Source: Parvibaculum sp.
Lineage (GTDB): Bacteria; Pseudomonadota; Alphaproteobacteria; Parvibaculales; Parvibaculaceae
Reading direction: 5' to 3'
Length of the DNA: 34,571 bases
NCBI GenBank assembly: GCA_030682415.1
Contig: JAUXOE010000230.1
Location: forward strand, 1 to 34,571
The notes under the pieces are model-generated. The model did no database searches. It was not told the origin of the DNA and was given only the letters and a program-made list of their open reading frames with translations. Position 1 is the first letter of the stretch. The number at the start of each line of letters is the position of its first letter. Positions 1 through 34,571 of the stretch are shown one piece after another. The translations under genes were made by a program, and so were the position numbers.

Positions 1-125
1 CCGAGCCCGCCCGCGCCGACGACCAGCACCCGCGCCTTCAGCAGTTTCTGCTGACCGGGCCCGCCGATCTCCTTCAGCACGATATGCCGCGCATAACGTT
101 CGAGTTGTTGGTCGCTCAGTGCCAT
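1..125 (-). CDS. ThiF/MoeB/HesA-family E1-like adenylyltransferase, 5' end only
   Basis: Only the first 41 codons are inside the window; the gene continues beyond base 1. The reverse complement starts with ATG at 125 and reads MALSDQQLERYARHI, followed by a KEIGGPGQQKL segment and a hydrophobic stretch ending in GAGGLG. The 'RYxRHI...G.GQ.KL...VLVVGAGGLG' pattern is the N-terminus typical of MoeB/ThiF/HesA enzymes. These adenylate the C-terminal glycine of a small sulfur-carrier protein (MoaD or ThiS); GAGGLG is the start of the nucleotide-binding Rossmann loop. The choice between molybdopterin-synthase and thiamine-pathway roles cannot be made from this fragment, so no symbol is given. It is divergent from the amidohydrolase gene that starts at 230. 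Confidence 0.85.
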   Translation of the reverse strand, partial: MALSDQQLERYARHIVLKEIGGPGQQKLLKARVLVVGAGGL

Positions 126-229
126 GCGCGCAGTCTTATCACGCCCGGGCGGCCGCGGCAGCCGGTTTGCGCAACGCCGCCGATGCGTGTCAGATATGGC
201 AGGTAAGTCGCAGGGAAGGGGGAATTCCG

Positions 230-1780
230 ATGCTCCGGCGTATTCTGGCGCTGGCGTTCGTTCTGGCCGCGCTGCCGCTGCTGGCGGCTTGCGGCGAGGA
301 GGAAACGCCGTTCGATCTGGTCATTGCCGATGGCCGCGTCATCGACCCTGAATCGGGTCTCGATGCCGTCCGCCATCTCGGCATCCGCGAGGGACGGATC
401 GTGGCCATTTCCGCGGCCCCGCTGAAGGGGCGCGAGACGGTCGATGCGGCGGGTCTCGTCGTCGCGCCGGGCTTCATCGACATTCACTCTCATGCCCAGA
501 CCGTGCCCTCGAACTGGCTGCAGGCTTTTGACGGCGTGACCACGGCGCTCGAACTCGAAGCGGGCACCCTGCCGGTCGCCGCCACCTACGACCAGCTCGT
601 GCGCGAAGGCCGTCCGCTCAATTTCGGCTTCTCGGTCAACTGGGCGATTGCGCGCCAGGCGGTGCTGTCGGGCGCGACGCCGCGCGGTACGCAAGGCTAT
701 GTCGCCGATTTCGGCCTCCCGGGCTGGCAGGATCTGGCAGGCGCGGAACAGTCCGCGGCGGTGCTGGCGCTTGTCGAGCAGGGCCTGAAGGAGGGCGCGC
801 TGGGCATCGGTCTTCTGACCGGCTATGCCCCGGCATCGAACCGCACCGAATATTACGAGGCCGGGCGTCTGGCCGCGCAATATGGCGTGCCGACCTTCAC
901 CCATATCCGCACCCGCAGCATCCGCGAGCCCAATGGCGCCATCGAAGGCTTCCAGGAAGTGATCGCGGTGGCGGCGGGCACCGGCGCGCATATGCATATC
1001 TGCCATCTCAACAGCTCGGCCCTGCGCGAGGTCGACCGCATCGCAGGCATGATCGCCGAGGCGCAACGTCAGGGTCTGCGCATCACCACCGAGGGCTATC
1101 CCTGGGGCGCTGGTTCGACCACCATCGGCGCGCCCTTCCTGCGGCCGGAAAATCTACCCAATCTCGATATCGGCCCCTCCGACATCGAATATGTGGCGAC
1201 CGGCGAGCGCCCGGCAACGGCCGATCGTCTCGCCGAAATTCGTGCCGCCGATCCGGGCGGCATTTCGATCATTCATTATCTGAACGAGGGGCTGGCCGCC
1301 GACCGCGATCTGCTGGCGCGCGCCCTGCTGGTGCCTGGCGGCATTTTCGCCAGCGACGCGGTGCCCTTGACCGTGGCTGGCCGCGTCCTGACCGATGAAG
1401 TCTGGCCGCTGCCGGCCGATGCGGTCGCGCATCCGCGCCTCGCCGGCACCTATACACGCATCCTCGGCACCTGGGTACGCGAGGAGGGACGCCTCGATCT
1501 GATGGAGGCGATCCGCCGCTCGTCGCTGTTACCCGCGCAACTGCTCGAAGAGGCCGCGCCGCAGATGAAGGCGAAGGGCCGCATCGCGCCGGGGGCCGAT
1601 GCCGACATCGTCATCTTCGATGCGGCCACGGTCGCGGCCATGGCGCATTACGGAAATCCGGCGGCGCCGGCCACCGGCATGAAATTCGTGATCGTCAACG
1701 GCGCCTTCGTCATTCGCGACGGCGCGCTGCTGCCCGATGCGCGTCCCGGCCGCGCGGTGCGCGGTCCCGATCGCGGGTGA
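230..1780 (+). CDS. Lipoprotein amidohydrolase, N-acyl-D-amino-acid deacylase-like
   Basis: A 516-residue amidohydrolase-superfamily protein related to D-aminoacylase/N-acyl-D-glutamate deacylase, which hydrolyse N-acylated D-amino acids; the real substrate is unknown. The chosen ATG (230) places a lipoprotein signal at the N-terminus: Arg-Arg, a hydrophobic run and the lipobox LAAC with Cys21, so the protein should be exported and lipidated. A reading frame extending back to 119 would hide this signal. The beta-sandwich start (VIADGRVIDPESG, residues 31-43) and metal motif GFIDIHSHAQ (His86, His88) are clear. Further His residues lie in FTHIRTRS and HICHLNSS, and FASDAVPL carries the expected late Asp. 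The NCG cysteine that bridges metals in classical D-aminoacylases is replaced: the matching segment (102-112) reads GVTTALELEAG. The gene stands alone; a GGGA-rich stretch precedes the start. Confidence 0.85.
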   Translation: MLRRILALAFVLAALPLLAACGEEETPFDLVIADGRVIDPESGLDAVRHLGIREGRIVAISAAPLKGRETVDAAGLVVAPGFIDIHSHAQTVPSNWLQAFDGVTTALELEAGTLPVAATYDQLVREGRPLNFGFSVNWAIARQAVLSGATPRGTQGYVADFGLPGWQDLAGAEQSAAVLALVEQGLKEGALGIGLLTGYAPASNRTEYYEAGRLAAQYGVPTFTHIRTRSIREPNGAIEGFQEVIAVAAGTGAHMHICHLNSSALREVDRIAGMIAEAQRQGLRITTEGYPWGAGSTTIGAPFLRPENLPNLDIGPSDIEYVATGERPATADRLAEIRAADPGGISIIHYLNEGLAADRDLLARALLVPGGIFASDAVPLTVAGRVLTDEVWPLPADAVAHPRLAGTYTRILGTWVREEGRLDLMEAIRRSSLLPAQLLEEAAPQMKAKGRIAPGADADIVIFDAATVAAMAHYGNPAAPATGMKFVIVNGAFVIRDGALLPDARPGRAVRGPDRG

Positions 1781-2106
1781 TGCGCGGCAGGTAAGCATCG
1801 CTGTCACATCGCCGTCGCGCCGATGCAGGTGGCCGCACGGCCGTGCCTCTGTTATCGTCAACGCCGTCGCTCGCGAAAAGGGAAGCGTTCATTCGCGAGG
1901 CGGCGTTCCGGCCCGTGCCGGGTCGCGGCTGCGCATCGGCCTGCGGTAACATGCTTCCCATCGGCCGCCGGCCGCGTTCAGCCTTCCGTCGTCGACAACG
2001 CCCGGGCAAGTCCTGCCGGCGCAGCAGGATCTATGCGCCCGGCCCCCGCGCGGCGGACGATCCGGTTTTGGCCACCGAAACAGAGCCCGAAACAGAGGAG
2101 GTTGTT
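1781..2106. other. 326-bp intergenic region between amidohydrolase and CBS-domain gene
   Basis: No convincing gene is seen. It contains an inverted repeat ctcgcgaa (1870-1877) / ttcgcgag (1892-1899) with a 14-base spacer, and a palindromic GC-rich stretch around 1831-1840. The CBS reading frame is open upstream to about 1843, but this part is rich in Arg/Pro and poor in coding character, so I treat it as untranslated. I found no convincing -35/-10 pair. Confidence 0.5.
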
Positions 2107-2544
2107 ATGCGGATAAAGGAACTGATGACCAACCACGCGGAGTGGATCGAGGCGTCGACGCCCTTGCGCGATGTTTCGCGAACGCTGCGCGACAAGAATA
2201 TCGGCTGCCTGCCGGTCGGCGAAAACGATCGCTTGGTCGGCATGGTCACCGATCGCGACATCTGCTGCCGCGGTGTTGCCGACGGGCTCGATCCCGAAAA
2301 GGCAACGGCGCGCGATGTGATGACCGACGGTATTATCTGGTGCTACGACGACCAGACCGACAAGGAAGCCGCCGAGCTGATGGACAAGCACGGCATCCGG
2401 CATCTGCCGGTGCTCAATCGCAAGAAGCGCATCGTCGGCGTGCTCTCGCTGGGCGATCTCGCCTTCCGCGGTCCGCAGCGGATCGGCGGCGAGGTCATCC
2501 GCCTGATCTCGCGCGACGCCGAACGTCACGCCAAAAGCGCCTGA
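2107..2544 (+). CDS. Two-CBS-domain protein
   Basis: A 145-residue stand-alone protein made of two tandem CBS motifs (about residues 7-60 and 72-125). CBS pairs form a Bateman module that usually binds adenine nucleotides or other ligands; the partner or ligand here is not evident. Signature strands are visible: IGCLPVGENDRLVGMVTDRDI in the first motif and GIRHLPVL...IVGVLSLGDLAF in the second. The RDVMTD segment between the motifs is typical. The start is fixed by a strong AGGAGG ribosome-binding site six bases before ATG 2107. It is monocistronic and ends at a hairpin shared with the convergent thioesterase-like gene. Small cytosolic CBS proteins like this are common in Alphaproteobacteria and are mostly uncharacterised. 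Confidence 0.9.
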   Translation: MRIKELMTNHAEWIEASTPLRDVSRTLRDKNIGCLPVGENDRLVGMVTDRDICCRGVADGLDPEKATARDVMTDGIIWCYDDQTDKEAAELMDKHGIRHLPVLNRKKRIVGVLSLGDLAFRGPQRIGGEVIRLISRDAERHAKSA

Positions 2545-2565
2545 CGGACAGCGACGAAACGAAGA

Positions 2566-2590
2566 GCGGGCGGGGGTTTTCCCCGCCCGC
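2566..2590. terminator. GC-rich hairpin between convergent genes
   Basis: A perfect 10-bp stem, gcgggcgggg (2566-2575) and ccccgcccgc (2581-2590), with a 5-base loop. It lies between the CBS stop (2544) and the stop of the convergent thioesterase-like gene (2593). No clear U-tract follows on either strand, so intrinsic termination may be weak. Confidence 0.6.
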
Positions 2591-2592
2591 CT

Positions 2593-3393
2593 CTATGTGA
2601 GCGCCATCAGCACCACGCTCTGGCACGAGCGGCCGATGCGCCCGTAAACATCGAAGATTTCCGATTCCGTCATCCCCCGGCCGTCGCCGCGCCAGTCGCC
2701 GCGTTGTGCAACGCCGATCCACTCGCCAATGGGATCGCGCGCCAGATGCAGGCTGAGATCGGCATTGGGCCAGCCGGCGGCATTGGGCCGCGTCCCCGCA
2801 TCTGTCACCGTGAACAGTGTCGATACGTCCGCCATCGCCATCGCATTCGAAAACGGCGTCGGCGTTTCGTGGAAAACGCGCTTGAGGCGGAACCACTTCG
2901 CGCGTGTCCCGTCCGCATGCACCGTGTCGCGTATGTCGCAAAGATCGAGAAAGCCGGGACCGGGATTTGCCGATTTGAACGACGCCGGCCGCTCCCATGC
3001 CGGAAACGCTTCCGGCGCGAAAAGACGCGTCTCCGGGCGCCCCGGCAGCCCGTCGATTTCGACCGGTTTCTGGAAGCAGGCGCTGGCCTTGGCCTGCAAT
3101 TTGCCGCCCGCATGAATCTCGTTCTCGAACACCGCCACGCGCCCGCCTTCGCGCACCGCGCTCACCTTGCTCGTCAGCCCGTCGCGCGGCATCGGCCTCA
3201 GCAGATAAATCTGCGCCGACACAAGTCCGCCAAGCCCGCGCGCCGCCGCCATGATTTCCATTTCGCCAACCGCAAGAGCGGCCGCCGCGCCGCCATGCAT
3301 GCCGCCGAACGGCCCCTGCGCCTGCGGATGCGCGTTCCACACCTCGCCATCGCGGCGAAAGACGGGACCGAGTTCGATATTCGGTGCGTTCAT
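2593..3393 (-). CDS. Thioesterase-like (double hotdog) family protein
   Basis: A 266-residue protein resembling the TesB-like/acyl-CoA thioesterase family (two hotdog folds in one chain). The N-terminal part contains QGPFGGMHGGAAAALAVGEME (about residues 26-46), like the hotdog helix region, followed by a strand region around SAQIYLLRPMPRDG that resembles the segment where such enzymes contact the acyl-CoA. The second half has ...PNADLSLHLARDPIGEWIG, typical of the C-terminal hotdog. It would be expected to hydrolyse a thioester in the cytosol; the substrate is unknown. ATG 3393 is the only plausible start. It is the last gene of a minus-strand series after the SDR and DsbA-like genes, but a 175-bp palindromic repeat separates it from them, so co-transcription is uncertain. 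Confidence 0.75.
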   Translation of the reverse strand: MNAPNIELGPVFRRDGEVWNAHPQAQGPFGGMHGGAAAALAVGEMEIMAAARGLGGLVSAQIYLLRPMPRDGLTSKVSAVREGGRVAVFENEIHAGGKLQAKASACFQKPVEIDGLPGRPETRLFAPEAFPAWERPASFKSANPGPGFLDLCDIRDTVHADGTRAKWFRLKRVFHETPTPFSNAMAMADVSTLFTVTDAGTRPNAAGWPNADLSLHLARDPIGEWIGVAQRGDWRGDGRGMTESEIFDVYGRIGRSCQSVVLMALT

Positions 3394-3440
3394 GGATTCA
3401 TCTCACTTGCGAAACCGGTTTGCATATTCTCTAATTTTTC

Positions 3441-3615
3441 CGTCATTGCGAGGGTGAGAAACGGTTCGCGCAAGCGAACGAAAAGGTCCGGTGGACCTTT
3501 TCGAGTTTTGAACGCCCGGAGCGACAGCGAAGGGCTGGAAGCGACGAAGCAATCCAGAAAGCGTCAAACTCGGCATTCGCGGCTTCTGGATTGCTTCGCT
3601 TCGCTCGCAATGACG
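3441..3615. repeat. Composite palindromic intergenic repeat element (~175 bp)
   Basis: Outer ends are perfect inverted repeats: cgtcattgcga (3441-3451) and tcgcaatgacg (3605-3615). Inside are gaagcaatccagaa (about 3546-3559) and its complement (about 3584-3597). Two nested hairpins are present: gttcgc-gcaa-gcgaac (3464-3479) and cgaaaaggtcc-ggt-ggaccttttcg (3479-3503). The CGTCATTGCGAG...GAAGCAATCCAG type of sequence is a widespread bacterial intergenic repeat, not a gene. It sits between two minus-strand genes. No other copy was noticed in this window. Confidence 0.8.
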
Positions 3616-3632
3616 CGGAGAGGGAAGGCGCT

Positions 3633-4235
3633 TCACCCCGCAATCGCCTCTTCCACCTCGCGCAAGCGGTCCTTGCCGAAATAAATCTCGCCATCGACAA
3701 AAAAGGTCGGAATGCCGAAGGCGCCGCGCGCCACGCTGCCTTCGGTGTTCGCCGCGAGCTTCGCCTTGACATCCGCCTCCTGGATGCGCGCCAGCATCCG
3801 CGTCCCGTCCAGCCCGGCGGCGTCGAGCACCGCCTTGATGACGTCCGCGTCGTCCATCTTCTTCGAATCTTCCCACATCGCCGGCATCACCGCCGCGATA
3901 TAGGCGGGCAGATTGCCGTCGATTTCGGCCGCCACCGCGCCGCGCATGATCTGCAGCGTGTTGACAGGGAAATGCGAATTGAATTTGAACCTGGAGAGAT
4001 TGTGCTTTTTGATGAAGCGCTCGATCTCGAGGAACTGGTATTCGCCCTTGTTCTTGATCCCCTGATTGGCGATCACCGGCGAGACGTTGTTTGTCGCCTT
4101 GAAGATGCCGCCGAGCAGCACCGGCACATATGTGAACGTCGTGCCCGTGCGACGCTCGATCTCGGGCACCACCTTCCACGAGAGATAGGCGTTGGGGCTG
4201 CCGAAATCGAAATGGAATTCGACCGTCTTGGTCAT
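3633..4235 (-). CDS. 2-hydroxychromene-2-carboxylate isomerase / DsbA-like (kappa-class GST fold) protein
   Basis: A 200-residue protein of the HCCA-isomerase group of the DsbA/GST-kappa thioredoxin-fold family. These enzymes use glutathione and isomerise 2-hydroxychromene-2-carboxylate in naphthalene-type degradation, but many homologues have other, unknown roles. The N-terminal VEFHFDFGSPNAYLSW carries the active-site Ser in the SPNAY motif in place of the CxxC of true DsbA. The C-terminal RGAFGIPTFFVDGEIYFGKDRL is the cis-Pro/thioredoxin-fold signature. I chose ATG 4235, which has a GAGGG element upstream; a longer frame would start inside the SDR stop region. It follows the SDR gene by 23 bp, so the two are probably one operon. 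No aromatic-degradation genes lie nearby, so the substrate is open. Confidence 0.85.
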   Translation of the reverse strand: MTKTVEFHFDFGSPNAYLSWKVVPEIERRTGTTFTYVPVLLGGIFKATNNVSPVIANQGIKNKGEYQFLEIERFIKKHNLSRFKFNSHFPVNTLQIMRGAVAAEIDGNLPAYIAAVMPAMWEDSKKMDDADVIKAVLDAAGLDGTRMLARIQEADVKAKLAANTEGSVARGAFGIPTFFVDGEIYFGKDRLREVEEAIAG

Positions 4236-4258
4236 TTGCGTTTCCCTCTTGGGTTTGG

Positions 4259-4987
4259 TCAGAAAGTTTCCATCCACGGCCGGAGGTCGAGCTCATGCGT
4301 CCAGGCGCTGCGCGGTTGGGCATGGAGGTGCCAATAGGCGTCCGCGATATGGTCGGGATTGAGGATCCCGTCCTCGGCCTTCAGCTTGTAGCGTTCCGGA
4401 AAATTGTCGCGGATGAAGGCCGTGTCGATGGCGCCGTCGATAACCGGATGGGCGACATGGATGCCCTGCGGCCCGAGCTCGCGGGCCATGCTCTGCGCCA
4501 GCGCCCGAAGCGCGAATTTGGCGCCGGCAAAGGCCGCAAAGCCGGGCCCGCCGCGCAAGCTTGCGGTCGCGCCGGTGAAGATGATCGTGCCTTGCCCGCG
4601 CGGCACCATCACGCGTGCCGCCTCGCGGCCGGTCAGAAAGCCGGCCAGCGCCGCCATTTCCCACACCTTGCGATAGACGCGCTCGGTCATCTCGCGGATC
4701 GGAAAATTCACATTGGCGCCGATATTGAAAACCATCACCTCGATCGGCCCGACCTCGCGCTCGATGGTCGCGAAAAGTTCGACGACCTCCTCTTCCTTCC
4801 GCGCGTCCGATCCGAAGCCGCGCGCGCTTCCGCCCTCGGCTTCGATCTGCTGGGTGAGGGGGATAAGTTTTTCAGCATCGCGCCGCGTCACGCAGGCGAC
4901 ATATCCCCCCCTGGCGAAGCGTCGCGCCACCGCCCCGCCGGTCGCATCACCCGCGCCGATGATCAATGCGGCTTTCTGGCTTCCCAT
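4259..4987 (-). CDS. Atypical short-chain dehydrogenase/reductase (SDR), catalytic Tyr replaced
   Basis: A 242-residue SDR-fold protein. The Rossmann segment is ALIIGAGDATGGAVARRF, a departure from the usual TGxxxGxG. The active-site helix reads GFAAFAGAKFALRALAQSMA: Lys157 is kept but the catalytic Tyr is Phe153. The position 13 residues earlier, normally the catalytic Ser, is Ala140. Such a protein may be a non-canonical reductase or may bind nucleotide without standard chemistry; the substrate is unknown. The start is ATG 4987 because GGAGGA lies at good spacing; the ATG at 4993 abuts that site with no spacing. The upstream region (5038-5070) has three Pho-box-like units pointing at this gene. 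It likely heads an operon with the DsbA-like gene. Confidence 0.85.
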   Translation of the reverse strand: MGSQKAALIIGAGDATGGAVARRFARGGYVACVTRRDAEKLIPLTQQIEAEGGSARGFGSDARKEEEVVELFATIEREVGPIEVMVFNIGANVNFPIREMTERVYRKVWEMAALAGFLTGREAARVMVPRGQGTIIFTGATASLRGGPGFAAFAGAKFALRALAQSMARELGPQGIHVAHPVIDGAIDTAFIRDNFPERYKLKAEDGILNPDHIADAYWHLHAQPRSAWTHELDLRPWMETF

Positions 4988-5037
4988 AATCATCTCCTCC
5001 GGGGTGGTCGCCGACCCTCGCGGGGTCAGGCAAATTC

Positions 5038-5070
5038 ATTTGTGACAGTTTCATGACAGTTTTTTGACAG
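5038..5070 (-). promoter_or_regulatory. Triple Pho-box-like operator facing the SDR operon
   Basis: On the minus strand, three CTGTCA units repeat every 11 bp: ctgtcaaaaaa, ctgtcatgaaa and ctgtcacaaat. This matches the PhoB-binding layout (heptamer plus AT-rich tetramer, consensus CTGTCATAWAWCTGTCAY). The last unit ends about 50 bp before the SDR start. A C-rich tract lies just upstream. A near-identical element occurs at 28860-28892. No clear -10 box follows. Confidence 0.7.
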
Positions 5071-5084
5071 AGGGGGGTTTTGCG

Positions 5085-5102
5085 CTGTCACACGACTGTC
5101 AC
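5085..5102 (+). promoter_or_regulatory. Pho-box-like dimer facing the hxlR-type gene
   Basis: ctgtcac-acga-ctgtcac is a 7+4+7 direct repeat in the Pho-box format, in the same orientation as the regulator gene that starts at 5191. Further downstream are small inverted repeats, ccgtt-tcag-aacgg (about 5114-5127) and gttcc-gaaa-gggaac (about 5142-5156), which could be autoregulatory sites, and a TATACT -10-like hexamer (about 5166-5171). Confidence 0.5.
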
Positions 5103-5190
5103 AATTGTCAGTTCCGTTTCAGAACGGTAATGTCAGAATGGGTTCCGAAAGGGAACTTGTCAAGCTATACTGGCGCCAAAAGGAGCTCCG

Positions 5191-5691
5191 ATGCGCTGGG
5201 AAGAACTCGACCGCGAACACTGCTCGCTTGCCCGCACCCTGTCGGTTGTCGGCGACCGCTGGACGCTGCTGGTGTTGCGTGAATGCTTCCTCCGCATACG
5301 GCGTTTCGAGGAATTCGAGCAGCGTCTCGGCATTGCCCGCCATGTGCTGGCCGACCGCCTGAAAAAGCTGACCGAGGCCGGCGTCCTCGAAAAAATTCCC
5401 TATCAGGAGCGCCCGCGCCGCGAGGAATATCGACTGACGGAGAAAGGTCTGGCGCTTTATCCGGCGCTGCTGGCCCTACTCGACTGGGGCGACAAATACA
5501 TGTCGGGCAAGGAAGGCCCGCCATTGCTGCGCCGTCACAAGGCCTGCGGTCACGTCGCGCATGCGGTGACGGTCTGTTCCGAATGCGGCGAACCGCTCGA
5601 CGCACGCGCGATGACGGCCGAGCCCGGTCCCGGCGCGCCGGCGGGCTTTGTTGTCCCTCAGAGACCGTCGAAGAGCGCCGTCGACAAATAA
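5191..5691 (+). CDS. HxlR-family winged-helix transcriptional regulator
   Basis: A 166-residue DNA-binding protein. The HxlR signature is clear: [21 protein letters not shown] near the N-terminus (residues 11-31) with the conserved Cys and GDRWT. A winged helix follows ([23 protein letters not shown], then the wing around [13 protein letters not shown]). HxlR proteins often sense electrophiles or oxidants through the N-terminal Cys and usually control a divergent neighbour, here the SDR/DsbA-like pair. The C-terminal tail has CGH and CSECGE motifs, which could form a small zinc site. AGGAG lies five bases before ATG 5191. The 3' end overlaps the convergent cysK gene by 34 bp. Target genes and ligand are inferred only from position. 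Confidence 0.9.
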
Positions 5692-6620
5692 CGTTCGGCA
5701 AAGGACGGGATGATCACGACGATCGTCTTGCCCTTCATCTCCGGCCGCGCGCCGACTTCGAGCGCCACCGCAATTGCGGCGCCCGACGAGATGCCGCAGG
5801 CAATGCCTTCCATCCGTGCCACCTTGCGCGCATGCTCGAAAGCGGTTTCGTTGCCGATGGTAATGACCTCGTCGATCAGCGACTTGTCGAGATTGCCCGG
5901 CGCGAAACCGGCGCCGATCCCTTGAATCATGTGCGGTCCCGGCTGTCCGCCCGACAGCACGGGGCTGTCCTCCGGTTCGACCGCGATCATCTTCATGCCC
6001 GGCTTGCGCGCCTTCAGCACCGAGCCGACACCGGTGAAAGTGCCCGCCGTGCCGATACCCGAAATCACGACATCGACCTTGCCGTCAGTGTCGTTCCAGA
6101 TTTCCTCGGCCGTTGTCGCGCGGTGAATTTCCGGATTGGCCGGATTGTCGAATTGCTGCGGCATCACCGAATTCGGGTACTGCGCCAACAGCTCTTCGGC
6201 GCGCGCAATCGCGCCCTTCATGCCTTTCTCGCGCGGCGTCAGCTCAAGCTGCGCGCCGAGCAGCGCCAGCATCTTGCGCCGTTCGATCGACATGCTCTCC
6301 GGCATGCAGAGAATGAGCTTGTAGCCTTTGGCGGCACAAACGAAGGCAAGCGCGATGCCTGTATTGCCTGATGTCGGCTCGATAATGACGGTGTTCTCGG
6401 CGATCTTGCCTTGCCGCTCCAGCGCTTCGATCATCGAGACGCCGATGCGATCCTTGACGCTCGACAGCGGATTGAAGAATTCGAGTTTCAGCAGAATGTC
6501 GGCAACAGCGCTGGCTTCCGCCGCCATGCGTTTGATGCGCACCAGCGGCGTGTCGCCGATGGTTTCGGTGATGCTGTCATAGACGCGTCCGCGTCCGGGT
6601 TTCTTGCTGCTGTCGCTCAT
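5658..6620 (-). CDS. cysK: Cysteine synthase A (O-acetylserine sulfhydrylase)
   Basis: A 320-residue PLP enzyme that makes L-cysteine from O-acetylserine and sulfide in the cytosol. The PLP lysine lies in [12 protein letters not shown]. The [12 protein letters not shown] loop binds the substrate carboxylate. [12 protein letters not shown] binds the PLP phosphate, and GISSGAA is the late serine motif. Length is normal for the family. The start is ATG 6620 with GGAGG five bases upstream; the open frame to 6737 overlaps the preceding regulator and is not used. It follows the Rrf2 regulator by 53 bp in the coaBC-dut-Rrf2-cysK series, so that regulator may control it. The 3' end overlaps the convergent HxlR gene by 34 bp. 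Confidence 0.95.
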
Positions 6621-6673
6621 GCTGGCCTCCCGGGCCTTCTGTAACGTTGTCGTTTGCCCCTCGGGGGAGCGTA

Positions 6674-7123
6674 TCAGATCGTGAAGTCGGCGGTCGGTTT
6701 CGAATTTCCGACGCCCGCCTCGTCCGCCTTCCGGCACAGATCCTCAACCGTAATGCCGTCGAGTTTCGCCATCAGGTCCCGCTGCACCTCTTCCCACAAG
6801 GGCGCGATCACGCGCTCGCCAAGCTCCGACGGGCCGCTGCTGGTCGGTTCGTCTGACGCTTCCATGGCGCCGACCACGCGCACCACCTCGCCGACGGCGA
6901 TCCGTCTCCGCTCGCGTGCCAGCGTATAACCGCCGCGGGGCCCACGCACGCCTTTCAGGATGCCGGCATGCACGAGCTGCTGCATCACCTGTTCGAGATA
7001 GCGCTGCGGAATGCCCTGCCGCTTGGTGATTTCCTTCGACTGCACGGGATCGGGCCGCGCATTGATCGCGACATCGACCACCGCTTCGAGCGCCAGCCAG
7101 GTTTTCTTGGAAAGTCTCAGCAT
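6674..7123 (-). CDS. Rrf2-family transcriptional regulator lacking the Fe-S cysteine cluster
   Basis: A 149-residue winged-helix regulator with the Rrf2 pattern: a start [19 protein letters not shown], recognition region [20 protein letters not shown] (about 28-47) and wing [13 protein letters not shown]. IscR- and NsrR-type members hold a [2Fe-2S] or [4Fe-4S] cluster with three Cys in the dimerisation helix; this protein has just one Cys, near the C-terminus, so it cannot hold that cluster. Position directly before cysK suggests a cysteine or sulfur regulator in the style of CymR, which is also cluster-free and functionally tied to CysK. That link is inference from context. It starts 15 bp after dut, so it is likely cotranscribed. 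Confidence 0.88.
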
Positions 7124-7138
7124 TGCCCCTCGTCCCCG

Positions 7139-7615
7139 CTATCTTCCGGTCGCGCCCGACGTTCCCGTCGAGCCGAAGCCGCCCTGCCCGCGTGCCGTCT
7201 CGTCAAGCGTTTCGACTTCGTTGAACCTGGCTTGCGTCACCGGCGCCACCACCATCTGCGCGATGCGCGTGCCGCGTTCGATCAGAAAGGCGTCAGCCCC
7301 GTGATTGACAAGAATGACCTTCACTTCGCCGCGATAATCGCAATCGACCGTGCCCGGTGAATTGAGAACCGTGACACCGTTTTTGGCCGCAAGTCCCGAG
7401 CGCGGCCGGACCTGCGCTTCGAAGCCCTGCGGCAGCGCGATGGCAAGTCCGGTCGGCACCAGCGCCCGCGCGCCGGGCGCCAGCGTCAGCGGCTGATCCT
7501 CGGGAAGCGCGGCAATGAGATCCATGCCGGCCGCGCCCGCCGTTTCGTAGCGCGGCAGCGGCAAGCCTTGCGCATGCGGCAGCCTTTGCACGCGGACATC
7601 GATCGTGAGCGTCAT
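7139..7615 (-). CDS. dut: Deoxyuridine 5'-triphosphate nucleotidohydrolase (dUTPase)
   Basis: A 158-residue homotrimeric dUTPase that converts dUTP to dUMP and pyrophosphate, keeping uracil out of DNA and feeding dTMP synthesis. All five family motifs are present: AGMDL (motif 1), RPRSGLA (2), [11 protein letters not shown] (3, with the catalytic Asp), RIAQMV (4) and the C-terminal glycine-rich GQGGFGSTG (5). The ATG at 7615 overlaps the coaBC stop in an ATGA arrangement, so the two are translationally coupled; a coaBC-dut pair is common in Proteobacteria. Confidence 0.97.
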
Positions 7616-8856
7616 TCGGCGGCCTTTGCGGTTGAGAAATGATCGGCAATGCGGCGTGCGAGCCGCTCGGCAACAGCCTGCTTCGGCAAGAGCGGCCAGT
7701 CTTCCTGCCCCTCGCGCGTGATCAGATGCACGGTGTTGAGGTCGCCGCCCATCACGCCGGTCGCCGGCGACACGTCATTGGCGACGATCCAGTCGCAGCC
7801 CTTGCGCTGTCGTTTGGCGACCGCATGCTCGATCACCTTTTCGGTCTCGGCGGCAAAGCCGATAACGAGCCGCGGGCGGTTCGTGGTCAGATGCGACAGC
7901 GTCGCCAGAATATCGGGGTTCTCGACCAGCATCAGCGCCGGCGCCTGTTCGCCCGGCTGCTTCTTGAGCTTCTGTTCGGCGTCGCTGGCGACGCGCCAGT
8001 CGGCAACGGCGGCCGCGCAGATCGCGATATCGGCCGGCAGCGCCGCCTCGCAAGCACTCAGCATCTCGCGTGCGGTTTCGACGCGCGTCATCGTCACGCC
8101 GGGCGGGGAGGGCAGGTTGGTCGGGCCGGAAACGAGCACCGTCTCGGCGCCGAGGCGTGCCATGGCCTGCGCGATTGCATAGCCCTGCTTGCCGGACGAA
8201 CGATTGGCGAGATAGCGCACCGGATCGATCGGCTCATGCGTCGGCCCCGACGTGATGAGCACACGTTTGCCTTTCAGCGGCCCACCGCCGGGAAAGGCAA
8301 GCGCTGCGAAATGCGCTTCGATGGCCGCGAGAATTTCGGCCGGCTCCGCCATGCGCCCCGGTCCGTATTCGCCGCAGGCCATGTCGCCTTCGTTCGGGCC
8401 GACGAAGTCGACGCCGTCGGCCAGCAGCGTTTCGAAATTGCGCTGCGTCGCGCGATGCGTCCACATGCGCACATTCATCGCCGGCGCGATCAGCACTTTC
8501 TTGTCGGTGGCCAGCAGCGCCGTGCTGGCAAGATCGCCCGCGATGCCATGCGCCATCTTTGCCATCAGATCGGCGGTCGCCGGCGCGACGACCAGCAGAT
8601 CGGCATCGCGCGACAATTCGATATGGCCCATTTCCGCTTCGTCGGTCAGGTCGAAGAGATCGGCATAGACCTTGTCGCCGCTCAGGCTCGAGACCGAAAG
8701 CGGGGTTACAAACTCATGCGCCGCCGCCGTCATGATCGCGCGTACACTGGCGCCGCGCTCCCTGAGCCGCCGGATCAGTTCCAGACTTTTATAGGCGGCG
8801 ATCCCGCCGCCTATAATCAGCAGCACGCGCCGTCCGCTCAGAATGCTCTCGGCCAA
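7612..8856 (-). CDS. coaBC: Bifunctional phosphopantothenoylcysteine decarboxylase / synthetase (CoaBC)
   Basis: A fused coenzyme A enzyme. The N-terminal flavoprotein CoaC half decarboxylates phosphopantothenoylcysteine: it contains [16 protein letters not shown], a conserved His in the HEFVTPLS segment, the PAMNVRMW motif and a Cys in [13 protein letters not shown]. The C-terminal CoaB half ligates cysteine to phosphopantothenate: [26 protein letters not shown], then AAAVADWR. No ATG start fits. I prefer TTG 8856 (414 residues, GAGGAG upstream); a TTG at 8883 (423 residues, GGGAGG upstream) is also possible. A promoter lies at 8931-8959. The stop overlaps the dut start. Confidence 0.95.
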
Positions 8857-8930
8857 CTCTCTCTCCTCGCGTCGAGGTCGCAACAGAGAGACCTCCCGTG
8901 AGGTTCTGCTGCGCTCTGCGTGAAAATATA

Positions 8931-8959
8931 AGTATTCACGCTGAAGATTTGTAGATCAA
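8931..8959 (-). promoter_or_regulatory. Sigma70-type promoter of coaBC-dut with overlapping palindrome
   Basis: On the minus strand TTGATC (8959-8954), a 17-bp spacer and AATACT (8936-8931) form a fair -35/-10 pair upstream of coaBC. The -35 lies within the inverted repeat gatttg-tagat-caaatc (8946-8962), which could be an operator. The surrounding 8930-9010 stretch is markedly AT-rich for this genome. Confidence 0.55.
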
Positions 8960-9006
8960 ATCCATCGACAGGGAAAGAAAGGAAATAGGAATAAAATTTC
9001 CTTTGT

Positions 9007-10614
9007 TTATATGAGGTTGGCGATCAACAAGGCCGCCAATGCGCCGACGGCGAGCCAGAGAAGCGGCGTTGCATATCCGCGCTGCCGGTCCTGCGCGCGG
9101 GCAATGGCATCCGCGGATGACGGGTGAATGCGCACACCGTCCTCGTCGACACTCTCGGCAAGCAGCCGTGCTGTGCGTTCGGCGCGGTCGAGCACCTCCG
9201 GCAAGTGGCTCATCATGCGGCCGAGCTGCAACGCCCCTGCCGCCGCCTCCTCGATGCGTGTTTCGGGCGCCATCCGCTCGATCATCCACGCTTTCAGCAC
9301 CGGCTCGGCGCTCTCCCAGATATTGTGATCGGGGTCAAAATGCCGCGCGACGCCCTCGACGACGACCATCGTCTTCTGCAACAGGATCAGCTCCGGCCGC
9401 GTCTTCATGTCGAACTGCTCGGTCACCTGGAAGAGCTGCGAAAGCAGCTTTCCCATCGAAACTTCCCGCGCCGAACGCCCGAAAATCGGTTCGCCGACCG
9501 AACGCAATGCCTGGGCAAAGGCGTGAATGCTCTTCGAACTCGGCACATAGCCAGCTTCGAAGTGAATCTCGGCGACGCGGGTGTAGTCGCGCGTGATGAA
9601 GCCATAGAGAATTTCGGCCAGGAAGCGCCGCTCATTCGGTCCGATGCGGCCCATAATGCCGAAATCGACAGCGACGATCCCACCTTCCGCACCGACGAAA
9701 AGATTGCCCTGATGCATGTCGGCGTGAAAAAAGCCGTCGCGCAGTGCGTGGGTCAGGAAGGACTGGATGACCTGTCGTCCCAGCCGCTTCATGTCGTGAC
9801 CGGCGGCAACAAGCGCCGCGCGGTCGGAGGCCGCGATGCCCTCGACCCATTCCATCGTCATCACGCGCTTCGCTGTCAGTTCCCAGTCGATCTGCGGCAC
9901 GCGAAAGCCCTCGTCCTTCGCGGTGTTCTCGGCCATTTCCGACATGGCCGCCGCTTCGAGCCGGAGATCCATTTCGAGCTTGACGCTGTCGGCCAGCGTT
10001 TGAACGATCTCGACGGGTCTGAGCCGACGCGCTGGCGCGTAGAGCCGCTCGACCGTTTCGGCGGCCCAGAAAAAACTGTCGAGATCGGCGGCAAAGCGCA
10101 TTTCGATGCCGGGCCGCAGCACCTTCACGGCGACATCGCGACCCTCGGCATTTTCCCCGTCGGGTCGTGTCCGCGCGCGATGGACCTGCGCGATCGAGGC
10201 CGCCGCGATCGGCTCGCTGAAGCTGCTGAACAAGGCTTCGACCGGCTTGCCGATGCCCTCTTCGATGATGGCGCGGGCTTCGGCCATCGAGAAGGGTGGC
10301 AACTTGTCCTGCAATGAAGTGAGATCCTGCGCCAGTTCGGCACCGATAATGTCGGGCCGCGTTGCCAGAAATTGCCCGAGCTTGATGTAGGAAGGTCCGA
10401 GCGCTGCCAGCGCCGTGGCGAGCCGCTCGCCCGCGCTGCCGGCGATTTCCTGCGGCGGCGCTTCCCAGGGAAAACGAATCTTGGCAAGCGGCAACAAGGC
10501 CAGCAGGGCCGCTGGCATCTCGCCCCGCAGTTCAAGCGGCATCAGCGCGTCGTAACGGCCGAGAATGCGCGCCGCGCGGGTAAGCCGACCAATGGAACGG
10601 AGGGCGCGCAGCAT
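9007..10614 (-). CDS. ubiB: UbiB/ABC1-type atypical kinase, ubiquinone biosynthesis
   Basis: A 535-residue member of the UbiB/ADCK/ABC1 family of protein-kinase-like ATPases needed for ubiquinone assembly. The family KxGQ motif is in YIKLGQFLATRPD (about residues 76-88). ATP-site motifs follow: SIAQVHRA (Ala-rich loop), VAVKVLRPG with the Lys, HADMHQGNLF as the catalytic-loop equivalent and VAVDFGIMGRIG as the metal-binding DFG. The C-terminus ends with a hydrophobic membrane anchor (about 515-535). The ATG at 10614 starts two bases after the ubiE stop, so the two ubiquinone genes are coupled. An AT-rich inverted repeat (ggaaat...atttcc, about 8980-9002) just after the stop may end the transcript. 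Confidence 0.95.
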   Translation of the reverse strand: MLRALRSIGRLTRAARILGRYDALMPLELRGEMPAALLALLPLAKIRFPWEAPPQEIAGSAGERLATALAALGPSYIKLGQFLATRPDIIGAELAQDLTSLQDKLPPFSMAEARAIIEEGIGKPVEALFSSFSEPIAAASIAQVHRARTRPDGENAEGRDVAVKVLRPGIEMRFAADLDSFFWAAETVERLYAPARRLRPVEIVQTLADSVKLEMDLRLEAAAMSEMAENTAKDEGFRVPQIDWELTAKRVMTMEWVEGIAASDRAALVAAGHDMKRLGRQVIQSFLTHALRDGFFHADMHQGNLFVGAEGGIVAVDFGIMGRIGPNERRFLAEILYGFITRDYTRVAEIHFEAGYVPSSKSIHAFAQALRSVGEPIFGRSAREVSMGKLLSQLFQVTEQFDMKTRPELILLQKTMVVVEGVARHFDPDHNIWESAEPVLKAWMIERMAPETRIEEAAAGALQLGRMMSHLPEVLDRAERTARLLAESVDEDGVRIHPSSADAIARAQDRQRGYATPLLWLAVGALAALLIANLI

Positions 10615-10616
10615 CG

Positions 10617-11417
10617 TCAGAGACGCCAGCCGGAATGCAGCGCCGCCACGCCGCCGGTGAGATTGCGGTACCGCGCATTGCCGAAGCCGGCCTCCGTGAT
10701 CATGCGCTTGAACGTCTCCTGCTCCGGAAAGCGCCTTATGCTTTCAACAAGATACTGATAGGGCGCGCCGTCGCCCGTCACCCATTCGCCCATGCGCGGG
10801 ATCGCGGCGAAGGAATAGGCATTGTAGATCTCCTCAAGTCCCGGCACGGCAACATGGGAAAACTCGAGGCAGAGAAACCGTCCACCCGGCTTCAGCACGC
10901 GATAGGCATCCCTCAGCGCCTGCTCGATATGCGTCACATTGCGAATGCCGAAAGCGATGGTGTAGGCATCGAACGAACGGTCGGGAAAGGGCAATGCCTC
11001 GGCATCGCCGCAAGCAAAGGCGACACGGCCTTCATAGTCCTTTGCCTCGGCGCGGCCCTGGCCGACGCCCAGCATGTGCTTGTTGATGTCGCAAACGGTA
11101 ACTTGTGCGCCGGCGCCGGCCCGGTCGAGAAAACGGAAGGCAATGTCGCCGGTTCCGCCGGCCACGTCGATCAGATGGAACGGCCGGGCGCTCTGCGGCG
11201 GGTTGAGCCAATCGATCATCGCCTGTTTCCAGGCGCGGTGAAGGCCGCCCGACATCAGGTCGTTCATCAGATCGTAGCGTTCGGCCACCTGCTCGAAAAC
11301 CTCGTGAACGAGCCTGGCCTTCTCGCCCTCACGAACGGTCCGGAAGCCGAAATGGGTCTCGCCCTCCGAAACATCGGAAGCGCCCGTTTTGGCCCGATTT
11401 TTTGTGTCTGCGCTCAT
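10617..11417 (-). CDS. ubiE: Ubiquinone/menaquinone biosynthesis C-methyltransferase
   Basis: A SAM-dependent methyltransferase of 266 residues (270 if the ATG at 11429 is used) for the C-methylation step of ubiquinone synthesis. [21 protein letters not shown] is the typical N-terminal signature. The SAM site is seen in [16 protein letters not shown], followed by [11 protein letters not shown] and [39 protein letters not shown] at the end is characteristic of UbiE. Neither possible start has a strong ribosome-binding site. It is divergent from mutM and directly followed by ubiB. Confidence 0.96.
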
Positions 11418-11484
11418 GCGCCGGACCATAGCGCGCCGCCGCCGGGGGCGCTACTTTGATCCCCCGCCAGTCTTGAAAGCAGCC

Positions 11485-12366
11485 ATGCCCGAGCTTCCCG
11501 AAGTCGAAACCGTCCGTCGCGGTCTTGCCCCCGTCCTTGAGGGCGGTCGGTTTGCCCATGTGACACAGCGCCGGCCGGATCTGCGCTTTCCATTGCCGGC
11601 CCGTTTTGCCGAGCGGCTGAAAGGCCGCCGCGTGTCCCGCCTCGACCGCCGCGCCAAATACATCCTCGTCCATCTCGATGAAACAGCGCAGGTCGAGGCG
11701 GAGGTGCTGATCATGCATCTCGGCATGTCGGGCCGGTTCACCGTTCACGAGCCGATGGGCACCCGGGCGCCTGGGCACTTTCATCATGGAATGCCCGGCG
11801 GAGAACGCCACGACCATATCGTCTTCGACATGGAAGACGGTGCCCGTATCGTCTATGCCGATCACCGCCGTTTCGGCTTTATGGACCTCGTGCCGGAGGC
11901 CGCACTCGCGACATGCAGGCACTTGGCCGGGATCGGGCCTGAGCCCCTTGGCAATGAATTCTCGGCCGCGGTGCTGGCCGAACGGTTGACCGGGCGCCGG
12001 GCCCCGATCAAAGCGGCGCTGCTCGACCAGCACACGGTTGCCGGCCTCGGCAATATTTATGTCTGTGAGGCGCTGTTTCGCGCCGGGCTGTCGCCCCGGC
12101 GATCTGCGGCTTCCGTAGCGACGCCCCTGCGTTCATCGCGGCTTGCCGGCGCGATCCGCGATGTTTTGCAGGATGCAATCGTGGCCGGCGGGTCGACCTT
12201 GCGCGATTATACCCATACCGATGGAGAACTGGGTTACTTCCAGCATTCCTTCGCCGTCTATGACCGCGAAGGCGAAGCCTGTTCAAAGTCGCGCTGTGGC
12301 GGTACCGTGAGCCGCATTGTGCAATCGGGACGGTCGACCTTCTTCTGTTCGTCGTGCCAGAGGTAG
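11485..12366 (+). CDS. mutM: Formamidopyrimidine-DNA glycosylase (Fpg/MutM)
   Basis: A 293-residue base-excision-repair enzyme that removes 8-oxoguanine and formamidopyrimidines and cuts the abasic site by beta/delta elimination. The mature N-terminus [13 protein letters not shown] has the catalytic Pro2 and Glu3, which fixes the start at ATG 11485; an open frame upstream is ignored. The helix-two-turn-helix region ([30 protein letters not shown]) and the C-terminal zinc finger (C-x4-C-x16-C-x2-C, including [12 protein letters not shown]) are complete. It starts the long plus-strand housekeeping run and is divergent from ubiE. Confidence 0.97.
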
Positions 12367-12374
12367 TGACACAA

Positions 12375-12779
12375 ATGACGAGAGCCGCCGCTTTCCTGCG
12401 CACCAGTCTCATTGTTCTGTTTGCGCTTTCTGCGCTGCCTGCGGCGGCGCTCGCCGCGGGTGGTTATCTCGACAAGGTCGAGGACATGCCCCTGATGGAC
12501 GGTCTGAGCGAAACCGGTGATGGCGGCATCGTCTTCGACAAGCCGACAGGCCGCATCGTGCGCACGGTGGCTCGCGGCGATGTCGCACCGGAAAAGGTCC
12601 GCGCCTTCTATGTCGAAACGCTGCCGCAGCTTGGCTGGACACGGAACGAGCGGCTGGAACTGATCGGCGGATTGCTGATTTTCGGTCGCGAAGGCGAGAA
12701 GCTTGAAATCCAGATTGTGTCGCAGTCGAGCGGCGCTGTCGCGCGAACGGAAGTGCGCTTCTCGATCACGCCCGAATAG
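12375..12779 (+). CDS. Small predicted secreted protein, function unknown
   Basis: A 134-residue protein with a clear Sec signal peptide: basic start MTRAAAFLR, a hydrophobic core and a likely cut after ALA near residue 27-28. The mature part of about 106 residues has no Cys and no membrane span. It looks like a small mixed alpha/beta domain: GGIVFDKPTGRIVRTVA, then VAPEKVRAFYVETLPQLGW and a strand-rich end (LIFGREGEKLEIQIVSQ). The AFYxxTLPQLGW segment is reminiscent of small periplasmic domains with a helix ending in LGW, but I do not recognise a function. It begins eight bases after the mutM stop, so it is probably cotranscribed; this pairing may be conserved in relatives. Confidence 0.8.
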   Translation: MTRAAAFLRTSLIVLFALSALPAAALAAGGYLDKVEDMPLMDGLSETGDGGIVFDKPTGRIVRTVARGDVAPEKVRAFYVETLPQLGWTRNERLELIGGLLIFGREGEKLEIQIVSQSSGAVARTEVRFSITPE

Positions 12780-12831
12780 GGCCGCCTCCGGCCGCGCGCC
12801 CACAATTCAATACCCGTAACAGGAGAGACGA

Positions 12832-13608
12832 ATGGCTTATCTCAACATCCTGGTTGAAAAGAAAGGCGCGGTCGGCCTGATCACGCTCAACCGCCCGGAT
12901 GCGTTGAACGCGCTCAACAAGGCGCTGATGGACGAGCTGACGCTGGCGCTGGATGCCTGGGAGGCCGACGACGACATTCACTGCATCGTGCTGACCGGTT
13001 CGGCGAAGGCCTTTGCGGCCGGCGCCGATATCAAGGAGATGCAGCCAAAGTCCTACATGGATGTCTACAAGGAGGACTTCATCACCGCCAATTGGGAGCG
13101 CGTGACGCGCTGTCGCAAGCCGGTGATCGCGGCGGTGGCAGGCTATGCGCTGGGTGGCGGCTGCGAGCTGGCGATGATGTGCGATTTCATCATCGCGGCC
13201 GAAACCGCAAAATTCGGCCAGCCCGAAATCAAGCTTGGCGTCATGCCGGGCGCGGGCGGCACCCAGCGGCTTACCCGTTTCGTCGGCAAATCGAAGGCGA
13301 TGGAAATGTGCCTGACCGGCCGCATGATGGATGCCGAAGAGGCAGAGCGCGCCGGGCTGGTCAGCCGCATCGTGCCGGCGGACGAACTTCTCGATGAGGC
13401 GCTGAAAACGGCGGCAACCGTCGCCGCCATGTCGCTGCCGATCGCCATGATGACAAAAGAGAGCGTCAATCGGGCCTATGAGACGACGCTGACCGAAGGG
13501 GTGCGTTTCGAGCGCCGCCTGTTCCATTCGATGTTCGCGACCGAAGATCAGACCGAGGGCATGGCTGCCTTTGTCGAGAAGCGTCAGCCGCAGTTCCGGA
13601 ACCGTTGA
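12832..13608 (+). CDS. Enoyl-CoA hydratase (crotonase family)
   Basis: A 258-residue crotonase-fold enzyme expected to hydrate trans-2-enoyl-CoA in fatty-acid beta-oxidation. The oxyanion-hole segments are [11 protein letters not shown] (about 60-70) and [15 protein letters not shown] (104-118). Both catalytic glutamates are present: Glu112 in GGCELA and Glu132 in [20 protein letters not shown]. The family C-terminal helix ([20 protein letters not shown]) is intact. A GGAGAG ribosome site precedes ATG 12832. An enoyl-CoA hydratase between mutM and rpsT next to dnaA is a recurring arrangement in Alphaproteobacteria. Confidence 0.93.
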
Positions 13609-13649
13609 AAAAGCCCTGTTTTGCCGCATTTTCATCGATTCTGGGCTTG

Positions 13650-13678
13650 TTGACGAATGCGGGGCAGGCGCGTATAAC
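13650..13678 (+). promoter_or_regulatory. Strong sigma70-type promoter of rpsT
   Basis: TTGACG (13650-13655), a 17-bp spacer and TATAAC (13673-13678). The predicted start near 13685 leaves a leader of about 108 bases before rpsT. That leader can form cccc-gctttcga-gggg (about 13680-13695) and ggtccg-aaaa-cggacc (about 13750-13766), and ends near the start codon, a setting in which S20 autoregulation is plausible. Confidence 0.75.
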
Positions 13679-13792
13679 CCCCGCTTTCGAGGGGCCAGAC
13701 TGCCTGTTCTTGCGCTGGCTGCCTTAATTTCTTGAACGGCATTTCCGCGGGTCCGAAAACGGACCGGGCGAGACACGAAGGTCCGAAGCTCG

Positions 13793-14056
13793 ATGGCGAA
13801 TACAACCTCCGCTAAGAAGGCGATCCGCAAGATTGCGGCGCGCACCGAAGTCAACAAGGATCGGCGTAGCCGTATGCGCACCTTCATCCGCAAGGTTGAG
13901 GAAGCGCTGGCGAGCGGCGACAAGAAAGCAGCGGAAGTCGCGCTTCGTGCCGCACAGCCCGAGATCATGCGTGCCGCGCAGAAGGGTGTGATCCACAAGA
14001 ACACAGCCTCGCGTAAGGTGTCGCGTTTCTCGCAGCGCGTGAAAGCACTTGCCTGA
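13793..14056 (+). CDS. rpsT: 30S ribosomal protein S20
   Basis: An 87-residue, Lys/Arg-rich helical protein ([20 protein letters not shown]...[19 protein letters not shown]) that binds 16S rRNA in the small subunit. The sequence matches S20 along its whole length. It has its own strong promoter (13650-13678), a structured leader and a terminator at 14131-14164, so it is a single-gene unit. Location directly upstream of the dnaA region is typical in Alphaproteobacteria. Confidence 0.97.
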
Positions 14057-14130
14057 CAGGCACTCTTTGCGCCCGGCACTGCCCTGACATAGCGATGTAT
14101 CGCACGTCGCCAAAGTGTGAAAATTCGAAA

Positions 14131-14164
14131 GCCCGCGATCGAAAGATCTGCGGGCCTTTCTTTT
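14131..14164 (+). terminator. Rho-independent terminator of rpsT
   Basis: Stem gcccgcgatc (14131-14140), loop gaaa, and gatc-t-gcgggc (14145-14155) with one bulged base, followed directly by the T-rich ctttctttt. Confidence 0.85.
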
Positions 14165-14591
14165 GGCCGTGCCACGTTTCATCGTGGGACGGGGTGCGTC
14201 GCAAAATTTTCGGGCGTCCAAAAAAATAACCGGGACGGCAACAGCACTTGCGAGTGTTGCTGTATGTTTGCGTTGCGATTGCCACATGATATTGCGTGCG
14301 CGCCTGCCGACACACGTGCGAACTTTTTTTGACGGAAACGATTCTTCCGCTTGCCTCACCCATCCCCAGCCGGTATGTTTAACAACCTCAGAGGGGCCCA
14401 TCAATACTGTGATTTTTAAGTAAAACTCTAAGTAATACAGTATTGGTGTTTGCTCCTTCGGGTAAAAGCAAGTATTCAAAAAAAGATTGAGTGACGAGCC
14501 AGGGCGGTTCCGCTATTGCCCTGTCGGGGGTTGTGTGTCCGGATTTCTAGGGCGCGCAAGGTGCTGGGGTGTTGCGGCGGACGGGGGCATT
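14165..14591. other. ~430-bp non-coding, partly AT-rich region upstream of rhodanese-dnaA
   Basis: No gene is supported. It holds a GTTGC-type imperfect hairpin near 14238-14262, a GANTC site (gattc, 14340-14344), a sigma70-type promoter (14351-14379), an AT-rich 14395-14485 block with the inverted repeat aatactgt (14403-14410) / acagtatt (14437-14444), and two taagtaa copies 12 bp apart (about 14417 and 14429). It could be the dnaA control region. No DnaA boxes (TTATCCACA-type) are visible, so an origin is not claimed. Confidence 0.55.
14351..14379 (+). promoter_or_regulatory. Predicted promoter of the rhodanese-dnaA unit
   Basis: TTGCCT (14351-14356), a 17-bp spacer and TATGTT (14374-14379). 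The predicted start is about 14386, upstream of the AT-rich inverted repeat. A GANTC site lies seven bases before the -35; in Caulobacter dnaA promoter activity depends on methylation at such a site. Confidence 0.5.
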
Positions 14592-15041
14592 GTGCCGGAA
14601 GTGATCGGGAAGCAATCGGAAGGCTATGCGGGCGACGTGACGCCGCAAGAGGCCTTCCGTGTGCTGGGTGCCGATCCTCGTGCAAGGCTTGTCGATGTGC
14701 GAACGCGTGCCGAGTGGTCGTTTGTCGGGTTGCCGGACCTGGTGAGTTTTGGCAAGGAACCGGTATTGCTGGAGTGGCAGGTCTTTCCGTCCATGGAGCG
14801 CAATACGCGCTTTGCCGACGATCTGTCGACGGCGCTGGGCGCGGACGTCAGTGACGCGCCCGTTTTCTTTTTGTGCCGGTCGGGTGCGCGGAGCCGTGCG
14901 GCGGCGATCGCGCTGACATCGGCCGGTTTTGCCCGGTGTTTCAATATTGCCGGCGGCTTCGAGGGCGACCTTGACGAGACCCGCCATCGCGGTGCGCGCA
15001 ACGGCTGGAAGGCGGCGGGACTTCCCTGGTCTCAGTCCTGA
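14592..15041 (+). CDS. Rhodanese-domain protein
   Basis: A single rhodanese domain of 149 residues. [18 protein letters not shown] is the CH2A-type start of the fold, and [15 protein letters not shown] holds the active-site loop with the persulfide-forming Cys (CRSGARS). The C-terminal [11 protein letters not shown] is common in alphaproteobacterial members. It could transfer sulfane sulfur; the acceptor is unknown. No ATG start is available: GTG 14592 (G-rich stretch upstream, giving the usual short lead before [11 protein letters not shown]) is preferred; TTG 14487 would add 35 poorly coding residues. It lies just upstream of dnaA and is probably transcribed with it. Confidence 0.85.
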
Positions 15042-15262
15042 GTCTTGTGGATGACGGACAGAGGGGTGGCGGATCGGGACGCGAGAAGCCTCGACCGCAA
15101 AGAATAATTCGGTGCCGCAAGGCGGGCCGGAACGACAACGGGGCAAGGCTTGTGAACGATAAAGACATGGCTTCATCTTCAGCGGAAAAGAAGTTCCTGC
15201 ATCAACCGGAAGCGCGGCGGGCGACGGATGAAGTCGCGCCGGTTGAGAGGCGGAGCTCGGCC

Positions 15263-16681
15263 ATGAGTCTCAACGATCAATGGCGTCGTGTGCGCGCCCG
15301 CCTGCATGCCGAACTGGGCGAAGCCACCTTCAACAGCTGGTTCAAGCAGGTCGAACTGATCGGCGTCGGCGATGGCCGTGTCATGCTCTCCGTTCCGACA
15401 CGTTTCATCCGCAATTGGATTGCCTCGCATTATGCGGATCGTCTGTCGCAACTCTGGGCGGACGAGGATGAGGGCTTTACGCGCGTCGATATTCTGGTGG
15501 CTGCGGGCGACCCGAAATCGGACGGCAGCGAAGAGGCAGCGCGTAGTGCGCGTCCGATCTCCGCACCCGCCCATGCCGAAAGCCAACCTGCCGCGAGCGC
15601 AATTCCTTCGGGCCTTGAGGATGCCGGTGTCGGCGCACCGCTCGACCCGCGTTTCACCTTCGATGCATTTGTTGTCGGCAAGTCGAACGAGCTTGCGCAT
15701 GCTGCGGCGCGCCGTGTTGCCGAAGCGACAGACGTCAGCTTCAATCCGCTCTTTCTCTACGGCGGTGTTGGTCTCGGCAAGACGCATCTGATGCACGCCA
15801 TCGCCTGGGAAATCCGCACCCGCCAGCCTGAGCGCAAGGTGCTTTATCTCTCCGCCGAAAAATTCATGTACCAGTTCGTGCGGGCGCTGCGCTTCAAGGA
15901 CACGATGGCTTTCAAGCAGCAGTTCCGCTCGGTCGACGTGCTGATGATCGACGACGTTCAGTTCATTTCCGGCAAGGATTCGACGCAGGAGGAATTCTTC
16001 CACACTTTCAATGCGTTGATCGATCATAACCGGCAGGTCATCATTTCGGCGGATCGTTCGCCTTCCGATCTCGAAGGCATCGAGGAGCGTATCCGCTCCC
16101 GTCTCGGCTGGGGATTGGCCGCCGATATACACCCGACCGATTATGAACTTCGTCTCGGCATCTTGCAGGCCAAGGCCGAAGAAATGATCCAGAAGAACGG
16201 GCCCGTGACCATTCCCGCGGGTGTTCTTGAGTTTCTGGCCCACCGCATCGTTTCCAACGTGCGCGAGCTTGAAGGTGCGCTGAAGCGCGTCGTCGCCTAC
16301 GCCTCCTTTGTTGGCCGCCCCATTACCCTCGATATGTCGCAGGAAGTGTTGCGCGACCTGTTGCGCTCCAACGACCGCAAGATCACGATCGAGGAAATCC
16401 AGCGCCGTGTGGCGGAATACTACAACGTGCGTCTCGCCGACATGCTGTCGGCCCGCCGCGCCCGCGCCGTCGCCCGCCCGCGTCAGGTGGCGATGTATCT
16501 CGCCAAGCAATTGACCTCGCGCTCCCTGCCCGAGATTGGCCGCAAGTTCGGCGGTCGCGACCACACGACGGTCATCCACGCGGTGCGCAAGATCGACGAG
16601 CTGTGCCACCTCGATTCGGGCATCGAGGAGGACGTCGATCTGCTCCGGCGGATGCTTGAAGGCGGTCACGGCCCCAACTGA
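15263..16681 (+). CDS. dnaA: Chromosomal replication initiator protein DnaA
   Basis: The AAA+ initiator that binds DnaA boxes and opens the origin. Domain I begins at [22 protein letters not shown]; domain III has Walker [11 protein letters not shown], Walker [10 protein letters not shown] and the sensor/Arg-finger region SRLGWGL. Domain IV has the DnaA signature [15 protein letters not shown] at the DNA-binding helix-turn-helix. I chose ATG 15263 (472 residues): GGAG lies seven bases upstream and MSLNDQW aligns with the MSLSLW start of E. coli DnaA. ATG 15167 (504 residues) or GTG 15152 are alternatives that add a low-complexity extension. It is followed by a 422-bp gap before dnaN. Confidence 0.97.
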
Positions 16682-17103
16682 CCGGCTGCGCCGAAGGCCT
16701 TCCAAAAACCCTTTGCGAATCAGGGTGTTATGGGCCTTTCCCCCCGGCACCAAATCCATCGAAAAACGTGCATCGCGCGAACGATCTGATATACTTGCAG
16801 AGCGAATTCCCGCGGAATTCCGGCTGCCGCCGGAATGCGCCCGGTGCGGTCGCCGGTTCTCGTGAGCCGGATGGTCCGTGGCGGCCGCGTCCGACCCCCT
16901 GTTCGCGAGATGTCCTTGAGGAAACGGCGCGTCTGCAATGGCGCGAGCGGCGTCCCCGGACACTCAGGAACAAGTCTCCGGTGGAGAGGGGGAAGACCCG
17001 CGTGACGTCGCATCAGGCAGGGACGTCGGAGCTTTTGATCCGCGATCCGCGATGCTGCAGAAGCCACAAGCGAACCCAACCCGGGGGGGACCGAAGAGAG
17101 ACC
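16682..17103 (+). promoter_or_regulatory. 422-bp dnaA-dnaN intergenic region with overlapping hairpins
   Basis: No gene is seen; the dnaN frame is open upstream but the text is Arg/Pro-rich and non-coding in character. A weak stem (accct...agggt, about 16709-16727) may follow dnaA. TATACT (16790-16795) could be a -10 for dnaN, without a good -35. Two perfect, mutually exclusive hairpins follow: gaattcc-cgc-ggaattc (16804-16820) and attccggc-tgcc-gccggaat (16817-16836). Confidence 0.5.
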
Positions 17104-18222
17104 ATGAAGATCACGATCGAACGGGGCGCGCTGCTCAAGTCTCTCAATCATGTGCAGTCGGTCGTCGAACGCCGCAACACAATTCCCATTCTCTCTAATG
17201 TTCTGATCAGGGCTGCTGACGGACAGTTGAGCCTGACCGCGACCGATCTCGACATTGAGGTGGTGGAGGCAATCGACGCCGATGTCGCACAGCCGGGCGC
17301 GACCACCGCGTCGGCACATACGCTCTACGACATCGTGCGCAAGCTGCCGGAAGGCGCGCAGGTCGAACTCTCGACCGGCACCGACGAAGGACGCTTGCAG
17401 CTGACCGCCGGCCGCTCACGCTTCGCGCTGCAGTCGTTGCCGCAGGAAGATTTTCCGGCCATGGCAGCCGGCTCCCTGCCGCATCGCTTCGAAATTCCGG
17501 CCGAGGCCATGCGTCGCCTGATCGACAAGACGCGCTTTGCGATCTCCACCGAGGAGACGCGTTATTATCTCAATGGCATTTATGTGCACGCTGTCGAGAG
17601 CGGCAAGCACAAAGCCTTGCGCGCCGTCGCAACCGACGGTCATCGCCTCGCCCAGGTTGACCACGATCTGCCGGATGGCGCGAGCGGAATGCCGGGTGTC
17701 ATCGTTCCGCGCAAGACGGTGTTGGAGTTGCAGAAGCTTCTGGAAGGCGACACCGGCACCTTGTCAGTTGGTGTGTCGGAAACCAAGATCCGCTTTGAAT
17801 TCGGCGGTATCATCCTGACATCGAAGCTGATCGACGGCACCTTCCCGGATTACGGCCGCGTCATCCCTGCGGGCAACGACAAGATGATGCAAGTGGACGG
17901 CAAACGATTTGCCGAAGCTGTCGATCGCGTCTCGACCATCTCGACCGAAAAATCCCGCGCCGTAAAACTCAATCTCGACGAGGGCAAGCTGACGCTCTCT
18001 GTCACCAATCCGGACTCGGGCAGCGCGACCGAAGAGTTGTCTGTCGCTTATTCAAGCACGCCGCTTGAGATCGGATTTAACGCCCGCTATCTGCTCGACA
18101 TCACCGGTCAGATCGACGGCGCAGAGGCAACATTCGCCTTCGCCGATTCCGGCTCACCGACGCTTGTGCGCGACAGCGATGACAGCCTGGCGATCTACGT
18201 TCTGATGCCGATGCGGGTCTAG
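17104..18222 (+). CDS. dnaN: DNA polymerase III beta subunit (sliding clamp)
   Basis: A 372-residue clamp that forms a dimeric ring on DNA and tethers the replicative polymerase and repair proteins. The start MKITIERGALLKSLNHVQSVVERRNTIPILSNVLI is the family N-terminus, fixing ATG 17104 with a GAAGAGAG stretch upstream. The three clamp domains follow, with ATDGHRLAQVDHD in domain 2 and the C-terminal SLAIYVLMPMRV, which matches the LPMR(L/V) end that forms part of the partner-binding pocket. It is followed after 21 bp by recF. Confidence 0.98.
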   Translation: MKITIERGALLKSLNHVQSVVERRNTIPILSNVLIRAADGQLSLTATDLDIEVVEAIDADVAQPGATTASAHTLYDIVRKLPEGAQVELSTGTDEGRLQLTAGRSRFALQSLPQEDFPAMAAGSLPHRFEIPAEAMRRLIDKTRFAISTEETRYYLNGIYVHAVESGKHKALRAVATDGHRLAQVDHDLPDGASGMPGVIVPRKTVLELQKLLEGDTGTLSVGVSETKIRFEFGGIILTSKLIDGTFPDYGRVIPAGNDKMMQVDGKRFAEAVDRVSTISTEKSRAVKLNLDEGKLTLSVTNPDSGSATEELSVAYSSTPLEIGFNARYLLDITGQIDGAEATFAFADSGSPTLVRDSDDSLAIYVLMPMRV

Positions 18223-18243
18223 GCCGAAAACAGAGGATCGGGA

Positions 18244-19416
18244 GTGTATCCTACGGGTGAGTTGATCGTTGTCGACCGGCCGGCGGCCCAGGCGTGGATC
18301 GGTCTGAGCCGTCTCGTCGTCACGGATTTCCGTTCCTACGCGCGCGCGGAACTGGCGCTGGACGGACGTCCGGTCGTACTCACCGGTGAAAACGGTGCGG
18401 GTAAGACAAATTTGCTTGAGGCCATTTCGCTGCTTTCGGCGGGCCGCGGAATCCGTGGTGTGCCCTATGCGGAAATAGCCCGCGACTGCGGTGCGGGCGG
18501 CTGGGCCGTTGCGGCGACGCTGGAGACGGCCCAGGGTCCGGTTCGCATCGGAACCGGCATTGAACCCGGCACGGAGCCTGCCGCGCGCAGCCGCAGTGTC
18601 AGGATCGACGGTGAGCCGGCAGGGCCCTCGGCACTGGCCACACTTCTGCGAACGGTTTGGCTGACGCCGGCCATGGACCGCCTCTTCGTCGACGGCGCGA
18701 GCGAGCGCCGCCATTTCTTCGACCGCCTCGTCATGGGCTTCGATCCGGCCCATGGTGCGCGCGTCAATGCTTACGACCGGGCGTTGCGCGAGCGCAATCG
18801 CCTGCTGGCTGACAATATTTTCGACGATGCCTGGCTTGCCGGTCTCGAAACGCAGATGGCCGAGCACGGTGTGGCGATCGCTGCGGCGCGGGTCGAAACC
18901 CTGGCGCGGCTGCGTGGTGCGTTGGAGGCGGCCGAAACGGATGTCTTTCCGCGTGCCGGGCTCGTACTCGACGGGACGCTGGAGGCCGCGCTCGAGGGAG
19001 AGGCGGCGGTCGACCTTGAAGACGGCTTCCGCCGCACGCTTGTTGAAATGCGGGGGCGGGATGCCGCGGCGGGTCGCGCTCTTGCCGGTCCGCATCGCAC
19101 GGATCTTGCTGTTCGGCATATGGCGCAAGATCGCGAAGCGCGGAGTTGTTCGACGGGCGAGCAAAAGGCATTGCTGATCGGCATTGTGCTTGCCAATGCG
19201 CGGCTGCTGGCCGCGCGGGGAACGCCGCCGCTTTTGCTGCTCGACGAAATCGCGGCACATCTCGACGGCAAGCGCCGCGCCGCGCTTTTCGACGAGATCG
19301 TCGCATTGGGCTTGCAGGCCTTCATGACGGGTGCGGACCCGTCGCTTTTTGAAACTCTCGGCGCGCGCGCGCAGAATTTCCGCGTCGCGCGCGGCACAAT
19401 CGAAAATGCCGGCTAG
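18244..19416 (+). CDS. recF: DNA replication and repair protein RecF
   Basis: A 390-residue SMC-like ATPase that helps load RecA at gaps in DNA. Walker A is GENGAGKTNLLEAI (about 48-61). RLVVTDFRSYARAEL is the characteristic N-terminal strand pair, and AGPHRTDL the later conserved block. The ABC-type signature appears as CSTGEQKALLIGIVLANA, and Walker B as LLLLDEIAAHLD. The start is GTG 18244 with GAGGA seven bases upstream. It sits between dnaN and the ClpP-like gene, which begins 25 bp after its stop. Confidence 0.95.
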   Translation: MYPTGELIVVDRPAAQAWIGLSRLVVTDFRSYARAELALDGRPVVLTGENGAGKTNLLEAISLLSAGRGIRGVPYAEIARDCGAGGWAVAATLETAQGPVRIGTGIEPGTEPAARSRSVRIDGEPAGPSALATLLRTVWLTPAMDRLFVDGASERRHFFDRLVMGFDPAHGARVNAYDRALRERNRLLADNIFDDAWLAGLETQMAEHGVAIAAARVETLARLRGALEAAETDVFPRAGLVLDGTLEAALEGEAAVDLEDGFRRTLVEMRGRDAAAGRALAGPHRTDLAVRHMAQDREARSCSTGEQKALLIGIVLANARLLAARGTPPLLLLDEIAAHLDGKRRAALFDEIVALGLQAFMTGADPSLFETLGARAQNFRVARGTIENAG

Positions 19417-19441
19417 GGCCGGTACCAAGGGAATGGACAGG

Positions 19442-22529
<3,088 letters not shown>

Positions 22530-22572
22530 GACAACCTGTCTGTGAGGCCGGGCCGGCAATGCCGCCAAAGCG

Positions 22573-22588
22573 TTAACAACGCGTTAAC
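22573..22588. promoter_or_regulatory. Perfect CtrA-type binding site upstream of the penicillin-binding protein
   Basis: TTAA (22573-22576), seven bases, TTAAC (22584-22588), an exact match to the CtrA consensus TTAA-N7-TTAAC. It also reads as a match on the other strand, because both halves are gttaac palindromes spaced 11 bp. A GANTC (CcrM-type) site, gagtc, follows at 22594-22598. The gene begins at 22663. Confidence 0.65.
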
Positions 22589-22662
22589 CATCGGAGTCTA
22601 GCTTCGGGCCGAAAGCTCAGGCGCCTCGCGACGCCGGGGCAGCTAGGCGAGGCACAGGGTCC

Positions 22663-24990
22663 ATGGCATCCCGCAGGCCGGCAACAAGGTCCGCGCGGCG
22701 TGGCACCGCCGCTGACGACGACTGGACCGTGGTCCGCATCGCCGGACTTCAGCCGGTGCGGATCGGCGTCGGCGTCAATGCCGCGGTCGACAGCGACGCC
22801 GATGGTGCAGAAAGCGACGACGACGAAATGGCGCGCTGGGACGACGATGCCTGGGAAGAACGTGGCGCACGCCGCGTCGAACCCACTTTCAAGCCGCAAA
22901 AAAAAGGGGCGTCGAAGCCGCGTCAGCCGACCGCAAAATCGAAGCCCCCCGCAAAGAAGTTGCGATCGGCGAAAGCCCCCCCTAAATCATCGCGCCGCGC
23001 GACCGCAGCAAAATCCGGCGCGCCGCGCAAGCGCGCACCGTCTCGAAGCAACGGTCGGCTTGGCAGCCTGTTTTACTACAGTTCGGTTCTGGCGCTGTGG
23101 GGCGTCATCGCCTTTGGCGGTCTGCTTTTCTGGTACGGACTGAATCTTCCCGATACCTCGAACCTCTATAACGACCGGCAGGCGCCCTCGATTTCCATTC
23201 GCGCCGCCGATGGCGAGTTGTTGAGCCATCGCGGTGACCTGAAAGGCGGCTATGCCTCGCTGGCCGATCTGCCACCGCATGTGCCGGCCGCCGTGCTGGC
23301 AACCGAGGACCGTCGTTTTTACTGGCATTTTGGTGTCGATCCGATCGGCCTCGCCCGCGCGATGGTCGAGAACTACCGGGCCGGCGCCTATGTGCAGGGC
23401 GGCTCGACGATCACCCAGCAATTGGCCAAGAACCTTTTCCTGAAGCCCGATCGCACGCTCTCGCGCAAGATCGAGGAAATGGTGCTGGCGATCTGGCTGG
23501 AGCTGCGCTTCTCGAAAGACGAAATTCTGACCCTCTATCTGAACCGGGTCTATTTCGGCGGCGGCGCCTACGGGCTTGAAGCGGCATCGGAGCGTTACTT
23601 CCGGAAACCCGCGCGTGCCCTGACCTTGCCGGAAGCGGCGATGCTGGCCGGGTTGCTGAAGGCACCGTCGCGTTACTCGCCAACCAATGACATTGACCTC
23701 GCGCGGGGTCGCGCCGCGATTGTCCTGCAGAACATGGTCGCCGCCGGATACATCTCGGCGGATGAAGCATATGTCGCCAATGTCAGTCCGGCGTCGCTCG
23801 AGGGCTACGCCGCGCGCGGCTCGATCAACTATTTCGTCGACTGGGTGGCAGAAGCACTGCCGGATTACGCGGGACGCCCCGACACGGACGTCAATGTCGT
23901 CACCACGATCGACCCCGACCTGCAGCGCGAGGCGGAGCGTGTCATTGCGGCAATTCTCGCCAGCGACGGCGCGACGATGAACGCAAGCCAGGCCGCGCTC
24001 GTCGCAATGACACCGGACGGCGCCGTGCGCGCCATGGTCGGCGGACGATCCTATGCGCAAAGTCAGTTCAACCGCGCGGTGCAGGCGAAACGCCAGCCCG
24101 GTTCCGCGTTCAAGCCCTTCGTCTATCTGGCGGCCATCGAGAAAGGCATGAGCCCGGACACGTTGCGCGTCGACCGGCCGGTCACCTATGGCGGTTGGTC
24201 GCCCTCAAACTATTCCGACCGGTTTGAAGGTGAGATGACACTGCGTACGGCGCTGGCGAAGTCGGTCAATTCGGTTGCCGTGCAGGTGGCGCATGAAGTC
24301 GGCATTCGCAATGTCGTTTCGGTCGCTCGCCGTCTCGGCCTGCAGGAGGAGTTGCCGTCGAACCTGTCGCTGGCGCTCGGTTCCGGCAGTGCCACCCTGA
24401 TCGAGATGACGGGCGCTTATGCGACCTTTGCCAATGGCGGCCATGGCGTGATTCCCCATGGCATCGCCGAGGTTCACAAGCAGTCGGGCGAAGAACTCTA
24501 TCGCCGCCACGGCTCGGGCTTCGGTCGCGTGATCGACGATCGCACGGCAGGCGCCATGAACAACATGTTGAAGGCGGTCATGGTGTACGGCACAGGTCGC
24601 AACTCGGCGCTTGGTGAGCGACCGAGCGGCGGCAAGACCGGCACCAGTCAGGATTTCCGCGATGCCTGGTTCATCGGCTATACGGCCGACCTTGTTGTCG
24701 GCGTCTGGGTTGGCAACGACAATGGCGCCCCGATGAAGAATGTGACCGGCGGAACGCTGCCGGCACGCATCTGGCACGATTTCATGATGGGAACGCAAGG
24801 CGATGTGCCGATCGCAGAGCTTCCCGACATGGTCATCGCCGAAACGCCGGCGCTCATCGCTGTGCCGGCAAGCGCCGACCCCGGCCGCGCCTATGAGTGG
24901 GAGGAGCCGGGCTTTTTTGACCGACTCTTCGGACGCACCGAACCGCGCCGGCCGACATTGCAGCCCGGCCACCCCGGCAACCGGCGTTAG
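22663..24990 (+). CDS. Class A (bifunctional) penicillin-binding protein
   Basis: A 775-residue inner-membrane enzyme that polymerises and cross-links peptidoglycan. An unusually long cytoplasmic tail (about 1-133) is acidic around 43-66 and Lys/Arg/Pro/Ala-rich around 77-128. One membrane span follows (about 135-160). The glycosyltransferase (GT51) domain has ATEDRRFYWHFGVDP (catalytic Glu215) and QGGSTITQQLAKNLFL (245-260). The transpeptidase domain has SAFK (Ser481, Lys484), SVN (534-536) and KTG (658-660). Domain order is that of PBP1a/1c-type enzymes. The upstream CtrA and GANTC sites suggest cell-cycle timing. The stop overlaps that of the convergent transporter by four bases (24987-24990). 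Confidence 0.95.
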   Translation: MASRRPATRSARRGTAADDDWTVVRIAGLQPVRIGVGVNAAVDSDADGAESDDDEMARWDDDAWEERGARRVEPTFKPQKKGASKPRQPTAKSKPPAKKLRSAKAPPKSSRRATAAKSGAPRKRAPSRSNGRLGSLFYYSSVLALWGVIAFGGLLFWYGLNLPDTSNLYNDRQAPSISIRAADGELLSHRGDLKGGYASLADLPPHVPAAVLATEDRRFYWHFGVDPIGLARAMVENYRAGAYVQGGSTITQQLAKNLFLKPDRTLSRKIEEMVLAIWLELRFSKDEILTLYLNRVYFGGGAYGLEAASERYFRKPARALTLPEAAMLAGLLKAPSRYSPTNDIDLARGRAAIVLQNMVAAGYISADEAYVANVSPASLEGYAARGSINYFVDWVAEALPDYAGRPDTDVNVVTTIDPDLQREAERVIAAILASDGATMNASQAALVAMTPDGAVRAMVGGRSYAQSQFNRAVQAKRQPGSAFKPFVYLAAIEKGMSPDTLRVDRPVTYGGWSPSNYSDRFEGEMTLRTALAKSVNSVAVQVAHEVGIRNVVSVARRLGLQEELPSNLSLALGSGSATLIEMTGAYATFANGGHGVIPHGIAEVHKQSGEELYRRHGSGFGRVIDDRTAGAMNNMLKAVMVYGTGRNSALGERPSGGKTGTSQDFRDAWFIGYTADLVVGVWVGNDNGAPMKNVTGGTLPARIWHDFMMGTQGDVPIAELPDMVIAETPALIAVPASADPGRAYEWEEPGFFDRLFGRTEPRRPTLQPGHPGNRR

Positions 24991-26174
24991 CCCTCGCCCG
25001 CGCGCGGCCTGAAAACCGTTACGGCGAAAGTCAGAAGGCCGGTCAGCGCCATCGTGCCGACCATCGGCATCGCGCTTGTGCCCACCCCGTGCCCGACATA
25101 GATGCCCACGGCAGCGGCGGCGCCCGCTTGCAGAAAGCCCAGCAGCGCCGAAGCCGTACCGGCGATTTCGGGGAATGGCGTCAACGCACCCGCCATGGCT
25201 TGCGGCATGGTCAGCCCGACAGCGAAGCCATAGAGGATCACCGGCGCGACGATCGCCACCGGCGAGGCGCTGCTCGCCAGACCCGCCAGCATCGAAAACC
25301 CCCCGAGACAGGCAAAGGCACCGCCGACCTTCAGCGTATTGTCGATACCGAGCCGCCGCACCAGCCGCCCGCCAGTCAGCGAGCCCGCGATGTAGCCGGC
25401 AGCCATCAATCCAAAGCACATGCCATAAGCGATCGGCGACAAGCCGTAGAGCCCCTGCAACACGAAGGAGGAGCCTGAAATGAAGGCAAAGAGGCCCGCA
25501 AAGCAGGCGCCGGCGATCAGCAGATAGCGCAGATAGCGCCGATCGCCGATGAGTCGCCGGTAATGAGCGAGAATGGCAACGGGGGCGGCGCTTTGCCGGC
25601 GCGACGGGGGCAGGGTTTCATCGAGGCTCGTCAGGACGATCAGGGCCAGAACGGCGCCGAAAGCGCCCATGGCGACAAAGTTCATCTTCCAGCCATAAGC
25701 CGCTTCGATGACACCGCCGAGCATTGGCGCCAGCGCCGGCACGATGCCCATGATCGCCGCCATGCGCGCCAGCATCTGTCCGGCCGCCGGTCCTTCATAG
25801 AGATCGCGAACGATCGCCCGGGCAAGGACCACCGAGGCGCCGCCGCCGATCGCCTGGAAAAACCGCGCCGCAATCAGTTCCTCGATCGAGCCGACGAAGA
25901 GCGAGACAAAGCAGCCGGCGACGTAAAGACTGAAGCCGGCAAGCAGAACCGGCCGCCGCCCGTAGCGGTCGGCCATCGGCCCATAGAAGAGTTGAGAGCC
26001 GGCAAAGCCGATCAGATGAACGCTGAGCGTGAGTTGCGTCGCGCCGGTATCGGCCGCGAAGGCCAGCGCAATTGCCGGTAGCGACGGCAGATACATGTCG
26101 GTCGACAATGGACCGACCGCCGTCAACGCGCCGAGAAAGACCGTGAAGGCTGCCGTACCCGGCGAAAGCCTCAT
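24987..26174 (-). CDS. Bcr/CflA-type MFS drug efflux transporter
   Basis: A 395-residue, 12-span inner-membrane transporter of the DHA1 multidrug family. The start AFTVFLGALTAVGPLSTDMYLPSLPAI is the hallmark of Bcr/CflA proteins, with the acidic residue in STDMYLP of the first helix. The family loop between helices 2 and 3 is GPMADRYGRRPVLLAG, and ARFFQAIGGGASVVLARAIVRDL is the motif-B region with its Arg. It probably exports drugs or small metabolites by proton antiport; the substrate cannot be read from sequence. ATG 26174 overlaps the stop of the upstream metallopeptidase gene (ATGA), so the two are coupled. Confidence 0.92.
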   Translation of the reverse strand: MRLSPGTAAFTVFLGALTAVGPLSTDMYLPSLPAIALAFAADTGATQLTLSVHLIGFAGSQLFYGPMADRYGRRPVLLAGFSLYVAGCFVSLFVGSIEELIAARFFQAIGGGASVVLARAIVRDLYEGPAAGQMLARMAAIMGIVPALAPMLGGVIEAAYGWKMNFVAMGAFGAVLALIVLTSLDETLPPSRRQSAAPVAILAHYRRLIGDRRYLRYLLIAGACFAGLFAFISGSSFVLQGLYGLSPIAYGMCFGLMAAGYIAGSLTGGRLVRRLGIDNTLKVGGAFACLGGFSMLAGLASSASPVAIVAPVILYGFAVGLTMPQAMAGALTPFPEIAGTASALLGFLQAGAAAAVGIYVGHGVGTSAMPMVGTMALTGLLTFAVTVFRPRAGEG

Positions 26175-26959
26175 CGACCGGAAAAAATGCCGAGCGGGTC
26201 GGCGCCATAGCGGTGAAGACCGGGGCCGTTGACCTCCAGCCAGCGTTTGGCCACCTCATAGTTCGGGATTGCTTCCGCAACGAGGCTCCAGAACCGCGGC
26301 CCGTGATTCATGTGCCTAATATGCGCGACCTCATGGGCGGTCACATAGTCCAGCACATAGGACGGTGCCAGGATCAGCCGCCACGAAAAGGAAAGCGCCC
26401 GCGTCGGCGAACAGGAACCCCAGCGTGTCGTCGTATCACGCACGGTGATGCGCGACGGGCGCACATCGAAGAGGTCGGCATAGAACAGAGCCTGCTCGTT
26501 GAGCTCGTCGCGCGCTTTGGCCCTCAACCAGTCGGTCACCCGGCGTTGCACGAAATCGGGATGGCCGGTCACGCGAATCTCGGGCACGCCGCCCGTATCG
26601 GCGCTGCGAACCCGCCAGACCGGGCCGCGCTCCAGTGCATCGTCGCGCCGCACGCCGACGTAACGCACGATATGCTCTTTGCCACGATAGGGAATACGCG
26701 CTCCGTTTCGGAAGGGCACGGGCGTCGGAACCTGATGCAGTCTTTCGGCAATCCACTCGCGTTGCTCGCGGGCAAAGAGAAGCGCCTTGCCGAGGCCGCG
26801 CCGCGACGGCGCGGTGACCTGCACCGACCCGGCGGCAAGATCAACGCGGACGATCATGCGCTTGGCGCGCGGGTTATGGCGCACAGTGATTGGGACCGTG
26901 CGCCCCTCGATCTGAAGATAGTCGAAATGGAGCGAGGCGGGCTTCAGCGGCTTGTTCAT
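26171..26959 (-). CDS. YgjP/SprT-type zinc metallopeptidase (DUF45)
   Basis: A 262-residue protein of the YgjP/M48-like group, predicted to be a cytosolic zinc metallopeptidase. The gluzincin motif HEVAHIRHMNHGPRFW carries both zinc His residues, the catalytic Glu and the third His. TRWGSCSPTRALSFSWRLILAP is the typical block before it, and the N-terminal half has strand-rich RTVPITVRHNPRAKRMIVRV. ATG 26959 gives normal length and leaves 97 bp for divergent promoters. The frame is open to a TTG at 27037 with fairly coding-like codons, so a longer form is possible. It is coupled to the MFS transporter by an ATGA overlap; a functional link is unknown. Confidence 0.88.
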   Translation of the reverse strand: MNKPLKPASLHFDYLQIEGRTVPITVRHNPRAKRMIVRVDLAAGSVQVTAPSRRGLGKALLFAREQREWIAERLHQVPTPVPFRNGARIPYRGKEHIVRYVGVRRDDALERGPVWRVRSADTGGVPEIRVTGHPDFVQRRVTDWLRAKARDELNEQALFYADLFDVRPSRITVRDTTTRWGSCSPTRALSFSWRLILAPSYVLDYVTAHEVAHIRHMNHGPRFWSLVAEAIPNYEVAKRWLEVNGPGLHRYGADPLGIFSGR

Positions 26960-27055
26960 AATATGGTTGAACCCAATGCCCTCCGGGGTGCCCGGCGGCG
27001 CGATGACGGCGGTCTGATTGTTCTCGTTTGACGACAAATAAGATAGGCTCGAATC

Positions 27056-27487
27056 ATGTCAAGGATGCCACGATTTCATTTCGCTTTCGCGGTCGATGAT
27101 CTCGCCAGGGCCCGGGAATTTTACGGTGGGCTGCTTGGCTGCCCGGAAGGGCGCTCTTCCGATACCTGGGTCGACTTTGACCTCCATGGCCACCAGGTCG
27201 TCGCTCACCTGGCGCCGCGACGCGCGCGCGCCGACGTTGCTTCCAATGAGGTCGACGGCGACGACGTGCCGGTGCCCCATTTCGGGCTGATCCTCGACTG
27301 GCGGGACTGGCACGACCTCGCCGACCGCCTGCGCGCGGCCGGCGTTCCGTTCGTCGTCGAACCGCATATCCGTTTCGAGGGCGAGGCCGGCGAGCAGGCG
27401 ACGATGTTTTTCCGCGACCCGGCCGGTAACGCGCTCGAGTTCAAGGCCTTTCAGGACGAAGCCAGGATTTTCGCGCGGACGCTTTAG
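27056..27487 (+). CDS. VOC (glyoxalase/bleomycin-resistance-fold) family protein
   Basis: A 143-residue protein with two beta-alpha-beta-beta-beta modules typical of the vicinal-oxygen-chelate fold. The first module starts [22 protein letters not shown] (His8 as a likely metal ligand). The second has [25 protein letters not shown] and ends [14 protein letters not shown], with the Glu ligand in LEFK. It may be a metal-dependent lyase, dioxygenase or isomerase; the substrate is unknown. ATG 27065 is an alternative start three codons in. Its stop overlaps that of convergent phaZ by four bases (ttag, 27484-27487). Confidence 0.88.
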
Positions 27488-28734
27488 CTCTTGGCCGGGT
27501 GCTTCGTGTGGGCGGCAATGAAGTCGCGCACCCGCGGCGCGATTTCGTTTTTCCAGCGCGAGCCGTTGAAGACGCCGTAATGGCCGACGCCCGGCTGTTC
27601 CCAATGGGTCTTCATCGACGCGGGCAGGGCGGTACAAAGCTTGTGCGCCGCCTTCGTTTGCCCGACGCCGGAAATGTCGTCCTTCTCACCTTCGACGGTC
27701 ATCAAGGCCGTGCGGGTGATTGCCGCTGGCCGGACCTTGCGGCCGCGATGGGTCAACTCGCCCTTGGGCAGCGAATGCTTGACGAAAACTTCGTCGACGG
27801 TCTGAAGGTAGAACTCCTTCGTCATGTCCATGACCGACAGATATTCGTCATAAAACTCACGGTGCTTTTCGGCCGAGTCGCCGTCGCCCTCGACCATGTG
27901 ATCGAAATAATCCCAATGGGCATCCATGTGCCGGTCGAGATTCATGGCCATGAAGCCCGACAATTGCACGAAGCCCGGATAGACGCGGCGCATGACGCCC
28001 GGATGCGGCCAGGGCACCGTCATCACGACATTGCGTTCGTACCATTCGGTGCCGCGCTCGGTCGCGAGACGATTGACCTCGGTCGGACTTTCGCGCGTGT
28101 CGATCGGCCCGCCCATCAACGTCATGCTGAGCGGCACGCAAGGATCGTCATTGTCGTGCATGGCGGCGACGGCGGCGAAAACCGGCACCGACGGTTGGCA
28201 GACGGCCAGCAGATGCACATCGGGCCCGAGCAGGTGGCACATGTCGATCACGTAGTCGACATAATCGTCGAGATCGAAAGATCCTTCTGCCAGAGGCACT
28301 TTTCGGGCGTCGACCCAGTCGGTGATATAAACCTCGCAATGGGGCAGCATCGCTTCGACCGTACCGCGCAACAGCGTCGCGTAATGGCCGGACAACGGCG
28401 CGACGATCAGCAGTTTTGGCTGCGGCGCGACATCCGTCATCGCCGACGCTTCGCGCTCGAAATGCACGAGATCGCAGAAGGGACGTTCCCAGACGATCTT
28501 CTCGACGACCGGCACCGGCTTGCCGCCGATCTCCGTTTCGTGAAGGTTGAATTTCGGTTTGCCATAGCGCCGCGTCGTCGTTTCGAAAACGTCGAGTGCC
28601 GCGGCAAGCGTCTTGCCGGCAACTGTTTCGGCGAAGGGATTGAGCGGGTGACGCAGCGCCCAGAGGCCGACCTCGGCGGCGGCACGCAGCGGCGCGACGG
28701 CCGCATGGTTCATTTCGTAGATGTGATAAAGCAC
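27484..28734 (-). CDS. phaZ: Intracellular poly(3-hydroxybutyrate) depolymerase
   Basis: A 416-residue PhaZ of the intracellular, catalytic-Cys type, which breaks down stored PHB granules to 3-hydroxybutyrate oligomers. The nucleophile is Cys179 in [16 protein letters not shown], in place of the Ser of lipase boxes. [16 protein letters not shown] supplies the catalytic Asp, and [13 protein letters not shown] the His. The N-terminus [17 protein letters not shown] is typical of this family. The start is GTG 28734 with GAGG six bases upstream (ATG 28713 is less likely). It is transcribed alone and has Pho-box-like repeats about 125-160 bp upstream, pointing away from it. The stop overlaps the VOC stop. 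Confidence 0.95.
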
Positions 28735-28859
28735 GCAGTACCTCGCAGCGAACGGCCTCCCGCGCGCCCCTTATGTTGCGGCGCAGCATCAACTCTAGGC
28801 GCTTGCACGGAGGCCTCCAAGAGCTTTTTTGACAGCGGAAAACGGCAGCGGACCCCCCT

Positions 28860-28892
28860 CTGTCACGAAACTGTCATAAAACTGTCACAAAA
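28860..28892 (+). promoter_or_regulatory. Triple Pho-box-like element between phaZ and leuA
   Basis: Three 11-bp units read on the plus strand: ctgtcacgaaa, ctgtcataaaa and ctgtcacaaaa. Bases 28871-28888 (CTGTCATAAAACTGTCAC) fit the E. coli Pho-box consensus. The preceding ccccccT tract is shared with the element at 5038-5078, and the two differ at about four positions over some 40 bp. It reads away from phaZ. Weaker CTGTCA units on the other strand, toward phaZ, are at 28942-28947 and 28920-28925 (22 bp apart). Confidence 0.7.
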
Positions 28893-28998
28893 GGGCAGGC
28901 AACCGTCGGGCGACCCCCCTGACAGGGTAGCGGAGACAAGTTGACAGACCACTTGTCCCCGCCCTTATCCCCGCTTGAGGCCGAAACGGGCCGTCACG

Positions 28999-30690
28999 TC
29001 AGTCGGCGAGACCGCAAAAGCGTCGCCGCTCGCCTTCCGGCACCCGCCTGGCGGCGCGATTCGCCCCGCCGATCAGCGCCCGGAAAGAGGCGGTGATGAT
29101 GTTGGGATCGATACCGACGCCGAAAATATCGCCGGCGCCGGCGGGATCGGCGACCTCGATGAAGGCGACCGCCTTGGCGTCCGAGCCCGAGCCGATCGAG
29201 TGCTCCTCGAAATGGCGGAGCTGGACGCCGAGCTTCAGCGCATCGACCAGCGCATCGATCGGACCGTTGCCGAAGCCGACAAGCTCCTCATCCTGGCCGA
29301 AACGGCGTACACGGAGCTTCACGCCCTGCTTGCCGCCTTCGTCGAAGAGCGAATGGCTGCGATACTCGATGGGCTCGACAATCGTCAGATACTCGGCCTC
29401 GAAAATCCGCCAGATATCGGCCGCCGTCACTTCCTTGCCGGTATCGTCGGTCACCTTCTGGACGGCCGAACTGAACTCGACCTGCAGCCGGCGCGGCAGC
29501 TTCAGATCGTATTCGGCTTCGAGAAGATAGGAGACGCCGCCCTTGCCCGACTGGCTGTTGACGCGAATGATCGATTCATAGCTGCGCCCGAGATCTTTCG
29601 GATCGACCGGCAGATAGGGCACTTCCCAGATGTCGCCTTCCTTGCGCGCGCCGAAACCCTTCTTGATCGCGTCCTGATGCGAGCCTGAAAAGGCGGTGAA
29701 CACCAGATCGCCCACGTAAGGGTGGCGCGGATGGATCGGCAGTTGCGTGCAATATTCGGATGTGCGCGCGATTTCGTTGATCTGCGAGAAATCCAGACCC
29801 GGATGAATGCCCTGGCTATAGAGATTGAGCGCCAGCGTGACGAGATCGACATTGCCGGTGCGCTCGCCATTGCCGAACAGACAGCCCTCGACGCGGTCGG
29901 CGCCGGCCATCACGCCGAGCTCGGCGGCCGCGACCGCCGTGCCGCGGTCATTATGCGGATGCAACGACAGGACAATGCCGTCGCGCCGTTCGAGATTGCG
30001 ATGCATCCATTCGATCTGGTCGGCATAGATGTTGGGCGTCGCCATTTCGACGGTCGCCGGCAGGTTGATGACGACCTTGTTGTCGGGCCCCGCCTCCCAG
30101 ACCTTGGTCACCGCGTCGACGACTTCCTTGGCGAAGTCGAGTTCGGTGCCCGAAAAGACTTCCGGACTGTACTGGAAGGTCCAGTTGGTCGAGGGCTGCG
30201 TCGCCGCAATCTCCTTGATCTGATGCGCGCTTTCGGTGGCAATCGCCTTGACGCCCTGCTTGCCCTGATTGAACACCACCTCACGGAAATTCGGCGCGGT
30301 GGCGTTATAGACATGGACGATGGCGTTTTTGGCACCGCGCAACGATTCCATCGTGCGCGCGATCAGTTCCGGCCGCGCTTGCGTCAGCACCTCGATACGC
30401 ACATCGTCGGGCACGCGGCCCTCTTCGATCAGCTTGCGGATGAAACCGAAATCGGTGTCCGACGCCGACGGGAAGCCCGCTTCGATTTCCTTGAAGCCGA
30501 TCTTCACCAGCAGTTCGAACATGCGGAGCTTGCGTTCCGCATTCATCGGCTCGAAGAGCGCCTGATTGCCGTCCCGGAGATCGGTGCTCATCCAGATCGG
30601 CGGCTTGGTGATGGTTTTCGACGGCCATTGCCGGTCGGGCAGGTCGATCGGCTGGAAGGCGCGGTATTTGACGGCGGGGTTCTTCAACAT
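28999..30690 (-). CDS. leuA: 2-Isopropylmalate synthase
   Basis: A 563-residue enzyme that condenses acetyl-CoA with 2-ketoisovalerate, the first committed step of leucine synthesis. The start [16 protein letters not shown] and length mark the longer, actinobacterial/alphaproteobacterial type (LeuA2). The metal-binding catalytic motif is [15 protein letters not shown], and [19 protein letters not shown] supplies the His pair. The C-terminal regulatory domain, which binds leucine for feedback inhibition, spans roughly the last 130 residues, with [16 protein letters not shown] in it. It is preceded by a 190-base leader with a Leu-rich peptide, which suggests control by attenuation. Confidence 0.97.
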
Positions 30691-30793
30691 GACAGCTCTC
30701 GCATCTTCAACGGACGGCGCACAGCACTGTTGGCGTGTCGCTCGCGCGGCGCAAAGGGAAATTCAGGCATCTGTGGGTGAGGTGGATCTGTTT

Positions 30794-30811
30794 TCTGCGC
30801 TCAAGCGCAGA
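30794..30811 (-). promoter_or_regulatory. Hairpin over the leu leader-peptide stop codon
   Basis: tctgcgct (30794-30801) pairs with agcgcaga (30804-30811); on the minus strand the TGA stop (30803-30801) lies in the loop region. The stem would be covered or freed depending on where a ribosome stalls in the Leu codons just upstream. It is not followed by a U-tract, so it is not itself a classical terminator. Confidence 0.55.
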
Positions 30812-30881
30812 GAAGCGCGCCCCGAAGAGCGAGTTCAAGGCCAAGCTTGCGGCCGAAAGAGATATGCGCGTTGCGATCCAT
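30801..30881 (-). CDS. leuL: Leucine-rich leader peptide upstream of leuA (26 codons)
   Basis: A short ORF on the leuA strand from ATG 30881 to TGA 30801. It encodes 26 residues beginning MDRNAHISFGRKLGLELAL. Six of its last 14 codons are leucine (positions 13, 15, 17, 19, 23, 24), all CTT or CTC and none the CTG preferred in nearby genes. This is the pattern of an attenuator peptide whose translation stalls when charged tRNA-Leu is scarce. The promoter at 30888-30916 places transcription start on or within a base or two of the A of the ATG, and no ribosome-binding site is possible, so translation is probably leaderless, as known for trpL in Sinorhizobium meliloti. leuA begins 110 bases after the stop. 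The symbol is used by analogy. Confidence 0.7.
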   Translation of the reverse strand: MDRNAHISFGRKLGLELALRGALLCA

Positions 30882-30887
30882 GAGCGG

Positions 30888-30916
30888 AACATAGGCGGCC
30901 TTGCAAAAACCGTCAA
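30888..30916 (-). promoter_or_regulatory. Strong sigma70-type promoter of leuL-leuA
   Basis: On the minus strand TTGACG (30916-30911), a 17-bp spacer and TATGTT (30893-30888). Six bases after the -10 comes the ATG of the leader peptide (A at 30881), the expected purine start position. The rest of 30691-30800 is untranslated leader of leuA; no U-tract terminator was seen in it by eye. Confidence 0.75.
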
Positions 30917-30951
30917 GACACGGATGAATGGGACAGCGTTCCTGACGGGAC

Positions 30952-31557
30952 TTACATCAACGCCGCGATGTCTTCGGCCATCTTGTCCGGGCCGGTGCCG
31001 GGACCGAAGAGTTTGAGATATTCGCCCTCGGGGCCCATCAGGAAGACGATGGAGGAATGATCCATCGTGTAGTCCTCGTTCGAACTTTCGTCGGCGACCT
31101 TGCGGTAGAAGACATGCCAGGCCTTCGCCGCTGCCGCGATCTGTTCGGGGCTGCCGGTGAGGCCGGTCAGGCGCGGATGGAAGAGCGTGACGTAGCGCGC
31201 CATGACTTCCGGCGTGTCGCGCTCGGGATCGATGGTAATGAAGACCGGCGTGATCTTTTCGGCCTCCGGGCCCAGCGCCTCGATGGCGCTCGCCATCACC
31301 TGCAGCTCGGTCGGGCAGACATCGGGACAGAAGGTGAAGCCGAAATAGATCAGCATGAAGCGGCCGCGGAAATCGGCTTCGGTGACGCTCTCGCCCTGCT
31401 CGTTAACCAGCGTGAAGGGCCCGCCGACGCGGGCGCCGCCCGCCGCCTGCCGGTCGCGGGTCTCGACCGCCGATATGACGAAGCTGGAAATCCAGAGGCC
31501 GGCGAGAACCGCCACCGCGACCCCGGCCACAAGCGCGATGATGCCGTTCCGTGTCAT
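30952..31557 (-). CDS. SCO1/SenC/PrrC-family copper protein
   Basis: A 201-residue protein anchored by one N-terminal membrane span (about 5-30) with a periplasmic thioredoxin fold. The copper-binding CxxxC is Cys77/Cys81 in FTFCPDVCPTEL, and the third ligand is His167 in YTMDHSSIVFLM. Members deliver copper to the CuA site of cytochrome c oxidase or act as thiol reductases. GGAGAG lies upstream of ATG 31557. In Rhodobacter a homologue (senC/prrC) lies between regB and regA; here the RegB-type gene is about 2 kb away on the other strand, past two unrelated genes. Confidence 0.93.
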   Translation of the reverse strand: MTRNGIIALVAGVAVAVLAGLWISSFVISAVETRDRQAAGGARVGGPFTLVNEQGESVTEADFRGRFMLIYFGFTFCPDVCPTELQVMASAIEALGPEAEKITPVFITIDPERDTPEVMARYVTLFHPRLTGLTGSPEQIAAAAKAWHVFYRKVADESSNEDYTMDHSSIVFLMGPEGEYLKLFGPGTGPDKMAEDIAALM

Positions 31558-31645
31558 GCGGGCTCTCCAGTTGAGGCGATCCGGCCGGGACGACTTGAAA
31601 AGCGGACGCGGCGGAAGCTATGGACTATAATCACAAAAAAGGAAT

Positions 31646-31665
31646 GGCGCCTCCGGTGAGGCGCC
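31646..31665 (-). terminator. Minus-strand intrinsic terminator between SCO1 and ankyrin genes
   Basis: A perfect 8-bp stem ggcgcctc (31646-31653) / gaggcgcc (31658-31665) with a 4-base loop. On the minus strand it is followed after a few bases by TTTTTT. No minus-strand gene lies just upstream of it, so it would stop antisense transcripts from the ankyrin side before the SCO1 promoter. Confidence 0.6.
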
Positions 31666-31744
31666 GGTCCGGGGCTTCTGTTTACCGCCAAATGGCGCCG
31701 CCGCGAAACGATGGCGCCGGACAAAAGGACGTTGGGGCGACAAA

Positions 31745-32347
31745 ATGACACGTATCGCAAGGAACCGGTCATTCCGGCTGGCTGTGGCGCTGTCGCTGGC
31801 CGCGCCGCTGGCCTTGGCCGCCGCGCCGGAGGCCATTGCCGTGCCGCCGGGCGGGCCGACCAACTACATGGTCGATAACGACACCGTCCACGCCGCCCGC
31901 ACCGGCGATATCGAAAAGCTGCGTGCGGACCTGATGAAGGGCATCACGCCCAACGAATCGGGCCGCGACGGAATTCCGATGCTGATCCTCGCCGTTGGCA
32001 GCGGTCATGTGGCGGTGGTCCAGCTGCTGCTGGAAAAGGGTGCCGATCCCAACCGGCGCGCGCCCGACGGCTCGACGCCGCTGACCATGGCCGCCGTGGT
32101 CGGCCGTGCCGATATCGCCGAGCTGCTGCTGAGCGGCGGTGCCGATCCGAACCGCCTCGGCCCCAACCGCGACGCCCCCTTGCTGATCGCGACGCGGGCG
32201 CGCAATGCGGCCTTTGTCGAAGCCCTGATCCGGCACAATGCCTATCTCGGCGAAACCGACCTGACCGGCCGCACGGCGCTCAATCTGGCGGAAGAAAACC
32301 ATTATCGGGAAATTGCCGCTCTGCTGCGCGAGGCCGGCGGTTATTGA
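31745..32347 (+). CDS. Periplasmic ankyrin-repeat protein
   Basis: A 200-residue protein with a Sec signal peptide (basic RIARNRSFR, an Ala/Leu-rich core, cleavage near AAA/AEAIA at about 26-32) followed by about four ankyrin repeats. Clear repeat cores are GIPMLILAVGSGHVAVVQLLLEKGADPN, GSTPLTMAAVVGRADIAELLLSGGADPN and GRTALNLAEENHYREIAALLREAGG. Ankyrin repeats bind proteins; the partner is unknown. It is the only exported repeat protein in the window and lies between the SCO1 and MBL-hydrolase genes. Confidence 0.88.
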   Translation: MTRIARNRSFRLAVALSLAAPLALAAAPEAIAVPPGGPTNYMVDNDTVHAARTGDIEKLRADLMKGITPNESGRDGIPMLILAVGSGHVAVVQLLLEKGADPNRRAPDGSTPLTMAAVVGRADIAELLLSGGADPNRLGPNRDAPLLIATRARNAAFVEALIRHNAYLGETDLTGRTALNLAEENHYREIAALLREAGGY

Positions 32348-32359
32348 TGGCGCCGTGGA

Positions 32360-32399
32360 GCGGGCGCAAGGCGGCGCATCTTGTTCGAGGCGCGCCCGC
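32360..32399 (+). terminator. Possible hairpin after the ankyrin gene
   Basis: gcgggcgc (32360-32367) and gcgcccgc (32392-32399) are perfect inverted repeats with a 24-base loop. No U-tract follows, so termination is uncertain; it could also be part of the leader of the next gene. Confidence 0.35.
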
Positions 32400-32419
32400 G
32401 CCCTATCTCTATAGCTGAT

Positions 32420-33547
32420 ATGACCGATCGCAGACCGCCACCGAAATCGCCCGCAAAATCGGGATCTGGTGTCCGGGCGAAGCTTGCTTCGCGCGGTCAG
32501 CAAATGCGCACGGCCATGCAGCCGCGTGACGAGCGCAAGGCCGCCGGCGACAAGCCCTGGCATCATCTGCCGGACGGCACCTTCCGCAATCCCAAGGGCA
32601 GCCCGGCGCGCTCTCTCGCGCGCCTGAAGACGGCGGCGCCCTTCTTTCTCGAAATGCTGAAGATGAGCGGCCGCAATGTCGTGGTGCCCGACGGCCATGT
32701 CGTGCCGCGCGTCGAGGCGCTGCGCGCGCTCGAGACGCATATCGAGAGCGGCGGCGATTTCATCACCTGGCTCGGCCATGCCTCGTTCCTGATCCGCATC
32801 GGCGGGCTGACGGTGCTGACCGATCCCTATCTCACCACCTATGCCGGCCCTGCCGGGCTTGGGCCCCGCCGGTTCGTCAAGTCGGGCGTCTCGGTCTCGG
32901 CGTTGCCGCCGATCGATCTTCTGGTCATCAGTCACAATCACTACGATCATCTCGACGAACGCGCGCTGGCGCGGCTGGCCGGCAAGGAGAGCATGACGGT
33001 CGTCGTGCCGCTGAATCTCGGCGGCTTTCTGCGTAACCGCGGCTTCCACAATGTCGTCGAACTCGACTGGCACGAGAGCCACGAGATGGGCGGCGTGACG
33101 GCGACGGCATTGCCGGTGGTGCATTGGTCGCGGCGCTCGGGCTTCGACACCAACCGGACGCTCTGGGCGGGCTTCGCGCTGAAGAGCGAAGGCCATCATC
33201 TGTTTTTCGGCGGCGATTCGGGCTATGGCCCCGTCTTCAGCGAGATCGGCGAGCAATACGGTCCCTTCGACACCGCGCTGCTCGGCATCGGCGCCTATGA
33301 ACCGCGCGCGATGATGAAGGCCTCCCATGCAACGCCCGAGGAAGCGGTGCAGATGGGCCGCGATCTCAAGGCACAGCGCATTGTCGGCATGCATTGGGGA
33401 ACGGTGCTGCTGACGGTCGAGCCGCCCTTCGAGCCGCCGGAGCGTTTTATCAAGGCCGCCGACGCCGCCGGCTATGCGGCCGTCGATGCCTGGATCATGG
33501 CCATCGGCGAAAGCCGCCCGCTGACCGGCTGGCCGTCCAACGCCTGA
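32420..33547 (+). CDS. MBL-fold metallohydrolase (UlaG/NAPE-PLD-like)
   Basis: A 375-residue metallo-beta-lactamase-fold hydrolase. The zinc motif HxHxDH is in LLVISHNHYDHLDERAL; earlier WLGHASFLIRIGGLTVLTDPYL gives the typical first strands. Later ligands are in LPVVHWSRR, FFGGDSGYGPVF (metal Asp) and GMHWGTVLL (last His). This layout, with the WLGHASF start and HWSRR, resembles the NAPE-PLD/RomA-like group, which can act on phospholipids; the substrate is not known here. The N-terminus (about 1-60) is basic and Pro/Lys-rich with no signal peptide. ATG 32420 is chosen; a TTG at 32381 is in frame but poorly supported, and neither has a strong ribosome site. Confidence 0.88.
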   Translation: MTDRRPPPKSPAKSGSGVRAKLASRGQQMRTAMQPRDERKAAGDKPWHHLPDGTFRNPKGSPARSLARLKTAAPFFLEMLKMSGRNVVVPDGHVVPRVEALRALETHIESGGDFITWLGHASFLIRIGGLTVLTDPYLTTYAGPAGLGPRRFVKSGVSVSALPPIDLLVISHNHYDHLDERALARLAGKESMTVVVPLNLGGFLRNRGFHNVVELDWHESHEMGGVTATALPVVHWSRRSGFDTNRTLWAGFALKSEGHHLFFGGDSGYGPVFSEIGEQYGPFDTALLGIGAYEPRAMMKASHATPEEAVQMGRDLKAQRIVGMHWGTVLLTVEPPFEPPERFIKAADAAGYAAVDAWIMAIGESRPLTGWPSNA

Positions 33548-33548
33548 G

Positions 33549-33564
33549 GGCGCCGAGAGGCGCC
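33549..33564. terminator. Short hairpin after the MBL-hydrolase gene
   Basis: ggcgcc-gaga-ggcgcc (33549-33564), a 6-bp stem directly after the stop at 33547. There is no T-run. A TAGAAT (33601-33606) further on could be the -10 of the following kinase gene, with no convincing -35. Confidence 0.4.
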
Positions 33565-33636
33565 AGCATCGAACTTATCCCCGCCCCGCGAAAGCCGCGC
33601 TAGAATAGCCGTCGGACAAAACCAGGGCGGCATTTC

Positions 33637-34571
33637 ATGACGACGATCGAGGATAGAGGCAGCATGCGCTGGCTGCGCCGGGATTTCCTGGCCGGCCGCA
33701 TCGGACCGACGGCGGGCGATGCAAGCGGCCGCGTGCGCCTGCAGACGCTGGTCATCCTGCGCTGGCTGGCCATCGCCGGTCAGCTGACCGCCGTGCTGTT
33801 TGCCAATCTGGTGATGGATTTTCCGTTGCCGCTGGGGCTCTGCCTCGCGGTGATCGCGGCGTCCGCCTGGCTCAATGTCTTTCTCACCCTGCGCTACCGC
33901 TCGACGATGCGCCTGCCCGAATGGCAGGCGGCGGTCTATTTCGCCATCGACCTGGCGCAGCTTGCGGTGCTCTTGTTCCTGACCGGGGGTTTGCAAAATC
34001 CCTTCGCGCTGCTGTTCATGGCGCCGGTGACGATTTCGGCGACGACATTGTCGCTGCGCTCGACCGGTCTGCTGCTGGTGCAGGCCTTCATCTATGTGAC
34101 GTTGCTGGCCTGGTTTCATTTGCCGCTGCCCTGGTATCCGGGCGAGGAGGTCGGCCTGCCGCCGCTCTTCGTCACCGGTCACTGGATCGCGCTGCTGCTC
34201 GGCCTCGGTTTTATCGCCGCCTATGCCTGGTGCATCTCGCAGGAATCGCGCCGCATGTCGGCGGCGCTCTCGGCGACGCAAGCGGTGCTGGCGCGCGCGC
34301 AACGCCTGTCGGCGCTGGACGGGCTGGCGGCGGCTGCCGCTCATGAACTCGGCACGCCGCTCGGCACGATTTCGCTGGTTTCGAAGGAGTTGATGCGCGG
34401 CGGCATGAGCGAGGCGGAAATGAAGGAAGATCTGGCGCTCCTCAACAGCCAGGCCGAACGCTGCAAGGAAATTCTCTCGCGCCTGTCGCGCCGGCCCGAA
34501 GATGGCGACGCGATCTATTCGCGCCTGCCGCTGAAGGCGCTGCTCGATGAGGTGACGCGGCCGCATCGCGA
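33637..34571 (+). CDS. regB: RegB/PrrB-type redox-sensing histidine kinase, 3' end missing
   Basis: The first 311 codons are in the window. Six membrane spans (about residues 37-200) are followed by the dimerisation/phosphotransfer helix. The periplasmic-loop motif GGLQNPF (117-123) is the quinone-binding heptapeptide of RegB/PrrB. The H-box is AAAAAHELGTPLGTISL with His236, and Cys276 in AERCKEIL matches the redox-active Cys of Rhodobacter RegB. The ATP-binding domain lies beyond the window. These kinases phosphorylate RegA/PrrA to switch respiration, photosynthesis and nitrogen genes with redox state. ATG 33637 is used; ATG 33664 with AGAGG upstream is also possible. Confidence 0.9.
   Translation, partial: MTTIEDRGSMRWLRRDFLAGRIGPTAGDASGRVRLQTLVILRWLAIAGQLTAVLFANLVMDFPLPLGLCLAVIAASAWLNVFLTLRYRSTMRLPEWQAAVYFAIDLAQLAVLLFLTGGLQNPFALLFMAPVTISATTLSLRSTGLLLVQAFIYVTLLAWFHLPLPWYPGEEVGLPPLFVTGHWIALLLGLGFIAAYAWCISQESRRMSAALSATQAVLARAQRLSALDGLAAAAAHELGTPLGTISLVSKELMRGGMSEAEMKEDLALLNSQAERCKEILSRLSRRPEDGDAIYSRLPLKALLDEVTRPHR

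Follow-up and report, generated by a model that had tools for sequence, protein, structure and literature searches.

The window, that is, the whole stretch of 34,571 nucleotides of Parvibaculum sp. that was analysed (contig JAUXOE010000230.1), carries on its minus strand a leuA gene preceded by a short leucine-rich open reading frame (ORF), designated here leuL. In the order of transcription, the features of the locus are as follows:

30952-31557, minus strand: gene upstream of the leader promoter (FTFCPDVCPTEL)
30911..30916, minus strand: -35 element TTGACG, with TTGAC kept in 25 of 25 genus loci
30888..30893, minus strand: -10 element TATGTT, after a 17-nt spacer and 6 nt from the ATG; TAT and the last T are invariant in alignment A2
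30881, minus strand: predicted transcription start, placed by promoter geometry on the A of the leader ATG
30801..30881, minus strand: leader ORF (leuL), 26 codons and TGA, with six Leu codons, all CTT or CTC
30794..30811, minus strand: stop-codon hairpin TCTGCGC[TTGA]GCGCAGA, seven perfect pairs with the stop in the loop; covariation over the class
30754..30793, minus strand: 40 nt rich in C (15) and poor in G (4), a candidate Rho entry site
30749..30755, minus strand: UUUGCGC, read from the sequence as a candidate alternative partner of the 3′ arm GCGCAGA
30696..30702, minus strand: weak Shine-Dalgarno-like sequence GCGAGAG of leuA, read from the sequence
28999..30690, minus strand: leuA, 2-isopropylmalate synthase, long form (TIGR00970, E 6.5e-233)

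The first gene in this list presumably belongs with the SCO1/SenC copper chaperones, which it resembles; no NCBIfam match at 0.001 was found for it. The upstream neighbour is a different one in loci L002, L004, and L111, where the leuA leader is still kept.

The leader ORF, read on the minus strand from 30881 to 30801, is translated as MDRNAHISFGRKLGLELALRGALLCA followed by the stop. Its leucines occupy positions 13, 15, 17, 19, 23, and 24 and are encoded by CTT CTT CTC CTT CTT CTC, all six lying within the last 14 codons. In the five genes of the window, the commonest Leu codon is CTG (CTG 66, CTC 49, CTT 16, TTG 15), and CTT and CTC together make up 44.5%, so the chance that six of six leader Leu codons would be CTT or CTC is approximately 0.008. 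The chance of finding at least six leucines in the last 14 codons is approximately 0.0004, but this stretch was picked post hoc and the comparative evidence given below outweighs its p value. An earlier note on this DNA, made by reading the sequence, had described a 26-codon ORF with six CTT/CTC codons in its last 14 in a neighbourhood where CTG is commonest, a hairpin over its stop, and a promoter TTGACG-N17-TATGTT in front of it. The coordinates and details of the ORF proved correct, the hairpin is indeed there as a perfect 7-bp stem whose loop contains the stop codon, and the promoter is present, ending 6 nt 5′ of the leader ATG.

The most direct comparison is provided by the genus Parvibaculum, represented in the analysis by 27 species, and its 25 leuA loci with an intact upstream region, all of which keep the promoter, the spacing, the frame, the leucine richness, and the stop hairpin. 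In each of them, TTGAC and a TA-type -10 element are followed by the ATG after a gap of approximately 6-8 nt. The leader ORFs comprise 23-30 codons with 6-9 leucines each, and CTT and CTC account for 156 of their 179 Leu codons, compared with the above 44.5% in the window genes. Differences in ORF length are all multiples of three, CTT and CTC exchange synonymously, and the Leu codons persist along with the stop hairpin while the remaining sequence diverges. Loss of the ORF or of its Leu codons in close relatives, a check proposed in the earlier note, was not observed, both being kept in 25 of 25 loci. At the level of sequence comparison, the promoter-to-ATG geometry, the ORF with its frame and Leu content, and the stop hairpin can be regarded as supported.

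It might be argued that the ORF is accidental and that the hairpin is all that counts, perhaps as a protein site or as the 3′ end of the gene upstream, given that the hairpin is the best-conserved part of the leader and constrains the last codons, and that the next gene upstream, which lies on this strand too, has its end at 30952. We regard this as scarcely credible, since the promoter sits between that gene and the hairpin, the frame-preserving indels and synonymous Leu changes are found 5′ of the hairpin, and over the class the leaders are equally rich in leucine while differing in sequence.

The distribution of the leader extends beyond the genus. An ATG opening a short ORF at matching promoter spacing was found at 71 of 91 other alphaproteobacterial leuA loci and at 3 of 91 in the reverse complement, by a rule (ATG 33-40 nt after TTG(A/C)C, ORF of 7-45 aa) that makes no use of the Leu content. 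A stricter rule (TTGAC, 34-39 nt, at least three Leu) yielded 69 class ORFs containing 311 Leu in 1320 aa (23.6%, versus 7.9% in the window genes), an enrichment that is partly circular in view of the three leucines required, while the count of 71/91 is independent of leucine. In a scan of leuA in named genomes covering beta- and gammaproteobacterial, actinobacterial, and a few alphaproteobacterial loci outside the genus itself, 24 of 80 loci, mostly beta/gamma, pass, as does one of 80 in the reverse complement. The plasmid-borne leuA genes of S. meliloti, Sphingomonas, Shinella, Cupriavidus, and Ochrobactrum do not pass the strict TTGAC rule. Two loci failing it carry Leu-rich ORFs upstream of leuA that are unannotated: in L202 (Sinorhizobium meliloti pSymB, CP090106.1), the ORF has its ATG soon after a TATAGG box and ends with SLLLLGLIRGCRVR before the stop, and in L203 (Sphingomonas parapaucimobilis), it ends with LLLRSLRLIRP. 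Since leader ORFs of this kind are short and devoid of a Shine-Dalgarno sequence, gene callers would miss most of them.

As to the transcription start, TTGACG-N17-TATGTT is the sole sigma-70-like match in 30500-31100 (shuffled sequences give a mean of 0.1). With initiation 7 nt after the -10 element and six bases between this element and the ATG, the start is predicted to fall on 30881, and no Shine-Dalgarno sequence was found 5′ of the leader ATG in the window. The promoter geometry fits a leaderless start in all 25 genus loci and in 71 of 91 class loci, the 5′ end being a predicted one throughout. A Leu leader peptide before leuA with such a predicted start, as put forward in the earlier note, thus gains strong comparative support from the sequences. 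It is improbable that the peptide is real but not leaderless, its transcription beginning further upstream: the start is a predicted one and the sequence leaves room for other promoters, but the TTGAC-to-ATG spacing peaks at 35-36 nt in the 69 class ORFs, an SD-like sequence precedes the leader ATG in just two of them, and the promoter is invariant in the genus.

The stop-codon hairpin is retained in all genus loci, L020 having a compensated replacement, CTTCGT..ACGAAG. Copies of the hairpin motif with at most one mismatch occur in the genomes of the family solely at leuA, and the idea of a repeated genomic element was rejected on this ground. Over the class, the arms of the hairpin covary: in one fixed register applied to all 82 loci (13 from the genus and 69 from the class, unselected), the paired fraction is 0.547 versus 0.414 after shuffling of the 3′ column (sd 0.016, maximum of 1000 shuffles 0.477), an excess that is not to be read as a probability because related sequences are present among the 82 rows. 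When the register is slid by 1-3 positions, 32-49% is paired, compared with 56% for six pairs. A hand-chosen subset gives a larger pairing excess, and the unselected 82-locus number is the one to use. The region of the hairpin folds modestly better than shuffled sequences (genus mean z -1.31), while the minimum free energy of the whole leader is no better than that of shuffles (z 0.47). RNAalifold applied to 18 loci recovers the stop hairpin and short helices only, with one pair showing a two-sided change, the divergence of these loci being too small. A further hairpin, 3′ of the stop hairpin, appears repeatedly when the leaders of several relatives are folded; in the window, it is weak (z +0.8).

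A second element, closer to leuA, has been found in many alphaproteobacteria and in six Parvibaculum loci, where a Leu ORF/hairpin bearing CGACTTA lies 75-205 nt before leuA (L014, L015, L017, L019, L020, L112, L024-L027, L029, L116-L121, and many of L130-L200). It is characterized by the near-invariant CGACTTA, Leu codons (the peptide often ending in LRLIGGxRA), and, in many loci, a hairpin of approximately 10 bp; the same heptamer also occurs within the distal leader ORF. The proximal CGACTTA element is absent from the clade of the window. As it is present in other genera of the family, its loss in this clade is the simpler reading of the sequences, and the window would then represent a reduced form of the leader. 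In L014, L015, L017, and L019, the proximal ORF extends into leuA, so that it overlaps the start of this gene and terminates at the TGA within ATGTTGA. In the window, an unrelated ORF of 28 codons (30684-30770, minus strand) ends on that very TGA, so the overlap may only reflect the conserved N-terminus of leuA. Hairpins similar to the proximal one are also seen before leuA in L091, L107, L109, and L110 (Actinobacteria), L063 and L205 (Cupriavidus), L041 (Herbaspirillum), and L035 (Chlorogloeopsis). Judged by eye, they resemble both the alphaproteobacterial proximal element and the actinobacterial LEU elements considered below, suggesting one family that travels with long-form leuA.

All this makes it likely, with a probability of roughly 0.8 judging by the sequences, that leuL encodes a Leu leader peptide with a leaderless start which controls leuA in cis; probably, the leader lets the cell sense leucine. 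How the signal would be passed on to leuA depends on the stretch between the two ORFs. No intrinsic U-tract terminator was found there, either in the window or in the 25 genus loci; a terminator-like match after ORF1 is present in 9 of the 69 class loci, so the output may differ between lineages. Rho entry sites look like bare C-rich, G-poor stretches, and the 40 nt following the hairpin are of this kind: an equal excess of C over G is found in 0.7%, and equal G-poverty in about 0.1%, of the 40-nt segments across the 34.6-kb window, a background consisting mostly of coding DNA rather than of an intergenic set. The stretch is similar in 25 of 25 genus loci, all of them below 1% on the G-poverty measure. 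Both the C-rich stretch and the lack of an intrinsic terminator are thereby supported as sequence features. As the stretch resembles a Rho entry site in composition, Rho-dependent attenuation is the output we prefer, tentatively and at somewhat less than even odds.

The mechanism we infer would operate as follows. The leuA transcript would have as its first nucleotide the A of the leader ATG, or a base no more than two positions away, and the CUU/CUC run would be read by the ribosome with the aid of, presumably, one isoacceptor, tRNA-Leu GAG, so that the level of charged tRNA-Leu would set the position of the ribosome relative to the stop-codon hairpin. With ample leucine, the ribosome would finish translation and depart, allowing the stop hairpin to reform and leaving the C-rich, G-poor stretch exposed; Rho would probably load on this stretch and terminate transcription ahead of leuA. 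At leucine shortage, a ribosome stalled at the Leu codons would mask the 5′ arm of the hairpin, and the GCGCAGA of the 3′ arm would be free to pair with UUUGCGC; this alternative pairing would close the bare stretch, and leuA would be transcribed. Of the partner sequence, (C/T)TGCGC is kept, and invariant, in the closest loci, while the pairing is missing in L016, L018, and L021; in view of its invariance in the close clade, covariation cannot test the alternative pairing.

The same leader peptide could act instead on leuA translation, the position of the ribosome opening or closing the leuA ribosome-binding site. A mechanism of this kind has been proposed for the actinobacterial LEU element, where the run of Leu codons is thought to pair with the leuA SD (PMC1262725), and it would suit a leader in which the intrinsic terminator is absent and the leuA start region pairs, in some folds, with the stretch behind the hairpin. 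However, opening the leuA start region costs no more energy than it does when the leader is shuffled (mean z 0.06 for the 25 loci), and in the window it costs even less (6.3 versus 8.6 kcal/mol); these values apply to RNAs beginning either 3′ of the stop codon or at the last Leu codons, and leave room for weak pairing with earlier codons. The proximal CGACTTA element, moreover, is missing from the clade of the window. We therefore consider a translational output possible but rather unlikely here. Sequestration of the SD/start of leuA as such was rejected on the same opening energies.

With Rho-dependent attenuation retained as the preferred output, an additional activity in trans has to be weighed as well. 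In S. meliloti, peTrpL and rnTrpL act in trans, and a dual function of the leuA leader, with control in cis complemented by a peptide and/or a short leader RNA acting in trans, would be in line with the leaderless layout common to trpL (PMC7298713). In the close clade, as also in L016, L018, and L021, the codons of the N-terminal HIA change synonymously while the residues stay the same, which is a weak hint of selection at the peptide level. Outside the Leu codons and the end encoded by the hairpin, though, the peptide varies freely over the class, and there is no terminator to free a defined RNA, so such a dual function is very improbable. The released small RNA similar to rnTrpL envisaged in the earlier note is not predicted, as a U-tract terminator is absent from the window and from all 25 loci; we see nothing in support of trans action of the peptide.

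One of the known systems to compare is the enterobacterial leu leader (leuL; Leu_leader in Rfam), which has competing hairpins and Leu codons ahead of leuA, together with an SD sequence and a U-tract terminator. Leu codons upstream of leuA are common to both systems, but the SD, the U-tract terminator, and the Rfam match are absent here: Rfam, including Leu_leader, gave no match in the window at the gathering threshold, and eight relatives gave a single chance-level match (E 0.4). Of the features of classical trp/leu attenuators, the ORF with end-product codons and the hairpin over the stop (the 1:2 pause hairpin) are present, whereas the U-tract terminator is missing; GCGCAGA with UUUGCGC is a candidate for the mutually exclusive antiterminator pairing.

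Closer in layout is LeuL1 of S. lividans (MRFGLLLLSCRGEGL), which precedes leuA and is reported to be transcribed leaderless and to lack a typical Rho-independent terminator (PMC8079986). In C. glutamicum, leuA is presumed to have a leader peptide in which four Leu codons follow one another directly (PMC4046766). For the actinobacterial LEU element, a pseudoknot has been proposed that brings the leuA SD into pairing with the run of Leu codons, and the authors of this proposal doubt classical attenuation there (PMC1262725). Their account reports that mutations in the leuA leader peptide of Streptomyces coelicolor gave results inconsistent with classical attenuation, which we count against an attenuation reading of the leader peptide here. 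LeuL1 and the LEU element share with the Parvibaculum leader a Leu-rich leader peptide before leuA, leaderless by prediction in Parvibaculum, and the absence of a typical Rho-independent terminator; they differ in that the LEU element is described as a pseudoknot whose Leu codons pair with the SD of leuA, while the mark of the present leader is a hairpin loop containing the stop codon, and SD sequestration does not exceed that of shuffled sequences. A leaderless Leu leader before leuA is, therefore, a known kind of control, and the novelty suggested in the earlier note is reduced by the Streptomyces precedent (PMC8079986). No description of the proteobacterial leuA family turned up in the literature searched or in Rfam. 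An older survey of proteobacterial attenuators, Vitreschak et al. 2004 (FEMS Microbiol Lett), could mention it. We come close to even odds, although below them, on these leaders forming an undescribed proteobacterial family before long-form (TIGR00970) leuA, defined by a leaderless Leu ORF, a covarying hairpin with the stop in its loop, often a second CGACTTA Leu ORF/hairpin, and no intrinsic terminator; the family would probably act by way of Rho and would be akin to the leuA leaders of Actinobacteria, with the window showing its reduced form.

Outside leuA, the nearest counterpart is trpL of S. meliloti, which is leaderless and whose RNA and peptide both act in trans (PMC7298713, PMC10117765). 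Like leuL, it is an alphaproteobacterial leaderless leader peptide before a biosynthetic gene, the start at the ATG being a predicted one in our case; its attenuator releases a trans-acting sRNA, whereas no terminator was found here. Leaderless short ORFs rich in end-product codons are also represented by the mycobacterial poly-Cys ORFs, which attenuate operons according to the description of Canestrari et al. 2020 in PMC9031893; as described there, they encode cysteine rather than leucine runs and do not precede leuA. Since the layout is recognizable in the sequence and the cultured strain Parvibaculum lavamentivorans DS-1 has it, the working of an attenuator that lacks an intrinsic terminator can now be tested directly. 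More generally, leaderless leader peptides have been known in front of Streptomyces leuA and S. meliloti trpE, and the comparison suggests that for long-form leuA in alphaproteobacteria they are the rule and that they occur in beta- and gammaproteobacteria as well.
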